From positions 1,240,001 to 1,304,000 of the forward strand of contig NZ_CP096120.1 of NCBI RefSeq assembly GCF_023158935.1: a stretch of DNA of 64,000 nucleotides, given 5' to 3'. The first letter of the stretch is position 1. Every line of letters begins with the position of its first letter. Under the pieces are notes generated by a model that searched no databases, was not told the DNA's origin, and saw nothing but the letters and a program-made list of their open reading frames with translations. The stretch comes from Acinetobacter portensis (lineage in GTDB: Bacteria; Pseudomonadota; Gammaproteobacteria; Pseudomonadales; Moraxellaceae). Below are positions 1 to 64,000 of the stretch, piece by piece. Made by a program: the position numbers and the translations under genes.

Positions 1-141
1 TCACAATAAAGCGTTAGTAAGGTTTGATTGAAAAGTCTAAAAAATAATATAATAAAATAGCCTAAGCAAAATTTTATTTTCTTCAAAATTTAAATATCAC
101 CTATAATAAATAATCTCAAAAATCAAAGACCAAATACTTAT

Positions 142-900
142 ATGATTCTTCATCATGAATTCAATAAAAACCCAAATTTTAGTGATGCCCAAACCATTGT
201 ATTTATACATGGTTTATTTGGTAGTTTAAGTAATTTAGGTATGCTGGCAAGGGCATTTACCCAAACGCATCATGTTGTTCAAATTGATGTTCGTAATCAT
301 GGAAAATCTGAACATTCTAGTGAAATTAACTATCCTTTAATGGCGCAAGATGTACTAGAAACATTAGATCATTTAAATATTCAAAACTTTATTGTAGTTG
401 GTCACTCAATGGGTGGAAAAATTTCCATGAAATTGGCTGAGATTGCACAGAATCGTTTAGAAAAGCTTATTGTGCTTGATATGGCGCCTTATGCTGCTAC
501 ACAGCGTAATCATGATAAAATTTTTGAAGCATTATTTGCTGTAGAAAACGCTCAGATTGAATCTCGCCAAGAAGCATTAGCTATTATGCGTAATCATTTA
601 AAAGAAGAAATGGTCATTCAATTTTTAATGAAATCATTTAGTAAAGGTCATTGGTTGTTTAACGTAAAAGCGCTTTATGATAATTACTCAAATATTTTAG
701 CTTGGGATACTGTACGTAGCGAAGTTCCTGCAATTTTCATTCGTGGTGGCGTTTCACCATATTTAGCGCAAGAAGCACAGCAACAAGCTGTCTATTCACA
801 ATTTCCAAATGCAACTATTGTTACGGTAAATGGTGCTGGTCATTGGTTACATGCTGAAAAAACAAATGAAGTGTTAGAACACATTCAAAGTTTTATTTAA
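142..900 (+). CDS. alpha/beta hydrolase, YbfF-like esterase
   Basis: Cytoplasmic serine esterase of the alpha/beta-hydrolase fold, 252 aa, close to the 254 aa of E. coli YbfF, which hydrolyses short acyl and acyl-CoA esters. The oxyanion HG lies at residues 23-24, the nucleophile elbow GHSMGG puts the serine at 89, an Asp is at 113 (VLDMAPY) and the catalytic His at 234 (GAGHWLH). These match the spacing expected for YbfF. There is no signal peptide. It is transcribed alone and followed by a terminator. It is the last gene before the insertion sequences that stand against dif. Substrate is not predictable from sequence. Confidence 0.9.
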   Translation: MILHHEFNKNPNFSDAQTIVFIHGLFGSLSNLGMLARAFTQTHHVVQIDVRNHGKSEHSSEINYPLMAQDVLETLDHLNIQNFIVVGHSMGGKISMKLAEIAQNRLEKLIVLDMAPYAATQRNHDKIFEALFAVENAQIESRQEALAIMRNHLKEEMVIQFLMKSFSKGHWLFNVKALYDNYSNILAWDTVRSEVPAIFIRGGVSPYLAQEAQQQAVYSQFPNATIVTVNGAGHWLHAEKTNEVLEHIQSFI

Positions 901-913
901 TCTATTCATTTAT

Positions 914-950
914 AAATGCATCTAGAGCTACATATATAGGTGCATTTTTT
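914..950 (+). terminator. Rho-independent terminator of the esterase gene
   Basis: Arms AAATGCATCT (914-923) and AGGTGCATTT (938-947) pair over 10 positions with one G-T wobble and are followed by a short T run. It ends 12 bp before the left end of the first insertion sequence. Confidence 0.7.
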
Positions 951-962
951 AAAGCATTAAAC

Positions 963-2444
963 TGTTATTCACCAATTAAAATGTCTATGCGATAAACCAT
1001 TTTAAATGTCCTGTTTTTAACCACAAGAGTCAAGCACAGGATTTAAATTTCTTTGTCCAATAACAGCTTTCTGAGCTTTACGGCTCGGCATACTTTTCTT
1101 GGCACGGGAACGTTTATTCTGCTTCTCCAATTCTTCATGTTGTTGCTGGATATGCGCCAGGACTGAACCTAACCGTTTATTCTCAACAATCTCATTTTGC
1201 TGCAGCCCAGCCAATTTATTGAAGATGCTGTAGTTGAGCTTTCGTCCTTCATGCATGAGGGCCACAGTGCCATCCGGATACTCCAGAAATGAAACGTATT
1301 GCCCAGCAAGCTTATGATTCAGCTCTGTCGGTTCAAGCAGATAAATACATTTGTCATAGGTAATCGTCAGGTTCTTGGTGACCTTACGCGGTTCCTGCCA
1401 GGTAAAAATATCATCCAGTTCAAGATCAGATTCGGTTAATGGTCGATGCAGGTTCTTTGAGTTTCGCGCACATTTGGCGAACTTCTGATTGAACTGCTCA
1501 ATAAAGCAGGGCAACCAGGCATTTGCTTCTGCAATCGAACAGATGCCTTCCAGGCGCATCTCCTTGATCAAACGGTCCTGAAGGGTTCTATTCGCTCGCT
1601 CTACGCGACCTTTGGCCTGGGGTGAATTGGCGAAGATAATATCAATGTTTAACTCATTCAGAATCCGCCCAAATTGCGTGATCTGGCTGTCTTGCCTGGA
1701 TTTCTGGTTGACTCTAAATACCGAGTGTTTATCGCTATAAAAGGCCAAGGGCTTGCCGTATTGCTCAATGTAGGCTCGGGTTGAAAGCATATAGTCAAAG
1801 GTCGTTTCAGCCTCACAAAAGCGTAGATGCAACAGCTTGCCGGTAGCATCATCGATATAAACCAGCAAACAGCATTTGGTGGCTCTTCCTTCAAACCAGT
1901 CATGATATGAGCCATCAATCTGGATCAGCTCACCGAAGCAATCACGGTTATAGCGTGGCTGGTATGGGCGTTTTAGACGTTTGGATCGCGGAATCCAAAG
2001 GTCATTTGCAGTCATCCAGCGCCGAACCGTTTCTACCGGGATATTCAGGTCAAACATGCTGCTGAGCTTCTCATGCGCCAAGGTAGGTCCAAAGCCCAGC
2101 AGATGTTCAGAAATAATGGAAAGACATTGCGATTTTAATAAATCGTCATGGCGATGATGGCCCGGTTGACCACGACTGGCATGCGTCATGCCTGAAACAC
2201 CATCTTGATTGAGCTTCTGCAATAACCGGGTAATTTGACGGGTGGAAAGATTCAGGATTTCAGCAGCACGGACTTGGGTAATACGATGATCTCGAACGTC
2301 TTGCAGAACTGCAAGACGTTGAATTTCTTTGTCAGACATAGTGATCAGCATCTATATTTTATATCCAGTCCATGGTGATAAAAACCATCATAAACCAGAC
2401 ATTTTTATTGGTGAGAATATAGACACTTTAAATGGGTTCTAACA
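963..2444 (-). mobile_element. Insertion sequence, IS1202/ISNCY type, outer copy (1482 bp)
   Basis: Ends are imperfect inverted repeats: 963-985 begins TGTTATTCACC and the complement of 2422-2444 begins TGTTAGAACCC; 17 of 23 positions agree and both finish in TGTC. A second AAATGTCC-like motif lies just inside each end, probably extra transposase sites. The 5 bp outside are TAAAC (958-962) and AAAAC (2445-2449), a near-match target duplication. It carries one transposase gene. Its length equals that of the inner copy at 2473-3954. Family assignment rests on the protein and on the dif-adjacent position known for IS1202-type elements in Acinetobacter. Confidence 0.85.
1017..2351 (-). CDS. IS1202/ISNCY-type DDE transposase (outer copy)
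   Basis: Full-length 444-aa transposase. An N-terminal helix-turn-helix (about residues 6-60, with RAAEILNLSTRQITRLL) is followed by an integrase-like catalytic core. The DDE residues are visible as D146 (IQIDG), D207 (FYSDKHS) and E251 (KGRVERANRT). A basic C-terminal tail follows. A second start four codons in (MSDKE) is equally possible. It is closely related to the product of 2522-3859 but clearly diverged, so the two elements are separate arrivals rather than a recent tandem duplication. No internal stop or frameshift was seen, so it may be active. Confidence 0.9.
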   Translation of the reverse strand: MLITMSDKEIQRLAVLQDVRDHRITQVRAAEILNLSTRQITRLLQKLNQDGVSGMTHASRGQPGHHRHDDLLKSQCLSIISEHLLGFGPTLAHEKLSSMFDLNIPVETVRRWMTANDLWIPRSKRLKRPYQPRYNRDCFGELIQIDGSYHDWFEGRATKCCLLVYIDDATGKLLHLRFCEAETTFDYMLSTRAYIEQYGKPLAFYSDKHSVFRVNQKSRQDSQITQFGRILNELNIDIIFANSPQAKGRVERANRTLQDRLIKEMRLEGICSIAEANAWLPCFIEQFNQKFAKCARNSKNLHRPLTESDLELDDIFTWQEPRKVTKNLTITYDKCIYLLEPTELNHKLAGQYVSFLEYPDGTVALMHEGRKLNYSIFNKLAGLQQNEIVENKRLGSVLAHIQQQHEELEKQNKRSRAKKSMPSRKAQKAVIGQRNLNPVLDSCG

Positions 2445-2472
2445 AAAACATTAAATGGGTTCTAACAAAAAC
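2445..2472. repeat. Leftover IS end between two AAAAC repeats
   Basis: The 28 bp between the two elements read AAAAC, then an 18-bp copy of the outer element's right end (2450-2467, ATTAAATGGGTTCTAACA), then AAAAC again. With the preceding IS end this makes a 23-bp near-perfect direct repeat (2427-2449 and 2450-2472). It is best read as the scar of a lost insertion sequence or a local slippage duplication. Confidence 0.75.
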
Positions 2473-3954
2473 TGTTATTCCCAAGTAGAAATGTCCTACC
2501 TAATAACCAAATAGAAATGTCCTATACAGGACTTTCCAAGTCAAGCACAGGATTCAGATTTCGTTCTTTGATTGCTGTTTTCTGTGCACGTCTACGTGGC
2601 ATCTTTTGAGAACGATTACGTTTGTTTTGCTGTTCCAATTCTTCATGCTGTTGCTGGATATGAGCCAAGACTGAACCCAAACGTTTATTCTCAACGATCT
2701 CTCGCTGGTTGAGCTGACTTAACTTATCGAAGATGCTGTAATTGATCTTCCGACCTTGATGCTCAATCGCTACCGTACCATCAGGGTATTCCAGAAATTC
2801 AAGATATTTACCGATTAGCCTCTGATTTTCCTCTGTATTCTCCAGGAGATATACGCATTTATCATAAGTAATGGTCAAGCTATTCGTGACTCTACGGGGT
2901 TCACGCCAGGTAAAAACATCATCTAATTCCTCAGCTGTTTCAGTGACAGTCCGGTGTAGATCCTTGGGATTAAAAGCCATCTTGGCAAATTTACGATTAA
3001 ACTGCTCGATAAAGTAGGGTAACCACTTATTCGCATCTGCAATCGAATTGATACCCTCCAGGCGCATTTCCTTGATCAGACGGTCCTGAAGGGTTCTGTT
3101 GGCACGTTCTACGCGACCTTTGGCCTGGGGTGAGTTAGCGAAGATGATATCGATATTGAGGGTACTGAGTACGCGTCCAAACTGGGTAATCTTGCTGTCT
3201 TTCTTGCTGCTTTGATTCACCCTAAAGACTGAATGTTTGTCGCTGTAAAACGCTAAAGGCTTACCATGCTGTTCAACATACAAGCGTGTCGAAATCATAT
3301 AGTCAAAGGCTGATTCTGATTCACAGAAGCGTAAATGCTGCAATTTGCCTGTGGCATCATCGATAAAGACTAGCAGACAGCATTTAGCGGCTCTTCCTTC
3401 AAACCAGTCATGGTGTGAGCCATCGATTTGTACCAGTTCACCATAACAATCTCGGTTATATCGAGGCTGATATGGGCGTTTCAGGCGCTTGGAGCGAGGA
3501 ATCCATAAATCGGCTGCAATCATCCAGCAACGCAGGGTTTCCACTGAAAGATCGAATCCATGAACGGTAGTGAGCTTTTCATGCGCTAAAGTGGGTCCGA
3601 AACCATGGAGTTGATCCGAAACAATATTGAGGCACTTGAGTCTGAGTTCTTCAGGAAGTTTGCAGTTGCTGGTTTGGCCACGACCAGCATGGGCTAATGC
3701 AGCTGGGCCTTGAGCTTTGTATTTCTGCAGTAAGCGTCTGATCTGACGTTCTGAAATATGAAGTAGCTGAGCAGCCTGGGATTGAGTTATGCGTTGATCG
3801 CAGATTTCCTGCAAGACCGACAATCGTTTAAGTTCTTTATCCGACATAGACACCAACATATCAAACCGTCCGCTTCAATAATCGCAAAAGTGCATATTCT
3901 AAAAGCGGACATTTTTACTTTGGAGAAACCGGACATTTCTATTTTGGGCTTACA
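2473..3954 (-). mobile_element. Insertion sequence, IS1202/ISNCY type, inner copy (1482 bp)
   Basis: Left end 2473-2496 and the complement of right end 3931-3954 agree at 19 of 24 positions, both starting TGT and ending TAGAAATGTCC. Exact 5-bp target duplications AAAAC flank it (2468-2472 and 3955-3959). The right copy touches the XerC arm of dif, so the element sits exactly 5 bp from the Xer site. Subterminal repeats of the AAATGTCC motif occur inside both ends. Because new copies would enter next to dif, this is inferred to be the younger of the two elements. Confidence 0.9.
2522..3859 (-). CDS. IS1202/ISNCY-type DDE transposase (inner copy)
   Basis: Full-length 445-aa transposase with the same plan as its neighbour: helix-turn-helix near residues 20-45 (SQAAQLLHISERQIRRLL), catalytic D146 (VQIDG), D207 (FYSDKHS) and E251 (KGRVERANRT), and a basic C-terminus rich in Arg/Lys. 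The core regions are nearly identical to the outer copy, while the N-terminal DNA-binding part and C-terminal tail differ more. The alternative start is MSDKE at residue 5. The reading frame is intact. Confidence 0.9.
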   Translation of the reverse strand: MLVSMSDKELKRLSVLQEICDQRITQSQAAQLLHISERQIRRLLQKYKAQGPAALAHAGRGQTSNCKLPEELRLKCLNIVSDQLHGFGPTLAHEKLTTVHGFDLSVETLRCWMIAADLWIPRSKRLKRPYQPRYNRDCYGELVQIDGSHHDWFEGRAAKCCLLVFIDDATGKLQHLRFCESESAFDYMISTRLYVEQHGKPLAFYSDKHSVFRVNQSSKKDSKITQFGRVLSTLNIDIIFANSPQAKGRVERANRTLQDRLIKEMRLEGINSIADANKWLPYFIEQFNRKFAKMAFNPKDLHRTVTETAEELDDVFTWREPRRVTNSLTITYDKCVYLLENTEENQRLIGKYLEFLEYPDGTVAIEHQGRKINYSIFDKLSQLNQREIVENKRLGSVLAHIQQQHEELEQQNKRNRSQKMPRRRAQKTAIKERNLNPVLDLESPV

Positions 3955-3959
3955 AAAAC

Positions 3960-3987
3960 ATTTCGTATAATGTATATTATGTTAAAT
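3960..3987 (+). other. dif: Chromosome dimer resolution site dif (XerC/XerD)
   Basis: The 28 bp consist of XerC arm ATTTCGTATAA (3960-3970), 6-bp centre TGTATA (3971-3976) and XerD arm TTATGTTAAAT (3977-3987). The centre and XerD arm equal those of E. coli dif as I recall it, and the XerC arm is of the Acinetobacter dif/pdif type. Being bordered by core chromosomal genes, this is most likely the chromosomal dif and so marks the terminus. A partial second copy of the XerD-arm side lies at 3994-4005. Confidence 0.9.
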
Positions 3988-4189
3988 TGAATATTATGTA
4001 AATTGCCTATTCACATACTATTTATAATGATCACCTAATTATTAGAATTTAACGAATAGATATTTATAAAAAATGTTAGCCAAAAGATAATCTGTTATTT
4101 TCCATCTTAATTACGTTTAAACTTTAACGCTCTCGTATTTCAGTTCGCTCAGGTTATAATGATGACCTCCCTGAAAATGTTGATCTGTT

Positions 4190-4426
4190 ATGAACTCTTC
4201 CAATGACCCGTTACACGGCAAAAAGCTTGCTGATATTTTGGATGAATTGCTGGATTACTACGGAGGTTTTGAAGGTTTAAGTCATAAAATTGAAATTAGA
4301 TGTTTTTGTATAGATCCAAGTGTTAAATCATCATTGCGATTCTTGCGCACTACACCATGGGCACGTGAAAAAGTAGAAAACTTATATTTGTATGTTTTAC
4401 GCCAAAAAGCCAAACAGAAATCTTAA
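4190..4426 (+). CDS. VF530 family (DUF2132) DNA-binding protein
   Basis: Small 78-aa protein with the full VF530 signature: DPLHG near the N-terminus, LLDYYGGFEGL, IRCF and SSLRFLRTTPWAREKVE. The family is named after Vibrio fischeri VF530, a small alpha-helical fold reported to bind DNA; its cellular role is not established. The gene stands alone, 200 bp from dif. The 330 bp upstream (3860-4189) hold the IS right end, dif and presumably its promoter, with no other gene seen. A perfect hairpin follows. Confidence 0.9.
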   Translation: MNSSNDPLHGKKLADILDELLDYYGGFEGLSHKIEIRCFCIDPSVKSSLRFLRTTPWAREKVENLYLYVLRQKAKQKS

Positions 4427-4478
4427 CAATCAAAATTTAGCAGCTATATTGAACTTAAATAAAATGGCTATTTGTGTA

Positions 4479-4515
4479 AAATTAAGCATAATGTTAATAA
4501 CATTATGCTTAATTT
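4479..4515. terminator. Bidirectional terminator, perfect 18-bp arms
   Basis: Arms 4479-4496 and 4498-4515 are exact reverse complements with a single base between them; ends are A-rich on one side and T-rich on the other. It lies between convergent genes (VF530 and the transketolase operon) and would serve both strands. The almost loopless symmetry is unusual for a simple terminator. Confidence 0.75.
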
Positions 4516-4530
4516 AGCGATGAACTAATT

Positions 4531-5538
4531 TTAAGATTTTAAGTGTTTCTTAATTTTATCCTTGACTGCTTCTGTTGAAATTCCATATCGATCATGCAAT
4601 GTTGGTAAAGCACCCGCATCCAAAAATGCATCAGGTAAACCAATCATATCAAACTGTGGATGTAAGCCATTTCTTAAAAGAAGCGTTCCAACAGCTTCTC
4701 CTAAACCACCAATTACAGAGTGATTTTCAGCGCTAAGAACTGGTCGTCCACCTTTAGAAACCTCATTTAAAATTGTTTTCTCATCTAAAGGTTTTATTGT
4801 TGGTACATGCAAAACTGAAACTTCAATGCCTTCTTTTTCAAGTTCCTCCGCAGCCTCTAGAGCTCGCATAGTTAACAATCCTGTCGAGATAATTAAAATA
4901 TCCTTGCCTGGTTTAATAACTTGAGCTTTACCAAGTTTAAACTGGTAATTATATTTATCTAACACGAGTGGAACTTGACCTCGTAAAAGACGCATATAAA
5001 CTGGCCCTTGATGAGCCGCAATCTGAGGTATCACCTGTTCAATCTCTAATGCATCACATGGATCAATAATCATAAGATTTGGCATTGCTCTGAAAATTGC
5101 AATATCGTCTGTAGCTTGATGACTTGGACCATATCCTGTAGTCAAGCCTGGAAGAGCCGCTACAATTTTGACATTAAGGTTATCTTCTGCAATTGCCATA
5201 CAGATAAAGTCATAAGCACGACGAGATGCAAATACGGCATAAGTTGTTGCAAAAGGAATAAATCCTTCTCGTGCCAATCCAGCTGCTGCACTCATTAAAA
5301 GCTGTTCAGCCATACCCATTTGGAAAAATTTATTTGGATTTTCTTTTGCAAAGATATGTAAATCCGTATATTTAGATAAATCTGCAGATAAACCAACCAC
5401 ACTAGAATTCTCTTTTGCTAAAGCATTTAATGCATGTCCAAACGGTGCAGATTTTGTGGGTTGTCCTTCATTAGCAATTGACGCAATCATTGCTGAAGTT
5501 GTAAGTTTTTTCTTAGGTAAATTTTCTACTGTACTCAC
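4531..5538 (-). CDS. Transketolase, C-terminal subunit
   Basis: 335-aa second half of a two-subunit transketolase: pyrimidine-binding domain (about 18-185) and C-terminal domain (about 200-325). It shows VVGLSADLSKYTD near residue 50 and the RLLRGQVP segment near 184. It forms the ThDP active site with the N-terminal subunit encoded 11 bp upstream. Transketolases move a two-carbon ketol unit from a ketose to an aldehyde. Split forms serve dedicated catabolic routes, for example apulose-4-phosphate and sulfo-sugar pathways, while the single-chain enzyme serves the pentose phosphate pathway. It is the last gene of the SDR-MFS-transketolase operon. The exact substrate is unknown. Confidence 0.85.
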   Translation of the reverse strand: MSTVENLPKKKLTTSAMIASIANEGQPTKSAPFGHALNALAKENSSVVGLSADLSKYTDLHIFAKENPNKFFQMGMAEQLLMSAAAGLAREGFIPFATTYAVFASRRAYDFICMAIAEDNLNVKIVAALPGLTTGYGPSHQATDDIAIFRAMPNLMIIDPCDALEIEQVIPQIAAHQGPVYMRLLRGQVPLVLDKYNYQFKLGKAQVIKPGKDILIISTGLLTMRALEAAEELEKEGIEVSVLHVPTIKPLDEKTILNEVSKGGRPVLSAENHSVIGGLGEAVGTLLLRNGLHPQFDMIGLPDAFLDAGALPTLHDRYGISTEAVKDKIKKHLKS

Positions 5539-5549
5539 TTGTGCTCTCC

Positions 5550-6395
5550 TTATTTACCATAGTGGGTTAGAATATTTAAAGCTTCATCCCATTCATGTTC
5601 ATCTACACGAATGAAATGTGTTTTTTCACGGCTTTCTAAAAATGAAACGCCTTTCCCCATTTTGGTGTCACAAATAATTACTCTTGGGTTCTTTCCTTTG
5701 TGATTTCTTGCATTATCAAATGCTTCTAGCAAATCCTCAACCTCATTACCATCAACTCTTTGGGTATACCAACCGAATGATTCCCAACGATCTACAATTG
5801 GTTCAAAAGCAAGAATGTCGCTAGAATGTCCATCTGCTTGTTGATTATTAACATCAATAATCGCAATTAAATTATCTAACTTCCAATGTGATGCAGACAT
5901 CACTGCTTCCCATGTAGATCCTTCATTTAACTCACCATCTGACAATAAATTATAAACAAAGGCATTTGAGTTTTTCTGTTTTAAACCCAAACATGCTCCA
6001 ACTGCAATTCCTAAACCATGACCTAAAGATCCACCTGTAATTTCCATACCAGGTGTATATGACGCCATTCCTGACATTGGTAATCGACTGTCGTCAGATC
6101 CGTATGTTTCTAACTCTTCCAAAGGAATAACGTTTGCTTCAATGAGGGCTGCATATAATGCAATCGCATAATGACCAATAGAAAGATAAAATCGGTCACG
6201 CCCTTCCCACTCTGGGTTTTCTGGCTGATATTTCATTGCATGGAAATAAGAAACGGCAAGTAAATCTGCTGCACCTAGCGCTTGGCCTACGTACCCTTGG
6301 CCTTGTACTTGCCCCATACGTAAAGCATGTTGACGAATATTGTAAGCACGTTGTTTTAACTCGGTAATTTGATGCAATCTATTAATTTTTAACAT
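5550..6395 (-). CDS. Transketolase, N-terminal subunit
   Basis: 281-aa ThDP-binding half of the split transketolase. Visible are the H75 region (SIGHYAIALYA), TGGSLGHGLGIAVG at 120-133, and the ThDP/Mg motif SDGELNEG (152-159) ending in DVNN near 181-184. Single-chain transketolases have about 660 aa; this protein plus its partner totals 616, so both halves are complete. It follows the MFS gene by 14 bp and the C-terminal subunit follows by 11 bp, which implies co-translation and a stable complex in the cytoplasm. Confidence 0.87.
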   Translation of the reverse strand: MLKINRLHQITELKQRAYNIRQHALRMGQVQGQGYVGQALGAADLLAVSYFHAMKYQPENPEWEGRDRFYLSIGHYAIALYAALIEANVIPLEELETYGSDDSRLPMSGMASYTPGMEITGGSLGHGLGIAVGACLGLKQKNSNAFVYNLLSDGELNEGSTWEAVMSASHWKLDNLIAIIDVNNQQADGHSSDILAFEPIVDRWESFGWYTQRVDGNEVEDLLEAFDNARNHKGKNPRVIICDTKMGKGVSFLESREKTHFIRVDEHEWDEALNILTHYGK

Positions 6396-6409
6396 GATAT
6401 TTTCTCTTA

Positions 6410-7708
6410 TTAGCGATTAACAAGTTTTGCCGGAACACGTAGCACTAAGGTCGCACCGATCAGTAAAACTGCTGTAATTAAGAACATTCCAATAGCATTT
6501 GAGCCTGTATTTGTTGTAATCCAACCAATTAAGAATGGTGAACAAAATCCTGCGAGGTTAGCAAAACTATTAATACCTGCAATGCCTGCTGCGGCAGAAA
6601 CACCACCTAAAAAATTAGTTGGTAACATCCAAAATAATGAAGATGCAGCAAGAACACCTGAAGCAGCTATGCATAAGAAGATGAGTGATAACGTTAAATT
6701 TGAGGCAAATAATGTTGCTAAAGTAAGTGCAGCAGCACCAGCACACATGGGTATAACTAAGTGCCAACGACGCTCTCTAAAATGATCTCCGCTGCGACCG
6801 GCCAATAGCATTACAACAATTGCACACATATAAGGTAAGCTTGTTAATAAGCCAATATGCCAATTATCACTAATACCTGAGTTTCGAACTAAAGTTGGAA
6901 GCCAGAACGTTATCGCGTATTGCCCCATTACGACACAGAAATAAATACATGCTAATAACCATAAGCGCTTATCTCGGATGAAATCTTTAATTCCGTTATG
7001 CCCTTCTTTTTGCTCATTATCTTGTGCAATTTCACGCTGAACTAAATTTTTCTCAGCACTTGTTAACCAATGTGCATCTTGAACAGAATCTTTTAATACA
7101 GCCAATACAAAGAAACCAACTATGACTGTAGGTAATGCCTCAAGTACAAACATCCATTGCCAACCATGCCATCCTTGAACATTATTCATTTGATCCATGA
7201 TTAAACCTGATAATGGACCACCAATCATTCCTGAAATTGGAATTGCGATGAACCACAATACAGTCATACGAGCACGACGATAAGATGGAAACCAATATGT
7301 AAGATAAAGCAGTAAACCAGGCGCTAAACCAGCCTCAGCAACACCTAGTAAAAAACGTAAAGTATAAAATTGCCATTCTGTTTCTACAAAAGCGAAACAA
7401 CCTGACAAAATACCCCATGTAATCATAATTCGAGCAATCCAACGGCGAGCTCCAACCTTATGAAGAACAATATTGCTAGGTACTTCAAATAAAAAATATC
7501 CTAAAAAGAAGATGCCGGCACCTAAACCATATACAGCTTCACTAAACTGTAAATCACTCATCATTTGAAGCTTGGCAAAACCAACATTTACTCGGTCTAA
7601 GTAAGCACAGAAATAACAAAGCATTAAAAATGGCATTAGCCTAAATGCAATTTTCCGATATGCAGATTTACGAATAGTATCTGTATCAGATGAAAGTATA
7701 GTATCCAT
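6410..7708 (-). CDS. MFS transporter, anion:cation symporter (ACS) family
   Basis: 432-aa inner-membrane carrier with about 12 hydrophobic segments and the ACS-type start LCYFCAYLDRVNVGFAKLQM, similar to the glucarate, tartrate, phthalate and hydroxyphenylacetate importers. These usually bring in organic acids with protons. It lies between the SDR gene and the transketolase pair in one operon, so it probably imports the compound those enzymes degrade. This argues for an acidic or sugar-acid-like substrate rather than a phosphorylated one. Family is clear; substrate is an inference. Confidence 0.85.
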   Translation of the reverse strand: MDTILSSDTDTIRKSAYRKIAFRLMPFLMLCYFCAYLDRVNVGFAKLQMMSDLQFSEAVYGLGAGIFFLGYFLFEVPSNIVLHKVGARRWIARIMITWGILSGCFAFVETEWQFYTLRFLLGVAEAGLAPGLLLYLTYWFPSYRRARMTVLWFIAIPISGMIGGPLSGLIMDQMNNVQGWHGWQWMFVLEALPTVIVGFFVLAVLKDSVQDAHWLTSAEKNLVQREIAQDNEQKEGHNGIKDFIRDKRLWLLACIYFCVVMGQYAITFWLPTLVRNSGISDNWHIGLLTSLPYMCAIVVMLLAGRSGDHFRERRWHLVIPMCAGAAALTLATLFASNLTLSLIFLCIAASGVLAASSLFWMLPTNFLGGVSAAAGIAGINSFANLAGFCSPFLIGWITTNTGSNAIGMFLITAVLLIGATLVLRVPAKLVNR

Positions 7709-7784
7709 TTAATGAGTCCCTTTATCTAAGACTACAATATCCTCTTGTAGTCTTAATTCTATTTATTATTCAATAATATAGTTT

Positions 7785-8534
7785 TTAATGAATAAGCATT
7801 CCGCCATTTACATCTAGTGTTACGCCGGTTAGATATGTTGATAAGTCACTCGCTAGAAATAATGCAGCATTTGCAACATCTTGAGCTTGACCTAAGCGAC
7901 CTAATGGGATTCCTGCAAGAATGTCATGACGTCTATCATCATTCATTAATCCACTCGTAATATCTGTTTGAATAAGCCCCGGAGTAAGAGAATTCACACG
8001 AATATTATCGGAACCAAATTCTCGTGCCATAGCTTTCGCTAATCCCAAAACACCTGCTTTTGCAGCACTATAGTGTGGACCACCAAAAATACCGCCACCA
8101 CGTTGTGCTGAAACTGAAGATAAGCAAACAATACTTCCTCCTCCACGTTCCTTCATTGATGGGATAACTGCTTGAGACATTATGAGCGTGCCACGTAGAC
8201 TTACATCTAAAATTCGGTCATAGTCATTTCTTTTAATATCAAGTGTTTTTACAGGCTGAGTTATACCTGCATTATTTACTAAGATATCAATTTTTCCATA
8301 TTGCTGAAGAGCTTGATCAACTGCTGCATGTGCTTGCTCTTCATTTGCAACATTTGCAGCTAAGCCCAAATGCCCTTCACCTAGAGCTTTTGCAGCTTTT
8401 TGGCTTTGGATAATATCCAAATCGACAATAATAATTTTTGCACCTTGCTTCGCAAAAGTCTCGGCTGTTGCTCGACCAATACCGCGCTCTGATGCTGCAC
8501 CTGTAATTAACGCTACCTTCCCTTGTAGTAACAT
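7785..8534 (-). CDS. Short-chain dehydrogenase/reductase (FabG-like)
   Basis: 249-aa classical SDR: cofactor motif TGAASERGIG (11-20), NNAG at 87-90, catalytic serine near 139-140, and Y155/K159 (YSAAK). D38 after the second strand suggests NAD(H). It is the first gene of the operon and would oxidise a hydroxyl of the imported compound to the ketone that the transketolase downstream can cleave. FabG itself is unlikely because the gene is tied to a catabolic operon and to a divergent LysR gene. Confidence 0.85.
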   Translation of the reverse strand: MLLQGKVALITGAASERGIGRATAETFAKQGAKIIIVDLDIIQSQKAAKALGEGHLGLAANVANEEQAHAAVDQALQQYGKIDILVNNAGITQPVKTLDIKRNDYDRILDVSLRGTLIMSQAVIPSMKERGGGSIVCLSSVSAQRGGGIFGGPHYSAAKAGVLGLAKAMAREFGSDNIRVNSLTPGLIQTDITSGLMNDDRRHDILAGIPLGRLGQAQDVANAALFLASDLSTYLTGVTLDVNGGMLIH

Positions 8535-8607
8535 TTTTAACTTCCCCTAGAGTTACTTTATTTAGTTCATATCTAGAGTCTCTTTTTATAAGACTTGGAG
8601 CAATAAA

Positions 8608-8643
8608 GTTGAATTCAACAAGACATGAATTTTATTCATGTCT
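8608..8643. promoter_or_regulatory. Two adjacent palindromes in the divergent SDR/LysR promoter
   Basis: GTTGAATTCAAC (8608-8619) is a perfect 12-bp palindrome. Directly after it AGACATGAAT (8621-8630) and ATTCATGTCT (8634-8643) form perfect 10-bp arms 3 bp apart. Such dyads between a LysR gene and its divergent target operon are typical operators. Binding is inferred. Confidence 0.55.
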
Positions 8644-8674
8644 ATGATATTTTGAATACAAATTTAATAGAAAT

Positions 8675-9601
8675 ATGGATATTTTTATGATTAATGCTGA
8701 AAAAAATTACAATCAAGTCCCTTCAGTTAAAACATTACAAGCATTTGAACAAACAGCTCGTTTGGGTAATGTGGCAAAAGCTGCGGAAATTTTGAATCTT
8801 ACGCCATCGGCTGTTAGCCATCAGATTGCGAAATTAGAACAATTAATTGGGCAAAATCTGTTTATTCGTGGAGCGAGAGGCGTCACATTAACAACTTCTG
8901 GTGAGCGATATTTTCAAGATATTACTAATATTTTGCATAGTCTTACATTAGCTACAGAAAAAGCTGCCGAGAAAAGTCCAAAAGATAGTTTATATATTCA
9001 TTCTTCTCCAAGTTTTGGATTACTTTGGCTACTCCCACGACTGGAATCATTTAAAGAGAAATTTCCACAAATTCAAGTAAACTTATCTTGCTCTTATGAA
9101 ACCCTTCATTTTACAAGAGATAAAATAGATATCGATATACGCCATGGAACTCCTAACTGGACAGGCGTTGAAATTAGAACCATTAGAAGTGAAAAATTAG
9201 AAGTTCTTGCCTCACCAAAACTACTTAAACGCAGTCCAGCAATTACACCAAAAGATTTATTGAAAAGTGAGTTAATTTTATCTAGATCAACATTAATAAC
9301 TTGGCCTCAATGGTTTGCTCATCAAGGATTGAGTATTCCTGAGATACCTTATGCTTTTAGCTTTGATCGTTCTTATATGTCATTAGAAGCAGCAACAAAT
9401 GGATTAGGTTTTGTTCTTGAAAGTAATCTTCTTACACAAAATTATTTAGAAACTGGCAAGTTAGTAAAAGTATTTCCAGACGATTTATCTATCCCTATAT
9501 CCGCACATCATTTAGTTTATCCTCGCACGCATGAGAATATTAATAAAATGAATCATTTTTTACACTGGATTAATGATGAAATTAATAAACAGAGTGAATG
9601 A
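8675..9601 (+). CDS. LysR-family regulator (GcvA-like), probable operon activator
   Basis: 308-aa LysR regulator: N-terminal winged helix (about 18-77, with GNVAKAAEILNLTPSAVSHQI) and a co-inducer domain (about 105-300). It is divergent from the SDR-MFS-transketolase operon, 140 bp away, with two palindromes between them, so it most likely controls that operon in response to its substrate. The start at 8675 or the in-frame ATG at 8687 are both possible; neither has a strong ribosome site. Confidence 0.87.
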   Translation: MDIFMINAEKNYNQVPSVKTLQAFEQTARLGNVAKAAEILNLTPSAVSHQIAKLEQLIGQNLFIRGARGVTLTTSGERYFQDITNILHSLTLATEKAAEKSPKDSLYIHSSPSFGLLWLLPRLESFKEKFPQIQVNLSCSYETLHFTRDKIDIDIRHGTPNWTGVEIRTIRSEKLEVLASPKLLKRSPAITPKDLLKSELILSRSTLITWPQWFAHQGLSIPEIPYAFSFDRSYMSLEAATNGLGFVLESNLLTQNYLETGKLVKVFPDDLSIPISAHHLVYPRTHENINKMNHFLHWINDEINKQSE

Positions 9602-9636
9602 ATAACTTCTACGGCCCATAACTCCTCGTCATTAAA

Positions 9637-9658
9637 AAAGCGAACCGAAGTTCGCTTT
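9637..9658. terminator. Bidirectional terminator
   Basis: AAAGCGAAC (9637-9645), loop CGAA, GTTCGCTTT (9650-9658), with A and T runs on either side. It lies between the convergent LysR and aldehyde dehydrogenase genes. Confidence 0.85.
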
Positions 9659-9679
9659 AAATTACATCAATTATTCAGA

Positions 9680-11191
9680 TTAGAAGAAACCCATCGGCTT
9701 AGTAGAGTAACTTACTAATAGGTTTTTAGTTTGTTGATAATGATCGAGCATCATCTTATGGTTTTCACGACCAATACCTGATTTTTTATAGCCACCGAAA
9801 GCAGCATGCGCAGGATAAAGATGGTAACAGTTTGTCCATACTCGACCAGCTTCAATTGCACGACCCGCACGGTAAGACGTATGTGCAGAACGTGACCACA
9901 CTCCTGCTCCTAAACCATAAATCGTATCATTGGCAATTTTAATTGCATCATCAAAGTCTTTAAACGTTGTTACCGCAAGTACTGGACCAAAAATTTCTTC
10001 TTGGAAAGTACGCATGTTATTTGTACCTTTTAAAATTGTTGGCTCAATATAGAAACCTTGACCAACATCATGTCGCTCATTACCACCTGTTAATAATTGT
10101 GCGCCTTCAGAACGTCCTGTCGCAATACAACCCAAAATTTTGTCTTGTTGTTCTTGCGATGCCTGTGCACCAATCATTGTTGTAGTATCTAATGGATGAC
10201 CTGTTTTAATACGTTTAACACGCTCAACAGCCAATTCTAAGAACTGATCTGCAATGCTCTCTTGTACTAATGCACGAGATGGACAAGTACAAATTTCACC
10301 TTGGTTAAGGGCAAACATTGTAAAGCCTTCAAGCGCTTTTTCTAGGTAATCATCTTGTTGCGCCATTACATCTTCAAAGAAAATATTTGGTGATTTTCCA
10401 CCTAATTCAAGTGTTACTGGAATAATATTTTCTGTCGCATATTGCATGATCTGCTGACCTACAGCAGTTGAACCTGTAAAGGCAACTTTTGCAATACGAG
10501 GGCTTGTTGCTAATGGACGACCAACTTCAACGCCATAACCATTTACAATGTTTAGAACCCCTTCAGGTAATAAATCTTGAATAAGTTCGACTAAAACTAA
10601 AATACTAACAGGCGTTTGTTCTGCGGGTTTAAGTACAATACAGTTACCTGCTGCAAGTGCTGGAGCAAGCTTCCAAGTCGCCATTAGAATTGGGAAATTC
10701 CATGGAATAATTTGCCCAACAACACCTAAAGGCTCATGGAAATGGTACGCAATGGTATCTTCATCAATTTCAGAAATTCCACCTTCTTGCGCACGAATAC
10801 AGCCTGCAAAATAGCGGAAATGATCAATTGCCAATGGAATATCGGCAGCAAGCGTTTCACGAATTGGCTTACCGTTGTCCCAAGTTTCAGCAACAGCAAG
10901 TAATTCTAAGTTTTCTTCTAAACGGTCTGCAATTTTTAAAAGTAAATTAGAACGAGTGGTTGGAGAAGATTTATTCCATTGAGCTTTAGCTTTATGTGCC
11001 GCATCAAGTGCGAGTTCAATATCTTCAACACTAGAACGTGGTACTTTAGTAAACACTTTTCCATCTACTGGAGAAATATTATCAAAATATTCTCCTTTTA
11101 CAGGAGCTCGCCATTGTCCACCAATAAAGTTCTCATATTGGCTTTTAAAATTAACTTTTGAACCAGGTTGATTAGGGTCGATGTAGCGCAT
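9680..11191 (-). CDS. NAD-dependent aldehyde dehydrogenase (ExaC/AldB-like)
   Basis: 503-aa aldehyde dehydrogenase. The active-site glutamate lies in [10 protein letters not shown] (near 265) and the nucleophilic cysteine in GEICTCPSR (near 302); PWNFPILM marks the cofactor-binding part. Length and the C-terminal tail KPMGFF fit the ExaC/AldB group that oxidises acetaldehyde and similar aldehydes to acids. The divergent GAF regulator and the iron alcohol dehydrogenase nearby suggest an alcohol to aldehyde to acid route. Start ATG at 11191 is preceded by an AGGAAAT-type ribosome site. Confidence 0.9.
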
Positions 11192-11243
11192 ATGTATTTC
11201 CTTTACTTATTTACTATTATTAAGCCACTTCTACAGCTTTGGT

Positions 11244-11305
11244 ATAAGGTACACTTTTACCTTATTTAATTAAGATAACATAGATAAGGTTGGAAAAAGG
11301 TTGGA
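11244..11305. promoter_or_regulatory. AAGGT half-site cluster in the divergent promoter
   Basis: ATAAGGTA (11244-11251) and TACCTTAT (11258-11265) form an inverted repeat, and AAGGTTGGA occurs twice in direct orientation (11286-11294, 11297-11305). All four half-sites share AAGGT. They lie between aldehyde dehydrogenase and its divergent regulator and are candidate operators. Confidence 0.5.
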
Positions 11306-11394
11306 GCTTTAAGCTCTATAAATTTTGTAATATCTACATAAAAATAATCATGAGAGTGGATGCGAATTAGAATTTTTTATGAGAACAAGGACAG

Positions 11395-12573
11395 ATGACC
11401 AAACAAGAGTTAATACAAAAAAGACATAATATTGATCGATTAAGAGAAAACAATAGTTTATCTCCTAATCATGCTGAGCAACTGGAAGAAAGTATATTAA
11501 GTTCTTGGCAACGCTCATCTCATGCAAAAATCCCCAAAGATCGTTTGGCTGCACCACTAAAAGATGAAAAAACTGATACATCTTCCTTAACCTTAACTCG
11601 TGCTTTGGAACATTGTGCTGAAAATTTAAAGCATATTGCCGAACAGTCTTCAATGGTTTTAGCTGTTGGCGATATTGGAAGTACCATTATTTGGTCTGCT
11701 TCTAGCCCACAAATGAGAAGTGCTGCCGAAAGTGTGCATTTTATTGAAGGTGGACAATGGCGTGAAGAATTAGTGGGTACAAATGCTTTAGCACTTAGTC
11801 TTAAAACACAACAATCGAGCTGTGTATTTTCTAGCGAACACTATATGCCTTCAATTCATGATTGGGTGTGTTATGCAGCCCCAATTATTGATCCCTATTC
11901 AAAACAAATTTTAGGTGTTATTGACCTTTCTACAACATGGCAAAAACATAATAGTTTAGCCCTACTAGCTGCTGAACGTTGTGCCACAATTATTCAATCA
12001 GCTTTATTGGAATATCAAAAACAAACTTTATTTATTCGCGCTTTTTCAGTTCCGCAGGTTCTTTTTAATGGTCGAGTTTTAGTTTTAACGCCACGTCAAA
12101 TTGAAATTTTAACAATTTTAGCTTTATGTCCTCAAGGTCTAAGTTTAGATACTTTACATCAAGCATTATACGGCGAACGTAAAGTAAGTATGGGAACGTT
12201 AAAAGCTGAAATGTCTCAATTACGTGATGTACTCGGAGGTATGTTGGGTTCTAGACCCTATCGCCTATTGGCGCATGTAGAAGCAGATTTCTTACTTACA
12301 GAACAGTCTTTAGATGCAGGCTATGTCGATTCCGCTTTGAAGCTTTGTACAGGCGTGTTTCTTGCTAAAACCGAAAGCCCATTTTTGTGTGCTTGGCGAG
12401 ATTGTTTAGAATCACGTTTAAGCGATGCAATTTTTAAAGCCAATGAAACTGATGTACTTTTAAAGCATGTCGCACATTTCCCAGAAGCAATTGATGCTGT
12501 AGAGCGTTTAATTGAATTAATACCCAAAACACATCCTATTCATCATAAATATCTAAAATATAAAAATATTTAG
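11395..12573 (+). CDS. GAF-domain regulator, AcoR-like but without AAA+ domain
   Basis: 392 aa. The N-terminal part (about 25-200) matches the sensory GAF region of AcoR-type activators (ILSSWQRS, GTNALALSL, HDWVCYAAPIIDP). AcoR continues with a sigma-54 AAA+ domain; here there is none. Instead residues 215-300 look like a winged helix (LTPRQIEILTILAL, TLKAEMSQLRDVLGG, RPYRLLA) resembling SARP/OmpR-type DNA-binding domains, with a helical tail. It should therefore work with the housekeeping sigma factor. The ATG follows AAGGA. It is divergent from the aldehyde dehydrogenase gene and probably controls it. Confidence 0.8.
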   Translation: MTKQELIQKRHNIDRLRENNSLSPNHAEQLEESILSSWQRSSHAKIPKDRLAAPLKDEKTDTSSLTLTRALEHCAENLKHIAEQSSMVLAVGDIGSTIIWSASSPQMRSAAESVHFIEGGQWREELVGTNALALSLKTQQSSCVFSSEHYMPSIHDWVCYAAPIIDPYSKQILGVIDLSTTWQKHNSLALLAAERCATIIQSALLEYQKQTLFIRAFSVPQVLFNGRVLVLTPRQIEILTILALCPQGLSLDTLHQALYGERKVSMGTLKAEMSQLRDVLGGMLGSRPYRLLAHVEADFLLTEQSLDAGYVDSALKLCTGVFLAKTESPFLCAWRDCLESRLSDAIFKANETDVLLKHVAHFPEAIDAVERLIELIPKTHPIHHKYLKYKNI

Positions 12574-12790
12574 AATATTGAAAATTCAGTATTTATTGTT
12601 TTTAGTTAAATGAATGAAAAAATGTAATTACTCAATTAAAGATGATATGTGCTCATAAATATTATATCGCTTTAATGCAAAAGCCCTGCTTTACTCCAAT
12701 CATCACAGAAATAATCTTCTTTATGACAATGAAATAAAACAGGACAAATGAAATATAAATTAAATACTAAGCAATTTCTTAATTAAAAAA

Positions 12791-13963
12791 TCACATTGCA
12801 TTTCTGAATATATCAACAACTTGTGCATGATTTGCTTTACGTGGATTTGTTAACATACACGCATCTTTTTGAGCATTTTCAGCCATAACAGCTAAATCTT
12901 CTTCTTTAACATTTAACTCTGCTAAACCTGACGGAATGCCAATTGAAGATGAAAGCTGACGAATTGCACCAATTGCTTCATAAGCCGCTTCAGTTACAGT
13001 TAATCCTTCTGTGTTCACACCCATCAATTGAGCAATTTTCGCATAACGATCTGGGCAAGCAATTAAGTTAAATTCACAAACGTGCGGTAATAAAATGGCA
13101 TTACAAACACCGTGCGGCAAATTGTAGAATCCACCAAGTTGATGTGCCATTGCATGAACATAACCTAAAGATGCATTATTAAATGCCATACCTGCAAGAT
13201 ATTGTGCATAGCTCATTGCATCACGTGCTTCAAGGTTATCGCCATTTGCTACTGCTGGACTAAGCCATTCGCTAATCATGGTAATTGCTTTTTCTGCACA
13301 AGCATCGGTAATTGGGTTTGCTGCGGTAGATACATAAGCTTCAATTGCATGGGTTAAAGCATCCATTCCTGTTGCAGCAGTTAAACCTGCAGGTTTAGCA
13401 AGCATTAGTTTAGGATCATCAATTGCAATGAGTGGTGTACAGCGCCAATCTACAATTGCCATTTTCACATGCGTGTCTGTATTGGTAATAATACAAAAGC
13501 GTGTCATTTCAGATGCTGTACCTGCTGTAGTGTTTACAGCAATAAGTGGTGTCATTGGTACTTTACTTTTATCAATACCCTCATAGTCACGAATATGACC
13601 ACCACCCGCTGTTACTAAGCCAATACCTTTAGCGCAGTCATGCGATGAACCACCACCTAAAGATACAATGAAATCACAACCATTTTGGTTATAAGCATCA
13701 ACGCCTTTATGAACGTTAGTATCTGTTGGGTTAGGCTCTGCACCTGGGAAAATATGGCTTTCTACATTCGCTTCTGTTAAGTAGCCTGCAATAATATCTG
13801 CAACACCAAATTTAAATAAACCTGCATCAGTTACAATCAAAGCTTTCTTCGCACCTAAATCTTGAGCTTTGCGACCAATTTCTTTCGCACAACCAGGACC
13901 AAAAAGTGAAATACATGGAATGTAAAATCCATTCGTTTGATCTGCAATATTTTTAAAAGCCAT
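12791..13963 (-). CDS. Iron-containing alcohol dehydrogenase (group III)
   Basis: NAD-dependent alcohol dehydrogenase of the Fe family, 390 aa from ATG 13963. Cofactor motif GGGSSHDCAKG, metal-binding GMDALTHAIEAY and HAMAHQLGGFYNLPHG are present. The frame is open to 14026, but ATG 13963 has AAGGAA 8 bases upstream and starts at the conserved protein beginning (MAFKNIAD), so it is preferred. The upstream 5' region holds the hairpin CGGTGA-CCC-TCACCG (13996-14010). It likely oxidises short primary alcohols and feeds the aldehyde dehydrogenase at 9680. Confidence 0.9.
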   Translation of the reverse strand: MAFKNIADQTNGFYIPCISLFGPGCAKEIGRKAQDLGAKKALIVTDAGLFKFGVADIIAGYLTEANVESHIFPGAEPNPTDTNVHKGVDAYNQNGCDFIVSLGGGSSHDCAKGIGLVTAGGGHIRDYEGIDKSKVPMTPLIAVNTTAGTASEMTRFCIITNTDTHVKMAIVDWRCTPLIAIDDPKLMLAKPAGLTAATGMDALTHAIEAYVSTAANPITDACAEKAITMISEWLSPAVANGDNLEARDAMSYAQYLAGMAFNNASLGYVHAMAHQLGGFYNLPHGVCNAILLPHVCEFNLIACPDRYAKIAQLMGVNTEGLTVTEAAYEAIGAIRQLSSSIGIPSGLAELNVKEEDLAVMAENAQKDACMLTNPRKANHAQVVDIFRNAM

Positions 13964-14151
13964 GGTTCGATTCCTTCTACCATTAATTATATTATCGGTG
14001 ACCCTCACCGTAATTAGAGTATTCAATGAAGTAAAAGATAATCCTACCTACTAAAAACCTACCTTCTCTTAATCCATGTTTCTCAAGCATGCATCATTTC
14101 TAGAAAACTGCCTGTATGATGTGAACTATTCAGAATCATCTCGTTTTTAGC

Positions 14152-14850
14152 ATGCACACTACATTTTCAGAAAATCCACAAATTAGAGTCGTAAATAGCT
14201 TCCTTGAACTTGTTAATACAAAATTTCAGGGCTTGAACAATGCAATGTGTTGGCAGCGAGATTTATCAGGTGATTTTAAAGAAATTGCTACAAAGCTTTC
14301 TTTAGAAGAAAACATTACAGAAATTTCAATTGAAGATTTAATGGCTTTGAATCTTTCTGAAAATGGAAATTTGGCTCGAAAAACAATTTTAAACGATATA
14401 GCGCTATTAACAGAATTTGGCGCTTCGCCTTCTTTGAATTTGCTTAAATGTTATGAACGTGATGATGAACTCGATTTTATTTCAACAGATGTTTATTCAT
14501 TTCATGTAGATCGTTCGCCTATAGAAACAGATACTTTTTTATGTACATATCACGGCGCTGCAAGTGACATTGTATCTAATGATCAGGTTGAACAAAAAAT
14601 TCTAATTCCTGAGATCAGAGAAAAATTAAAAGCGTTGCATGATGGCTCTGAAGCTGAATTTGATCAGTTTTTAGAAGAGTATTTTTTTGATTTACATTAT
14701 GAGCCAAAACCTAATGCAAAACCTGTAAATTTAGGTTTAGGACATTTATGGCGTTTAGCGGTTGATCATCCAACACAAAGTGTTTTACCTTGCGTACATA
14801 GAGCGCCTAAAGAAAACGATGGTGAATATCGCTTGTTACTTATTTGCTAA
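14152..14850 (+). CDS. DUF1826 domain protein
   Basis: 232-aa cytoplasmic protein of the DUF1826 family. Conserved features are CWQRDL (33-38), the H-x-D pair at 118-120 (FHVDRSP), CTYHG and the C-terminal LGHLWRLAVDHPTQSVLPCVHRAP stretch (seen from about 196). The H-x-D plus a later His resembles a cupin/2-oxoglutarate oxygenase metal site, which is inference. DUF1826 genes often sit in zinc-limitation regulons; no clear Zur box was recognised here. It is a single gene ended by the terminator at 14897. Confidence 0.75.
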   Translation: MHTTFSENPQIRVVNSFLELVNTKFQGLNNAMCWQRDLSGDFKEIATKLSLEENITEISIEDLMALNLSENGNLARKTILNDIALLTEFGASPSLNLLKCYERDDELDFISTDVYSFHVDRSPIETDTFLCTYHGAASDIVSNDQVEQKILIPEIREKLKALHDGSEAEFDQFLEEYFFDLHYEPKPNAKPVNLGLGHLWRLAVDHPTQSVLPCVHRAPKENDGEYRLLLIC

Positions 14851-14896
14851 TTGAATATAAAACTGAGCAAATATTAGCGACTATTTATAAAGTAAT

Positions 14897-14926
14897 AAAA
14901 AGCCCAAACTAAAATTTGGGCTTTTT
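14897..14926. terminator. Bidirectional terminator
   Basis: AAAAAGCCCAAA (14897-14908) and TTTGGGCTTTTT (14915-14926), perfect 12-bp arms between the convergent DUF1826 and zinc alcohol dehydrogenase genes. Confidence 0.9.
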
Positions 14927-14939
14927 ATTAGAAAGATAT

Positions 14940-16004
14940 TTATGCTTGAAAGTTTTTCACATCAATCACAAATCTATATTTCACATCACTTTTTAACATA
15001 CGTTCATATGCATCATTAATACTATGCATATCAATCATCTCGATGTCTGAAACAATATTATGCTTTCCGCAGAAATCAAGTAGTTCTTGAGTTTCTGCAA
15101 TCCCACCAATTAAAGAACCTGCAACAGATTTACGCCCCATAATTAATGGAACTGTATTGGTGCTAATTTCGCCTAAATATCCCACCAAAACAATTGTTCC
15201 ATTTAAAGATAGCGTTGGAATATAAGGTTTTAAATCGTGGTTATAAGGTACGGTATCAATAATTAAATCAAATTGATTACGTACAGCTTTCATTTGGTTT
15301 TTATCTGTAGATAGCACAACATGATGCGCACCTAATATTTTAGCGTCTTTCTCTTTATCTGTAGAGCGCGTAAATAAAGTCACTTCGGCACCTAATGCAT
15401 GTGCCAATTTAATTGCCATATGTCCTAAGCCACCTAAACCAACAACAGCAACTTTAGAGCCAGAGCCAATATTCCAATGACGTAATGGTGACCAAGTTGT
15501 AATACCTGCACATAATAATGGCGGAACAGCTTTCGTATCTAAATTTTCAGGAACTTTTAAAACAAACGCTTCGCTACATACAATTGTTTTTGAATAACCA
15601 CCATACGTTGTACGACCATCATGTCGATCTACACTTGCATAAGTTCCTGTATTACCTTCTTCGCAATATTGTTCTAAACCCGCATCACAAGATGAACAAG
15701 TACGGCAAGAATCGACCATACAGCCAATTCCAACTAAATCACCAACTTTAAATTTAGTGGCTTTTGCACCAACTTGTGTCACTCGACCTACAATTTCATG
15801 TCCAGGAACTATTGGGAACGTACTAAAACCCCAATCATTACGCGCTTGATGCAAATCTGAATGACAAACACCACAATACTCAATATCTATAACAACATCA
15901 TCTTCACGTGGATCACGGCGTTCAAATGTATATGGTGCTAAAGGGCTAGAAGATGTTTGTGCTGCGTATCCTAATACTTGAATTGGCATAGTTAATCTCG
16001 GCAA
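14940..16004 (-). CDS. Zinc-dependent NAD(P) alcohol dehydrogenase (YahK/cinnamyl type)
   Basis: 354-aa medium-chain dehydrogenase. Catalytic zinc ligands are in GVCHSD (near 45) and GHE (near 67); structural zinc cysteines are in DSCRTCSSC and EQYC (about 98-112); the Rossmann motif is GLGGLGHMA (near 188-196). It belongs to the cinnamyl-alcohol dehydrogenase group, which usually reduces aldehydes with NADPH (E. coli YahK/YjgB), so it may act in aldehyde detoxification. It is a single gene, convergent with DUF1826. Confidence 0.88.
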   Translation of the reverse strand: MPRLTMPIQVLGYAAQTSSSPLAPYTFERRDPREDDVVIDIEYCGVCHSDLHQARNDWGFSTFPIVPGHEIVGRVTQVGAKATKFKVGDLVGIGCMVDSCRTCSSCDAGLEQYCEEGNTGTYASVDRHDGRTTYGGYSKTIVCSEAFVLKVPENLDTKAVPPLLCAGITTWSPLRHWNIGSGSKVAVVGLGGLGHMAIKLAHALGAEVTLFTRSTDKEKDAKILGAHHVVLSTDKNQMKAVRNQFDLIIDTVPYNHDLKPYIPTLSLNGTIVLVGYLGEISTNTVPLIMGRKSVAGSLIGGIAETQELLDFCGKHNIVSDIEMIDMHSINDAYERMLKSDVKYRFVIDVKNFQA

Positions 16005-16170
16005 TATTGAATGTTATAAATTTGATGTAAATTATGAATGCTTTGCTTATATCAATATCACATGAAATGCGTATTTTGTTAGTTTATTGGTTAATAAAAA
16101 TTTCAAGTGATATTTAAAGGAAAAATCCTTCTATCTTTCAAGTTTTTATAATTGGCTTATTTACGTTTGA

Positions 16171-17061
16171 TTAAGCCCAAATTACAAGCATTGCAGCAAG
16201 TACAATTCCAAATAATCCCCAATGGTCTGTAGATTTTAATTTTTCTTTAAATAAATATACTGAAATAAGCAGACTAAATAGAATTTCAATTTGCCCCAGT
16301 GTTTTCACAAGTGCAACTGATTGCATACTCATGGCTGTAAACCATCCTAAAGAAGCAATGCAGCTACACAAACTGATTTTTAATACGAGTCCTACCCGCT
16401 CCCACATTGCCCATAAGGTTTTAGGTTTAAATATGACTAAGAAAAAAAGTAACACAGCACATTGAATACCAATTACCGTAAATAAAACCCAAGCTGCGCG
16501 GTGTAAAACAGGCAACATATCGAGTTCTAAACTAGCTTCTCTTACCAATAAGGATGTAATGGCAAAACACAAACCACTTCCTGTACCAATAAGTAATGTA
16601 TTCCAAGAAAATTTAGTTCCTTGAATACCGCCTTTACTTAACAAAAAGATGGCGAATGCACCTAAAAACACACCCAACCAAGCAAATAAACTTAGATATT
16701 CCCCAAATAAAGTCACACCAATAATTGCTGCAAGAATAGCTTCACTTTTTGCTAAACCAACACCAATGGCATAATTCTTTTGGCGAAACAATTGCACCAT
16801 TAAAATAGTTGCCAATATTTGGCTGATTGCGGCAATAAAAACATAAATCCAAAAATTTGTATGAAAACTAACATGAGTGGTAATAGGCTGTTGTACGTAT
16901 AAGAATTTTAGATATAAACCAGCTAAAGGAAATGCAAAAATAAAACGTGCAAGTGTTACACCATAGCTATCTACAGTTGTACTGAGCTGCTTTTGAAAAG
17001 CATTACGCCATGCCTGCATAAATGCAGCCATTAAGGTGAAAAGTATCCAACTTATAGCCAT
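16171..17061 (-). CDS. EamA/DMT-family transporter
   Basis: 296-aa inner-membrane protein with about ten hydrophobic segments and two EamA repeats (about 5-140 and 150-295), the standard drug/metabolite transporter layout. It is intact, unlike the remnant at 36970. It lies 79 bp downstream of a LysR gene on the same strand and may be co-transcribed with it. Substrate unknown. Confidence 0.8.
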   Translation of the reverse strand: MAISWILFTLMAAFMQAWRNAFQKQLSTTVDSYGVTLARFIFAFPLAGLYLKFLYVQQPITTHVSFHTNFWIYVFIAAISQILATILMVQLFRQKNYAIGVGLAKSEAILAAIIGVTLFGEYLSLFAWLGVFLGAFAIFLLSKGGIQGTKFSWNTLLIGTGSGLCFAITSLLVREASLELDMLPVLHRAAWVLFTVIGIQCAVLLFFLVIFKPKTLWAMWERVGLVLKISLCSCIASLGWFTAMSMQSVALVKTLGQIEILFSLLISVYLFKEKLKSTDHWGLFGIVLAAMLVIWA

Positions 17062-17140
17062 AAAAGATGTAAATTTCCTATTGAGTTGGAATATAAATAA
17101 ACACGCAATTTGTCTAAATTTAATTCAAAAATAATGGTAC

Positions 17141-18034
17141 TTATTTCACTAAAATATCGTGAAGCATTTTACGTAACCATTGATGACTGGTTTTATGATG
17201 ACACGACATATGCCAATACTGTTTTACAGCATAGGTTGGAAATGAAATGGGTGCATTGAAAATTTGCAAATTACCACGTGACAACAATACTTCACTTAAA
17301 TAATAAGGCACTGTCGCAATTGCATCGGTTTCTTGTACCACCAACCCTACACCTAAGTAACTTGGTAAACGCATTAAAATATTACGTTTTAAATCTAAGT
17401 TTAATAGCTCATTTTCAATATGGTAATGACCAATTCCTGCATCAATATCAATATGAGACTCTTTTAAATATTGCTCTGTTGTAATGTTTACATCGTTTAG
17501 TCTTGGATGGTTTTTTGAAGCGATCACCACATAATATTGTTCAAAGAGTTTTTGCTGATAAAAACCATTTTCCAAATGTGGTAAAAAACCAAGTGCCAAA
17601 TCAATTTCACCATTCGCCATTTGATAGATTGTTTCAGTGGTAATTTGACGTACATTCAAGCGAATATTAGGTGCATGTGTTTTTAAATATTGAGAGATTT
17701 TAGGTAACAAAACTAAATGCGATACATCGGTCATTGCCAAAGTAAATTGCTGTTGAGATGTTGCTTGATCAAATGCGACGTTAAAATTATTAATGGTTTC
17801 AACTTTGTTCAGCGCTTCACTAATGAGTGGAAATAATTGCTTCGAAAGTTCTGTTGGCACCATTTCATTGCCAATACGTAAAAATAAAGGATCGTTATAG
17901 TGTTGACGCACACGGTTTAAGATATTACTTACCGTAGGTTGATTCATACCTAAATGCTCGGCTGCAACAGATACACTCTTATACTTATAAATATATAAAA
18001 ATACATTGAGTACTTTGCAATCGAGTTCGAACAC
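17141..18034 (-). CDS. LysR-family transcriptional regulator
   Basis: 297 aa. N-terminal winged helix (about 6-65, SVSVAAEHLGMNQPTVSNILNRVR) and a periplasmic-binding-protein-like effector domain. It resembles the NodD/LeuO-like subgroup that begins with a short FELDCKVLNVFLYIY leader. It reads toward the EamA gene, so that transporter is a possible target. Ligand unknown. Confidence 0.85.
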   Translation of the reverse strand: MFELDCKVLNVFLYIYKYKSVSVAAEHLGMNQPTVSNILNRVRQHYNDPLFLRIGNEMVPTELSKQLFPLISEALNKVETINNFNVAFDQATSQQQFTLAMTDVSHLVLLPKISQYLKTHAPNIRLNVRQITTETIYQMANGEIDLALGFLPHLENGFYQQKLFEQYYVVIASKNHPRLNDVNITTEQYLKESHIDIDAGIGHYHIENELLNLDLKRNILMRLPSYLGVGLVVQETDAIATVPYYLSEVLLSRGNLQIFNAPISFPTYAVKQYWHMSCHHKTSHQWLRKMLHDILVK

Positions 18035-18140
18035 TTAACTTATTTCCTTTTTATGTAAATACAGCTTTCTATCATCTGCTTTTAAGTGAGATTTTCAATA
18101 TTAAAAATCTACAAATTAATTTTTATTTTAAACTTATGCA

Positions 18141-18180
18141 TATAAAAAAGTAAGAACCTATACCTGATAAGTTCTTACTT
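18141..18180 (-). terminator. Terminator of cysK
   Basis: AAGTAAGAAC (18148-18157) and GTTCTTACTT (18171-18180) form perfect 10-bp arms; on the minus strand the stem is followed by a T run. Confidence 0.85.
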
Positions 18181-18206
18181 AGAGTTAAAACTACTTATTT
18201 ATACAA

Positions 18207-19202
18207 TTAATCGGCTGAAATATCTTCAAAAAGTACAGATGATAAATAACGCTCACCTGCATCTGGAAGTACAACGACAATTGTTTTTCCTGCATTTTCA
18301 GGGCGCGCTGCAAGTTTTGAAGCTGCTGCTAAAGCTGCACCACTTGAAATACCGACAAACAAACCTTCTTGTGTTGCAGATTTACGCGCAAACTCAATTG
18401 CTTCGGCACTTTCAATCGCAATAACTTCATCAACCAAATCTAAATCTAGGTTTTTAGGAATGAAGTTTGCACCAATACCCTGAATTTTGTGTGGACCAGG
18501 TGTTAAATCTTGTCCTTTTTTCGCTTGACCAATAATTGGCGATTCAGCAGGCTCAACAGCAACTGAATAAATTGCCTGACCTCTTACTTTTTCAAAGTAG
18601 CGTGAAATACCTGTAATTGTTCCGCCCGTACCTACGCCTGCAACAAGAATGTCAACTTTACCTTGTGTTGCAGCCCAAATTTCAGGACCTGTTGTATCTT
18701 CATGAATTTGCGGGTTTGCTGGGTTAGCAAACTGTTGAGGCAAGAAATAAAGTTCAGGGTTTTCAGCAACAAGACGCTCCGCTTCTTCTACAGCGCCTTT
18801 CATACCTTTAGCAGGCTCAGTTAAAACTAAGTTTGCACCTAAAGCTTTTAATACTTTACGGCGCTCAATACTCATACTTGCAGGCATTGTAAGTGTAATA
18901 TCATAGCCTTTAGCAGCAGCAACAAAAGCTAAAGCAATACCTGTATTACCACTTGTAGGTTCTACAATATGCATACCTGCTTTTAGTACACCACGTTTTT
19001 CAGCATCTGCAATAAGCGCAGCACCAATACGGTCTTTTACCGAAAATGCAGGATTACGACTTTCTACTTTTGCTAAAACTGTTGCGCCATTTGTTAAGCG
19101 ATTAATACGAATTAAAGGCGTATTACCAATTGCTTCTGCGTTATTGCTATAAACTGCAATTCCAAGATTTTCTGGAGTTTTGAATGCTGTATCAGTTGTC
19201 AT
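18207..19202 (-). CDS. cysK: Cysteine synthase A (O-acetylserine sulfhydrylase)
   Basis: PLP enzyme that makes cysteine from O-acetylserine and sulfide. The PLP lysine is in [11 protein letters not shown], the substrate loop is [12 protein letters not shown], and the phosphate-binding glycines are [10 protein letters not shown]. From ATG 19202 the protein has 331 aa, close to the 323 of E. coli CysK; the frame is open 15 codons further up, but ATG 19202 has AGGAA upstream and the usual family beginning. Monocistronic with its own terminator. The 260-bp region to divergent plsB holds both promoters. Confidence 0.92.
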
Positions 19203-19462
19203 TTCAATTCCTATATCATTATTCAATCTATAATATGAAATTATCATACATCTTTATGAATATAGAAGCGCAAAATTTATTTCATATCTGTTACAAGAAA
19301 ATGTGATTAACTATCAACTAAATATGAATAAGAATTCAGTTTTTTATGCGATTAAAATTGAAAAATAGCTGTAAAAACCTAATATAAGGTTTAACTTATG
19401 TCGTTATATCTAGATGATAATTCAATAAGCATCTTCGACAGCAATCATATTTAGGGAAAAGC

Positions 19463-21961
19463 ATGTCTAATACTCGCTATAGCAAGATTTATCGTAATCT
19501 AACCAAGAAAATTTTAGATAAAATTGTGACGCCTCAAGTATTAGGTAATACAGCAGAACTTGAGCAGAATTTTGCTCAAAATTTAGATAAAACAAAAATC
19601 TGTTATGTCATTGAAGATCCATCTGTAAGTAATACGGTACTCATAGATAAAGAAGCTTTAGAGCGTGGTTTGCCTTCTGTATATACCAATTTGAATATTG
19701 CTCATTTAAATGAAGTAGATTCTTTATTGGCTTTAAATGAAGTAGAACAAAAAAATGAAAGTTATCATTATTCTTCAAAACTTATACGCTTAATTGAAAC
19801 ATTAGAAAAAAATACAGAATACGATATTCAGCTTGTGCCCGTGACTGTGTTATGGGGACGTGCTCCAGAGTATGAAAACTCATGGTTTAAAGCACTTTTT
19901 GCAGATGCTTGGGCCAAACCCAATAAACTCAAACAAACAATTAATATCTCTTTATATGGTCGTGACAATTATATTGAGTTTCATAAGCCACTTTCTTTAC
20001 GTGAGCTTATTGAAAGAGCTAAAACAGAACATCCAAACTTTTCACCTGCCCATTTAATTGTTCAAGAGCTAGATGCCAGTTTTCATAAGCATAAAGAAGC
20101 AATTTTAGGTCCCGATTTATCTGACCGTCGAAACTTAATTAATAAGTTAATGAAAACTGAAGCTGTTCAAACCGCTATTCGTAAAGAAAGTATCGACAAA
20201 AAAGTGAGTATGTTTGAAGCAGAAAATCGTGCTAAAGGTTATTTAACCGAAATTGTTTCAGATTTTTCCTATTCAACTTTGCGTTTTGCCGAACTTGCTT
20301 TAACAAAACTTTGGACACAACTTTACGATGGTATTGAAGTTCATAATTTTGATACGGTACGAGAACTCGCAAAAGATTATGAAATTGTCTATACACCATG
20401 TCACCGTAGTCATATCGACTATTTATTACTGTCTTATGTGATATTTAATCGTGGACTCATGGTTCCGCATATCGCTGCGGGAATTAATTTGAATTTACCT
20501 ATTGTTGGTCAAATCATGCGTGGCGCAGGTGCATATTTTATTCGCCGTACTTTTAGCGGTAATGCCCTTTATTCTTCAGTGTTTAAAGAGTATTTGCATA
20601 GCCTTTTATTAAGAAATACGCCACTAGAATACTTTATTGAAGGTGGACGCTCACGTACAGGCTTATTGCTCCCACCTAAAAAAGGGATGTTGGCGATGAC
20701 GATTGAAAGTCATTTACGTGGTTCAATAAAGCCTATTGCTTTTATTCCAACTTATTTTGGTTATGAAAAGCTCATGGAAGGCACATCTTATTTAAATGAG
20801 TTGAATGGTAAACCTAAAGAAGCCGAATCTTTGTGGGGGATTTTAAACTCCGCACGTAAAATTGAAAAAGTTTTTGGTCAAGTGTATGTAAACTTTGGCG
20901 AGCCAATCTTTTTAAATAATGTGTTAAAGGACAATCGCGCAGAAAATATAAGCTTAAAACTGAATGATGAATTACCTGAAGCTGTCACCAAAACAGTCGA
21001 TCAAACAGCAAATGAAATTTTAGAGAATATTAATAAGGCTGTAGTGATTAACCCGATTTCTATTATTTCGCTCATTTTATTGAATACTAAAAATCACACG
21101 CTTCCTCAAGAAAATTTAATTCAACAAATTCGTGTTTTCAAAGATTTACTAAAATCGTTGAAATATGATGAACGTATGATTGTTACAGATTTATCTGATC
21201 TCGAAATTATTGAATATGCGCATAAATTGAAGCAAGTTGAACTTTATACAGAAAATGAAGAATTATTTGTTCGTGTAGTAGAAAGTCAGAAAGTACTATT
21301 GAGTTATTTTAGTAATAATATTCTGCACTGTTTTATTCTGCCATCAATTATTTGCTCTCTCATACAATCTAATGCTGCAACTTCAATTACGGCGTTAAAA
21401 CAGCGTGTGAATCAGCTTTATCCTTTCTTTAAAGAAGAATTCTTTCTGAAGTGGAATACAGATGAATTAGATACTGAAATTGATAAAATACTGAATGAAT
21501 TATCAATATTAAGTGCGATCAATATTCAAAATAATAAAATTTATCTTAATGAGAGCGATAGTCATAATACTGTAATGACATTGACAGTACTATCAGAGTT
21601 AAGCTTAAATAATATGGTGCTTATTTCTCAGCTTATTCCAAGATTTAGTTCAAAAATAGAGCTTGATTTTAAAACTTTGGAAAAACTTGCAAAAGCAACG
21701 CTTAAAAATCTTTCTGTGCAAGAAGGTTTTCGTTCAGGATATTACTTTGACAGTGCTACTTTACGAAGTTTTATAACAGCATTAACGCAAAATGAGCTTC
21801 TTGCTTCAAGTCATCCTGTTATTCACCCTATTTCCAATTTTGAAATGCAAATTTTAGATTATTTTTCTTGGTATAAACCACAGTTAATTGAGCTTATTTA
21901 TGCCTCTAGTCAGTTCACTGAAAAAGAGTTAAAACAATTTAAAGATGCAAGTAAAAAATAG
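19463..21961 (+). CDS. plsB: Glycerol-3-phosphate 1-O-acyltransferase
   Basis: 832-aa membrane-associated enzyme that makes the first acylation of glycerol-3-phosphate with acyl-CoA or acyl-ACP in phospholipid synthesis. The acyltransferase HX4D motif lies in CHRSHIDYLLLSY (near residue 313) and the substrate motif in EGGRSRTG (near 393). Length fits PlsB (about 807 in E. coli). Monocistronic, divergent from cysK. The start follows an AGGGAAA ribosome site. Confidence 0.93.
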   Translation: MSNTRYSKIYRNLTKKILDKIVTPQVLGNTAELEQNFAQNLDKTKICYVIEDPSVSNTVLIDKEALERGLPSVYTNLNIAHLNEVDSLLALNEVEQKNESYHYSSKLIRLIETLEKNTEYDIQLVPVTVLWGRAPEYENSWFKALFADAWAKPNKLKQTINISLYGRDNYIEFHKPLSLRELIERAKTEHPNFSPAHLIVQELDASFHKHKEAILGPDLSDRRNLINKLMKTEAVQTAIRKESIDKKVSMFEAENRAKGYLTEIVSDFSYSTLRFAELALTKLWTQLYDGIEVHNFDTVRELAKDYEIVYTPCHRSHIDYLLLSYVIFNRGLMVPHIAAGINLNLPIVGQIMRGAGAYFIRRTFSGNALYSSVFKEYLHSLLLRNTPLEYFIEGGRSRTGLLLPPKKGMLAMTIESHLRGSIKPIAFIPTYFGYEKLMEGTSYLNELNGKPKEAESLWGILNSARKIEKVFGQVYVNFGEPIFLNNVLKDNRAENISLKLNDELPEAVTKTVDQTANEILENINKAVVINPISIISLILLNTKNHTLPQENLIQQIRVFKDLLKSLKYDERMIVTDLSDLEIIEYAHKLKQVELYTENEELFVRVVESQKVLLSYFSNNILHCFILPSIICSLIQSNAATSITALKQRVNQLYPFFKEEFFLKWNTDELDTEIDKILNELSILSAINIQNNKIYLNESDSHNTVMTLTVLSELSLNNMVLISQLIPRFSSKIELDFKTLEKLAKATLKNLSVQEGFRSGYYFDSATLRSFITALTQNELLASSHPVIHPISNFEMQILDYFSWYKPQLIELIYASSQFTEKELKQFKDASKK

Positions 21962-22001
21962 TTTTTCATATATTATTTAGTTAAGTTAAATTAATTTATC
22001 A

Positions 22002-22034
22002 TATATGCTTATAAATAAAATTGGTAAGCATATA
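22002..22034. promoter_or_regulatory. 10-bp inverted repeat, candidate operator of the ArsR/BigR-like gene
   Basis: TATATGCTTA (22002-22011) and TAAGCATATA (22025-22034) are exact reverse complements 13 bp apart, in the promoter region 90 bp before the regulator's ATG. AT-rich dyads of this type bind ArsR/BigR dimers; autoregulation is inferred. Confidence 0.6.
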
Positions 22035-22123
22035 ATAATGACCCATGAATAATACGACTAAATGCGCATGAATAAAGGGTTCTAGCATCATATACTAAGG
22101 CTCTTTTCTCATGGGGAGTAGTA

Positions 22124-22429
22124 ATGAACAGCGGCTTTCAGATTCATTCTATACAGAATTCTTCCGAGCGTTTAGTTGGTGTTTTAAAATCAATTGCGAA
22201 TACGGATCGACTTCTAATTTTATGTCATGTTGCAAAAGCAGAACTCAATGTTTCTCAAATTGAAAATCTGACGAAAATTAGCCAGCCCACACTTTCTCAA
22301 CAGCTTATGGTGTTGAGAAAAAGTAATATGGTGCAAACACGTAGAGATGGAAAGCAAATTTTTTACAGTATCAAAGATCCTAAAATCTTAGAGGTTCTTC
22401 GAGTCTTACAAACCTTATATTGTTCTTAA
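22124..22429 (+). CDS. ArsR-family regulator, BigR/SqrR-like persulfide sensor
   Basis: 101-aa winged-helix repressor. The recognition helix region reads SQPTLSQQLMVLRKS and the wing TRRDGKQIFYSI. It has only two candidate sensory cysteines, Cys34 (LLILCHV) and Cys100 (LYCS), 66 residues apart, the same spacing as C41/C107 of SqrR. It lacks the ELCVCDL metal motif of classic ArsR. SqrR/BigR proteins form a sulfur bridge with persulfides and release DNA. The start has a GGGGAG ribosome site. A SulP transporter gene follows after a terminator, so a sulfur-linked role is likely. Assignment is inference from spacing and context. Confidence 0.8.
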   Translation: MNSGFQIHSIQNSSERLVGVLKSIANTDRLLILCHVAKAELNVSQIENLTKISQPTLSQQLMVLRKSNMVQTRRDGKQIFYSIKDPKILEVLRVLQTLYCS

Positions 22430-22450
22430 GTTGTTCATACTATTAAATTA

Positions 22451-22492
22451 AAAAAAGCTAAGATAATCTCACAAGATTTCTTAGCTTTTTTT
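22451..22492 (+). terminator. Terminator after the ArsR-like gene
   Basis: AAAAAAGCTAAGA (22451-22463) and TCTTAGCTTTTTT (22479-22491) pair fully and end in a T run, separating the regulator from sulP. Confidence 0.9.
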
Positions 22493-22530
22493 ATGCATAA
22501 TATATATCAAATTATGATTTAAAGATTTTT

Positions 22531-24261
22531 ATGCCAAATAGCAAGTCAACGCTTCTTGAGAAAATTCCAGCTTGGTCATGGCTACGTCATTACAATCAAG
22601 ATGCGTTTAAGTCTGATTTGTTGTCTTCCTTTATTGTAATTGCAATGTTAGTACCTCAGGGAATGGCATACGCTATGGTTGCTGGTTTACCACCAGTTAT
22701 GGGGCTATATGCGAGTATTGTCCCTATGATCATTTATGCAATGGTCGGTAGTAGCCCAACTCTCTCTATAGGACCTGTGGCAATTATCTCAATGATGACT
22801 TTTGCCACCCTCAATCCGCTATTTGAAATTGGTTCACCGGTTTATATTCAAGCAGCTTGCTTACTTGCACTGCTTGTTGGCATTATTTCTTTGTTCTTAG
22901 GAATATTCAAATTTGGCTTTTTAATCCAGCTGATTAGCCATCCTGTTATTAAAAGTTTCATTATTGCATCAGCACTTTTAATTGCTTTGGGACAACTCAA
23001 ATTTTTATTTAATGTTCCTTTAAATGCCAATAATGTTCCTGAATTTCTAAAGAGCCTATTTGAATATTTTTCTTATATTCATATGCAAAGTCTTTTCTTT
23101 GGGCTAAGTGCAATTTTATTCTTAATTTCTGTTCCTAAAATTTTTAGTCATCCAACTGTTCGTGGCTTACTCAATGCATCCGTTTTCTTATCTCGTGCAG
23201 TTCCACTATTTTTAGTGGTTGTATCCATTGCTTTGGTTTATTTTTTAAATCTACAAAATTATGGCATTAAAACCGTCGGTATTATTCCATCGGGCTTTCC
23301 CCCATTAAGTATGCCTTTTTGGACTTGGGAATTAGCGATTCAACTACTTCCTGGTGCAGCTATGATTGCAATGATTAGTTTTGTTGAATCTTTATCTATT
23401 GCTCAAGCTACAGCATTACAACAACGTAGCCAATTGAATAGTAACCAAGAACTCATTGCATTAGGTTTAGCGAATATTGGTGCAGGAGTAACTTCTGCAT
23501 TTCCTGTAACAGGCAGTTTATCTCGTACAGTCGTTAATGCAGATGCAGGAGCGAAAACACCACTTGCAGGAGTTTTCTCTTCATTATTCATTGTGGTTGT
23601 TAGTTTATATTTCACAGGATTTTTTAGCGATTTACCTTTAGCTGTACTTGCTGCAACAATTATTGTATCTATTTGGAAGCTTGTAGAATTCAAACCATTT
23701 TTTGAAACGTGGCAATATTCAAAAGCCGATGGTATTGCAATGTGGGTCACTTTCTTTGGTGTGGTCTGTATTGATATTTCTACAGGGTTAATTATTGGTA
23801 TTGTTTCAACATTTATTCTAATGCTTTGGCGTATTAGTCGCCCTCACATTGCTGTCATTGGCTTAATTGAAGGCACGCATCATTTTCGTAATATTCAAAG
23901 ATACGATGTAGTGACCAATCCTCACATTTTATCTATTCGTGTAGATGAAAATCTGACCTTCTTAAATGCAAATGCATTAAAAGGCTTTCTCATTAACGAA
24001 GTGAGTCAAAATCATAATCTAAAGCATGTTGTTTTAAATTGCTCAAGTATTAGTGGTATCGACTTAAGTTCTTTAGAAATGCTTGAAGATTTAAATTTAG
24101 AATTGGCTAAACTCAACATCTGTTTAAACCTATCCGAAATCAAAGGACCTGTTATGGATAATTTGCAAAATTCAAAATTATTAGCACATTTAAAAGGACG
24201 AGTTTTTCTTACTCACTACGAAGCCACACAAGTGCTTTCCAAAGATGTGAATATCGAGTAG
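22531..24261 (+). CDS. SulP-family inorganic anion transporter
   Basis: 576-aa inner-membrane protein with about 12-14 hydrophobic segments (20-430) and a cytoplasmic STAS domain (about 445-560, including CSSISGIDLSSLEML). Signature VPQGMAYAMVAGLPPVMGLY near 43-62. Family members carry sulfate, bicarbonate or dicarboxylates with protons or sodium. The neighbouring persulfide-type regulator makes sulfate or another sulfur oxyanion a reasonable guess, but bicarbonate carriers look the same at this level. Confidence 0.85.
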   Translation: MPNSKSTLLEKIPAWSWLRHYNQDAFKSDLLSSFIVIAMLVPQGMAYAMVAGLPPVMGLYASIVPMIIYAMVGSSPTLSIGPVAIISMMTFATLNPLFEIGSPVYIQAACLLALLVGIISLFLGIFKFGFLIQLISHPVIKSFIIASALLIALGQLKFLFNVPLNANNVPEFLKSLFEYFSYIHMQSLFFGLSAILFLISVPKIFSHPTVRGLLNASVFLSRAVPLFLVVVSIALVYFLNLQNYGIKTVGIIPSGFPPLSMPFWTWELAIQLLPGAAMIAMISFVESLSIAQATALQQRSQLNSNQELIALGLANIGAGVTSAFPVTGSLSRTVVNADAGAKTPLAGVFSSLFIVVVSLYFTGFFSDLPLAVLAATIIVSIWKLVEFKPFFETWQYSKADGIAMWVTFFGVVCIDISTGLIIGIVSTFILMLWRISRPHIAVIGLIEGTHHFRNIQRYDVVTNPHILSIRVDENLTFLNANALKGFLINEVSQNHNLKHVVLNCSSISGIDLSSLEMLEDLNLELAKLNICLNLSEIKGPVMDNLQNSKLLAHLKGRVFLTHYEATQVLSKDVNIE

Positions 24262-24471
24262 ATTATTGCTCACAAAAACCACTAAATTAATGGATTTAGT
24301 ACAAATACTGGTGTTATATTTTTTAAAATATAATGTAAAACAATAAAATTTGACTGTAAAAATAATGGCTTATTTTTATATTGAAATTATTTTTTTAGCT
24401 ATATCAATTTTCAGTATAAAATATGCAACTAATTTTATATATGTCCTCGTAGTTTCTGACAAGGCTCTCCT

Positions 24472-25665
24472 ATGTTTTCTGCTTTTACGCGATTAAGTTT
24501 AGTCCAACGAATTATTATTGCCATCATTCTTGGTGTTGCAGTTGCCATCATTTTCCCTAACGCAGCTCCTTATTTAAGTCTACTTGGTGATTTATTCATT
24601 AAAGCGCTTAAGTCTGTTGCACCTATTCTAGTTTTCGTTTTAGTTTTAGCTTCTATTGCTAATTTTAAAATTGGAAGTAGTAATGCTTACATCAAACCAA
24701 TTATCGTGATGTATGCGGTAGGCATGTTCTTAGCAGCTTTAAGTGCTGTTATCGTAAGTATGGTTTTCCCAAGTGAACTATTCTTAAAAGTTGCACAAAC
24801 AGACATGACACCTCCGGGTAGCCTGGCTGAAATTTTAAAGAATTTACTTTTAAGCTTTGTTGCAAACCCTGTAACAGCAATTAGTGAAGCCAACTTTATT
24901 GGTATTTTAGCTTGGGCTGTCGCACTTGGTATTGCATTTAGACATGCATCAGACACAACTAAATCATTCCTTACAGATGCAGCTGATGCGGTAAACCGTG
25001 TTATTCGTTTAGTGATTGCATTTGCACCTGTAGGTATTTTCGGTTTGGTTGCTGTTACCTTTGCAGATTCTGGCTTAAAAACACTCGCAAGCTATGCACA
25101 CCTTCTTACTGTATTAATAGGCACAATGTTCTTTGTAGCATTAGTTATTAACCCTATTATGGTTGCAGTAATGACACGCTCTAATCCATATCCATTGGTT
25201 TTCCAATGTTTACGTGAAAGTGGTATTACAGCCTTCTTTACGCGTAGCTCTGCAGCAAACATTCCTGTGAACTTAGATTTGGCAAAACGTTTAGGTGTAC
25301 CAGAATCTACTGCAAGTGTTGCAATTCCACTTGGTGCTGCAATTAACATGGCTGGTGCTTCTGTAACGATTACAGTTTTAACGCTAGCAACTGTTCATAC
25401 ATTAGGTATTCATGTTGATTTCACTACAATGTTAATTTTATCTGTAGTAGCAACGGTTTCTGCATGTGGTGCTTCGGGCGTTGCAGGTGGATCTTTACTG
25501 CTTATTCCAGTTGCTTGTGGCTTATTTGGTATTAGTTCAGATATCGCGATGCAAGTTGTAGCTGTAGGTATGGTCATTAGTGTTTTACAAGACTCAACAG
25601 AAACAGCATTAAACTCTTCGACTGACGTATTATTTACAGCGGCCGTTGATCGTGGTTTAAGATAA
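24472..25665 (+). CDS. sstT: Serine/threonine:sodium symporter
   Basis: 397-aa inner-membrane carrier of the dicarboxylate/amino acid:cation symporter family. The conserved [10 protein letters not shown] segment, GAAINMAGA and the STDVLF end fit SstT (about 414 aa in E. coli) better than GltP. It imports serine and threonine with sodium. Start ATG 24472 lies just downstream of AAGG. Confidence 0.9.
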
Positions 25666-25698
25666 GTTATTAAAATTATTAACTTAGTATAGAAAGCT

Positions 25699-26370
25699 AT
25701 GCCACTTCAAACTTTGCCATATTGGCTTCAATTTGGGACTTTTTTTCTTGCGATAAATGCAGGAATTGTGAATGTACTTGGTCTTGTGACCGTACTTCAT
25801 CAATCTGTTTCACATATGACGGGAAATGTCAGTGTATTTGCACTGGCATTACTCGATTGGAATTTGGCACAGCTTCTCTATTTATTTCTTATTGTGGTCT
25901 GTTATGTAATAGGCTCATTCTATAGTGGGTTTATTCTAGGAAATAGTCACTTTAGCTTAGGTCGCCGTTATGGTTTCCCTTTAAGCTTAGTGGCTTTTTT
26001 TATTTTTTTCTGTTGGGCATTTTTACCCTATTTCCCTCGCTATGCATTACTTTGGGCAAGTGCTGCAATGGGTGTACAAAATGCAATGATCAGCCACTAT
26101 AAAGGCACAATCATTCGTACAACGCATTTATCTGGTGTACTTACAGATTTAGGTTTAGCATTGGGTTACTGCTTACGCGGCTTAGATGTAGATAAAAAGC
26201 GCGTAGTTTTACATTTACTCATATTAATTGGTTTTTTAATTGGCGGGATTATTGCGGCAGCTCTTTATCCGCGATTACAATTAGACTCTTTCCTTGTACC
26301 TGCAAGTTTAAGTTTAATATTAAGCTTCATTTACTGGGGCGTTTATTTCCGTTATCGATACAAAGTATAG
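25699..26370 (+). CDS. YoaK/DUF1275 family membrane protein
   Basis: 223-aa protein with six hydrophobic segments and the DUF1275 marks INAGIVNVLGL, SHMTGNVS and AMGVQNAMIS. Function of the family is not known. It lies 33 bp after sstT and 14 bp before the DUF2058 gene, so the three probably form one transcript. Confidence 0.85.
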   Translation: MPLQTLPYWLQFGTFFLAINAGIVNVLGLVTVLHQSVSHMTGNVSVFALALLDWNLAQLLYLFLIVVCYVIGSFYSGFILGNSHFSLGRRYGFPLSLVAFFIFFCWAFLPYFPRYALLWASAAMGVQNAMISHYKGTIIRTTHLSGVLTDLGLALGYCLRGLDVDKKRVVLHLLILIGFLIGGIIAAALYPRLQLDSFLVPASLSLILSFIYWGVYFRYRYKV

Positions 26371-26384
26371 GTTCTTAATTTCTC

Positions 26385-26921
26385 ATGGTTAAAAATGCAC
26401 TCCAAGCTCAGTTACTTAAAGCGGGTTTAGTCGATAATAAAAAAGCGAAAAAACTATCTAAACAAGCCGTACATGAAAAACGCACTGGCGATAGTAACGA
26501 TACTGAAATTAAAGCTAAAATTGAGCAAGATAAACAAGCAAAACTTGCTAAAGATCAAGCAATTGAACTAGAGAAAAAAGCGATCTTACAAGAAAAAGAA
26601 TTAAACGCTGCAATTGTGCAAATGATTAGTCAGCATAAAATTCACGATACTGATGGTGATGTGTCTTATCAATTTATTGATGAAACTAAAATTAAAAAAG
26701 TTTATATCAATCAACAAATTTATAATGCCTTGGTTGCTGGTAGCTTAGTAATAGCAAAAGATGGTGAAAGCTATGCATTCTTACCAAAAGCACTTGCAGA
26801 TCGTATTAACAGCAAATTAGAAGGTTTTATTATTGTTAATAATTCTGAAAAAAATGAAGCAACAACAGATGAAGAAGATCCGTATGCTGCTTATGTTATT
26901 CCAGATGATTTAATGTGGTAA
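26385..26921 (+). CDS. DUF2058 family protein (YaiL-like)
   Basis: 178-aa soluble protein: Lys-rich coiled N-terminal half (about 1-80) with the typical start NALQAQLLKAGLVDNKKAKK, and a C-terminal globular half ending DEEDPYAAYVIPDDLMW, both hallmarks of DUF2058/YaiL nucleoprotein-like proteins. Role unknown; nucleic-acid contact is suggested by charge only. Last gene of the sstT group, followed by a strong terminator. Confidence 0.85.
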   Translation: MVKNALQAQLLKAGLVDNKKAKKLSKQAVHEKRTGDSNDTEIKAKIEQDKQAKLAKDQAIELEKKAILQEKELNAAIVQMISQHKIHDTDGDVSYQFIDETKIKKVYINQQIYNALVAGSLVIAKDGESYAFLPKALADRINSKLEGFIIVNNSEKNEATTDEEDPYAAYVIPDDLMW

Positions 26922-26940
26922 TGCTCCGAAATTAAAAAGT

Positions 26941-26970
26941 AAAAAGCCCCTATTTGTAGGGGCTTTTTTT
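26941..26970. terminator. Bidirectional terminator
   Basis: AAAAAGCCCCTA (26941-26952), loop TTTG, TAGGGGCTTTTT (26957-26968), between the DUF2058 gene and the convergent secreted-protein gene. Confidence 0.92.
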
Positions 26971-26971
26971 A

Positions 26972-27432
26972 TTATTCAAATGGAATTGAGAAACCTACCG
27001 AACCTGGTTTTTTAGATTGATCGTGCATTTTCAAGATATTAATTTCTTTTTGATATTGTTTATTACTCATTTTTCCATCATCACGAGCTTTTTTAAGGGC
27101 ATCAACTCTTTGAGCATTCACATGATTATTTAAACCTGAATAATTGCGTTGGTTGAATAAATACTGTGATTTTTCATGTTCACTCATATTTACCGTAGCA
27201 GAAGAATCCCATTTTGTAGATGAATCCCAATCTAATGTAGGTTTGGCAGGTTGTGGTTCATTCTTTTTTGCTAATTCAAAAAAATCAACGTTGTGTTGAC
27301 CATTCGTAGCGTCACTATTCATTTCTTGAGCATCTTGCTGAAGAAAAGTTTACTTTTTACATTGGTATTCGCATATACAGAAAATGGAAAAATAAATGAT
27401 ATTGCCATTAAAAATGGAACATACGTTTTCAT
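26972..27432 (-). pseudogene. Small secreted protein gene broken by a frameshift
   Basis: Two frames together look like one gene. From ATG 27432 a 37-codon frame encodes a signal peptide (KTYVPFLMAISFIFPFSVYA, then NTN) and stops at 27319-27321. The body, 116 aa from ATG 27322, reads on in another frame and ends SVGFSIPFE; upstream of its ATG that frame already reads LQQDAQE. Adding one base in the TTTT run near 27351 would join them as NVKSKLFLQQDAQEMNSD. The C-terminal half (DALKKARDDGKMSNKQYQKE) resembles a SHOCT-type helical pair. Otherwise unrecognised. A sequencing error in the homopolymer would also explain it. Confidence 0.65.
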
Positions 27433-27516
27433 AAAATTCTCAAATTAATTATAAAACACAATTTTTATTGTGGATTATTTTAATGAAACGCGGCGGTAAC
27501 ATTGTTGTATTTATAT

Positions 27517-27552
27517 TGTTTCACAAGAAACATCATGCATTTTAAAATGCAT
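27517..27552. promoter_or_regulatory. Paired dyads upstream of the ABC transporter gene
   Basis: TGTTTC-ACAA-GAAACA (27517-27532) is followed by the perfect 18-bp palindrome ATGCATTTTAAAATGCAT (27535-27552). They lie in the 250-bp gap between the divergent secreted-protein and ABC genes. The rest of the gap shows only AT-rich promoter-like sequence. Confidence 0.4.
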
Positions 27553-27697
27553 TAATCTTTACTAAATCTGAGTAACAAAGTTCAACTCCCCTTTAACAGC
27601 ATCATTTCATGATAAACTTTAGCCGAATAAATAAGTTTAAATTATTTTAATAAAGTAAATGGTTTAAGTTTTTGTATAGTTAAAAGTGAGTATAAAT

Positions 27698-29548
27698 ATG
27701 TTGAAGTGGTTTGAAAAACTATTAAATCCTTATCCTAATGAAGGGCTTAATGAACCACTTCCAACGAAATTTTTCCCATTTGTTTGGCAAGCTTCTAAAG
27801 GTGTACGTCCTTATTTACTAATATTAGTGCTTTGTACTGCGGGTGCTGCTAGTTTTGAAGCATTATTTTATGCAAAAATTGGGGACTTAGTGAATTGGCT
27901 CAGTAAAAGCCAACCTGAAACATTTCTTGCAGATCATAAAACCAATTTAACTATTTTAACTTTCATTTTATTTGCGAATATTTTCTTTGCAAATTTTCAA
28001 TCTATTATTAAACATCAAATTCTTTATAGTACTTTTCCAATGCGCCTTCGTTGGAAATTTCATAATTTACTTTTACAACAAAGTTTAGATTTTTTTCATA
28101 ACGATTTTGCTGGACGTTTATCTTCAAAAGTCATGCAAACAGCATTAGCTGTTCGAGAGTTTTGGGTCATTTTAGGCGATATGCTTGCCTATGTATTTAT
28201 CTACTTTTTCACCATGATTTTGGTTTTAGGTTCAATTTCTCCTATTCTAATTATTCCACTTTTAGTGTGGTTTACACTGTTTATTTGCGCTTCACTTTAT
28301 TTTATTCCACGTTTAAGTAAGGTTTCGCATTCACAAGCAGATGCGCGTGCTGTAATGACAGGTCGTGTAACGGATGCTTATACCAATATTCAAACGGTAA
28401 AGCTTTTCGCACATGCAGGACGTGAAAGTCAGTATGCCAAAGCCTCTATGAAAGAATTCATGGTGACGGTTTATCAGCAAATGCGCTTAGGCACAATGTA
28501 TGAAGTTTGCATTAATTTACTCAGCATTGTTCTATACGTAGGTGTATTAGGTACGGCAATTTGGCTTTGGACAAATGGTAAAGCCGAACTAGGTGTAATT
28601 GCTGCAGCAACTGCAATGATTTTAAAATTGAATAGTATTGCTGAATTTATTATGTGGCAAACCTCTGCATTATTTGAAAATGTAGGGACAATTCAAGATG
28701 GTATGAAAACATTAGGACGCCCTATTACCATTCAAGATAAAGAAAATGCCGAAGAATTAAAGGTCAATAAAGGCGAAATTACATTTGAAAATGTGAATTT
28801 TGCATACAACGATAAGAATGTGATTGATCAACTGAATTTAACTATTAAACCAGGTGAAAAAATTGGTATTGTTGGACGTTCAGGTGCTGGTAAATCAACA
28901 TTAATTCAATTACTTCTACGTTTTTATACTTTAAACCAAGGTCGAATTCTTATCGATGGGCAAAATATTGAAGATGTAACTCAAGATACGCTTAGAAAGA
29001 ATATTGCACTCGTTACGCAAGATACATCGTTATTGCATCGCACCGTTTCTGAAAATATTAAATATGGTCGTCCAAATGCGACAGATGAAGAAATGTTTGA
29101 AGCTGTCCGCAAAGCAAAAGCTGAAGAATTTATTCCGAATTTAACAGACTTACGTGGTAAAAAAGGCTACGAAGCTTATGTTGGCGAACGTGGTGTGAAA
29201 CTTTCAGGCGGTCAGCGTCAACGTATTGCAATTGCACGAGTTTTCTTAAAAGATGCCCCTATTCTTATTTTAGATGAGGCAACAAGTGCATTAGATTCTG
29301 AAGTTGAAGCTGCAATTCAAAGCAGTTTAGATGAATTAATGAAAGGTAAAACAGTCATTGCTATTGCACACCGCCTTTCAACAATTGCACAAATGGATCG
29401 CTTAATTGTGCTCGATCAAGGTCATATTGTTGAACAAGGCACACACGATGAATTGGTTGCTAAAAATGGAATTTATGCGCAGCTTTGGCAACGTCAAACA
29501 GGCGGATTTTTAATAGAACAACACGTAGAATCAAAGGATAATGAATAA
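27698..29548 (+). CDS. ABC exporter, fused permease and ATPase
   Basis: 616 aa from ATG 27698 (a GTG at 27686 is an alternative). N-terminal six-helix exporter domain (about 35-325) and nucleotide-binding domain (about 355-600) with Walker A GRSGAGKST, signature LSGGQRQR, Walker B ILILDEATSALDS and the H-loop AHRLST. This is a homodimeric MsbA/MDR-like type IV exporter in the inner membrane. It does not look like MsbA itself, which normally sits with lpxK. Substrate unknown. It overlaps the MaoC gene by one base. Confidence 0.87.
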   Translation: MLKWFEKLLNPYPNEGLNEPLPTKFFPFVWQASKGVRPYLLILVLCTAGAASFEALFYAKIGDLVNWLSKSQPETFLADHKTNLTILTFILFANIFFANFQSIIKHQILYSTFPMRLRWKFHNLLLQQSLDFFHNDFAGRLSSKVMQTALAVREFWVILGDMLAYVFIYFFTMILVLGSISPILIIPLLVWFTLFICASLYFIPRLSKVSHSQADARAVMTGRVTDAYTNIQTVKLFAHAGRESQYAKASMKEFMVTVYQQMRLGTMYEVCINLLSIVLYVGVLGTAIWLWTNGKAELGVIAAATAMILKLNSIAEFIMWQTSALFENVGTIQDGMKTLGRPITIQDKENAEELKVNKGEITFENVNFAYNDKNVIDQLNLTIKPGEKIGIVGRSGAGKSTLIQLLLRFYTLNQGRILIDGQNIEDVTQDTLRKNIALVTQDTSLLHRTVSENIKYGRPNATDEEMFEAVRKAKAEEFIPNLTDLRGKKGYEAYVGERGVKLSGGQRQRIAIARVFLKDAPILILDEATSALDSEVEAAIQSSLDELMKGKTVIAIAHRLSTIAQMDRLIVLDQGHIVEQGTHDELVAKNGIYAQLWQRQTGGFLIEQHVESKDNE

Positions 29549-29988
29549 TGTGGTACCTAGAAGATTTAAACATTGGTGATAAATTTCGAAGCCGAAATTA
29601 TGAAGTTACACTAGAAGAAATTATAGAATTTGCGACGAAATATGATCCGCAAGTTTTTCATTTAGATGAAGAAAAAGCCAAAGATCATCCAATATTTCAA
29701 GGCATTGCTGCAAGTGGATGGCATACATCTTCCATTGTAATGCGCTTATGGACAGAATGTTTTCCTATTGCAGACGGTTTAATTGGCTTGGAAGGAAGTA
29801 TGCGTTGGCCAAAACCAACTCGACCAGGTGATATTTTACATGTTGAGGTTGAGCTTACGGATATTATTCCATCGAAGTCGAAACCAGATCGAGGTATTGT
29901 GGTTTATAGCACACAAGCTTTAAATCAACATGGTGATGTATTACTTAATTCATCCACTAAAATTTTGGTTTTTAGAAAACCTCAGTAA
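29548..29988 (+). CDS. MaoC-like dehydratase (hot-dog fold)
   Basis: 146-aa single hot-dog domain protein. The hydratase residues appear as the YDPQVFHLD segment (Asp and His near 31-37) and the helix-end IAASGWHTSS; the EGSMRWPKPTRPGD loop is typical of MaoC (R)-specific enoyl-CoA hydratases. Its ATG overlaps the stop of the ABC exporter (TAATG), so the two are translationally coupled. Physiological acyl-CoA substrate unknown. Confidence 0.85.
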   Translation: MWYLEDLNIGDKFRSRNYEVTLEEIIEFATKYDPQVFHLDEEKAKDHPIFQGIAASGWHTSSIVMRLWTECFPIADGLIGLEGSMRWPKPTRPGDILHVEVELTDIIPSKSKPDRGIVVYSTQALNQHGDVLLNSSTKILVFRKPQ

Positions 29989-30173
29989 ATTTTAGATCTA
30001 TATACAAGTAAGATATTCGCTACATCTTCAACTAATTTTTATTTAAATATGAAAGTGGTTGAAGTCTAAGCATCTGATCTATATATCTTTGCCAATTCAG
30101 CTTTTGTTTTGCTGTAAAAACATGTATAAATCATTACCAAAGTTATTTGCCGTTATTTTTAGGAGTTACCACA

Positions 30174-30548
30174 ATGAATCATCCTGCTGAATTGAAGTAT
30201 GCGTCTACGCATGAATGGGTTCGTATTGAAGGTGATCTTGTTGTTACAGGTATCTCTGATCATGCACAAGATGCATTGGGCGATTTAGTTTATGTTGAAG
30301 CACCAAACGTTGGTCAGCATATTACTGCGGGCGATCAAGCAGGTGTTGTAGAGTCTGTAAAAACAGCTTCTGACATTCATGCGCCAGTTTCAGGTACAGT
30401 TGTAGAAGTAAATCCAGATTTAGAAGATGATCCTGACTTTGTAAATGATGCGCCGTATAGCAAAGGTTGGATTTATAAAATTAAGCCAGACAATATTGCA
30501 GATGTTGAACAGCTACTTTCAGCTGAACAATATGAAGCAGGTTTATAA
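30174..30548 (+). CDS. gcvH: Glycine cleavage system H protein
   Basis: 124-aa lipoyl carrier that shuttles the aminomethyl group between GcvP, GcvT and Lpd. The lipoylated lysine is K63 in [12 protein letters not shown] 30174 is chosen because AGGAG stands seven bases before it and the protein begins as in the family; the frame opens nine codons earlier. The other gcv genes are not in the window. A strong terminator follows. No glycine riboswitch was recognised upstream of it. Confidence 0.93.
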
Positions 30549-30573
30549 TTTATATATTTAGTGAAAACTAAAT

Positions 30574-30602
30574 AAAAAGGCATCTATTTAAGATGCCTTT
30601 TT
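30574..30602 (+). terminator. Terminator of gcvH
   Basis: AAAAAGGCATCT (30574-30585) and AGATGCCTTTTT (30591-30602), perfect 12-bp arms; it also reads as a terminator for pilU on the minus strand. Confidence 0.9.
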
Positions 30603-30624
30603 ATTTAAATACTACTTTAAAATA

Positions 30625-31788
30625 TTAAGCATCATCAGACGTATGATTCATACTAAATGAAGATGATTCAGCAGGAATATTTGAATCTTGGCGGGTAGAT
30701 TTTAACTTAATTTGTAAGCGTAATTCATTAAGTGAATCTGCATTACGTAATGCTTCTTCATATGAAATTTCGCCGTAGTTGTATAAATCAAATAATGCTT
30801 GGTCAAAAGTTTGCATACCCAATTCACGTGAACGTGACATCACTTCTTTTAATTCATGGAAATTACCTTTATGAATTAAATCGGAAATTAAAGGCGTATT
30901 TAGCATAATTTCAACAGCAGCACGACGCCCTTTGCCATCTTGAGTACGAATTAAACGCTGAGAAATAATGCCTTTTAAGTTACTCGATAAATCCATAAGT
31001 AACTGATTACGGCGTTCTTCTGGGAAGAAGTTAATAATACGGTCAAGCGTTTGGTTCGCGTTGTTTGAGTGAAGCGTACCTAAACATAAATGTCCTGTTT
31101 CGGCAAAAGCAATTGCGTGCTCCATGGTTTCTGTATCACGAATCTCACCAATTAAAATAACGTCAGGTGCCTGGCGTAGTGTGTTTTTCAAAGCATTGTG
31201 CCAAGAATGACAATCTACACCTACTTCACGATGCGTAATCATAGATTTCTTATGTTTATGCACATATTCCACAGGGTCTTCCACGGTAATAATATGCCCT
31301 GCCGAATTTTCATTTCGATAGTCAATCATTGCTGCTAAAGACGTAGATTTACCAGAACCAGTACCACCTACAACTAAAACTAAGCCACGTTTTTCCATAA
31401 TCACACTTTTGAGTGTTTCTGGAAGTTTTAGTTTTTCAAAATTCGGGATCTCCGCCGTAATGGTACGAATCACCATACCTACGTTTAATTGCTGTTGGAA
31501 TACATTGACACGGAAACGCGAAACATTTGGAATGCTAATTGCAAAGTTACATTCTAGCTCTGTTTCAAATTCTGCTCTTTGACGCTCATTCATTAAGCTA
31601 TAGGCAAATAGCTTGGTTTTTTCCGATGTTAATTCTTGCTGACCAAATGCCTTCATTAAACCTTGATGTTTAATACTAGGCGGAAAATCTGCAGTAATAA
31701 ATAAGTCCGATCCCCCATACTCAACAACTTTAGTGAGCATATGAAACATAAATTTACGCGCTTCATCGAGCAATTCTGTGGTGTACAT
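30625..31788 (-). CDS. pilU: Type IV pilus retraction ATPase PilU
   Basis: 387-aa hexameric ATPase of the PilT/PilU group. Walker A GGTGSGKST, Asp box ITVEDPVEYVH, Walker B VILIGEIRD and His box HLCLGTLHSNN are present. The C-terminal part (ELGMQTFDQALFDLYNYGEI, then SYEEALRNADS) follows PilU of Pseudomonas rather than PilT. PilU assists PilT in pilus retraction. pilT usually lies directly upstream of pilU, but here the upstream neighbour is a DAHP synthase gene with its own terminator, so pilU is expressed alone. Confidence 0.85.
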   Translation of the reverse strand: MYTTELLDEARKFMFHMLTKVVEYGGSDLFITADFPPSIKHQGLMKAFGQQELTSEKTKLFAYSLMNERQRAEFETELECNFAISIPNVSRFRVNVFQQQLNVGMVIRTITAEIPNFEKLKLPETLKSVIMEKRGLVLVVGGTGSGKSTSLAAMIDYRNENSAGHIITVEDPVEYVHKHKKSMITHREVGVDCHSWHNALKNTLRQAPDVILIGEIRDTETMEHAIAFAETGHLCLGTLHSNNANQTLDRIINFFPEERRNQLLMDLSSNLKGIISQRLIRTQDGKGRRAAVEIMLNTPLISDLIHKGNFHELKEVMSRSRELGMQTFDQALFDLYNYGEISYEEALRNADSLNELRLQIKLKSTRQDSNIPAESSSFSMNHTSDDA

Positions 31789-31980
31789 TAAACGACTTCA
31801 CTTTAAACAATATGGCATATCTAAAATATTATTTTAATAAACAATATTTTAGTTTTTATTAAAAGTCATATTCGTACACTTTACACAATGTTACAAGATC
31901 CAATAAATTGAAGTGCTTAACGATTTTGTATTTAAGTGATAATTCATCGAAATTAAAGCTGGATTTTCATCTAAAACTTT

Positions 31981-32011
31981 AAAAAAACCTCTAAAAAATA
32001 GAGGTTTTTTT
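31981..32011 (-). terminator. Terminator of the DAHP synthase gene
   Basis: AAAAAAACCTCTA (31981-31993) and TAGAGGTTTTTTT (31999-32011), perfect 13-bp arms, just after the stop codon on the minus strand. Confidence 0.92.
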
Positions 32012-32025
32012 CAACAAATAGAAAT

Positions 32026-33081
32026 TTAGGCGCTTAACTTAATTTCACTGCATCTTAAAGTAGATGCAATATCATTTAAAAGCTGTTCTGTTTTTTCCCA
32101 GCCTAAACAACCATCTGTAACAGATTGCCCATAAGTCATGTCACAAGAGATTTTTTGATTACCATCTACCAAATGACTTTCAAGCATTACACCGCGAACA
32201 TTTGTTTTTAAGCGTTCCGCAACTATTGTTTTTAACACGTCTGGTTGATTAAGTGGATCTTTCGCACTATTACCGTGACTGCAATCAATGACTAATGCAG
32301 GTAACTCGCCTTTAACTTTTTGCTTAATTTTATCAATTTCAGCAATTGAGAAGTTTGCGCCTGTATTTGAACCACGCAAAATTAAATGTGCGTGTGGATT
32401 TCCCTCAGATTCAATAATTGAAGGTAAGCCAGATTGGCTTAAACCTAAAAATTGATGCGAGTTTGATGCAGATTGAATGGCATCTAAAGCGATTTGAATT
32501 GAACCATCTGTACCATTTTTGAAGCCAATGCTGAAAGGCATGTGACTTGAAATTTCACGGTGAATTTGAGATTCACTCGTTCTTGCACCAATTGCACCCC
32601 AAGCAAGTAAATCATCGAAATATGCTGTTGCCATTGGGCTTAATATTTCAGATGCAAGCGGTAAGCCCATTTCAATAAGTTGTAAGTATAATTGGCGTGA
32701 TTTTTCTAAGCCTAATTGCATATTTGCAGATCCATCTAAATTTGGATCGTATAAAAAGCCTTTCCAGCCGACAGTTGTACGTGGCTTTTCGATATATGCA
32801 CGCATAACAAGGAATATTTGGTCAGATACTTGCGCTTGTAGTTCTATTAATTTTTCAGCGTATTCAAGTACTGCAACAGGATCATGAATTGAACATGGTC
32901 CTGTAATCACCATCAAACGTTTATCTGTACCATTTAAAATATTTTGAACCGTTTGACGATGTTGTGAAATTTGCTGCGCTAATTTTGCAGATAATGGTAA
33001 AGCAGCCTTTAACTGTATTGGTAGGCTTAAAGTCGTTTCTTTGTTCGTTGTTTTTTCTAATGTATTTACTAAAGCGTTCAT
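32026..33081 (-). CDS. DAHP synthase, class I (leader-controlled isoenzyme)
   Basis: 351-aa 3-deoxy-7-phosphoheptulonate synthase, joining phosphoenolpyruvate and erythrose-4-phosphate as the first step of aromatic amino acid synthesis. Family marks: ITGPCSIHDP, RAYIEKPRTTVGWKGFLYDP, GARTSESQIHRE, FKNGTDGS, IDCSHGNS. It belongs to the AroF/G/H type. Which amino acid inhibits it cannot be read safely. The ATG has AAGGA seven bases upstream. The 504-bp region before it holds a promoter, two aromatic-rich leader ORFs and an attenuator, so transcription is expected to follow aromatic tRNA charging. A second isoenzyme is at 53686. Confidence 0.92.
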   Translation of the reverse strand: MNALVNTLEKTTNKETTLSLPIQLKAALPLSAKLAQQISQHRQTVQNILNGTDKRLMVITGPCSIHDPVAVLEYAEKLIELQAQVSDQIFLVMRAYIEKPRTTVGWKGFLYDPNLDGSANMQLGLEKSRQLYLQLIEMGLPLASEILSPMATAYFDDLLAWGAIGARTSESQIHREISSHMPFSIGFKNGTDGSIQIALDAIQSASNSHQFLGLSQSGLPSIIESEGNPHAHLILRGSNTGANFSIAEIDKIKQKVKGELPALVIDCSHGNSAKDPLNQPDVLKTIVAERLKTNVRGVMLESHLVDGNQKISCDMTYGQSVTDGCLGWEKTEQLLNDIASTLRCSEIKLSA

Positions 33082-33094
33082 TCTTTATTCCTTT

Positions 33095-33113
33095 GGACTG
33101 TGTTTTCCAGTCC
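33095..33113 (-). promoter_or_regulatory. Hairpin between second leader ORF and DAHP synthase RBS
   Basis: On the minus strand GGACTG and CAGTCC pair around a 7-base loop. It lies right after the second leader's stop codon and directly before the AAGGA ribosome site. There is no T run, so any effect would be on translation or RNA stability. Confidence 0.6.
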
Positions 33114-33119
33114 GATCAT

Positions 33120-33215
33120 TTATTTAAGCATATTGGGTCTGGTGGATTGCGTCATAAGTTGACTAAAGTAAAACCAATAAGAGTTGCTAAAATATGACAA
33201 AGTAAATGTTTTCAT
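33120..33215 (-). CDS. Second aromatic-rich leader ORF (31 aa)
   Basis: ATG 33215 has a strong GGAGA ribosome site six bases upstream. The 31-residue product begins MKTFTL and contains SYFSNSYWFYFS (residues 7-18), eight aromatic residues in the first 17, five of them in a row (YWFYF, 13-17). It ends TRPNMLK with a stop at 33120-33122. It lies downstream of the attenuator terminator and 38 bp before the DAHP synthase ATG. It is most likely a second leader peptide that senses Phe/Tyr/Trp tRNA charging, though a genuine small protein is not excluded. Confidence 0.7.
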   Translation of the reverse strand: MKTFTLSYFSNSYWFYFSQLMTQSTRPNMLK

Positions 33216-33247
33216 TAAAATTCTCCAAAATATGAATCAAAAGACAT

Positions 33248-33310
33248 AAAAAAACCCGATCAGGTTGCCCCGATCAGGTATAAACTTGTGGGCAACCTAT
33301 TTGCTTGCCC
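33248..33310 (-). promoter_or_regulatory. Transcription attenuator of the DAHP synthase gene
   Basis: On the minus strand the terminator has arms CCTGATCGGG (33269-33278) and CCTGATCGGG (33255-33264), which pair with two G-T wobbles around the tetraloop GCAA and are followed by seven T. Upstream GGTTGCCC (33290-33297) can pair with GGGCAACC (33263-33270) and break the terminator, while GGGCAA (33305-33310) can in turn capture TTGCCC (33290-33295). TTGCC at 33322-33326, just past the leader stop codon, can occupy that GGGCAA. This gives the ordered, mutually exclusive stems expected for an attenuator. Confidence 0.8.
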
Positions 33311-33326
33311 AAACGCATTCAGGCAA

Positions 33327-33383
33327 TTATCTAAACTGCCAGAAATAATAAGTTGCGTTTGAGATCACAGGTTGCTTTAACAT
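33327..33383 (-). CDS. Attenuator leader peptide of DAHP synthase (18 aa)
   Basis: Short ORF on the minus strand encoding MLKQPVISNATYYFWQFR, then TAA. Codons 12-15 and 17 specify Tyr, Tyr, Phe, Trp and Phe, covering all three end products of the pathway whose first enzyme is encoded downstream. A ribosome slowed there would cover GGCA (33337-33340) and leave TTGCC (33322-33326) free to disturb the pro-terminator stem; a ribosome at the stop codon would cover TTGCC and permit termination. The ribosome site is weak. It lies about 30 bases after the predicted transcript start. Confidence 0.85.
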   Translation of the reverse strand: MLKQPVISNATYYFWQFR

Positions 33384-33417
33384 CTTTTATCATCAAATAA
33401 AAATAAGTTCTAAAAAC

Positions 33418-33446
33418 AACATACCTGTAGTTAGTTACTTTGACAA
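33418..33446 (-). promoter_or_regulatory. Promoter of the DAHP synthase leader transcript
   Basis: On the minus strand TTGTCA (33441-33446) and TATGTT (33418-33423) are separated by exactly 17 bp, a good sigma-70 match. It would start the RNA near 33411, before the first leader ORF. Confidence 0.65.
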
Positions 33447-33536
33447 GATATTTTTTGTGTAATATTCAAATTAACTGAAATATTTTATGCAATATTTCAT
33501 CTGCTAAGGATGAATCTAAGGCTTTCATCCTAAAAT

Positions 33537-33562
33537 AAAAAGCCTAATAAATTAGGCTTTTT
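33537..33562 (-). terminator. Terminator of frmA
   Basis: AAAAAGCCTAAT (33537-33548) and ATTAGGCTTTTT (33551-33562), perfect 12-bp arms, after the frmA stop on the minus strand. Confidence 0.88.
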
Positions 33563-33585
33563 TTAAATGCTATAAATTTACAAAC

Positions 33586-34695
<1,110 letters not shown>

Positions 34696-34817
34696 TTAAG
34701 CCATTCCTTTAATTAATTACGAACTTACAGATAATAATTTACAGTATCGTTATTTTATTCACAGTTTCAACCTTTAACATACGTTATATTAAAAAGAAAT
34801 TAGATTTAATCATTCAC

Positions 34818-36392
34818 ATGACCATGCTTTTAATGCAAAGTAAAAAGATTCTTAAAATTACAACATTAGTAATTTTACTTACAGGATGCAGTTTGCCTAT
34901 GAATGAAGCGAAAAAACAAGAACAAGTTCAACCCGCCGATCTTAAAACAAGTAGTGAATACTGGCTGCATGGCAAAAACTTTGATAATCAACTTGAACAA
35001 AATTTGACTGCATATTTAGCTTTAGATGATGCTTTTTTAAGTATTGCATCACGCCTGCATATTATTAATAAAGCCAAGCACAGCATAGATTTGCAATATT
35101 ATATTTGGGAAAATGATTCGATTGGACAACTCCTACTTTCTGAGTTACTTAAAGCCGCAGATCGCGGTGTAAAAGTACGACTTTTAATTGATGATCAAAA
35201 TGGTACAAATCTCGATTCAACATTAAAACAGTTGGCGCAGCATCCTAATTTTGAAATTAAGCTATTTAATCCCTATAAGTTTAGAAAATTTCGTGCAATC
35301 GATTATTTATTCAGATTAAAAAATGTAAATCATCGTATGCACAATAAACTCATTATTGGCGATGGTGTAATTGCCGTAACTGGTGGTCGTAACATTAGCC
35401 GTGAATATTTTGATGCAAGCGATCAGTTTCAATTTACAGATTTAGATATTCTGTTTTATGGCGAACCAACATTACAAGCTAATCAAGTTTTTAATACCTT
35501 TTGGAATGATAATTTAAGCTATTCGGTACAACAGTTATTAGGTGAAAGTTCACCTGAAGATTTAAAAGAATTACGCCGTCAATACGAGTTAGATGATTTA
35601 AGAAAAACTCAGCAAGAACAGAAAATTTATAATGCAGAAAAAATGATTCGTGACACTTTAGAAAGTAGCAGTATTCATTGGGCAAAAGCACATTTTATTG
35701 CAGACTCTCCGAATAAAATTAGAGGACAAGCGAAAAATCAGGAACTTATTTATAAACAAATGTTTGGCATTATGGGGCAACCTAAAAAACATATGGATTT
35801 AGTTTCTGCATACTTTGTTCCGCAACAAAGTGGCTTAGAATATTTAAAAAATCTTCAGAAATCGAACGTAGAGACACGCGTTTTAACAAACTCTTATTTG
35901 GCAAATGATGTGCCTGTTGTACATGCTTTTTATCAAAAATATCGTACAGATTTACTTCAATCTGGCGTAAAAATTTATGAGTTTAAACCTTATATAGAGC
36001 GTACAAAACGTACATGGTATGAAGTTGCTACAGGAAACGTCATTCCTGCTAAAAATAAAAATGCATCTCGCTTACATGCAAAATTCTTTGATATTGATGG
36101 CATGGTATTTATCGGATCCTTTAATTTTGACCCAAGGTCTGCACATTTAAATACCGAAGTAGGATTGGTTATTGAATCTGAAGGTTTACAACAAGAAATT
36201 AGAAATACCTTAGATGAATACTTACCTCAAATTGCATATGAACTTAAATTAAATGAAAAAGGTGATTTAATTTGGTTAGATCATCAACCGAATGGCTCGA
36301 CAATTATTCATAAGACCGAGCCTGAAACCACAAAGTTCCAGCGTTTTGCATTTAAAGCAGTCTCTTACTTGCCAATTGAATGGATGATGTAA
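34818..36392 (+). CDS. Phospholipase D-family lipoprotein (cardiolipin synthase-like)
   Basis: 524-aa protein with two HKD motifs, HNKLIIGD (near residue 175) and HAKFFDID (near 420), each completed by downstream GGRN or GSFN. The N-terminus is a lipoprotein signal with lipobox LLTGC, Cys24 being the lipidated residue, so it should be membrane-anchored and face the periplasm. The arrangement resembles ClsC-type cardiolipin synthases and PLDc lipoproteins of Acinetobacter. Phosphatidyl transfer or phospholipid hydrolysis cannot be separated by sequence. Confidence 0.87.
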   Translation: MTMLLMQSKKILKITTLVILLTGCSLPMNEAKKQEQVQPADLKTSSEYWLHGKNFDNQLEQNLTAYLALDDAFLSIASRLHIINKAKHSIDLQYYIWENDSIGQLLLSELLKAADRGVKVRLLIDDQNGTNLDSTLKQLAQHPNFEIKLFNPYKFRKFRAIDYLFRLKNVNHRMHNKLIIGDGVIAVTGGRNISREYFDASDQFQFTDLDILFYGEPTLQANQVFNTFWNDNLSYSVQQLLGESSPEDLKELRRQYELDDLRKTQQEQKIYNAEKMIRDTLESSSIHWAKAHFIADSPNKIRGQAKNQELIYKQMFGIMGQPKKHMDLVSAYFVPQQSGLEYLKNLQKSNVETRVLTNSYLANDVPVVHAFYQKYRTDLLQSGVKIYEFKPYIERTKRTWYEVATGNVIPAKNKNASRLHAKFFDIDGMVFIGSFNFDPRSAHLNTEVGLVIESEGLQQEIRNTLDEYLPQIAYELKLNEKGDLIWLDHQPNGSTIIHKTEPETTKFQRFAFKAVSYLPIEWMM

Positions 36393-36523
36393 TGACAAAC
36401 CAATTACCATATTTTTAACAAACTTAAAATAAGGGGGATTTAAGCTCATATTGAACTTTGTGTTTCATTGAATTTGTATTTAATTTAATATTCACGCTTT
36501 ATTTATCTCCCTATTATTTTGTA

Positions 36524-36961
36524 ATGCAATTCTTTGATTTAAGCCAACAGTTCAATTTAAGTAATATTTTAACGCCCTTTCAAACCTTAGAAGATTTAAG
36601 TCAGCAAGAATGGTTTTTATCAAAAGTTCGAGTAGATCATGATTGTGAGACTGATAATGAAATACTTGAAGGACAAGCCGTTTTAAAATCGAATCATAAT
36701 ATTCAAATTGAGTTGGAATGGTTAATTCAAGATACAGGTCATGAATTACAAGTGCTTTTCAAAGGCATAGAAACACCCGCAAATCATGAAACATTATTGA
36801 TTGTTAAGGGCGCACAATTGGTTGATGACAACCAAGAAAAGCTTTCAACACAAGCTCTAATTCTTTGGATTGATGGCACACTTTTAGCCATGATTTCCAA
36901 TTTACGTAAAGACATTAAATCTCGACTAAACCTTTGGGATTATGTTGAATACGATCATTAA
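36524..36961 (+). CDS. Hypothetical protein
   Basis: 145 aa from ATG 36524; the frame is open 22 codons earlier, but that extension is hydrophobic and lacks a ribosome site, and MQFFDLSQQF looks like a natural start. The product is soluble and acidic with alternating beta-like segments (VRVDHDCETDNEILEGQAVL, then IQIELEWLIQDTG). No family recognised. It ends 9 bp before the remnant of a transporter gene. Confidence 0.55.
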   Translation: MQFFDLSQQFNLSNILTPFQTLEDLSQQEWFLSKVRVDHDCETDNEILEGQAVLKSNHNIQIELEWLIQDTGHELQVLFKGIETPANHETLLIVKGAQLVDDNQEKLSTQALILWIDGTLLAMISNLRKDIKSRLNLWDYVEYDH

Positions 36962-36969
36962 TTTTAAGC

Positions 36970-37699
36970 TAAATTTTCTTGTTGTAACTGCTTAATTGCG
37001 ACAAAACAAATCAAGCCTAATTATCGTCAATTTAAATCTTTACTTATTATTGCTTCAGGTGTTGTGATTGGTTTTCCATTACTTACGGCATTTGCCTTAC
37101 AAACCATTACCGCAGCTAGAGCAATTGTATTTGTTGGAATGTTACCGCTTTCTACAGCATTATTTGCAGTTATTTGTGCCAAAGAAAAACCTAAATTTAT
37201 GTTTTGGCTGTTTGCTATTTTCGGCAGTGCATTCGTTGCAGGATTTATGCTATTTAATGACCAAAAACAGATGTTTGCTATTGGCGATTTATATATGATT
37301 GCTGCCATTTTAATTTGTGGTTTGGGTTATGCAGAAGGTGGAAAACTTTCACGTGAATTGGGTGGCTGGCAAGTGATTTGCTGGGCTTTAACAATCATGT
37401 TACCTATCATGTTTATTCTTTCATTTGTTTATGCACCTAGTAATTATTCAACAATTCAAATTGCACCTATTTTAGGTCTTATTTATGTTGCTTTATTTAG
37501 TACACTTATTGGATTTTTCTTTTGGTACAAAGGCTTAGCAATTGGTGGAATTGCAAAAGTTGGTCAAACTCAATTAATGCAACCCTTTATAGGTATGATT
37601 TTATCTGCGGTAATTCTGCATGAACATATAGATCTCTCTATGATTATCGTAAGTATAGCAGTTGTTATATGTGTCGGTTTAGCTAAGAAATATGCTTAA
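36970..37699 (+). pseudogene. EamA/DMT transporter, 5'-truncated
   Basis: The frame encodes most of a DMT transporter: from KPNYRQFKSLLIIASG through two EamA repeats to AVVICVGLAKKYA. About 60-70 N-terminal residues, normally the first two membrane segments, are missing, and no ATG precedes the conserved part; an in-frame stop lies at 36964. A GTG at 37064 could start only a shorter protein of 211 aa. The 5' end was probably deleted, joining it to the upstream hypothetical gene. Function is likely lost. Confidence 0.75.
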
Positions 37700-37707
37700 A
37701 CTTTCAT

Positions 37708-37741
37708 AACAAACAGGCTTATAAAACTAAGCCTGTTTGTT
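37708..37741. terminator. Bidirectional terminator
   Basis: AACAAACAGGCTTA (37708-37721) and TAAGCCTGTTTGTT (37728-37741) form perfect 14-bp arms between the convergent EamA remnant and the glycosylase gene, overlapping the glycosylase stop codon. Confidence 0.85.
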
Positions 37742-38318
37742 TAAATAACTCATAGTAAGCTTCTGACTTTTTTTCTAATGCTAAGGGATAGGCTCTAGAT
37801 GAAGATGGCATACGATATAATGTTAAAGCTCTACTATTAAAAACACAGGTTGATGATTTGCCAATTAGCGGTTTCAACGTGTCTTCAGGCATAGATAGCA
37901 TTAAAGTATCTGTTGCTTTATCACCTGTAGTGACAATAGAAAAACAATTTGGCATTTCACTTAATAAAGAATGAATATCTGTTGCCGTTTCAATGTGTAA
38001 GAATTTATCGGCGGCATTGGCTTTTAAACGTTTTACTTGATACGCCGTATCAAAAATACCTATTCCTTTATCATTTAGAAATTCTATTATTTTATCTAAA
38101 TGAAAATTCTTATTGGGTAAATCTAAAAAATAATCTTTATCTTGAAAGAAACAAACTCCAAAAATACGCCACATATCATTTTGATAATTCGGATAATAGA
38201 AATCCATTTTCCAACGTGTTTTTGGTGGAGGAAAACTGCCTAACATAAGCAGTTTCCCATTTTTTGGCAAAAATGGCGCTAAAGGATGCGTTTCAATTTC
38301 AAAATCAATATTCTGCAT
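37719..38318 (-). CDS. Uracil-DNA glycosylase superfamily protein (Mug/deoxyinosine type)
   Basis: 199-aa protein with the N-terminal motif LMLGSFPPP followed by FYYPNYQNDMWRIFG, characteristic of Mug-like and DNA-deoxyinosine glycosylases that remove damaged bases (uracil, hypoxanthine) in base excision repair. The C-terminal PSSSRAYPLALEKK corresponds to the P-S-S-R loop that inserts into DNA. Likely a cytoplasmic DNA repair enzyme; base preference is uncertain. Confidence 0.8.
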   Translation of the reverse strand: MQNIDFEIETHPLAPFLPKNGKLLMLGSFPPPKTRWKMDFYYPNYQNDMWRIFGVCFFQDKDYFLDLPNKNFHLDKIIEFLNDKGIGIFDTAYQVKRLKANAADKFLHIETATDIHSLLSEMPNCFSIVTTGDKATDTLMLSMPEDTLKPLIGKSSTCVFNSRALTLYRMPSSSRAYPLALEKKSEAYYELFKQTGLVL

Positions 38319-38356
38319 TTTATGAAATTATTGTCTTAAATAAGCTTAGCCCTATA

Positions 38357-39067
38357 TTAAAAACTTTTACGAACTTTATCTGCGACTTCTTTTGCCCAAA
38401 TTTGATAAATTTCTTTACTTGGATGAAAGCCATCATATGCCATGGGCAAGTTTAGATGTTGATATCTAACAATATCGTATTCAATCCAGTCTAAATTAGA
38501 TGTTTTTTCTACAAATTTTGAAAGCGCTTCATTCATTTTTTTTGAATATTGACCAAATAACCAGCCTAGTGGATTAGGTAAAGCTGGAAATAAGTTCATT
38601 GGCGGCACACCTGCTGCAATTATTAAACTTGGTTGAAATTTATTTTGAATAAGTTTGTATAATTTTTCTTGTTTTTTAATCCACACATCAGCAGACATTA
38701 ACTTAGTCACATCATTCACACCTACAGATGTCAGCACAATATCATATTGTTGATTTGGTAATTCTTCTGTTGCACGAATAATTTGTGATGTTCCATCGCC
38801 CGATTTTGCATGAAGTTTCCATGTAATTTCATAATCATTTTGAAGCTCGGACAGTACTCCACCAAGTAAAGCATCTTCTTGAACTTCAACGCCAACACCT
38901 GCCGCAGCAGAATCTCCTAAAATTAGAATAGAAAGCTTCTTACCTTGACCTTTAGTTCCATCACGCAAACCTTCAGGCTCAGGTAATCTAGGTGTGTTTT
39001 TCTTTACTTTTTTACCTTGAATAATAAGAGCAGGAATTAAAGCAATAGTCGCAGCTTTTAAAAACAT
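38357..39067 (-). CDS. SGNH/GDSL-family esterase, membrane-anchored
   Basis: 236 aa. Block I LILGDSAAAGVGVE gives the catalytic Ser, block III VGVNDV the oxyanion Asn, and block V YDGFHPS the Asp-x-x-His pair near the C-terminus. The hydrophobic start (FLKAATIALIPALIIQG) is a signal anchor, so it acts at or outside the inner membrane. Similar to TesA-like lipases/acylesterases. Substrate unknown. Gene stands alone. Confidence 0.82.
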   Translation of the reverse strand: MFLKAATIALIPALIIQGKKVKKNTPRLPEPEGLRDGTKGQGKKLSILILGDSAAAGVGVEVQEDALLGGVLSELQNDYEITWKLHAKSGDGTSQIIRATEELPNQQYDIVLTSVGVNDVTKLMSADVWIKKQEKLYKLIQNKFQPSLIIAAGVPPMNLFPALPNPLGWLFGQYSKKMNEALSKFVEKTSNLDWIEYDIVRYQHLNLPMAYDGFHPSKEIYQIWAKEVADKVRKSF

Positions 39068-39207
39068 AATGAGATCTTTGCCTAAGTTTTTATAGCTAAA
39101 ATTGTATGCTGAAATGAAATTTTCAACATTGACTAAACTGCCAATATCTTAGAATAAATAATTGATTATTCTTATGCATTTTTGAAAAATTGTATGATTT
39201 AAAAATT

Positions 39208-39235
39208 AAAAACCCCGCTATAAAGCAGGATTTTT
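39208..39235 (-). terminator. Terminator of the desaturase gene
   Basis: AAAAACCCCGCT (39208-39219) and AGCAGGATTTTT (39224-39235) pair with two wobbles; T runs on the minus strand. Confidence 0.7.
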
Positions 39236-39264
39236 ACTTGATAAATACTGTTATTTTATAAATT

Positions 39265-40311
39265 TTAGTTCCAACGATTCACACGCTTAAAAGTGCCAAT
39301 ATCATTAAAGCGCACACCAACTTCTCTCATCACTTTATGTGCTGTTTTAGATGTCATTTGACGCACATAAAACGGTTCTTTTACAACAAAATGGTGAATT
39401 GCATGCGTAGAACCAAAATTGCAGCAAAATAATTGAAATGGCATTAACCACCAAGGGTTCAACACTTGAGTTTGCTTAATGACATCACGCGGGTCAATAT
39501 CGCCATAATAATGCATATTTGAACTAATAAATTGCAGACTAAATGAGCGAATAAAATTTGGAATAACCCAAACAACAGCCAAGAAGTTAATAACAGGCAT
39601 TGCTTTAACTAAACCTGTAGACCATGTAATAGATTGACCTAAAAGTGGTGCAATGCCATTAGCTACGTGATAAATCACAAAAATATACCACAAGCCATAA
39701 TAAATAAAGCTTAAAGGGAAAAATCCTGTTAGCTGAGAAATTAATGCAGATTTACGTTCATTTTCAGGTTGTTTTTCAATAAACAACTTAATCATTTTAT
39801 ACATTTGAAATGGACGCAAATAAACAGTCATTAATTGGTCACTAATAACTAAAATACGTTTAATCCCCCATGGCATGCCATTACTAATGCCACGTTCTTC
39901 TAAGTCGTACTCTGAACCTGAATATTTATGATGATTCAAATGTAAAATTCTACGTGCCCACGGACTAATTGTATTTGGGCGTGCAAGCCATACCAAAGCC
40001 AACATTAAATGATGTGCCCATGGCTTTTTCTTAAAATACATATAATGAATTAAATCATGTTCTAATTCATGTGTTAAAGATGCGAAAATTGCGATTAAAG
40101 GAATACATGCCCATACAGGTAAAATATCGTAAGCATATCCAAGAGCACATAAAATCATACCTGTAAGCGCAACAAATAAGATGCTTGCACCAATAAAATT
40201 TTGATGTTTAAGAATAGGAAAACGCTGACGTAAATCGTCTCCTGCTTGAGTCACAACAGATCGGACTTTTGAAATTTTTTGTTGATCTGTCATTTCTGAA
40301 GAAAAAGACAT
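39265..40311 (-). CDS. Membrane fatty acid desaturase
   Basis: 348 aa from ATG 40311 (a start nine codons upstream is possible; AAGG precedes 40311). Di-iron histidine boxes are visible as HELEHDLIH, HLNHHKYSG and HAIHHFVV, with four or so membrane segments between. Enzymes of this type insert a double bond into fatty acyl chains, or hydroxylate them, in the inner membrane using a ferredoxin- or rubredoxin-linked electron supply. No electron-transfer partner is adjacent. Position of the double bond unknown. Confidence 0.85.
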   Translation of the reverse strand: MSFSSEMTDQQKISKVRSVVTQAGDDLRQRFPILKHQNFIGASILFVALTGMILCALGYAYDILPVWACIPLIAIFASLTHELEHDLIHYMYFKKKPWAHHLMLALVWLARPNTISPWARRILHLNHHKYSGSEYDLEERGISNGMPWGIKRILVISDQLMTVYLRPFQMYKMIKLFIEKQPENERKSALISQLTGFFPLSFIYYGLWYIFVIYHVANGIAPLLGQSITWSTGLVKAMPVINFLAVVWVIPNFIRSFSLQFISSNMHYYGDIDPRDVIKQTQVLNPWWLMPFQLFCCNFGSTHAIHHFVVKEPFYVRQMTSKTAHKVMREVGVRFNDIGTFKRVNRWN

Positions 40312-40585
40312 ATGGGTGAACCTTAAATTAATGAACAATTGTACATTAAAGTATTTTAATAAAAATGGAACTTCTTTTAATCAAAACAGCATTCATTTGA
40401 TTATCTTTTCATCATATTGATTTTAAATTAGTTTATTTACTCTAAATTTTAATTTTTAGTAAATTTAAATCTTTTAGTTGTGAGTTCTTGTGTGAATTGT
40501 GATGCAAATAATTTCAATAACTGTAATACATTTTCAATAGAGCCTAAAATTTATATAAATGAAAAAATTGGTATAAAGGCACAAT

Positions 40586-41761
40586 ATGACATATAAAAAA
40601 AATGTCCCTCTCTGGTTTTTAGCAATATTAACGCTGAGTGGTACATTAGCAATGCATATTTTTGTGCCTGTTTTACCCTTAGTTGGTCAATATTTTCATG
40701 CAGATCTTCATCAAGTACAGCTCACTTTAAGTATTTATATTTTAGGTCTTGCACTCGGGCAACTTATTTATGGGCCTGTAGCAGACACAATTGGTCGTAG
40801 ACCTGTCCTTATTTTTGGCATGATTTTATATACCTTAGCGAGTTTAGGTGCAATTTTTGCCACCAACTTATATATGCTTATTATTATGCGTTTTTTACAA
40901 GCATTAGGTGGATGCACAGGACTTCTATTGGGTAGAACAATTGTTAGAGATACATCTACAGGTATAGAAACCACAAAACGTTTATCTTTAATGAATATGA
41001 TGGTGATGTTTGGTCCAGGTTTAGCACCAATTTTAGGTGGATTTCTTGCATCTATTTTAGGTTGGAAAAGTATTTTTGTGCTTTTATCTATACTTGGCTT
41101 AGTAAATTTAATTTTAGTTTGTATTTTTGTTCAGGACACACCACAGAAAAATAGCAATAAATCCTCTATTAGAAAGGTCTTTATTGATTATCGTAAACTA
41201 GTTATTTCCCCTAAATTTTTAGGTTATACCTTAGGTGGAAGTTTAGCGACTACAGCTTTTTACGGTTTTTTAGGTGTATCTTCGTATATTGTTTTGCACC
41301 AGTTACATGGCACTATTCATGATGTAGGTGTGTATTTAGCATTGATTATGGTTGGTATTTGGTTAGGTACTTTCACCTCAACTCGGCTCGTTTCACGCAT
41401 TACTTTAAATAAAATGATTTTTTTAGGAAGTAGTTTTAGTCTATTTTTTGCTTTTTTATTATTTATTTTTACATTTGTAGATTACTTAACGCCGTATAGC
41501 ATTATGGTTCCAGTTATTGGTTTTTGTTTTGGTGTGGGTTTAACTTCTACCGCAGCGCTAACAAATGCTTTAAATGTAAACCCTCAAATTGCAGGTTCAG
41601 CATCGGGTTTATATGGCTTTACACAAATGGCAGTTGGTGCAATTTGTACTTCTTTAAGTGCTATCGGTAATAATCCTGCATTTTCAGCAGCGTTAATTTT
41701 ACTTATAGCTAGTATTATTTCTACAATTTGTTTTTTAATTTCCAAATATACGGAAGCTTAA
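40586..41761 (+). CDS. MFS multidrug transporter, Bcr/CflA type
   Basis: 391-aa inner-membrane protein with 12 hydrophobic segments. Motif A GPVADTIGRRPVL (near 65) and motif C FGPGLAPILGG (near 142) identify a drug:proton antiporter of the Bcr/CflA group. Probable export of small toxic compounds; substrate not predictable. Monocistronic with a short terminator. Confidence 0.85.
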   Translation: MTYKKNVPLWFLAILTLSGTLAMHIFVPVLPLVGQYFHADLHQVQLTLSIYILGLALGQLIYGPVADTIGRRPVLIFGMILYTLASLGAIFATNLYMLIIMRFLQALGGCTGLLLGRTIVRDTSTGIETTKRLSLMNMMVMFGPGLAPILGGFLASILGWKSIFVLLSILGLVNLILVCIFVQDTPQKNSNKSSIRKVFIDYRKLVISPKFLGYTLGGSLATTAFYGFLGVSSYIVLHQLHGTIHDVGVYLALIMVGIWLGTFTSTRLVSRITLNKMIFLGSSFSLFFAFLLFIFTFVDYLTPYSIMVPVIGFCFGVGLTSTAALTNALNVNPQIAGSASGLYGFTQMAVGAICTSLSAIGNNPAFSAALILLIASIISTICFLISKYTEA

Positions 41762-41783
41762 AAAGAGGCTTTCGCCCCTTTTA
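41761..41783 (+). terminator. Terminator of the MFS gene
   Basis: AAAAGAGGC and GCCCCTTTT pair around a short TTTC loop; T-rich end. Confidence 0.7.
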
Positions 41784-41815
41784 TCTCATATTTAAAATTT
41801 TCAACTGATTAAAAT

Positions 41816-42559
41816 TTAACTTAATTTATTCACTAGCTTTAATGGTAATACTTTCATTGCCAGCCCAATAGGCAACCATGGCCATTTCGGAACATATGCT
41901 TTAATGGGTTCTTTTTCTATTTCTAAGGCAAGTAAACGTGAACCTGTTTTTTCATCCACTTCAAAAGGCAACTTTTTAGCACCTTCATTAATTTCTGTTC
42001 GAATATAACCAGGGAAAATAGTCGTCACTTTAATAGCTGTATTTAAAAATTCTGCGCGAATGCCTTCTGCTAGAGCAGCTATCCCTGCTTTACTCGCCCC
42101 ATAAGCTGTTAAATGTTTTGGCATTCCACGAATTGCACTCATAGATGAAATAACAACTAAATGCCCAGTTTTTTGTGCACGGAAAATTTCAATAGCAGCT
42201 TCACATTGTGCAAGTGCAGAAATAAAATTGGTTTCAACAGTCGCACGGTTAATGTCAAAATGACCTTTACCAATCCTACGACCATCTCCAATACCCGCAT
42301 TTACAATAACACGATCAATATGTCCAAGTTCTTGTTTAAAAGCCTGGAACACTTCAAAAACTTGATCATAATTCGTCACATCTAAAACTTTCGTTGCAAC
42401 TTGAATGCCAAATTGAGTTTCTAATTCTTGTTTTAATGCATCTAAACGCTCTAAACGTCGTGCACAAATGGCTAAGTTATATCCTTTTTTTGCAAATTCG
42501 CGTGCCATTCCTGCACCAATTCCTGAACTTGCGCCTGTTATTAAAATTGTTTTTGTCAT
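41816..42559 (-). CDS. Short-chain dehydrogenase/reductase
   Basis: 247-aa SDR: TGASSGIGAGMA (8-19), NAGIGDG near 90, catalytic Ser in VVISSMS and YGASK for Tyr/Lys. R34-R35 after the second strand (CARRLERLD) suggests NADP(H). It is the last gene of the four-gene acyl-CoA operon and could oxidise or reduce a hydroxyacyl/ketoacyl intermediate. Exact substrate unknown. Confidence 0.85.
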   Translation of the reverse strand: MTKTILITGASSGIGAGMAREFAKKGYNLAICARRLERLDALKQELETQFGIQVATKVLDVTNYDQVFEVFQAFKQELGHIDRVIVNAGIGDGRRIGKGHFDINRATVETNFISALAQCEAAIEIFRAQKTGHLVVISSMSAIRGMPKHLTAYGASKAGIAALAEGIRAEFLNTAIKVTTIFPGYIRTEINEGAKKLPFEVDEKTGSRLLALEIEKEPIKAYVPKWPWLPIGLAMKVLPLKLVNKLS

Positions 42560-42585
42560 GGCAATCTTTTATCCCTCTATCTTTA

Positions 42586-43281
42586 TTACACCCAAGTGAG
42601 TAGTTGAGCATCTACAGTTTTTAAATATTGATGTTCATTTAAACTTAAAAGTTGGGGTTCATTACCAACCAAACGTAGCGTTGTAATGCTTGTATTCGCA
42701 ATTGCCCATGTGAGCGCAAACGTTTTTTCTACAGATAATCCCAATAAATTGCCGATTAAAGTAGAAATAACGCCACCTGAAGTATAAACCACAGCATATC
42801 TTGGCTTTTGTTCCATTAATTCATTGCATAGTTGTTGAAATGCACCACCCACTCTATTTTGAAACTCAATCCAAGATTCATCATAATCGTGATGTTCATT
42901 TCCCGTCCAACGCTTCACGGCATGACCAAAAACTTCAGATAAAAATTTATGAGAATCTCCCGAAGTTGCAAAACTCTGTTTTAAAACTTCAGGATTTGAA
43001 AAATTTGCATCATATTTTTCAAAAACTTGCTGATGATTAAACTCATTCCATGCACTATTTATTTCAATATCTGCTGCTGAAAAGTATTCATCTAAAGAAA
43101 TTCTTGCAGTTTGTAGGTGTCTTTGCATCGAACCAGAAACCACATAAGGCTCTTCTTTAAGTATTTTATCTAAATATTGACCCAGCACTTTTGCTTGCAT
43201 TTCTCCATTTGGAGAAAGTTTGTCGTAGTTTTCTGTACCAAAAGAGGCTTGCCCGTGGCGAATAAGGTAAATTGTCGTCAT
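42586..43281 (-). CDS. Histidine phosphatase (phosphoglycerate mutase-like)
   Basis: 231 aa. The catalytic RHGQAS lies at residues 8-13 and the second His in the VVYTSGGVIS region is replaced in the usual spot by Ser-Gly-Gly, so the acid-phosphatase mechanism should be checked. The start overlaps the stop of the upstream kinase-like gene by four bases (ATGA), which means tight coupling. In this setting it may remove phosphate from a phosphorylated acyl intermediate. That role is inference. Confidence 0.8.
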   Translation of the reverse strand: MTTIYLIRHGQASFGTENYDKLSPNGEMQAKVLGQYLDKILKEEPYVVSGSMQRHLQTARISLDEYFSAADIEINSAWNEFNHQQVFEKYDANFSNPEVLKQSFATSGDSHKFLSEVFGHAVKRWTGNEHHDYDESWIEFQNRVGGAFQQLCNELMEQKPRYAVVYTSGGVISTLIGNLLGLSVEKTFALTWAIANTSITTLRLVGNEPQLLSLNEHQYLKTVDAQLLTWV

Positions 43282-44399
43282 TTAGGCATCAACTCTTTAA
43301 ATTTAGCGATATATTTTTGTGCAATATCATTGGCTTCAATTTTCTGTAAACCAATCAGTTTTAATGCGCGAATATGTAAGGCATGAATAACAATCCAAAA
43401 ATCTTTAAATGCAGGATTGTTGGTTTGCTTATGGTAATAGCGATAATAAATTTGTTGTGCAATCACAGCTAAGCGGAATATCCCGAACACTTCATAAAAT
43501 GTCCAATTATCAGTTTTTAAACCTGTTTTATTTAAATAATATTCAACAACCTCAGTGCGTGTGAACATCCCTTTTAAATGCGTTGGCTGTCTGCGTGTTG
43601 CTTTAAAAATCGCATTGTCAGATTCTTCAACCCAATATGCCAAAGATGAGCCTAAATCCATCAGTGGATCGCCCAACGTTGCCATTTCCCAGTCTAAAAC
43701 ACCAATAATCTTTGATGGATTTTTAGGATCTAAAATAACATTATCAAAACGCCAATCGTTATGAATCACACAAGTTTTTGAATCACTTGGAACATGATCC
43801 TTCAACCATTGGCGAACATATTTAAACGATGGAACATTTAATGTTTTGGCTTTTTCATAGCGACTATCCCAACCATCAACTTGACGTTGGCAATATCCAT
43901 CACCTTTACCTAATTTTTCAAAGTCTGTTCCTTCATAAGGAACTTGGTGCAATTCAATTAATTTGTCGATGAAATTAGTGCAAAGTTCTCGAGTTTGTTG
44001 CTCATTAAAATTAATTTCTTTGGGTAAATTTGCACGAGGAATAATGCCTTCAATGCGTTTCATAACATAAAAGTCGCAATCTATGACAGATTCATCCTGA
44101 CAAAGTAAAACCATTTCGGGTACGACAGGATAATATTCTGCAAGCGCGCGCTGTACATGATATTCACGTGACATATCATGTGCTGATTTTGCCTTAGTTC
44201 CTTTCGGTGGTCGACGTAGAATTAAATCGGCATTTTCATATTTTAGGCGATATGTCCAATTGGAAGCACCACCTGAATATTGAGTAACTTCTACCGGACC
44301 TGAAATATCCTCACCATGTTCAATTAACCAATTACCTACTGCGCGAATATCTAACTCTTCACCAGTACGTACATGTCCAGCCACATCAATTACCGACAT
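43278..44399 (-). CDS. APH-like phosphotransferase of the ACAD10/11 group
   Basis: 373 aa. Protein-kinase-like fold with the catalytic loop VIHNDWRFDNVI (His-x-Asp...Asn) and the metal-binding GVLDWEMATLGDP. Nucleotide-binding start SNWTYRLKY and LILRRPPKG. It matches the kinase domain found fused to acyl-CoA dehydrogenase in ACAD10/11 and the separate LvaA of levulinate catabolism, which phosphorylate 4-hydroxyacyl-CoAs. The acyl-CoA dehydrogenase is encoded immediately upstream, so the two likely act in sequence. Confidence 0.85.
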   Translation of the reverse strand: MSVIDVAGHVRTGEELDIRAVGNWLIEHGEDISGPVEVTQYSGGASNWTYRLKYENADLILRRPPKGTKAKSAHDMSREYHVQRALAEYYPVVPEMVLLCQDESVIDCDFYVMKRIEGIIPRANLPKEINFNEQQTRELCTNFIDKLIELHQVPYEGTDFEKLGKGDGYCQRQVDGWDSRYEKAKTLNVPSFKYVRQWLKDHVPSDSKTCVIHNDWRFDNVILDPKNPSKIIGVLDWEMATLGDPLMDLGSSLAYWVEESDNAIFKATRRQPTHLKGMFTRTEVVEYYLNKTGLKTDNWTFYEVFGIFRLAVIAQQIYYRYYHKQTNNPAFKDFWIVIHALHIRALKLIGLQKIEANDIAQKYIAKFKELMPK

Positions 44400-44507
44400 C
44401 TTTAATTCCCAATACCCTAAAAATTAAATTCTTTTAATCTTACTACGCTTTGTTATAGCATGATTTTTACTTGAAAGTCCGTCTCAAAATATACTATTTA
44501 TCACGTA

Positions 44508-45749
44508 TTATTTTTTAGAACGTGTGCTATATCCGCGCTTTGCGAGTTCAAGTTTTGAAATCATGCCTTTGTGCACTTCATCTGGACCATCGGCTAAACG
44601 TAAAGATCTGGCTTGAGCAAAAAAACCTGTAAGAGGCGTATCTTGCGAAACCCCCATACCGCCGTGAATTTGCATTGCCATATCGACAACTTTTTCTAAA
44701 ACACTTGGTGCAACCACTTTAATGGCTGAAATTTCAGTAAGTGCAGCCATATTGCCTAAAGTATCCATTTTATAAGCAGCATATAAAGTTAAAAGACGCG
44801 CTTGATCAATAGCAACACGGGCTTCAGCAACACGTTCTAAGTTACCACCAAGTTTTAAAATTTCTTTGCCAAAAGCTGTGCGATTCATTCCTCGATCAAT
44901 CATCAATTCAAGTGATTTTTCAGCAGCACCAATACAACGCATACAATGATGAATACGACCAGGTCCTAAACGTCCTTGAGCAATTTCAAAGCCTTGTCCT
45001 GCACCACCAATAAAGTTTTCTATAGGCACACGCACATGATCAAAACTCACTTCGCCGTGCCCATGCGGTGCATCATAATCTCCAAAAACAGGAAGCATAC
45101 GTTCAATAGTTACACCTTTCGTATTGATAGGAACTAAAACCATTGAATGTTGATGATGGCGGTCTTTGCTTGTATCTGGTGTATGCGCCATGAAAATAAT
45201 AACTTTTGCATTGGGATCTCCTAAACCTGAAGACCACCATTTGCGACCATTCAATACAATTTCATTGCCTTCAATAACAGCCGTTGCTTGCATATTTGTT
45301 GCATCACTTGAAGCAACAGCAGGTTCTGTCATACAAAACACAGAACGAATTTCACCTGCCAAAAGTGGTTTTAACCATTGTTCTTTTTGTGTTTCTGAAC
45401 CATAACGCCAAAGCACTTCCATATTTCCACTATCTGGCGCATTACAATTAAATACGATTGGTGCAAGTAAACTGCGACCCGAAATTTCGGCAATATGTGC
45501 ATACTCTTGAACAGATAAACCTTGTCCTAATTCTGCGCAAGGTAAAAACATATTCCATAAATTTTGTTGTTTGGCTTTATTTTTTAACGTTTCGAGTTGT
45601 GCTGGCCATTGCCATTTTGTCCAATCCCCACCTAAATTTTGGCTATGAACTTCACGCCAAAACTCGGTTTCAATCGGTTCAATTTCATCTTTTATAAATT
45701 TTTTTGTTCTTTCTAAATAGTCTTTTGCGCGTGCCGAAAGTTCAAACAT
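44508..45749 (-). CDS. Acyl-CoA dehydrogenase (ACAD11-like)
   Basis: 413-aa FAD enzyme. Visible are the flavin-binding CMTEPAVASSDATN and NGRKWWSSG, the RIHHCMRCIGAAEK helix and the C-terminal QIHGGMGVSQDTPL. The GPGRIHHCMR version is typical of the ACAD10/11 subgroup. Paired with the downstream kinase it probably converts a phosphorylated 4-hydroxyacyl-CoA to an enoyl-CoA that can enter beta-oxidation. First gene of the operon; a LysR gene is divergent 74 bp away. Confidence 0.87.
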   Translation of the reverse strand: MFELSARAKDYLERTKKFIKDEIEPIETEFWREVHSQNLGGDWTKWQWPAQLETLKNKAKQQNLWNMFLPCAELGQGLSVQEYAHIAEISGRSLLAPIVFNCNAPDSGNMEVLWRYGSETQKEQWLKPLLAGEIRSVFCMTEPAVASSDATNMQATAVIEGNEIVLNGRKWWSSGLGDPNAKVIIFMAHTPDTSKDRHHQHSMVLVPINTKGVTIERMLPVFGDYDAPHGHGEVSFDHVRVPIENFIGGAGQGFEIAQGRLGPGRIHHCMRCIGAAEKSLELMIDRGMNRTAFGKEILKLGGNLERVAEARVAIDQARLLTLYAAYKMDTLGNMAALTEISAIKVVAPSVLEKVVDMAMQIHGGMGVSQDTPLTGFFAQARSLRLADGPDEVHKGMISKLELAKRGYSTRSKK

Positions 45750-45823
45750 TGCAGCATCCTTTTAAATATGTAATTTAAATCCTTTACATACATTAGCGTG
45801 AAAATTACTATGAATAAAATGAT

Positions 45824-46759
45824 TTGATTAAATACAACACTATGAATATTACGCATAATAAAAATATTATTGATTTATCACTCTTTCATAAAATAGATAT
45901 CAATTTATATCCGCTATTTATTGCTATTTATGAACATAAAAATATTTCTAAAGCAGCTCAAATGTTGTGTATTAGCCAATCTGCCGCAAGTCATGCTTTG
46001 CAACGATTAAGACAACAACTCAATGATGATTTATTTGTACGAATAAGCAGTCAAATGCTTCCAACGCCGTTTGCAGAGCAAATTTATCCAGCAATAAAAA
46101 ATGCCCTTTCAGCAATTCAAAATATATCTGCTCAGAAAAAAGAGTTTGAACCACACATGGTTCAAAGCTTAAAAATTGCGATACATGATGAAATTGAACC
46201 GATGATTTTTCCAAAATTGGTTCAGCACTTTCAAAAACATAATTTAGATATTCAATTTTTAAGTAGTAAGTTAGATCGTAAAACTGTTCTAGCCGATCTT
46301 GCATCTCAGCAAATTGATTTTGTTATAGATTTAGAACGACATTTTGATGAAAAAATTCAATTCACACCTTTAATGTCTGATCAATTTATTGCATGTTCAC
46401 AACTCAACTTTATAGATCAAGATATTTATTTGAAGTCCCCTCATATTGGAGTTTCTTCACGACGTACAGGTATGTTAGTTGAAGATATTTATCTATCTAA
46501 AAAGCAATTTTCTAGACAAATTTTCTTGCGCTGTCAAAACTATTCAACTGCATTACAAATTTTAGAACAATATCCACATGCTATTTTAACGATTCCTAAG
46601 AATGTACTCGCAAATTTACAGGTTTCTAAAAAGCTTAATATTTTTGATGTACCTGTTTACATGCCTAAATTGGTTGTGGGAATGTATTGGCATAAAGATT
46701 TAATTGAAAATAATAGACATAAATTTTTAAGAAAAGAGATAAAATTCATTTTTACTTAG
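45824..46759 (+). CDS. LysR-family regulator of the acyl-CoA operon
   Basis: 311 aa (305 from the alternative ATG at 45842). Winged helix at about 25-85 (NISKAAQMLCISQSAASHALQRL) and a short effector domain. It is divergent from the acyl-CoA dehydrogenase operon, with 74 bp between start codons, so it most likely controls that operon. Inducer unknown, possibly a hydroxylated fatty acid. It lies convergent to lpxB. Confidence 0.85.
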   Translation: MIKYNTMNITHNKNIIDLSLFHKIDINLYPLFIAIYEHKNISKAAQMLCISQSAASHALQRLRQQLNDDLFVRISSQMLPTPFAEQIYPAIKNALSAIQNISAQKKEFEPHMVQSLKIAIHDEIEPMIFPKLVQHFQKHNLDIQFLSSKLDRKTVLADLASQQIDFVIDLERHFDEKIQFTPLMSDQFIACSQLNFIDQDIYLKSPHIGVSSRRTGMLVEDIYLSKKQFSRQIFLRCQNYSTALQILEQYPHAILTIPKNVLANLQVSKKLNIFDVPVYMPKLVVGMYWHKDLIENNRHKFLRKEIKFIFT

Positions 46760-46819
46760 GCTATTTATATTAAATAAAATATGCTTAGGCTATTTTTAAA
46801 TATTTAAATTGCATATAAA

Positions 46820-46847
46820 AAAAATCGAGCACTTAGGCTCGATTTTT
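46820..46847. terminator. Bidirectional terminator
   Basis: AAAAATCGAGC (46820-46830) and GCTCGATTTTT (46837-46847), perfect 11-bp arms between the LysR gene and lpxB. Confidence 0.9.
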
Positions 46848-46862
46848 CAAACAATTAATAAC

Positions 46863-48032
46863 TTAAAGTAAATCTAGAATTACTTTTACTGGATCTTCAC
46901 TATTTCCAGATAAAAGCTTTTTATGCATCGTAATATTTTGCATGACTTGAATTTGAGCTGTTTCTTCATTCATTAGCTTTTCAATTTCATCTGCTAATTT
47001 TTCAGGCGTTGCATCATCTTGAATTAACTCCTTAATAATTCTCTTTCCTGCAATAATATTTGGCAGAGAATAATATGGAATTTTAATTAACATTTTTGCA
47101 ATAACATAAGTCAGCCAGTTCAATTTATAGAACGTCACCATGGGTCTATGTAATAGCATCGCCTCTAATGTCGCTGTACCTGAAGCTAAGGCAATGATAT
47201 TTGAGGCATTCATCACCTGCCGACCAATTTTAGATTCTTTGTGAGTATTCTCTAAAAGTTTCACATGATCTGTAAAATTGGTTGGATATTTTTCTAACAA
47301 AGCTTCAATTTGCTGTTTTCGTGCATCATTAATTGCTGGAATAAGAAATGTATATTCAGGATGCTTTTGATTCACAATTTGAGCTGCATCTAAAACCAAC
47401 GGTCCAAGACGTTCAATTTCACCACGGCGGCTTCCTGGTAAAAGTGCGATATGCTTTTGGCTAATATCTAAATCAAGTTCTTCTTTTGCAAGATTTAAAG
47501 GATTTTCTAAAGGCAATTGGCTTGCTAAAGGATGCCCCACAAAAGCGGCAGGAACATCAAATTTTTGATAAAAACCTTTTTCAAATGGAAATAAACAAAG
47601 AACTAAATCAATTGATTTTTTTATGCCATGTACACGCCCTTGACGCCAAGCCCATACAGATGGACTAACATATTGAACGGTTTTAATCGGTAAATTCTTT
47701 TGCTTTATTGTTTTAGATAAACGCAAATTAAAGTCAGGCGCATCAATACCAATAAAAATATCGACAGGATTTTTGGTCCATTTTTCTACTAAACCATCAC
47801 GTACAGCAAATAATTTTTTAATATCTTTCAGGACTTCCACAATCCCCATAACAGATAAAATATCCATTGGGTAATCACTTTTGAAACCTTCTGCAATCAT
47901 TTGTGGACCACCAATGCCCTCAAATTCCGCATCTATTCCCTGCTCACGAAAACTACGAATCAATTTAGCACCAAGCGTATCACCAGACACTTCTCCTACC
48001 ACGATTCCAATTTTTAGCTTTCGATTTTGCAA
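46863..48032 (-). CDS. lpxB: Lipid-A-disaccharide synthase
   Basis: 389-aa peripheral membrane glycosyltransferase (GT19) that joins UDP-2,3-diacylglucosamine and lipid X in lipid A synthesis. Marks: VVGEVSGDTLGA, GIGGPQMIAEG, YVSPSVWAWRQGR, LLPGSRRGEI, ASGTATLEAML. Length is standard. Unlike in many Gram-negatives it is not next to lpxA/fabZ; it stands alone between a LysR gene and a siderophore receptor gene. Confidence 0.93.
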   Translation of the reverse strand: MQNRKLKIGIVVGEVSGDTLGAKLIRSFREQGIDAEFEGIGGPQMIAEGFKSDYPMDILSVMGIVEVLKDIKKLFAVRDGLVEKWTKNPVDIFIGIDAPDFNLRLSKTIKQKNLPIKTVQYVSPSVWAWRQGRVHGIKKSIDLVLCLFPFEKGFYQKFDVPAAFVGHPLASQLPLENPLNLAKEELDLDISQKHIALLPGSRRGEIERLGPLVLDAAQIVNQKHPEYTFLIPAINDARKQQIEALLEKYPTNFTDHVKLLENTHKESKIGRQVMNASNIIALASGTATLEAMLLHRPMVTFYKLNWLTYVIAKMLIKIPYYSLPNIIAGKRIIKELIQDDATPEKLADEIEKLMNEETAQIQVMQNITMHKKLLSGNSEDPVKVILDLL

Positions 48033-48210
48033 TTCTAATCCCTTTAAGTAACACGATTATTTTCTTAATTTTAGCATAAGCAGTTTCATTTGATGAATTA
48101 AGTCATAAATTCATCTTTTGATAATTAGTATTAATTGCAAACAATTATCATTAACATTGTTTTACATATTAACAATCTTTTTTTACAAACTCTAAATTTT
48201 ACAATCATAT

Positions 48211-48229
48211 TATAACGAGAATCATTATC
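48211..48229 (+). promoter_or_regulatory. Fur box of the siderophore receptor gene
   Basis: The 19 bp starting TATAACGAG and ending ATCATTATC agree with the consensus Fur box at 16 of 19 positions. It lies 13 bp before the receptor ATG, so Fur-Fe would block transcription or the ribosome site region. A weaker AT-rich match (TTATCATTA) lies near 48144. Confidence 0.8.
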
Positions 48230-48242
48230 GATAAGCTTTATT

Positions 48243-50363
48243 ATGAATAAGCCCTTTCATACCCCTTTCAAATTATCAGTAATTTGTTTAGCTATATTCT
48301 CTGTGCAATCAAGCTTTGCCCTTGAAGATGTACAATTAAAAATAATAAAACTTCAAGCTATGAATGATCAATCTGACCTTAATTCAGAAGCGTCTAAAAA
48401 ATATATTATCAATAAATCGAAAAGTGCTTCCAAATTAAATTTATCTATCAAAGAAACACCTCAAACTGTAAATACAGTGACACAACAACAAATTAAAGAT
48501 TTTAATCTGACAAATTCACGCGACATCTTAGCATCTGCACCTGGCGTAAATGTCGCCAGCCAAGAAACAAACCGCACAACTTATCGAGCACGTGGTTTTG
48601 ACATTAGTAATTTTCAAATTGATGGCAGTAACATGCCTCTCACAGGCTCTGATTATCAAAATGGTGATGTAGATGCTTTACTTTATGACCGCATTGATGT
48701 TGTGAAAGGCGCAAATGGGTTAACGTCATCTACAGGGAATCCATCTGCAACAGTGAACTACATTCGTAAACGCCCTACTGCTGAATTCCAAGCAAACGGT
48801 GCTCTAAGTTATGGTTCTTGGGACAATGTACGCGCAGAAGCAGATGTTTCTGGCAGTTTAGATGAAAATCAGCAGGTTCGTGCTCGAGTAATGGCTGCAC
48901 AAGAAGCTGGCAACTCATATTTGGACAATTATGAAAAAGAAAAAACCATTGCTGGGGTGATTCTAGAAGCAGACCTGACAGATAAAACTTTATTAACATT
49001 AGGTTATAACTACCAAAAAGACCGACCTAATGGTAATAACTGGGGCGCATTGCCCATGCTCGATAAAGATGGGCAAATGTTGAGTTATCCTCGAAGTTAC
49101 AATCCAATGCCTGACTGGGTGCATTGGGATGTTGAACGTCAAAATACTTTTGTTGAGTTAAAACATAACTTTAATGATGATTGGTCATTACAAACAAGCT
49201 ACAACTATAATCAACAAAAAGAAAATGGTGCCCTACTTTATTTTACTGGCGTGCCTGATGCAGATGGTAAAGGTGTAAGTGAATATCCATCTTTATTTGA
49301 AGAAACCAATAAAAATCATAATATTGATCTAAGTTTGCAGGGTAAATATCCTTTATTCGGACAAACACATGAGTTAATGCTAGGTGCAAACTGGACTCAA
49401 AACAAAGTTTCACAACAATCTTTTTATGTTGCAGGAAAAAGTACACCAATTGACAATTGGAATGACTATCAAAATAGCTCATACCCTGATTTTATTTTTG
49501 ATTATGATACTCCTGCTAATAAAGCGAATTATACACAAGAACAAAAACGAGCTTATGCTGCTACTCGTTTACACTTTGGTGAAAAGTTAAAAGTGCTTTT
49601 AGGAGGAAACTACACTAAAGCAACTTCAAAGGGTCAAAATTACGGTAATTCGACTGATTTTGATAATTCAAAATTTTTACCTTATGCAGGTATTACTTAT
49701 GAATTCAACCCAACTTACACTGCCTATGCAAGTTACAGCACTATTTATAAACCAACAGCGTTATTAGGCTTAGATAAGAAAACGCTTGATCCTATGGATG
49801 GTAAATCTTATGAAATTGGTGTGAAAGGTTCATGGTTTGATGATCAACTCATCGTATCGAGTGCGATCTTCCGCAATGAGTTCAATAAATTCCCTATTTA
49901 TGCCAAATGGGATCAAGCAAGCTTATACGATCAACAAGATATCAAATCTATTGGTTATGAATTTAATATTGCAGGTCAAGTCACAGATCATCTGAACATT
50001 TCTGCAGGTTATGTACAACAAAATATGAAAGATAAGGCAACGAATCAAGATACTCGTACATTCGTTCCTGAACGCACGTTTAACATCATGACAGCCTATT
50101 CCATTCCGCAAACTCCTCAACTTAAAGTCGGTGCAAATTTATCTTGGCAAGATAAGACAACACAAACTAGTAACAGTAATTTAAAACAAGATAGTTATGC
50201 ACTATTAGATTTAATGGCGAGCTATGACATTAATAATAATGTGAGTATTCAAGCAAATGTTAAAAATGTGACCAATGAAAAATACTTGAATACGCTAGAA
50301 TACGGTCAAGCATATTACGGTGCGCCAACAAATTACAATTTGGCTGTTCGCTTTAAATATTAA
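48243..50363 (+). CDS. TonB-dependent siderophore receptor
   Basis: 706-aa outer-membrane beta-barrel. Signal peptide residues 1-26 (ending QSSFA), short N-terminal stretch without a signalling (STN) domain, plug about 60-200 (LNLSIKETPQTVNTVT, YRARGFDISNFQIDG) and 22-strand barrel ending in YNLAVRFKY with terminal aromatic Tyr. It resembles FhuE/FpvA-like ferric hydroxamate receptors. The absence of an STN domain means no sigma/anti-sigma signalling. A Fur box and the following PepSY group support an iron role. Ligand unknown. Confidence 0.9.
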   Translation: MNKPFHTPFKLSVICLAIFSVQSSFALEDVQLKIIKLQAMNDQSDLNSEASKKYIINKSKSASKLNLSIKETPQTVNTVTQQQIKDFNLTNSRDILASAPGVNVASQETNRTTYRARGFDISNFQIDGSNMPLTGSDYQNGDVDALLYDRIDVVKGANGLTSSTGNPSATVNYIRKRPTAEFQANGALSYGSWDNVRAEADVSGSLDENQQVRARVMAAQEAGNSYLDNYEKEKTIAGVILEADLTDKTLLTLGYNYQKDRPNGNNWGALPMLDKDGQMLSYPRSYNPMPDWVHWDVERQNTFVELKHNFNDDWSLQTSYNYNQQKENGALLYFTGVPDADGKGVSEYPSLFEETNKNHNIDLSLQGKYPLFGQTHELMLGANWTQNKVSQQSFYVAGKSTPIDNWNDYQNSSYPDFIFDYDTPANKANYTQEQKRAYAATRLHFGEKLKVLLGGNYTKATSKGQNYGNSTDFDNSKFLPYAGITYEFNPTYTAYASYSTIYKPTALLGLDKKTLDPMDGKSYEIGVKGSWFDDQLIVSSAIFRNEFNKFPIYAKWDQASLYDQQDIKSIGYEFNIAGQVTDHLNISAGYVQQNMKDKATNQDTRTFVPERTFNIMTAYSIPQTPQLKVGANLSWQDKTTQTSNSNLKQDSYALLDLMASYDINNNVSIQANVKNVTNEKYLNTLEYGQAYYGAPTNYNLAVRFKY

Positions 50364-50372
50364 TCACTCTAT

Positions 50373-50402
50373 AAAAGCTGAGTCGTTCAACTCAGCTTTT
50401 TT
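50373..50402 (+). terminator. Terminator/attenuation hairpin after the receptor gene
   Basis: AAAAGCTGAGT (50373-50383) and ACTCAGCTTTT (50390-50400) with a T run, ending immediately before the next ATG (50403). It probably only lowers expression of the downstream genes. Confidence 0.85.
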
Positions 50403-50705
50403 ATGCTTAGGAAAATTCTGATGATGCAACAAAAGTACGGGTACGCTTTAAGTATTTTATATCGTTTTTTCTTGGCTTTTATCGTGGGTTATTTATGCGC
50501 AAACTACTTTGCTTTAAATCTTAGCTTACTATTTCAATTTACTATGGCGAATGCTGAAGCCATTTATTTAGCAGCATTTATTTCAATCTTCTTTTTTATA
50601 GCATTTGTTATTTATAGTTTTATTATTCAATCACTTAAAAATCTCACAACTTTAAGCTTTATCACCTTTTCTTCGTTATTTGTGTTGAGCAAAATTTTAG
50701 GATAA
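50403..50705 (+). CDS. DUF3649-type small membrane protein
   Basis: 100 aa with three hydrophobic segments. Position directly between a siderophore receptor and a PepSY protein, and size, fit the DUF3649 family found in iron-uptake loci. Start could be ATG 50403, inside the preceding terminator's end, or ATG 50421 (MMQQKYG). Function unknown; perhaps part of ferric-siderophore reduction at the inner membrane. Confidence 0.65.
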   Translation: MLRKILMMQQKYGYALSILYRFFLAFIVGYLCANYFALNLSLLFQFTMANAEAIYLAAFISIFFFIAFVIYSFIIQSLKNLTTLSFITFSSLFVLSKILG

Positions 50706-50708
50706 ACC

Positions 50709-52268
50709 ATGAAAAATTCTGCTCGTCAATCAATGGCATGGTTACATTCTTGGGTCGGTCTTTTACTTGGCTGGTTTTTATTTAGTATTTTTTTAACAGG
50801 TTCTTTAACCTATTACCGCCATGAAATTAATTTATGGAGTCAGCCAGAACTTGCCAACATTCAAGTCAAACAAGAAACCGCTATTAATAGCGCCCTAAAC
50901 TATTTTGAAAAACATGCATCAAATGCTAAAAGCTGGTATTTACAAGTTGCCAATGAAAATAGTCCTGTAAATAAAATCTATTGGCAAACAAAAGAAGGAG
51001 AATTTAACAGTAAAGTTCTTGAGCCAAATACAGCAAAAGAACTAGAAATTTCAAACAACCAAGCTGGTGAGTTTCTATATTTATTTCATTTTCAACTGTA
51101 TGGTATGCCTATATTAACTGCTCGATTCATTGTAAGCATTGCTGCATTTATCATGCTGATTTGTTTAATTTCAGGAATTATTACGCATAAAAAAATATTT
51201 ACAGATTTCTTTACGCTTCGCACATTCAAAGGTCAAAGATCCTATTTAGATTTTCATAATGTAAGCGGTGTAATTGCATTACCCTTTTTTCTAACTATTA
51301 CTTTTACGGGACTGGCAATTTTATTTTATTTATATTTTCCAATGGGTATACAAAAAACATATCCCTCTAATAATTTTCAGTTTTTTGAAGAAATACGAAA
51401 TGTTCAAACTATAGAAACCACAAATATTCAAAATGCTAAAATGATGAATTCTGTACAAATGCAAAAACTTGTACAAAGCCATATGGGCAATATTCCTATA
51501 AATATTATAACGATTAAAAACCCAAACACATCACAAGCTATTGCGGCATTTAATGCTTTAGAAGACCATACCATTACCCAAAATGTGGCTCAAACAACTT
51601 TCAATGCAACAACTAGTGAAATTTTACCATCCACGAAAAATCAAAGTGCTGTAGCAAAATTGAGTGCTGGTGTTTATGGCATTCACATGATGACTTTCGC
51701 TCAGCCCTTTTTACGCATTGCTTTATTTTTTTCAGGAATTTTAGGTTGTGCAATGATTGCTTCAGGGCTTTTACTTTGGAGCTTAAAACGCCAACTACAA
51801 AAGTCAAAAAAACAGTTCCATTTCGGACACTATTTGGTCGATAGATTAAATATGACTGCACTCTTAGGTTTAAGTATTTCAATTCTTAGCTTTTTAAGTG
51901 CTTACAGAATTAATCCGATGTGGAATTTAAACATTTCGGAAAGCTTTTTATTTTTTAGTACATGGTGCTTATGTTTATTCATTTCATTTTTTATACCTAA
52001 ACAACTTCTATGGAAATCATTTTTAAAAGTATTTATTACATTCGGATTTTCTTTAATTATTCTAGATCTAGTATATCTGTATCACTACTTAATTATCACA
52101 CCATATTTTAACGATTGGAAAATCCTAAGATTAGACCTTTTTGTTTTAATTTTTACATTTTTAGCCATTTTCTTACATCAAAAGTTAGAACCAATTCAAA
52201 CTAAAGCACACGAAAAGTTAAAGAATAAAATATCGAAAAGTAAAATAGATATAGGATATTCAGAATGA
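50709..52268 (+). CDS. PepSY-associated membrane protein (putative ferric-siderophore reductase)
   Basis: 519 aa. Starts SMAWLHSWVGLLLGWFLF, the mark of the PepSY_TM family; a long periplasmic segment (about 35-130 and 210-320) and several more membrane helices follow (HGH-free but with His pairs in LYGMPILTAR and VYGIHMM areas). Related proteins such as FpvG reduce iron in siderophores at the periplasmic side. It starts 4 bp after the DUF3649 gene and overlaps the DUF3325 gene by 4 bp, so it is in one operon. Confidence 0.82.
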   Translation: MKNSARQSMAWLHSWVGLLLGWFLFSIFLTGSLTYYRHEINLWSQPELANIQVKQETAINSALNYFEKHASNAKSWYLQVANENSPVNKIYWQTKEGEFNSKVLEPNTAKELEISNNQAGEFLYLFHFQLYGMPILTARFIVSIAAFIMLICLISGIITHKKIFTDFFTLRTFKGQRSYLDFHNVSGVIALPFFLTITFTGLAILFYLYFPMGIQKTYPSNNFQFFEEIRNVQTIETTNIQNAKMMNSVQMQKLVQSHMGNIPINIITIKNPNTSQAIAAFNALEDHTITQNVAQTTFNATTSEILPSTKNQSAVAKLSAGVYGIHMMTFAQPFLRIALFFSGILGCAMIASGLLLWSLKRQLQKSKKQFHFGHYLVDRLNMTALLGLSISILSFLSAYRINPMWNLNISESFLFFSTWCLCLFISFFIPKQLLWKSFLKVFITFGFSLIILDLVYLYHYLIITPYFNDWKILRLDLFVLIFTFLAIFLHQKLEPIQTKAHEKLKNKISKSKIDIGYSE

Positions 52269-52579
52269 CGTATATTTTATTGTTTTTAAGTGTATTTTTT
52301 ATTTCATTATCTGCTCTTGGCTTTTTCTATTCAAGTGAAAAAGCCCGTAAGGAAACTTTAAAAAACAATCTTAAATTATTGGCTATTTACCCTAAAACGA
52401 CAAAATTTTTTTCTAGCCTATTCATCATTTTTTCGTTTTCACTATTATCATATATGTATGGTTATTCAATTGCCTTTCTTAGCATTTGGATTCTTTGTAC
52501 CCCAGTTTTCTTATTCGTTATATTTCTAAAGAATAATTTAAATCCTCAACCACATAAACATAAAAGCAAAAACAATTAA
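52265..52579 (+). CDS. DUF3325-type small membrane protein
   Basis: 104-aa protein with three hydrophobic segments and a basic tail. The conserved FYSSEKARKE after the first helix and the PepSY partner fit the DUF3325 family. The start overlaps the stop of the PepSY gene (ATGA). It is the last gene of the receptor operon. Function unknown; it may help the PepSY protein in siderophore iron release. Confidence 0.75.
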   Translation: MTYILLFLSVFFISLSALGFFYSSEKARKETLKNNLKLLAIYPKTTKFFSSLFIIFSFSLLSYMYGYSIAFLSIWILCTPVFLFVIFLKNNLNPQPHKHKSKNN

Positions 52580-52682
52580 ACTCTTTAGCAATTTTTTGCA
52601 TAAGTAAATCTATAATCAAGACAACAGCTTATCTTTGAAAGTCATAAGATATGCACGTTTTTTCATAATTGGCATTTTTTTC

Positions 52683-53579
52683 ATGGCTGGTCCAATAGAG
52701 TTTATTTTAGCGGGTGTTTTAGTTGGTTTCTGCGTAGGCGTAACTGGTGTAGGTGGTGGTTCTCTCATGACACCTATTCTAATTAGCTTATTTCGCATTG
52801 AACCTCATATTGCAATTGGTACAGACCTTCTTTATGCCGCTATTTCTAAATTTTGTGGCTCATTCGTTCATGCTAAAAAAATGAATATTGTATGGCCAAT
52901 TGTCATTTGGCTAGCTGTCGGTAGTATTCCCGCATCATTTGCAACACATTGGATTCTAGATAACTATTTAAGCCAATCGACACACTATAAAGCCGTACTT
53001 ACCATGGTCTTAGGCTTTATGTTGACGTTGACTGGTATTTCAATTGTATTCCGTACAAAAATTGAAGCCTTTTTCAATCGCTATCGCAAAGATGAACAAG
53101 AAGACCATAGTGCAGATTTATCACGTTCGAATATTGCATTACAGGCCAAAAATAAACGTGCGCTTATTGTAATTATGGGTGTGGTACTTGGTGTATTTGT
53201 TACCCTATCTTCAGTTGGTGCAGGTGCTTTCGGTATTATGGCTTTAGTCCTCATGTTTCCGAATTTACCAATGATTCGCATTATTGGTTCAGACGTTGTA
53301 CATGCAGTATTACTGACACTTGTTGCTGGTTTAGGCTATATGAGCTCAGGTAATGTCGACTTTAATTTATTAATGTGGCTACTTGTAGGTTCAATTCCAG
53401 CAATTGTAGTCGGTACTTTGCTTAGTTCACGTTTACCAGAAAAAATTATTCGTAAAGTGTTAGGTTTAACGCTTATGGTGATTGGTATTAACTTTATGCT
53501 CAATCCTGTAAAAGCAAAACCTGTTGAAAAACCAACATCTGTAATGGTTATGAATGTTGAAAAAAATCAACTTGGTTAA
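52683..53579 (+). CDS. TauE/SafE-family sulfite or anion exporter
   Basis: 298 aa from ATG 52683; a TTG at 52635 opens the frame further up but has no better ribosome site. Two TauE repeats with GVGVGGGSLMTP-type turns (seen as GVTGVGGGSLMTPIL and SSVGAGAFGIMALVL) and about eight membrane segments. Such proteins export sulfite or sulfoacetate-like anions. No sulfur enzymes are adjacent, and the aromatic DAHP synthase follows 106 bp later, so the role is unclear. Confidence 0.82.
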   Translation: MAGPIEFILAGVLVGFCVGVTGVGGGSLMTPILISLFRIEPHIAIGTDLLYAAISKFCGSFVHAKKMNIVWPIVIWLAVGSIPASFATHWILDNYLSQSTHYKAVLTMVLGFMLTLTGISIVFRTKIEAFFNRYRKDEQEDHSADLSRSNIALQAKNKRALIVIMGVVLGVFVTLSSVGAGAFGIMALVLMFPNLPMIRIIGSDVVHAVLLTLVAGLGYMSSGNVDFNLLMWLLVGSIPAIVVGTLLSSRLPEKIIRKVLGLTLMVIGINFMLNPVKAKPVEKPTSVMVMNVEKNQLG

Positions 53580-53685
53580 TTTAAATTACGGATTCATCAC
53601 TTTTTTTTCAAATGAGTATTCGTCTTTTTTATAACAAAGATGCATAGCATTCATGTTATATTCAGACTATTAAACAATCTTTTGT

Positions 53686-54798
53686 ATGACCAAACCAGTG
53701 ACGGCAATGAATACACTACAGTCAAATCCTATTACACAGCCAGATATCGACGACGTGAATATTGAAAGTTTTCAACCACTCGTAACTCCAGCACAATTAA
53801 AAACAGAATTACCTTTGACTGAAACTGCTTATCAAACAGTACTTCATGGTCGTGAGACAATTCGTAATATTTTAGATGGTCAAGACAAACGACTATTTGT
53901 CGTTATTGGTCCTTGTTCTATTCATGACCCTGTTGCTGCGCATGAATATGCAGATCGTTTAAAAGTTTTAAGTGAAAAAGTAAAAGATACTTTATATATT
54001 GTTATGCGTGTTTATTTTGAAAAACCACGTACAACTGTAGGTTGGAAAGGTCTAATCAATGACCCAGATATGAACGACTCTTTCAACATTGAAAAAGGTC
54101 TTCGTTTAGGTCGTAAACTACTTGTTGAATTAAACGAAAAAGGTTTACCTTGTGCAACTGAAGCACTCGATCCAAACTCACCACAGTATTATCAAGATCT
54201 AATTTCTTGGTCTGCAATTGGCGCACGTACAACGGAAAGCCAAACACACCGTGAAATGTCTTCAGGCTTATCTTCACCTGTTGGCTTTAAAAATGGTACA
54301 GATGGTGGTTTAACTGTTGCAACAAATGCAATGCAATCTGTTAAGCATAGCCATAGCTTCCTTGGCTTAAATGAACACGGTCAAGTTTCTGTGATTCGCA
54401 CAAGCGGCAACCCTTATGCACACGTTGTTTTACGTGGTGGTAATGGAAAACCTAACTACGATGCTGGCTCTGTAGCAGATGCTGAAGCAGCTTTAGCGAA
54501 AGCAAAAGTAAGCAACAAAATTATGATTGATGCTAGCCATGCTAACTCAAACAAAGACCCGTACTTACAACCTCTTGTTCTTAAAAATTTAACAGAACAA
54601 ATCTTAGATGGTAACAAATCTATTGTAGGTATTATGGTTGAAAGCCACTTGAAAGGCGGTCGTCAAGACATTCCAGAAAATCTATGTGACCTAGAATATG
54701 GCAAGTCTGTTACAGATGGCTGTATCGATTGGGAAACTACAGAAAATACACTATTAGAGATGGATGCGGCATTAAAAGCTGTTTTACCAAATCGCTAA
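53686..54798 (+). CDS. DAHP synthase, class I (second isoenzyme)
   Basis: 370-aa isoenzyme of 32026-33081 with the same reaction. Marks: IGPCSIHDPVAAHEYADR, RVYFEKPRTTVGWKGLINDP, GARTTESQTHRE, FKNGTDGG, IDASHANS. Compared with the other copy it has about 20 extra N-terminal residues. No leader ORF, terminator or attenuator is visible in the 106 bp before it; ATG 53707 is an alternative start. It therefore appears regulated differently, perhaps only by allostery. A terminator follows at 54815. Confidence 0.92.
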   Translation: MTKPVTAMNTLQSNPITQPDIDDVNIESFQPLVTPAQLKTELPLTETAYQTVLHGRETIRNILDGQDKRLFVVIGPCSIHDPVAAHEYADRLKVLSEKVKDTLYIVMRVYFEKPRTTVGWKGLINDPDMNDSFNIEKGLRLGRKLLVELNEKGLPCATEALDPNSPQYYQDLISWSAIGARTTESQTHREMSSGLSSPVGFKNGTDGGLTVATNAMQSVKHSHSFLGLNEHGQVSVIRTSGNPYAHVVLRGGNGKPNYDAGSVADAEAALAKAKVSNKIMIDASHANSNKDPYLQPLVLKNLTEQILDGNKSIVGIMVESHLKGGRQDIPENLCDLEYGKSVTDGCIDWETTENTLLEMDAALKAVLPNR

Positions 54799-54814
54799 TT
54801 TGTAGAAATGTAAA

Positions 54815-54841
54815 AAAACGCCATCATTATGATGGCGTTTT
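54815..54841 (+). terminator. Terminator of the second DAHP synthase gene
   Basis: AAAACGCCATCA (54815-54826) and TGATGGCGTTTT (54830-54841), perfect 12-bp arms. Confidence 0.9.
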
Positions 54842-54886
54842 ACTTTATAGTATGGCGTATAAATCACCATATAGAAGCAAGAAAGT

Positions 54887-55411
54887 ATGAATGATATTGA
54901 AAATAAATTATGTGAAATTTCAAATTTTCAGTTTATTCATGATCACTTATTTAGTTCTGGTCAACCATCAAAAGAACAACTTCAAGCCATTAAAGAATAT
55001 GGCATTACATCTGTTATCAATTTAGCTTTAACAGATGCAGATCCTCATTTAGATCAAGAAGATCGTATTTGCTTAGAATTGGGCTTAAATTATTTTCATA
55101 TTCCCTTACTTTGGGATACACCTTCAGACGATCAGTGTCTTTTTATTTTAGATTTAATTGATCATCTTGTTCAAAAACAAATGGTTTGGATTCACTGTGC
55201 TAAAAACTATCGTGTTGCTAGCCTGATGTATTTATATCGTCAATATTATATGAATATTGACATGCCAACGGCTCAGGAAGAATTTCACAAAATTTGGGAA
55301 CCGAATGAAACCTGGACAGGTCTCATTCATGCAGTTGCCCTACAACTGCAAGGTCGTAAAGCAACGCAAGATTTACAACAAGAACTTGCTCATTCAGATC
55401 ATTTAGAATGA
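54887..55411 (+). CDS. Protein tyrosine phosphatase-like protein
   Basis: 174-aa soluble protein of the cysteine phosphatase superfamily, close to the family of small DSP-like proteins found in proteobacteria. The active-site loop reads HCAKNYRVAS, with C-x4-R instead of the standard C-x5-R, a variant shared by this subfamily as far as I recall; activity is therefore uncertain. An aspartate loop (LWDTPSDD) precedes it. The end overlaps convergent ispF by 13 bp. Confidence 0.75.
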   Translation: MNDIENKLCEISNFQFIHDHLFSSGQPSKEQLQAIKEYGITSVINLALTDADPHLDQEDRICLELGLNYFHIPLLWDTPSDDQCLFILDLIDHLVQKQMVWIHCAKNYRVASLMYLYRQYYMNIDMPTAQEEFHKIWEPNETWTGLIHAVALQLQGRKATQDLQQELAHSDHLE

Positions 55412-55887
55412 GTAATTAACACAGTTGCTGTAGATAAAATTCCTTCTTGACGCCCTGTAAACCCGAGTGTTTCTGTTGTTGTTGCTTTAATACTAATTTG
55501 AGTAACATCAACATTTAAAACATTAGCAATACTTTGACGCATTTCTAAATTATGTTTTGCCAACTTTGGACGTTCACATGCAACGGTAATATCTGCATTA
55601 TTTAGGGTATATCCTTTATCTAAAACCAATTGATATACATGCTTTAAAAGTACTTTACTATCCGCACCTTTAAAATTTGGATCTGTATCGGGAAAATGCT
55701 GACCAATATCCCCCAAAGCCAAAGCACCCAATAAAGCATCACATAATGCATGCAACACAACATCACCGTCTGAATGTGCTTTTAAGCCATGTGTATGAGG
55801 AATTTGAATGCCTGCAAGGGTAACAAAGTCACCTGCTTCAAATGCGTGGACATCTAGTCCTTGTCCAATTCGAATCTGTGCGACCAC
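55399..55887 (-). CDS. ispF: 2-C-methyl-D-erythritol 2,4-cyclodiphosphate synthase
   Basis: 162-aa trimeric zinc enzyme of the MEP isoprenoid pathway. Zinc ligands D12 and H14 (GLDVHAF), and the HSDGDVVLHALCDALLGA and FPDTDPNFKG motifs are present. ispD, its usual neighbour, is 5 kb away at 60706 in the eno group, so the two are unlinked here. Its 3' end overlaps the phosphatase gene. Confidence 0.95.
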   Translation of the reverse strand: MVAQIRIGQGLDVHAFEAGDFVTLAGIQIPHTHGLKAHSDGDVVLHALCDALLGALALGDIGQHFPDTDPNFKGADSKVLLKHVYQLVLDKGYTLNNADITVACERPKLAKHNLEMRQSIANVLNVDVTQISIKATTTETLGFTGRQEGILSTATVLITHSK

Positions 55888-55982
55888 ATCCAGCTCCTTA
55901 ATAAATAAATCATCGAAATCTTGTATTCATGCTTTCTATTTCGATATAGTAAGCATATAAGTGAATTAAAGTATAAGCGATC

Positions 55983-56633
55983 ATGCTGTCGAAAACAGAC
56001 ATTAATCTTTTAAAATATTTAGGCTCAGTATTTGTTTTGGGATGTATTTATTCATCCTCTGTATTTGCACAAGGTTTAAATTGCACAAATAATAATGATC
56101 CAGCTTTAAAAACAATATGTTCTGCAAAATTTTCTAAAGAACTAAATTTATTTAAAGAAAGTACATTAACCACAAATTTAGTTACAGATGCACCTTTACG
56201 CTTAATTCAAGATACGGAAAAACTTTGGCTTCAGCAGTTAAAGCAATGCAAAAGTTTTAATTGTTATAAACAGCAATTTGATTCTCGTATTGAGCAATTG
56301 AATTTTTATACTTCAATGAATCAGAGTTTAACGCAGCATTATTTAAAATATGAAAATGGCGATATTTCTTCAGCACCTGTTCATTTACAAATTCATCAAT
56401 TAAATAAAGATAATATTAAAGTTGAAGGTATTGCCTATCACAACCCGAATAATAAGCTAGATAAACAAACTATTCCTTTTTTAGCTTATTCTACAACCGA
56501 AACTAAAACTGAAATTATTAATAATGAAAGTGACTGTAAATACGAGTTTAATTATACCAAAGCTTATTTAATGGTAAAAACTGAACAAAAAAACTGCGAT
56601 AGATTCTCTGGTGTTTATCGCCTTTATGATTAA
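55983..56633 (+). CDS. Secreted protein of unknown function (LprI-like cysteines)
   Basis: 216 aa. The hydrophobic segment YLGSVFVLGCIYSSSVFAQG gives a signal peptide, cut after about residue 30. The mature N-terminal half has four cysteines in the pattern seen in lysozyme-inhibitor LprI/DUF1311-like proteins (LNCTNN, TICSAKF, LKQCKSFNCYKQQF); the C-terminal half has two more (SDCKYEF, QKNCDRF). Periplasmic. LprI function is only a suggestion from the cysteine pattern. Confidence 0.6.
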   Translation: MLSKTDINLLKYLGSVFVLGCIYSSSVFAQGLNCTNNNDPALKTICSAKFSKELNLFKESTLTTNLVTDAPLRLIQDTEKLWLQQLKQCKSFNCYKQQFDSRIEQLNFYTSMNQSLTQHYLKYENGDISSAPVHLQIHQLNKDNIKVEGIAYHNPNNKLDKQTIPFLAYSTTETKTEIINNESDCKYEFNYTKAYLMVKTEQKNCDRFSGVYRLYD

Positions 56634-56637
56634 GTTA

Positions 56638-57555
56638 TTAAAAAATAAAAAATAAAATAATTGGCAAACTTAAAGCTGCAACAACAGTTTGAATACTAAT
56701 AATGCTCGCCATTAAACGACTATCACCACCTAATACTTTTGTTAATATATAAGCAGATGATGCTGTAGGTAATGCAAAAAATAAAACAATAATTTGAGTT
56801 TCTAACTTTGGAATATTAAACATATAACATAATGTGAATGCTAAACTCGGCATAATAAACATACGCGCCAAAGTATTTAATGTAATTGGAAATAAATCAC
56901 GGCTTAAACCTTTAAACTGTAATGCCGCGCCTACACACATTAAACCTAACGGTAAACTACATAATGCCAACTGCTTTAAAAAGCCTTCAAAACCAATCCA
57001 AAGCGTTAAGCCTGAAACATTAAATAAACCACCAACTATACACCCCATAATTAATGGATTTTTAAATAATGAAATAACAACATTTAAAGGTTTCATTTGA
57101 TCTGCACTAGTTAAAGCCAATACAGAAAAAACATTCACCATAGGAATACAAAATACTAAAATAATTGCAAAAAGTGTCATCCCTTTTTGCTGAAATAGCG
57201 ATGCGACAACAGCTAAACCAATATATGTATTAAAACGTAAAATACTTTGTACATAAACGCCAAAACGTTCAGGTGATGTTTTATTGAATGCTTTAATTGA
57301 ATAAAGAACAGTTAATGCAATCGCAAATGCAGCGCCAACAACAAGCATAATTTGATGGATTGCATTCGCATTAATTTCTGCAAATGCTAAATTTAAAAAT
57401 AACATTGCAGGGAAAAAAATGTAGTAATTTACTTTTTCTGCACCTTTCCAAAATGACTCTTCTACAAATATTTTTTTCTTGAGTACATACCCCATTGCAA
57501 TAAGCGCAATGAGTGGGAATAAAGATACAAAAATAAGTAAAGACATAAAATTCAA
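56638..57555 (-). CDS. AEC-family transporter (auxin efflux carrier type)
   Basis: 305-aa inner-membrane protein with ten hydrophobic segments; the family pattern is seen in GYVLKKKIFVEESFWKGAEKVNYYIFFPAML (first helix pair) and LPTASSAYILTKVLGGD near 270. Family members move malonate, malate or other organic acids. Single gene, substrate unknown. It is convergent with the secreted-protein gene with only 4 bp between stops. Confidence 0.8.
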   Translation of the reverse strand: MNFMSLLIFVSLFPLIALIAMGYVLKKKIFVEESFWKGAEKVNYYIFFPAMLFLNLAFAEINANAIHQIMLVVGAAFAIALTVLYSIKAFNKTSPERFGVYVQSILRFNTYIGLAVVASLFQQKGMTLFAIILVFCIPMVNVFSVLALTSADQMKPLNVVISLFKNPLIMGCIVGGLFNVSGLTLWIGFEGFLKQLALCSLPLGLMCVGAALQFKGLSRDLFPITLNTLARMFIMPSLAFTLCYMFNIPKLETQIIVLFFALPTASSAYILTKVLGGDSRLMASIISIQTVVAALSLPIILFFIF

Positions 57556-57689
57556 TGCTTTTTCATTCTATTAAGATGAAAGTGTATATCAAAAATTACT
57601 TAATTTATCTAATTATGATTTTTTAATCATATAAAAATATTCAACATAAAATTGCATATTTACTGAATTTTATAATAAAAATAAAGCCC

Positions 57690-57749
57690 ATGTTAGCAAG
57701 AACACAAGCTTTTATTGATATTGCTTTAGAAGTCTTGAAAGACCAATAA
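57690..57749 (+). pseudogene. Possible 3' remnant of a LysR gene
   Basis: Short frame encoding MLARTQAFIDIALEVLKDQ and a stop, resembling the last residues of LysR regulators (arginine-x-x-AFIDFxxExLK). No upstream body was found in the 130 bp before it. It may be a remnant or a chance ORF. Confidence 0.25.
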
Positions 57750-57762
57750 AGCACTTCATATT

Positions 57763-59007
57763 TTATACTGGATGTTTAGCAGCAATAATTTGGCTTACCA
57801 TTGCTGCTGTTACCGCAGATAATGTCCAACCTAAATGTCCATGACCAGTGTTATAGAACACACGCTCACGTTTGCCTTCACGTACTACAGGCATCATATT
57901 TGGCATCATTGGACGTAAACCCGACCAAGGTACGGCATGTTCTGTAGATACATCAAAGTTACGATTTACCCAATCTACCAAAGGCTGAATTCGGTCTGCG
58001 CGAATATCACGGTTATATCCATTATATTCCGCAGTTCCTGCAATACGGAAACGATCTTCACCTAAACGAGAAGTCACAATTTTTGCACTTTCATCTAATA
58101 AGCTTACCCAAGGTGCATTTTCTACACTCTTAGCATCGTTTAAATTTACCGTAATTGAGTAGCCTTTTACTGGATAAATATTGACACGATCACCCAACAT
58201 ATCTGCAAGTTGATAACTACCAACACCACCACAAACCAATACTGCATCAGCATTTAAAGAAACAGATTCTAAATCCTCATCGTTCATATTTTCATCACTT
58301 TTACTATAAATGACTTCAACACGATCTGCATGATGTTTTACATCTATTACATTGGTACCAAATAAATATTTAACACCATTTCGTTCCGTAACTTTTGCTA
58401 AACCTGTTGTGAATCTATGAATATCACCTGTCGCATCACCTGGACAGTAGAAACCGCCGTAGTAATCACCTTTTAATGTCGGCTCAATTTCCTTAATCTC
58501 TTGATTCGTTACACCGTGACGTTCCAAACCTGCTTTACACAGCATATCATTTACTTTAATCGCGACATCATAATCATATTTATTATGATAGAAATGCAAA
58601 ATTCCGCGTTTTTCTAAATTGAAATCGATTTTTTCTTCATCTGCAATTTCAAATAAACGCTTACGTGCAAGCAAAGCCAAACGTACTGTTTCATGCGTAT
58701 TCGCTTCATAATGAGGAATATTAGCCATGAATTCGAATAGCCAACTGTATTTATGTAAGCTAAAAGATGGATTGAGCAAAAGTGGAGCCGATTTTTGCGA
58801 CATCCATTTTATGCCTTTTAAAATGGTAGATTTCTGATTCCAAACTTCAGCATTACACGCTGAAAGCTGACCACCATTTGCAAATGACGTTTCCATTGCA
58901 GGATATAAATGTCGATCTAAAACAGTAACTTGATAACCAAGTTGTGAAAGTTCATAGGCCGATGTAACACCCGTAATACCAGCACCAATTACAATAATAT
59001 GTGGCAT
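57763..59007 (-). CDS. D-amino acid dehydrogenase-like flavoprotein (DadA type)
   Basis: 414 aa from ATG 59007, chosen because AAAGGAG stands just upstream and the protein starts directly with the FAD motif VIGAGITGVTSAYEL; the longer open frame to 59082 would run into a riboswitch aptamer. GSRL-like FAD contacts and the C-terminal GHGHLGWTLS are those of DadA. It deaminates D-amino acids or glycine and passes electrons to the respiratory chain at the inner membrane. The tandem glycine riboswitch upstream points to glycine (or a glycine-related substrate) as its trigger, so it probably acts in glycine use or detoxification. Confidence 0.88.
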   Translation of the reverse strand: MPHIIVIGAGITGVTSAYELSQLGYQVTVLDRHLYPAMETSFANGGQLSACNAEVWNQKSTILKGIKWMSQKSAPLLLNPSFSLHKYSWLFEFMANIPHYEANTHETVRLALLARKRLFEIADEEKIDFNLEKRGILHFYHNKYDYDVAIKVNDMLCKAGLERHGVTNQEIKEIEPTLKGDYYGGFYCPGDATGDIHRFTTGLAKVTERNGVKYLFGTNVIDVKHHADRVEVIYSKSDENMNDEDLESVSLNADAVLVCGGVGSYQLADMLGDRVNIYPVKGYSITVNLNDAKSVENAPWVSLLDESAKIVTSRLGEDRFRIAGTAEYNGYNRDIRADRIQPLVDWVNRNFDVSTEHAVPWSGLRPMMPNMMPVVREGKRERVFYNTGHGHLGWTLSAVTAAMVSQIIAAKHPV

Positions 59008-59040
59008 AAGCACTCCTTTGGACGCTCTGTTCCTTGTGTA

Positions 59041-59226
59041 TGCCCCATCTGTCATTTGTACCTGAGAGCTTCGATTCAGCATTTAAATAAATGATAAACC
59101 TTCCCCTTCGGTGAGTGCCTTTATATGCACTTCTCTCCAGATTTTTTGATTATTACAGTCCTTTTGCCTGAGAGTTTCCTGGGGTGTTGCTCCTTCGGCG
59201 AGCACGTCAATGTGCTTCTCTCCTGC
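59041..59226 (-). ncRNA. Tandem glycine riboswitch
   Basis: On the minus strand two aptamers follow each other. The first (about 59150-59226) has GGAGAGAAGCAC, GCCGAAGGAGCAA and CTCTCAGGCAAAAGGAC; the second (about 59041-59141) has GGAGAGAAGTGC, ACCGAAGGGGAAGG, GCTCTCAGGTACAAATGAC and GATGGGG. The linker is about ten bases and A-rich. No clear terminator lies between the second aptamer and the gene; the AAAGGAG site is 35 bases downstream, so translational control is likely. It fits the well-known glycine-on class. The rest of the 450-bp gap, up to 59418, shows only AT-rich promoter-like sequence. Confidence 0.92.
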
Positions 59227-59417
59227 AATAATCTATTATGTTATTTACGAGCAATTCTTATACCAATTTAAAATTTAAATTATTTTAATTTCTAAGATGT
59301 CTAATTTACGCTCAAACCAAGCTTATAGATTAAACAATACAAATTCAATAGCCCACTATTGAACTATTGTTACAACTTAAGTCGATAGTTTAAGACGTTT
59401 AATGTATTTTATAGATA

Positions 59418-59444
59418 CAAAAAAAGCCCTGTTATGGGGCTTTT
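59418..59444 (-). terminator. Terminator of rodA
   Basis: AAAAAGCCC and GGGCTTTT around TGTTATG; on the minus strand it ends in seven T, 14 bp after the rodA stop codon. Confidence 0.85.
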
Positions 59445-59457
59445 AGTTTCAGTTCTT

Positions 59458-60594
59458 TTATTTATGCGTATGAATAGACATCACAATTCCCATACTTGCA
59501 AGCAAGCTTACAACCGCTGTACCACCATAACTTAGTAGCGGCAATGGATCACCTGTTACAGGTAAAATTCCACTCACCATTCCAGAATTTAAAAACACAA
59601 AGAAAAAGAATGTTAGACCTATTGCACCCGCCATCAATCTTCCAAAATTATCGTAGCTATTCATACTGATATATAAACAACGGAAAATAATTGCTGCGTA
59701 CAAACTTAATAGTAAAAACACACCAATAAAACCAAATTCTTCTGAATAGGTCGATAGAATAAAGTCTGTATGATGTTCTGGTAAATAACCTAAATGTGAC
59801 TGAGTTCCTTCAAGAAAACCTTTTCCTAACAAGCCACCCGATCCAATTGCAATTTTAGATTGAATAATATTCCAACCTGCGCCTAATGCATCTGCTTCAG
59901 GATCAAAAAGCGTCACAATACGTTTCTTTTGATATTCTTGAAGCACAAACATCCAAATTAAAGGCATTGTCACTGCAAATGCCGTGATTGCTCCACCAAT
60001 TAATCGCCATGACATTCCACTTAAAAATAGGACAAAAATACCCGGGATAATTAATCCAATATTTAAATCTGGCTGTAATAGCACCAAAACAAATGGTACT
60101 AACATAATAATAAGAGCGATAACAATATGTATAAATTTGGGTGGGAACGAGCGCTTTGCAAAATACCAAGCCATCATTAGTGGCATTGCAAATTTCATAA
60201 CCTCACTGGGTTGCATACTTCCAATGCCGGGCAAAGTAATCCAACGTTTTGCACCTAAACGAGTTTCACCAATCACAAATATCAGTAACAGCATAAATAT
60301 ACCAAACAGATATAAATATGGACTTACAGCTTGGTAAACTTTTGGCGGAACTTGGGCACACAAAAACATAATAATGAAGCCACTACCAAAGCTAATTGCT
60401 TGTCTGAGTAGCATTCCAGAATCTGCGGCTGTTGCACTATAAACAACCATTAAACCCAAAGCAGCATTTAAAATTAAGAAGCACAATAACCACGGATCTA
60501 AATGTAATTTAGTCCATCTTGATGATTTTTCATTTATGCTTCTGCCGTCACGTAAAGCATGACGTAAAAAACGATACTGTTGCGATGGTATCAT
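59458..60594 (-). CDS. rodA: Peptidoglycan glycosyltransferase RodA
   Basis: 378-aa SEDS-family inner-membrane polymerase of the elongasome (also mrdB). About ten membrane segments; conserved QPDLNIGL, the WNIIQSKIAIGSGGLLGKGF loop (long, read in parts) and LPEHHTDFI, then the PLPLLSYGG end. It works with PBP2 (mrdA), which is not in this window. Monocistronic here with its own terminator. Confidence 0.93.
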   Translation of the reverse strand: MIPSQQYRFLRHALRDGRSINEKSSRWTKLHLDPWLLCFLILNAALGLMVVYSATAADSGMLLRQAISFGSGFIIMFLCAQVPPKVYQAVSPYLYLFGIFMLLLIFVIGETRLGAKRWITLPGIGSMQPSEVMKFAMPLMMAWYFAKRSFPPKFIHIVIALIIMLVPFVLVLLQPDLNIGLIIPGIFVLFLSGMSWRLIGGAITAFAVTMPLIWMFVLQEYQKKRIVTLFDPEADALGAGWNIIQSKIAIGSGGLLGKGFLEGTQSHLGYLPEHHTDFILSTYSEEFGFIGVFLLLSLYAAIIFRCLYISMNSYDNFGRLMAGAIGLTFFFFVFLNSGMVSGILPVTGDPLPLLSYGGTAVVSLLASMGIVMSIHTHK

Positions 60595-60705
60595 TGATAT
60601 GCAATTATTTTAAAACTGAATGAACTGATTATATGGGCAATACGGATTGCTGTGAATCAGTATTAACAATCTAATGATTAATTATTGTTTTCATTATTCT
60701 ATTTT

Positions 60706-61419
60706 TTAACTTTGTGACTGCAAAATCAGCGAAGCAAGCAGTAAATCATCAGGATATGTGATTTTGATATTGTCTGCACGCCCTTGCACAACCTGTACTT
60801 CATGACCTGCGTATTCCAAAGCACTCGCTTCATCTGTAATAACAATGTTATCTGCTAATGCTTTTTCAATCGCACTCTTTAGCATTCCCAGACGTGCAAT
60901 TTGTGGGGTTTGAGCTTGCCATAAATAATCACGACTTACAGTTTTTTCAATTTTAGGCTGATCAGCGACATATTTAAGCGTATCACGAACCTGTATCGCT
61001 AAAATTGCGCTCGTATTTTTTAAGATTGCTGTTTCAACCAATTGAATTAAAGATGACTCACTTACACATGGACGAGCAGCATCATGCACAAAAACCCAAT
61101 CGTCTTCAGAAGCAATTTCAAGTAAATATTGAAGCGCATTTAATACGGAATGAACGCGCTCTTGACCACCTAAACAAAAATGTGCTTTTTCTTTATTACT
61201 AAGCGGTAAATTTTTCGCAATATTATCTTGCTGACCAATTGCCAATACATAACCTGTTAAAGGCAATATATTTAAGCGTGCAATAGTATGCTCAAGAACA
61301 GTTTTATCTAATATGGTTTGATATTGCTTTAATTCTGTTTTAGAAAAACGACTGCCTGAACCTGCGGCAGGAATAATAGCCCATAGCTTATTCGGTTGGA
61401 GGCAATTCATCTGATTCAT
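60706..61419 (-). CDS. ispD: 2-C-methyl-D-erythritol 4-phosphate cytidylyltransferase
   Basis: 237-aa MEP-pathway enzyme. CTP-binding PAAGSGSRF (17-25), HDAARPCVS near 113 and TDEASALEYAG near 193 are present. The start lies inside the end of ftsB (about 32 bp overlap; ATG 61410 is an alternative), so it is translationally coupled to ftsB as in E. coli. Last gene of the kdsA-eno-ftsB-ispD group. Confidence 0.94.
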   Translation of the reverse strand: MNQMNCLQPNKLWAIIPAAGSGSRFSKTELKQYQTILDKTVLEHTIARLNILPLTGYVLAIGQQDNIAKNLPLSNKEKAHFCLGGQERVHSVLNALQYLLEIASEDDWVFVHDAARPCVSESSLIQLVETAILKNTSAILAIQVRDTLKYVADQPKIEKTVSRDYLWQAQTPQIARLGMLKSAIEKALADNIVITDEASALEYAGHEVQVVQGRADNIKITYPDDLLLASLILQSQS

Positions 61420-61780
61420 TAGTTTTTAAATCTGAATTTTGGTATGGATTTACATACAAAGGCTTATATTGCGTACTAATTGTACTCATTTGAATAAACG
61501 TTTCATGAGGTTTAATTAAACCTAAATCTAAACGTGCATGCTCTTCAATGGCTTCAACACCATTTTTCAAGTCATAAACTTCAGCAGCTAAAATTCGATT
61601 TCGTTCTTTTAGTTCAGCATTTATTTCGCGTTGTTGTTCTATTTTTTGCGTTAATTTCTGATGGTCTAATGCACCACCTTCACTAAAATAGTATGCATAC
61701 TGAAACCCCGCAATCAAAATGATTGCGAGGCCCAATAACACTTTACTCGAAATTGAGTCGAATAAACGTAGTATTAACAT
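61388..61780 (-). CDS. ftsB: Cell division protein FtsB
   Basis: 130-aa bitopic protein. Short cytoplasmic start, one membrane helix (about 15-31, LLGLAIILIAGFQYAYYF) and a periplasmic coiled coil (about 38-75, KLTQKIEQQREINAELKERN). Joins FtsL and FtsQ in the divisome. The C-terminal part after residue 90 is longer than in E. coli FtsB (103 aa). It lies 7 bp after eno and overlaps ispD. Confidence 0.9.
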   Translation of the reverse strand: MLILRLFDSISSKVLLGLAIILIAGFQYAYYFSEGGALDHQKLTQKIEQQREINAELKERNRILAAEVYDLKNGVEAIEEHARLDLGLIKPHETFIQMSTISTQYKPLYVNPYQNSDLKTNESDELPPTE

Positions 61781-61787
61781 AGAGTGC

Positions 61788-63095
<1,308 letters not shown>

Positions 63096-63136
63096 TTAAT
63101 AACAAGATGCTTTAGAAGGCATCATTATGTAGCTAA

Positions 63137-63994
<858 letters not shown>

Positions 63995-64000
63995 TTAAAC

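Follow-up and report, generated by a model that had tools for sequence, protein, structure and literature searches.

The his, trp and pheA attenuators of enterobacteria combine a short leader peptide in which the regulated amino acid is abundant, helices that exclude one another, an intrinsic terminator, and a stop codon at which one of the pairing segments is masked. The trpL, pheL and pheST attenuators are summarised in the available text of PMC11802643, which also describes the AroR leader of Corynebacterium glutamicum (Neshat et al., 2014, via PMC11802643); this leader, with Phe-Tyr-Phe, lies before the aroF DAHP synthase operon, and transcription goes up under Phe limitation. Since the AroR leader precedes aroF, attenuation of a DAHP synthase gene is already on record in another organism. 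The mgtCBR leader of Salmonella holds two attenuators in tandem, mgtM and mgtP, both acting on transcription, with ATP and proline as their signals (PMC3641672, available text). A comparative study of Proteobacteria describes control of DAHP synthase genes by TyrR and TrpR in several lineages (PMC5343134), and the portion of that study available to us makes no mention of an Acinetobacter leader. A term search of an attenuator survey (PMC2965389) finds none of the words Acinetobacter, aroG, aroF, DAHP, aromatic and Moraxell-, and one of a structured-RNA survey (PMC2864571) finds Acinetobacter only in a reference. Among the open-access matches listed, none describes the aroG leader; the subscription literature, including older attenuator surveys, lies outside that scope.

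Here we describe the region upstream of a gene for a class I DAHP synthase, which we refer to as aroG, in a 64,000 nt stretch of DNA from Acinetobacter portensis (hereafter "the window"). Two aromatic-rich ORFs lie in tandem before the gene: ORF1, in an element that we call leader 1, and ORF2, between leader 1 and aroG. Judged from sequence comparison and folding models, leader 1 is very probably a ribosome-mediated transcription attenuator, similar to that of his, that senses the charging of aromatic tRNAs. It is likely that the explanation of the tandem leader as a whole holds, namely that aromatic tRNA charging controls the DAHP synthase gene of Acinetobacter. All of the features named in the original prediction are on the minus strand (Table 1).

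Table 1. Features of aroG and its tandem leader, with positions in the window.
Feature	Position	Strand	Evidence
Sigma-70-type promoter, TTGTCA-17-TATGTT	33418-33446	-	9/12 consensus matches
ORF1, leader peptide MLKQPVISNATYYFWQFR*, 18 codons, ATG 33383 to TAA 33327	33327-33383	-	peptide ends ATYYFWQFR
5' segment, GCAACCTGT, ORF1 codons 3-6, potential to pair with C	33367-33375	-	minimum-free-energy fold and covariation
Tyr-Tyr-Phe-Trp codons of ORF1	33350-33339	-	within ORF1
Segment A, UUGCC, immediately 3' of the ORF1 stop codon	33322-33326	-	leader comparison
Segment B, GGGCAA, alternative partners A or C	33305-33310	-	A:B, covariation alignment; B:C, complementarity
Segment C, GGTTGCCC (GGUUGCCC), alternative partners 5' segment, B and D	33290-33297	-	near-invariant in alignment A2
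Segment D, GGGCAACC, within the terminator, putative antiterminator partner of C	33263-33270	-	leader comparison
Intrinsic terminator, 11-pair stem 33279-33254, loop GCAA, seven T 33254-33248	33248-33279	-	terminator scan
ORF2 ribosome-binding site, GGAG	33223-33226	-	GGAG- or AGGA-like sites in relatives
ORF2, second leader peptide, MKTFTLSYFSNSYWFYFSQLMTQSTRPNMLK*	33120-33215	-	aromatic-rich ORF at the same place in relatives
Hairpin GGACUG-gaaaaca-CAGUCC, between ORF2 stop and aroG ribosome site	33095-33113	-	covariation
aroG ribosome-binding site, AAAGGA	33089-33094	-	conserved in alignment A1
aroG, class I DAHP synthase gene	32026-33081	-	NF009395, 473 bits (cut-off 343); TIGR00034, 413 bits (cut-off 173)

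The gene upstream of aroG encodes a glutathione-dependent alcohol dehydrogenase (TIGR02818; 33586-34695), and the leader features fall between the two genes. After the alcohol dehydrogenase gene, the minus strand has a hairpin flanked by A and T (AAAAAGCCTAAT / ATTAGGCTTTTT, 33537-33564), which is probably the terminator of that gene, separating it from the aroG leader; the hairpin is absent from the output of the terminator scan. A second class I DAHP synthase, 50% identical to aroG, is encoded on the plus strand at 53686-54798 (NF009395, TIGR00034), and inspection by eye of the bases before its start revealed no obvious aromatic leader peptide. The window also includes a glycine riboswitch aptamer (59146-59235, minus strand, 73.7 bits), just upstream of an ORF on the same strand (57763-59082) that, by eye, looks like a D-amino-acid dehydrogenase gene.

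Several properties of leader 1 can be seen in the window itself. At least five Phe, Tyr or Trp codons, with all three kinds represented, occur within eight codons in 8 of the 935 ATG-initiated ORFs of 8-45 codons, and two of these eight are ORF1 and ORF2; three mononucleotide-shuffled windows gave counts of 4, 4 and 2. The Shine-Dalgarno sequence of ORF1 is weak. The leader folds with z = -5.76 relative to shuffled sequences, with none of 200 shuffles as good. Promoter-like sites are common (5 found, versus 3.5 in shuffles), so the promoter match is no evidence by itself. No Rfam leader family (Phe_leader, Trp_leader and others) reached its gathering score on the leader strand, where the only match was to anti-hemB (14 bits, cut-off 49.5); a weak Phe_leader match (23.4 bits, cut-off 55) lies on the other strand, at 33509-33566.

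The strongest evidence for leader 1 comes from comparison: it is conserved in 80 relatives and at ten further loci. A protein search with aroG yielded 148 relatives, the best 80 of which were kept as loci, 79 titled Acinetobacter and one Moraxellaceae. Together with the window and ten further loci, these make up 91 leaders; the ten are what was used from 12 further stretches, the other two being a false positive (L095) and a repeat (L098) of the leader in L067. ORF1 includes Tyr, Phe and Trp in 91/91 leaders, with a mean aromatic fraction of 0.32, and the ORF1 peptides of all 80 loci are of the type MLKQPxxxNAYYYFWQFR or MLKHTVNTNAYFYFWQY. Segments A, B, C and D and the T-run were found by pattern in 89 of the 91 aroG leaders and by eye in the remaining two, and their order is conserved. 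In the 89 leaders measured, the start of UUGCC lies at -1 to +2 nt relative to where the stop codon ends, such that a terminating ribosome should cover it. Codon-position divergence in ORF1 (65 leaders) is 0.168, 0.175 and 0.339 for the first, second and third positions, respectively, meaning that changes are mainly at third positions. The best-scoring promoter has TTGTCA and a 17-base spacer in 74 of the 91 leaders.

From the letters of the window, the original prediction had described a promoter with 17-bp spacing, an 18-codon ORF with Tyr-Tyr-Phe-Trp-Gln-Phe, exclusive stems ending in a terminator with seven T, and a DAHP synthase gene downstream. Each of these is present where it was placed, with both DAHP synthase family models scoring above their cut-offs, and what had been observed is thereby confirmed; the interpretation as an attenuator is supported by comparative anatomy. 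Lack of conservation in relatives, which would have counted against it, was looked for and is not the case in the 91 leaders. Two features had been missed: ORF2, and the helix between ORF1 codons 3-6 and segment C (5':C).

Covariation provides partial support for the 5':C and A:B helices. We used alignments of chosen sequences, 42 in A1 and 39 in A2. In A2, 98.4% of cells are paired in the A:B helix, with both-side changes at one of eight pairs; all cells (100%) are paired in the terminator helix; and for the two helices jointly the values are 99.3% and one of 18 pairs. Two of the five covariation measures for this A:B and terminator alignment are not above shuffles. For the 5':C helix, formed by ORF1 codons 3-6 and GGUUGC, 82.1% of cells are paired, versus 79.2 in shuffles, and one of its pairs is U-A in 23, A-U in nine and U-G in two of the 39 sequences. 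The covariation score of this helix is 0.136 versus 0.089, with 0/500 shuffles as high, although kinship alone can beat such shuffles; the counts of double-change pairs and of pair types, two of the five measures, are not above shuffles. A covariation analysis had been put forward with the original prediction as a check, and its outcome is mixed: the 5':C score exceeds that of all 500 shuffles and the A:B and terminator pairs are kept, but two of the five measures are no higher than in shuffles.

We propose that a ribosome stalled at the Tyr-Tyr-Phe-Trp codons of ORF1 would leave UUGCC (A) free to pair with GGGCAA (B). With A:B formed, GGUUGCCC (C) would pair with GGGCAACC (D) before the terminator is completed, and RNA polymerase would continue. 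A ribosome at the ORF1 stop codon would instead cover A, leaving B or the 5' segment to hold C, and the terminator would form. If ORF1 were not translated, its own codons 3-6 would hold C, and termination would also be expected.

To model these states, we masked a ribosome footprint, which we took to cover 12 nt upstream and 15 nt downstream of the first P-site base, and folded the RNA as far as D, using the 82 distinct leaders among the 89 with all segments found by pattern. When the A site is at Trp or at any of the three preceding codons, modelled A:B pairing has a mean of 0.96; it falls to 0.81, 0.21 and 0.01 when the A site lies one, two and three codons past Trp, respectively. An A site further upstream, four to eight codons short of Trp, gives about 0.7, and RNA without a ribosome gives 0.40. 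For the strain of the window, modelled A:B pairing approaches 1 at Y, Y, F and W and at no other position. Modelled C:D pairing in RNA ending at D averages 0.92 at Trp, 0.55 at the stop codon and 0.70 without a ribosome; before the terminator is complete, the values for the Trp stall and the stop codon differ by more than 0.2 in 42/82 leaders, and the difference is never reversed. In RNA ending after C, B:C pairing exceeds 0.5 at the stop codon in 37/82 leaders and at Trp in 13/82. In the folding model for the window strain, the later helices do not separate the ribosome states: C:D pairing is 0.87-1.0 in every ribosome state (RNA ending at D), and in RNA ending after C, there is almost no B:C pairing, with C bound by the 5' segment at 0.97-1.0 in all three states, including the Trp stall.

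When the complete leader is folded at equilibrium, the three states are not told apart: in each, the terminator averages 0.95-1.00 and C:D pairing 0.05 or less. Because the full-length equilibrium favours the terminator throughout, the decision to terminate would have to be kinetic, and antitermination would rest on the order of co-transcriptional folding. The chain that had been predicted, from stalling to UUGCC:GGGCAA to GGUUGCCC:GGGCAACC, is supported by its segments and their order in 91 leaders and by A:B pairing that tracks the ribosome; against it, the full leader at equilibrium always forms the terminator, and the later helices of the window strain are flat. The shift in A:B pairing comes from the model, and we infer both that ribosomes stall at ORF1 and that stalling decides termination. 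Leader 1 has a short ORF rich in end-product codons (ORF1), an intrinsic terminator between that ORF and the gene, and chained alternative helices, with the complementary segments present in all leaders and A:B pairing dependent on the position of the A site.

A terminator in every state at equilibrium is also what might be seen if leader 1 were a plain terminator, preceded by a small ORF that arose by chance, or the source of a small RNA, without aromatic control. We consider this highly improbable, since the Tyr, Phe and Trp codons of ORF1, the order of the segments and the spacing from stop codon to A are kept in 91 leaders, beyond the needs of a bare terminator. An alternative possibility is that leader 1 senses mainly one of the three amino acids and that its remaining aromatic codons are incidental. 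Trp, which is present in every ORF1, marks the furthest position at which a stall leaves A:B intact, as this alternative would have it; we nonetheless think it unlikely that a single amino acid dominates, given that Tyr and Phe are also found in 91/91 leaders, within the permissive positions.

We searched 149 sampled genomes of the family, 41 of them from Acinetobacter, with two models, R1 and R2. R1, a model of leader 1, matches 39/41 Acinetobacter genomes and 1/108 other genomes. We rejected this one match (G102, 2.3e-5) as a case of spread to another genus; we read it as a false positive, because its stretch (L095) is without an aromatic leader peptide and has what looks like a ribosomal-protein ORF before a terminator. 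Two of the 41 Acinetobacter genomes (G101 and G119) have neither leader 1 nor leader 2, and their only DAHP synthase is ~50% identical to aroG. In 15 genomes of other genera there is also only one DAHP synthase match, at 46-50% identity; aroG and its leaders therefore appear specific to the genus. The R2 search suggested that eight genomes with leader 1 lack leader 2; this was rejected, as an aromatic-rich ORF2 can be read in all eight.

ORF2 starts ~30 nt past the leader 1 terminator. An aromatic-rich ORF2 is present in all 91 leaders: in the window, in 80/80 loci and in the ten further loci (L087-L094, L096 and L097; L087 by eye). For the analyses of ORF2 we used 87 distinct sequences of 89, leaving out L087, where ORF2 overlaps aroG, and L091, where the gene start string was not found. 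Tyr and Phe occur in all 87 peptides and Trp in 81; divergent examples are MSDHFNFYFFYSQSYLSQ in L088 and MKNDFNLFFGFYRDS in L089. No NCBIfam or Pfam family matches the four ORF2 peptides tried. Codon-position divergence is 0.216/0.264/0.316 in the ORF2 core, a weak signature, and 0.325/0.328/0.318 in the last eight codons, where a coding signature is absent (81 of the 87 sequences in both cases). The end of ORF2 (33129-33120, minus strand), GCUCAAAUAA in most relatives and GCUUAAAUAA in the window, is highly conserved despite having no coding signature, and in some species His replaces Leu in it. Two candidate explanations involving this end were discarded: a boxA/nut-like reading of GCUCAAAUAA plus the hairpin was dropped for a mismatch in the core, and a duplex between the ORF2 core and the RPxxLK end of the same ORF was not convincing (mean z 0.24, rank 0.52). 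In L087 (G028:C10), ORF2 seems, by eye, not to end before aroG but to continue into its coding region in a different frame.

The hairpin between ORF2 and the aroG ribosome site shows strong covariation: 100% of cells are paired, with both-side changes at 3/5 pairs and 0/500 shuffles as high (42 sequences). Its stems take forms such as GGACUG/CAGUCC, GGGCUG/CAGCCC, GGGUUGC/GCAAUCC, GGGCAG/UUGCCC and GAGCA/UGCUC. The hairpin beats 95% of shuffles in 77/85 sequences; the GGGU/ACCC stems of L088 and L092 fail this test. The distance from the ORF2 stop codon to the aroG ATG is 25-45 nt (sd 3.4), or 13-22 nt (sd 1.2) with the hairpin removed (n = 85). L090 and L094 have no room for the hairpin, with distances of 8 and 17 nt, respectively. 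The terminator scan found no second T-tailed terminator on the minus strand between ORF2 and aroG, and in this respect the leader is not a tandem of the mgtCBR type.

Our leading idea for the genus, put forward tentatively and drawing on folding models, is that ORF2 may act as a translational attenuator that opens when ribosomes stall on its aromatic codons. ORF2, which has a good ribosome site, ends just upstream of the hairpin and the aroG ribosome site; in this second stage, a ribosome stalled on the ORF2 aromatic codons would free the aroG start for translation. In the model, opening the aroG ribosome site and start costs a mean of 5.5 kcal/mol in free RNA, 3.4 with a ribosome on the ORF2 core and 6.4 with a ribosome at the ORF2 stop codon (87 sequences); the core value favours the attenuator reading because it is the lowest of four neighbouring stall positions, single positions averaging 3.3-4.0 kcal/mol. 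The core cost is lower than the stop cost by more than 0.5 in 75/87 sequences, and lower than the free cost in 55/87. In the window strain the cost is nearly flat, at 1.7 (free), 1.7 (core) and 2.9 (stop) kcal/mol. We compared the stop-minus-core difference with controls at one stall position, using 21 of the 87 sequences, hand-picked for diversity, and 14 random versions per control. The difference exceeds that of synonymously recoded controls by a mean of 1.4 kcal/mol (16/21 above), that of shuffled-ORF2 controls by 1.9 kcal/mol (17/21), and that of shuffled-spacer controls by 0.75 kcal/mol (only 12/21). In L003, L009 and L020, UUUAUUGGUUUU, with the Tyr-Trp-Phe codons, forms 12 bp with the sequence surrounding the aroG AUG (~-12 kcal/mol). 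Strong pairing of this kind between the ORF2 core and the aroG start is found in 31/79 species rows of a tree (79 proteins, bootstrap not settled); it is scattered (13 changes) and absent from the window strain and its closest relatives. Coevolution of the ORF2 core with the aroG start was considered and rejected: in comparison with duplexes whose tails were swapped, the native ones rank 0.50 (mean -6.8 versus -6.3 kcal/mol).

The near-constant distance from the ORF2 stop codon to the aroG ATG with the hairpin collapsed (sd 1.2) would suit a different role, in which ORF2 is a translational coupler: a ribosome finishing ORF2 would melt the hairpin and aid initiation at aroG, such that translation of aroG follows that of ORF2. 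The same can be said of the short distances in L090 and L094, of the apparent reading of ORF2 into aroG in L087, and of the footprint, from which a ribosome at the ORF2 stop codon should reach the 5' arm of the hairpin. Nonetheless, a ribosome at the stop codon raises the mean modelled opening cost of aroG relative to free RNA, lowering it by more than 0.5 in 15/87 sequences. Coupling would also leave the aromatic run unexplained, and starvation would then reduce synthesis of the needed enzyme. We regard coupling as rather unlikely. Lastly, ORF2 could be a relic of an older attenuator whose hairpin has lost its T-run, no longer regulatory. The absence of a T-run, the high variability of the ORF2 peptide in divergent species and the weak codon signature are in keeping with a relic; the persistence across the genus of ORF2 and of the hairpin, with changed but matching stems, and the aromatic richness kept despite sequence change, are not, and we consider it improbable that ORF2 has no function left. 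If ORF2 is, as we tentatively suggest, a translational attenuator, it is conceivable, though somewhat doubtful, that the two ORFs form a double gate for one signal. tRNA charging would decide completion of the mRNA at ORF1 and then its translation at ORF2, whose Tyr-Trp-Phe codons, pairing with the aroG start in many species, would be covered by the stalled ribosome. Such a gate would allow quick shut-off of aroG on existing mRNA once aromatic amino acids return.

If our explanation of leader 1 is correct, the entry step of the aromatic pathway in Acinetobacter is under the control of a ribosome-sensing RNA, with one peptide reading three products. ORF2, with ~90 natural variants, would offer a natural system for asking whether one tRNA signal gates both transcription and translation of one gene. 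Leader 1 has the layout of the his, trp and pheA attenuators, with a peptide, exclusive helices, an intrinsic terminator and a stop codon positioned for masking; whereas those peptides each report one end product, ORF1 combines Tyr, Phe and Trp, and its target is the first shared step. Like Salmonella mgtCBR, as described in the available text, the Acinetobacter leader has two short ORFs in one leader; the mgtCBR ORFs answer different signals and both act on transcription, whereas the Acinetobacter ORFs are both aromatic-rich and a second T-tailed terminator was not found. In E. coli, TyrR and TrpR regulate the DAHP synthases at the same metabolic control point, but as DNA-binding repressors rather than through an RNA leader (PMC5343134, available text). 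The AroR leader of C. glutamicum, insofar as the source text describes it, differs in belonging to another phylum, in having no mention of Trp, and in having one leader peptide described; as with leader 1, its leader peptide lies before a DAHP synthase gene, providing a direct precedent for attenuation at this step.
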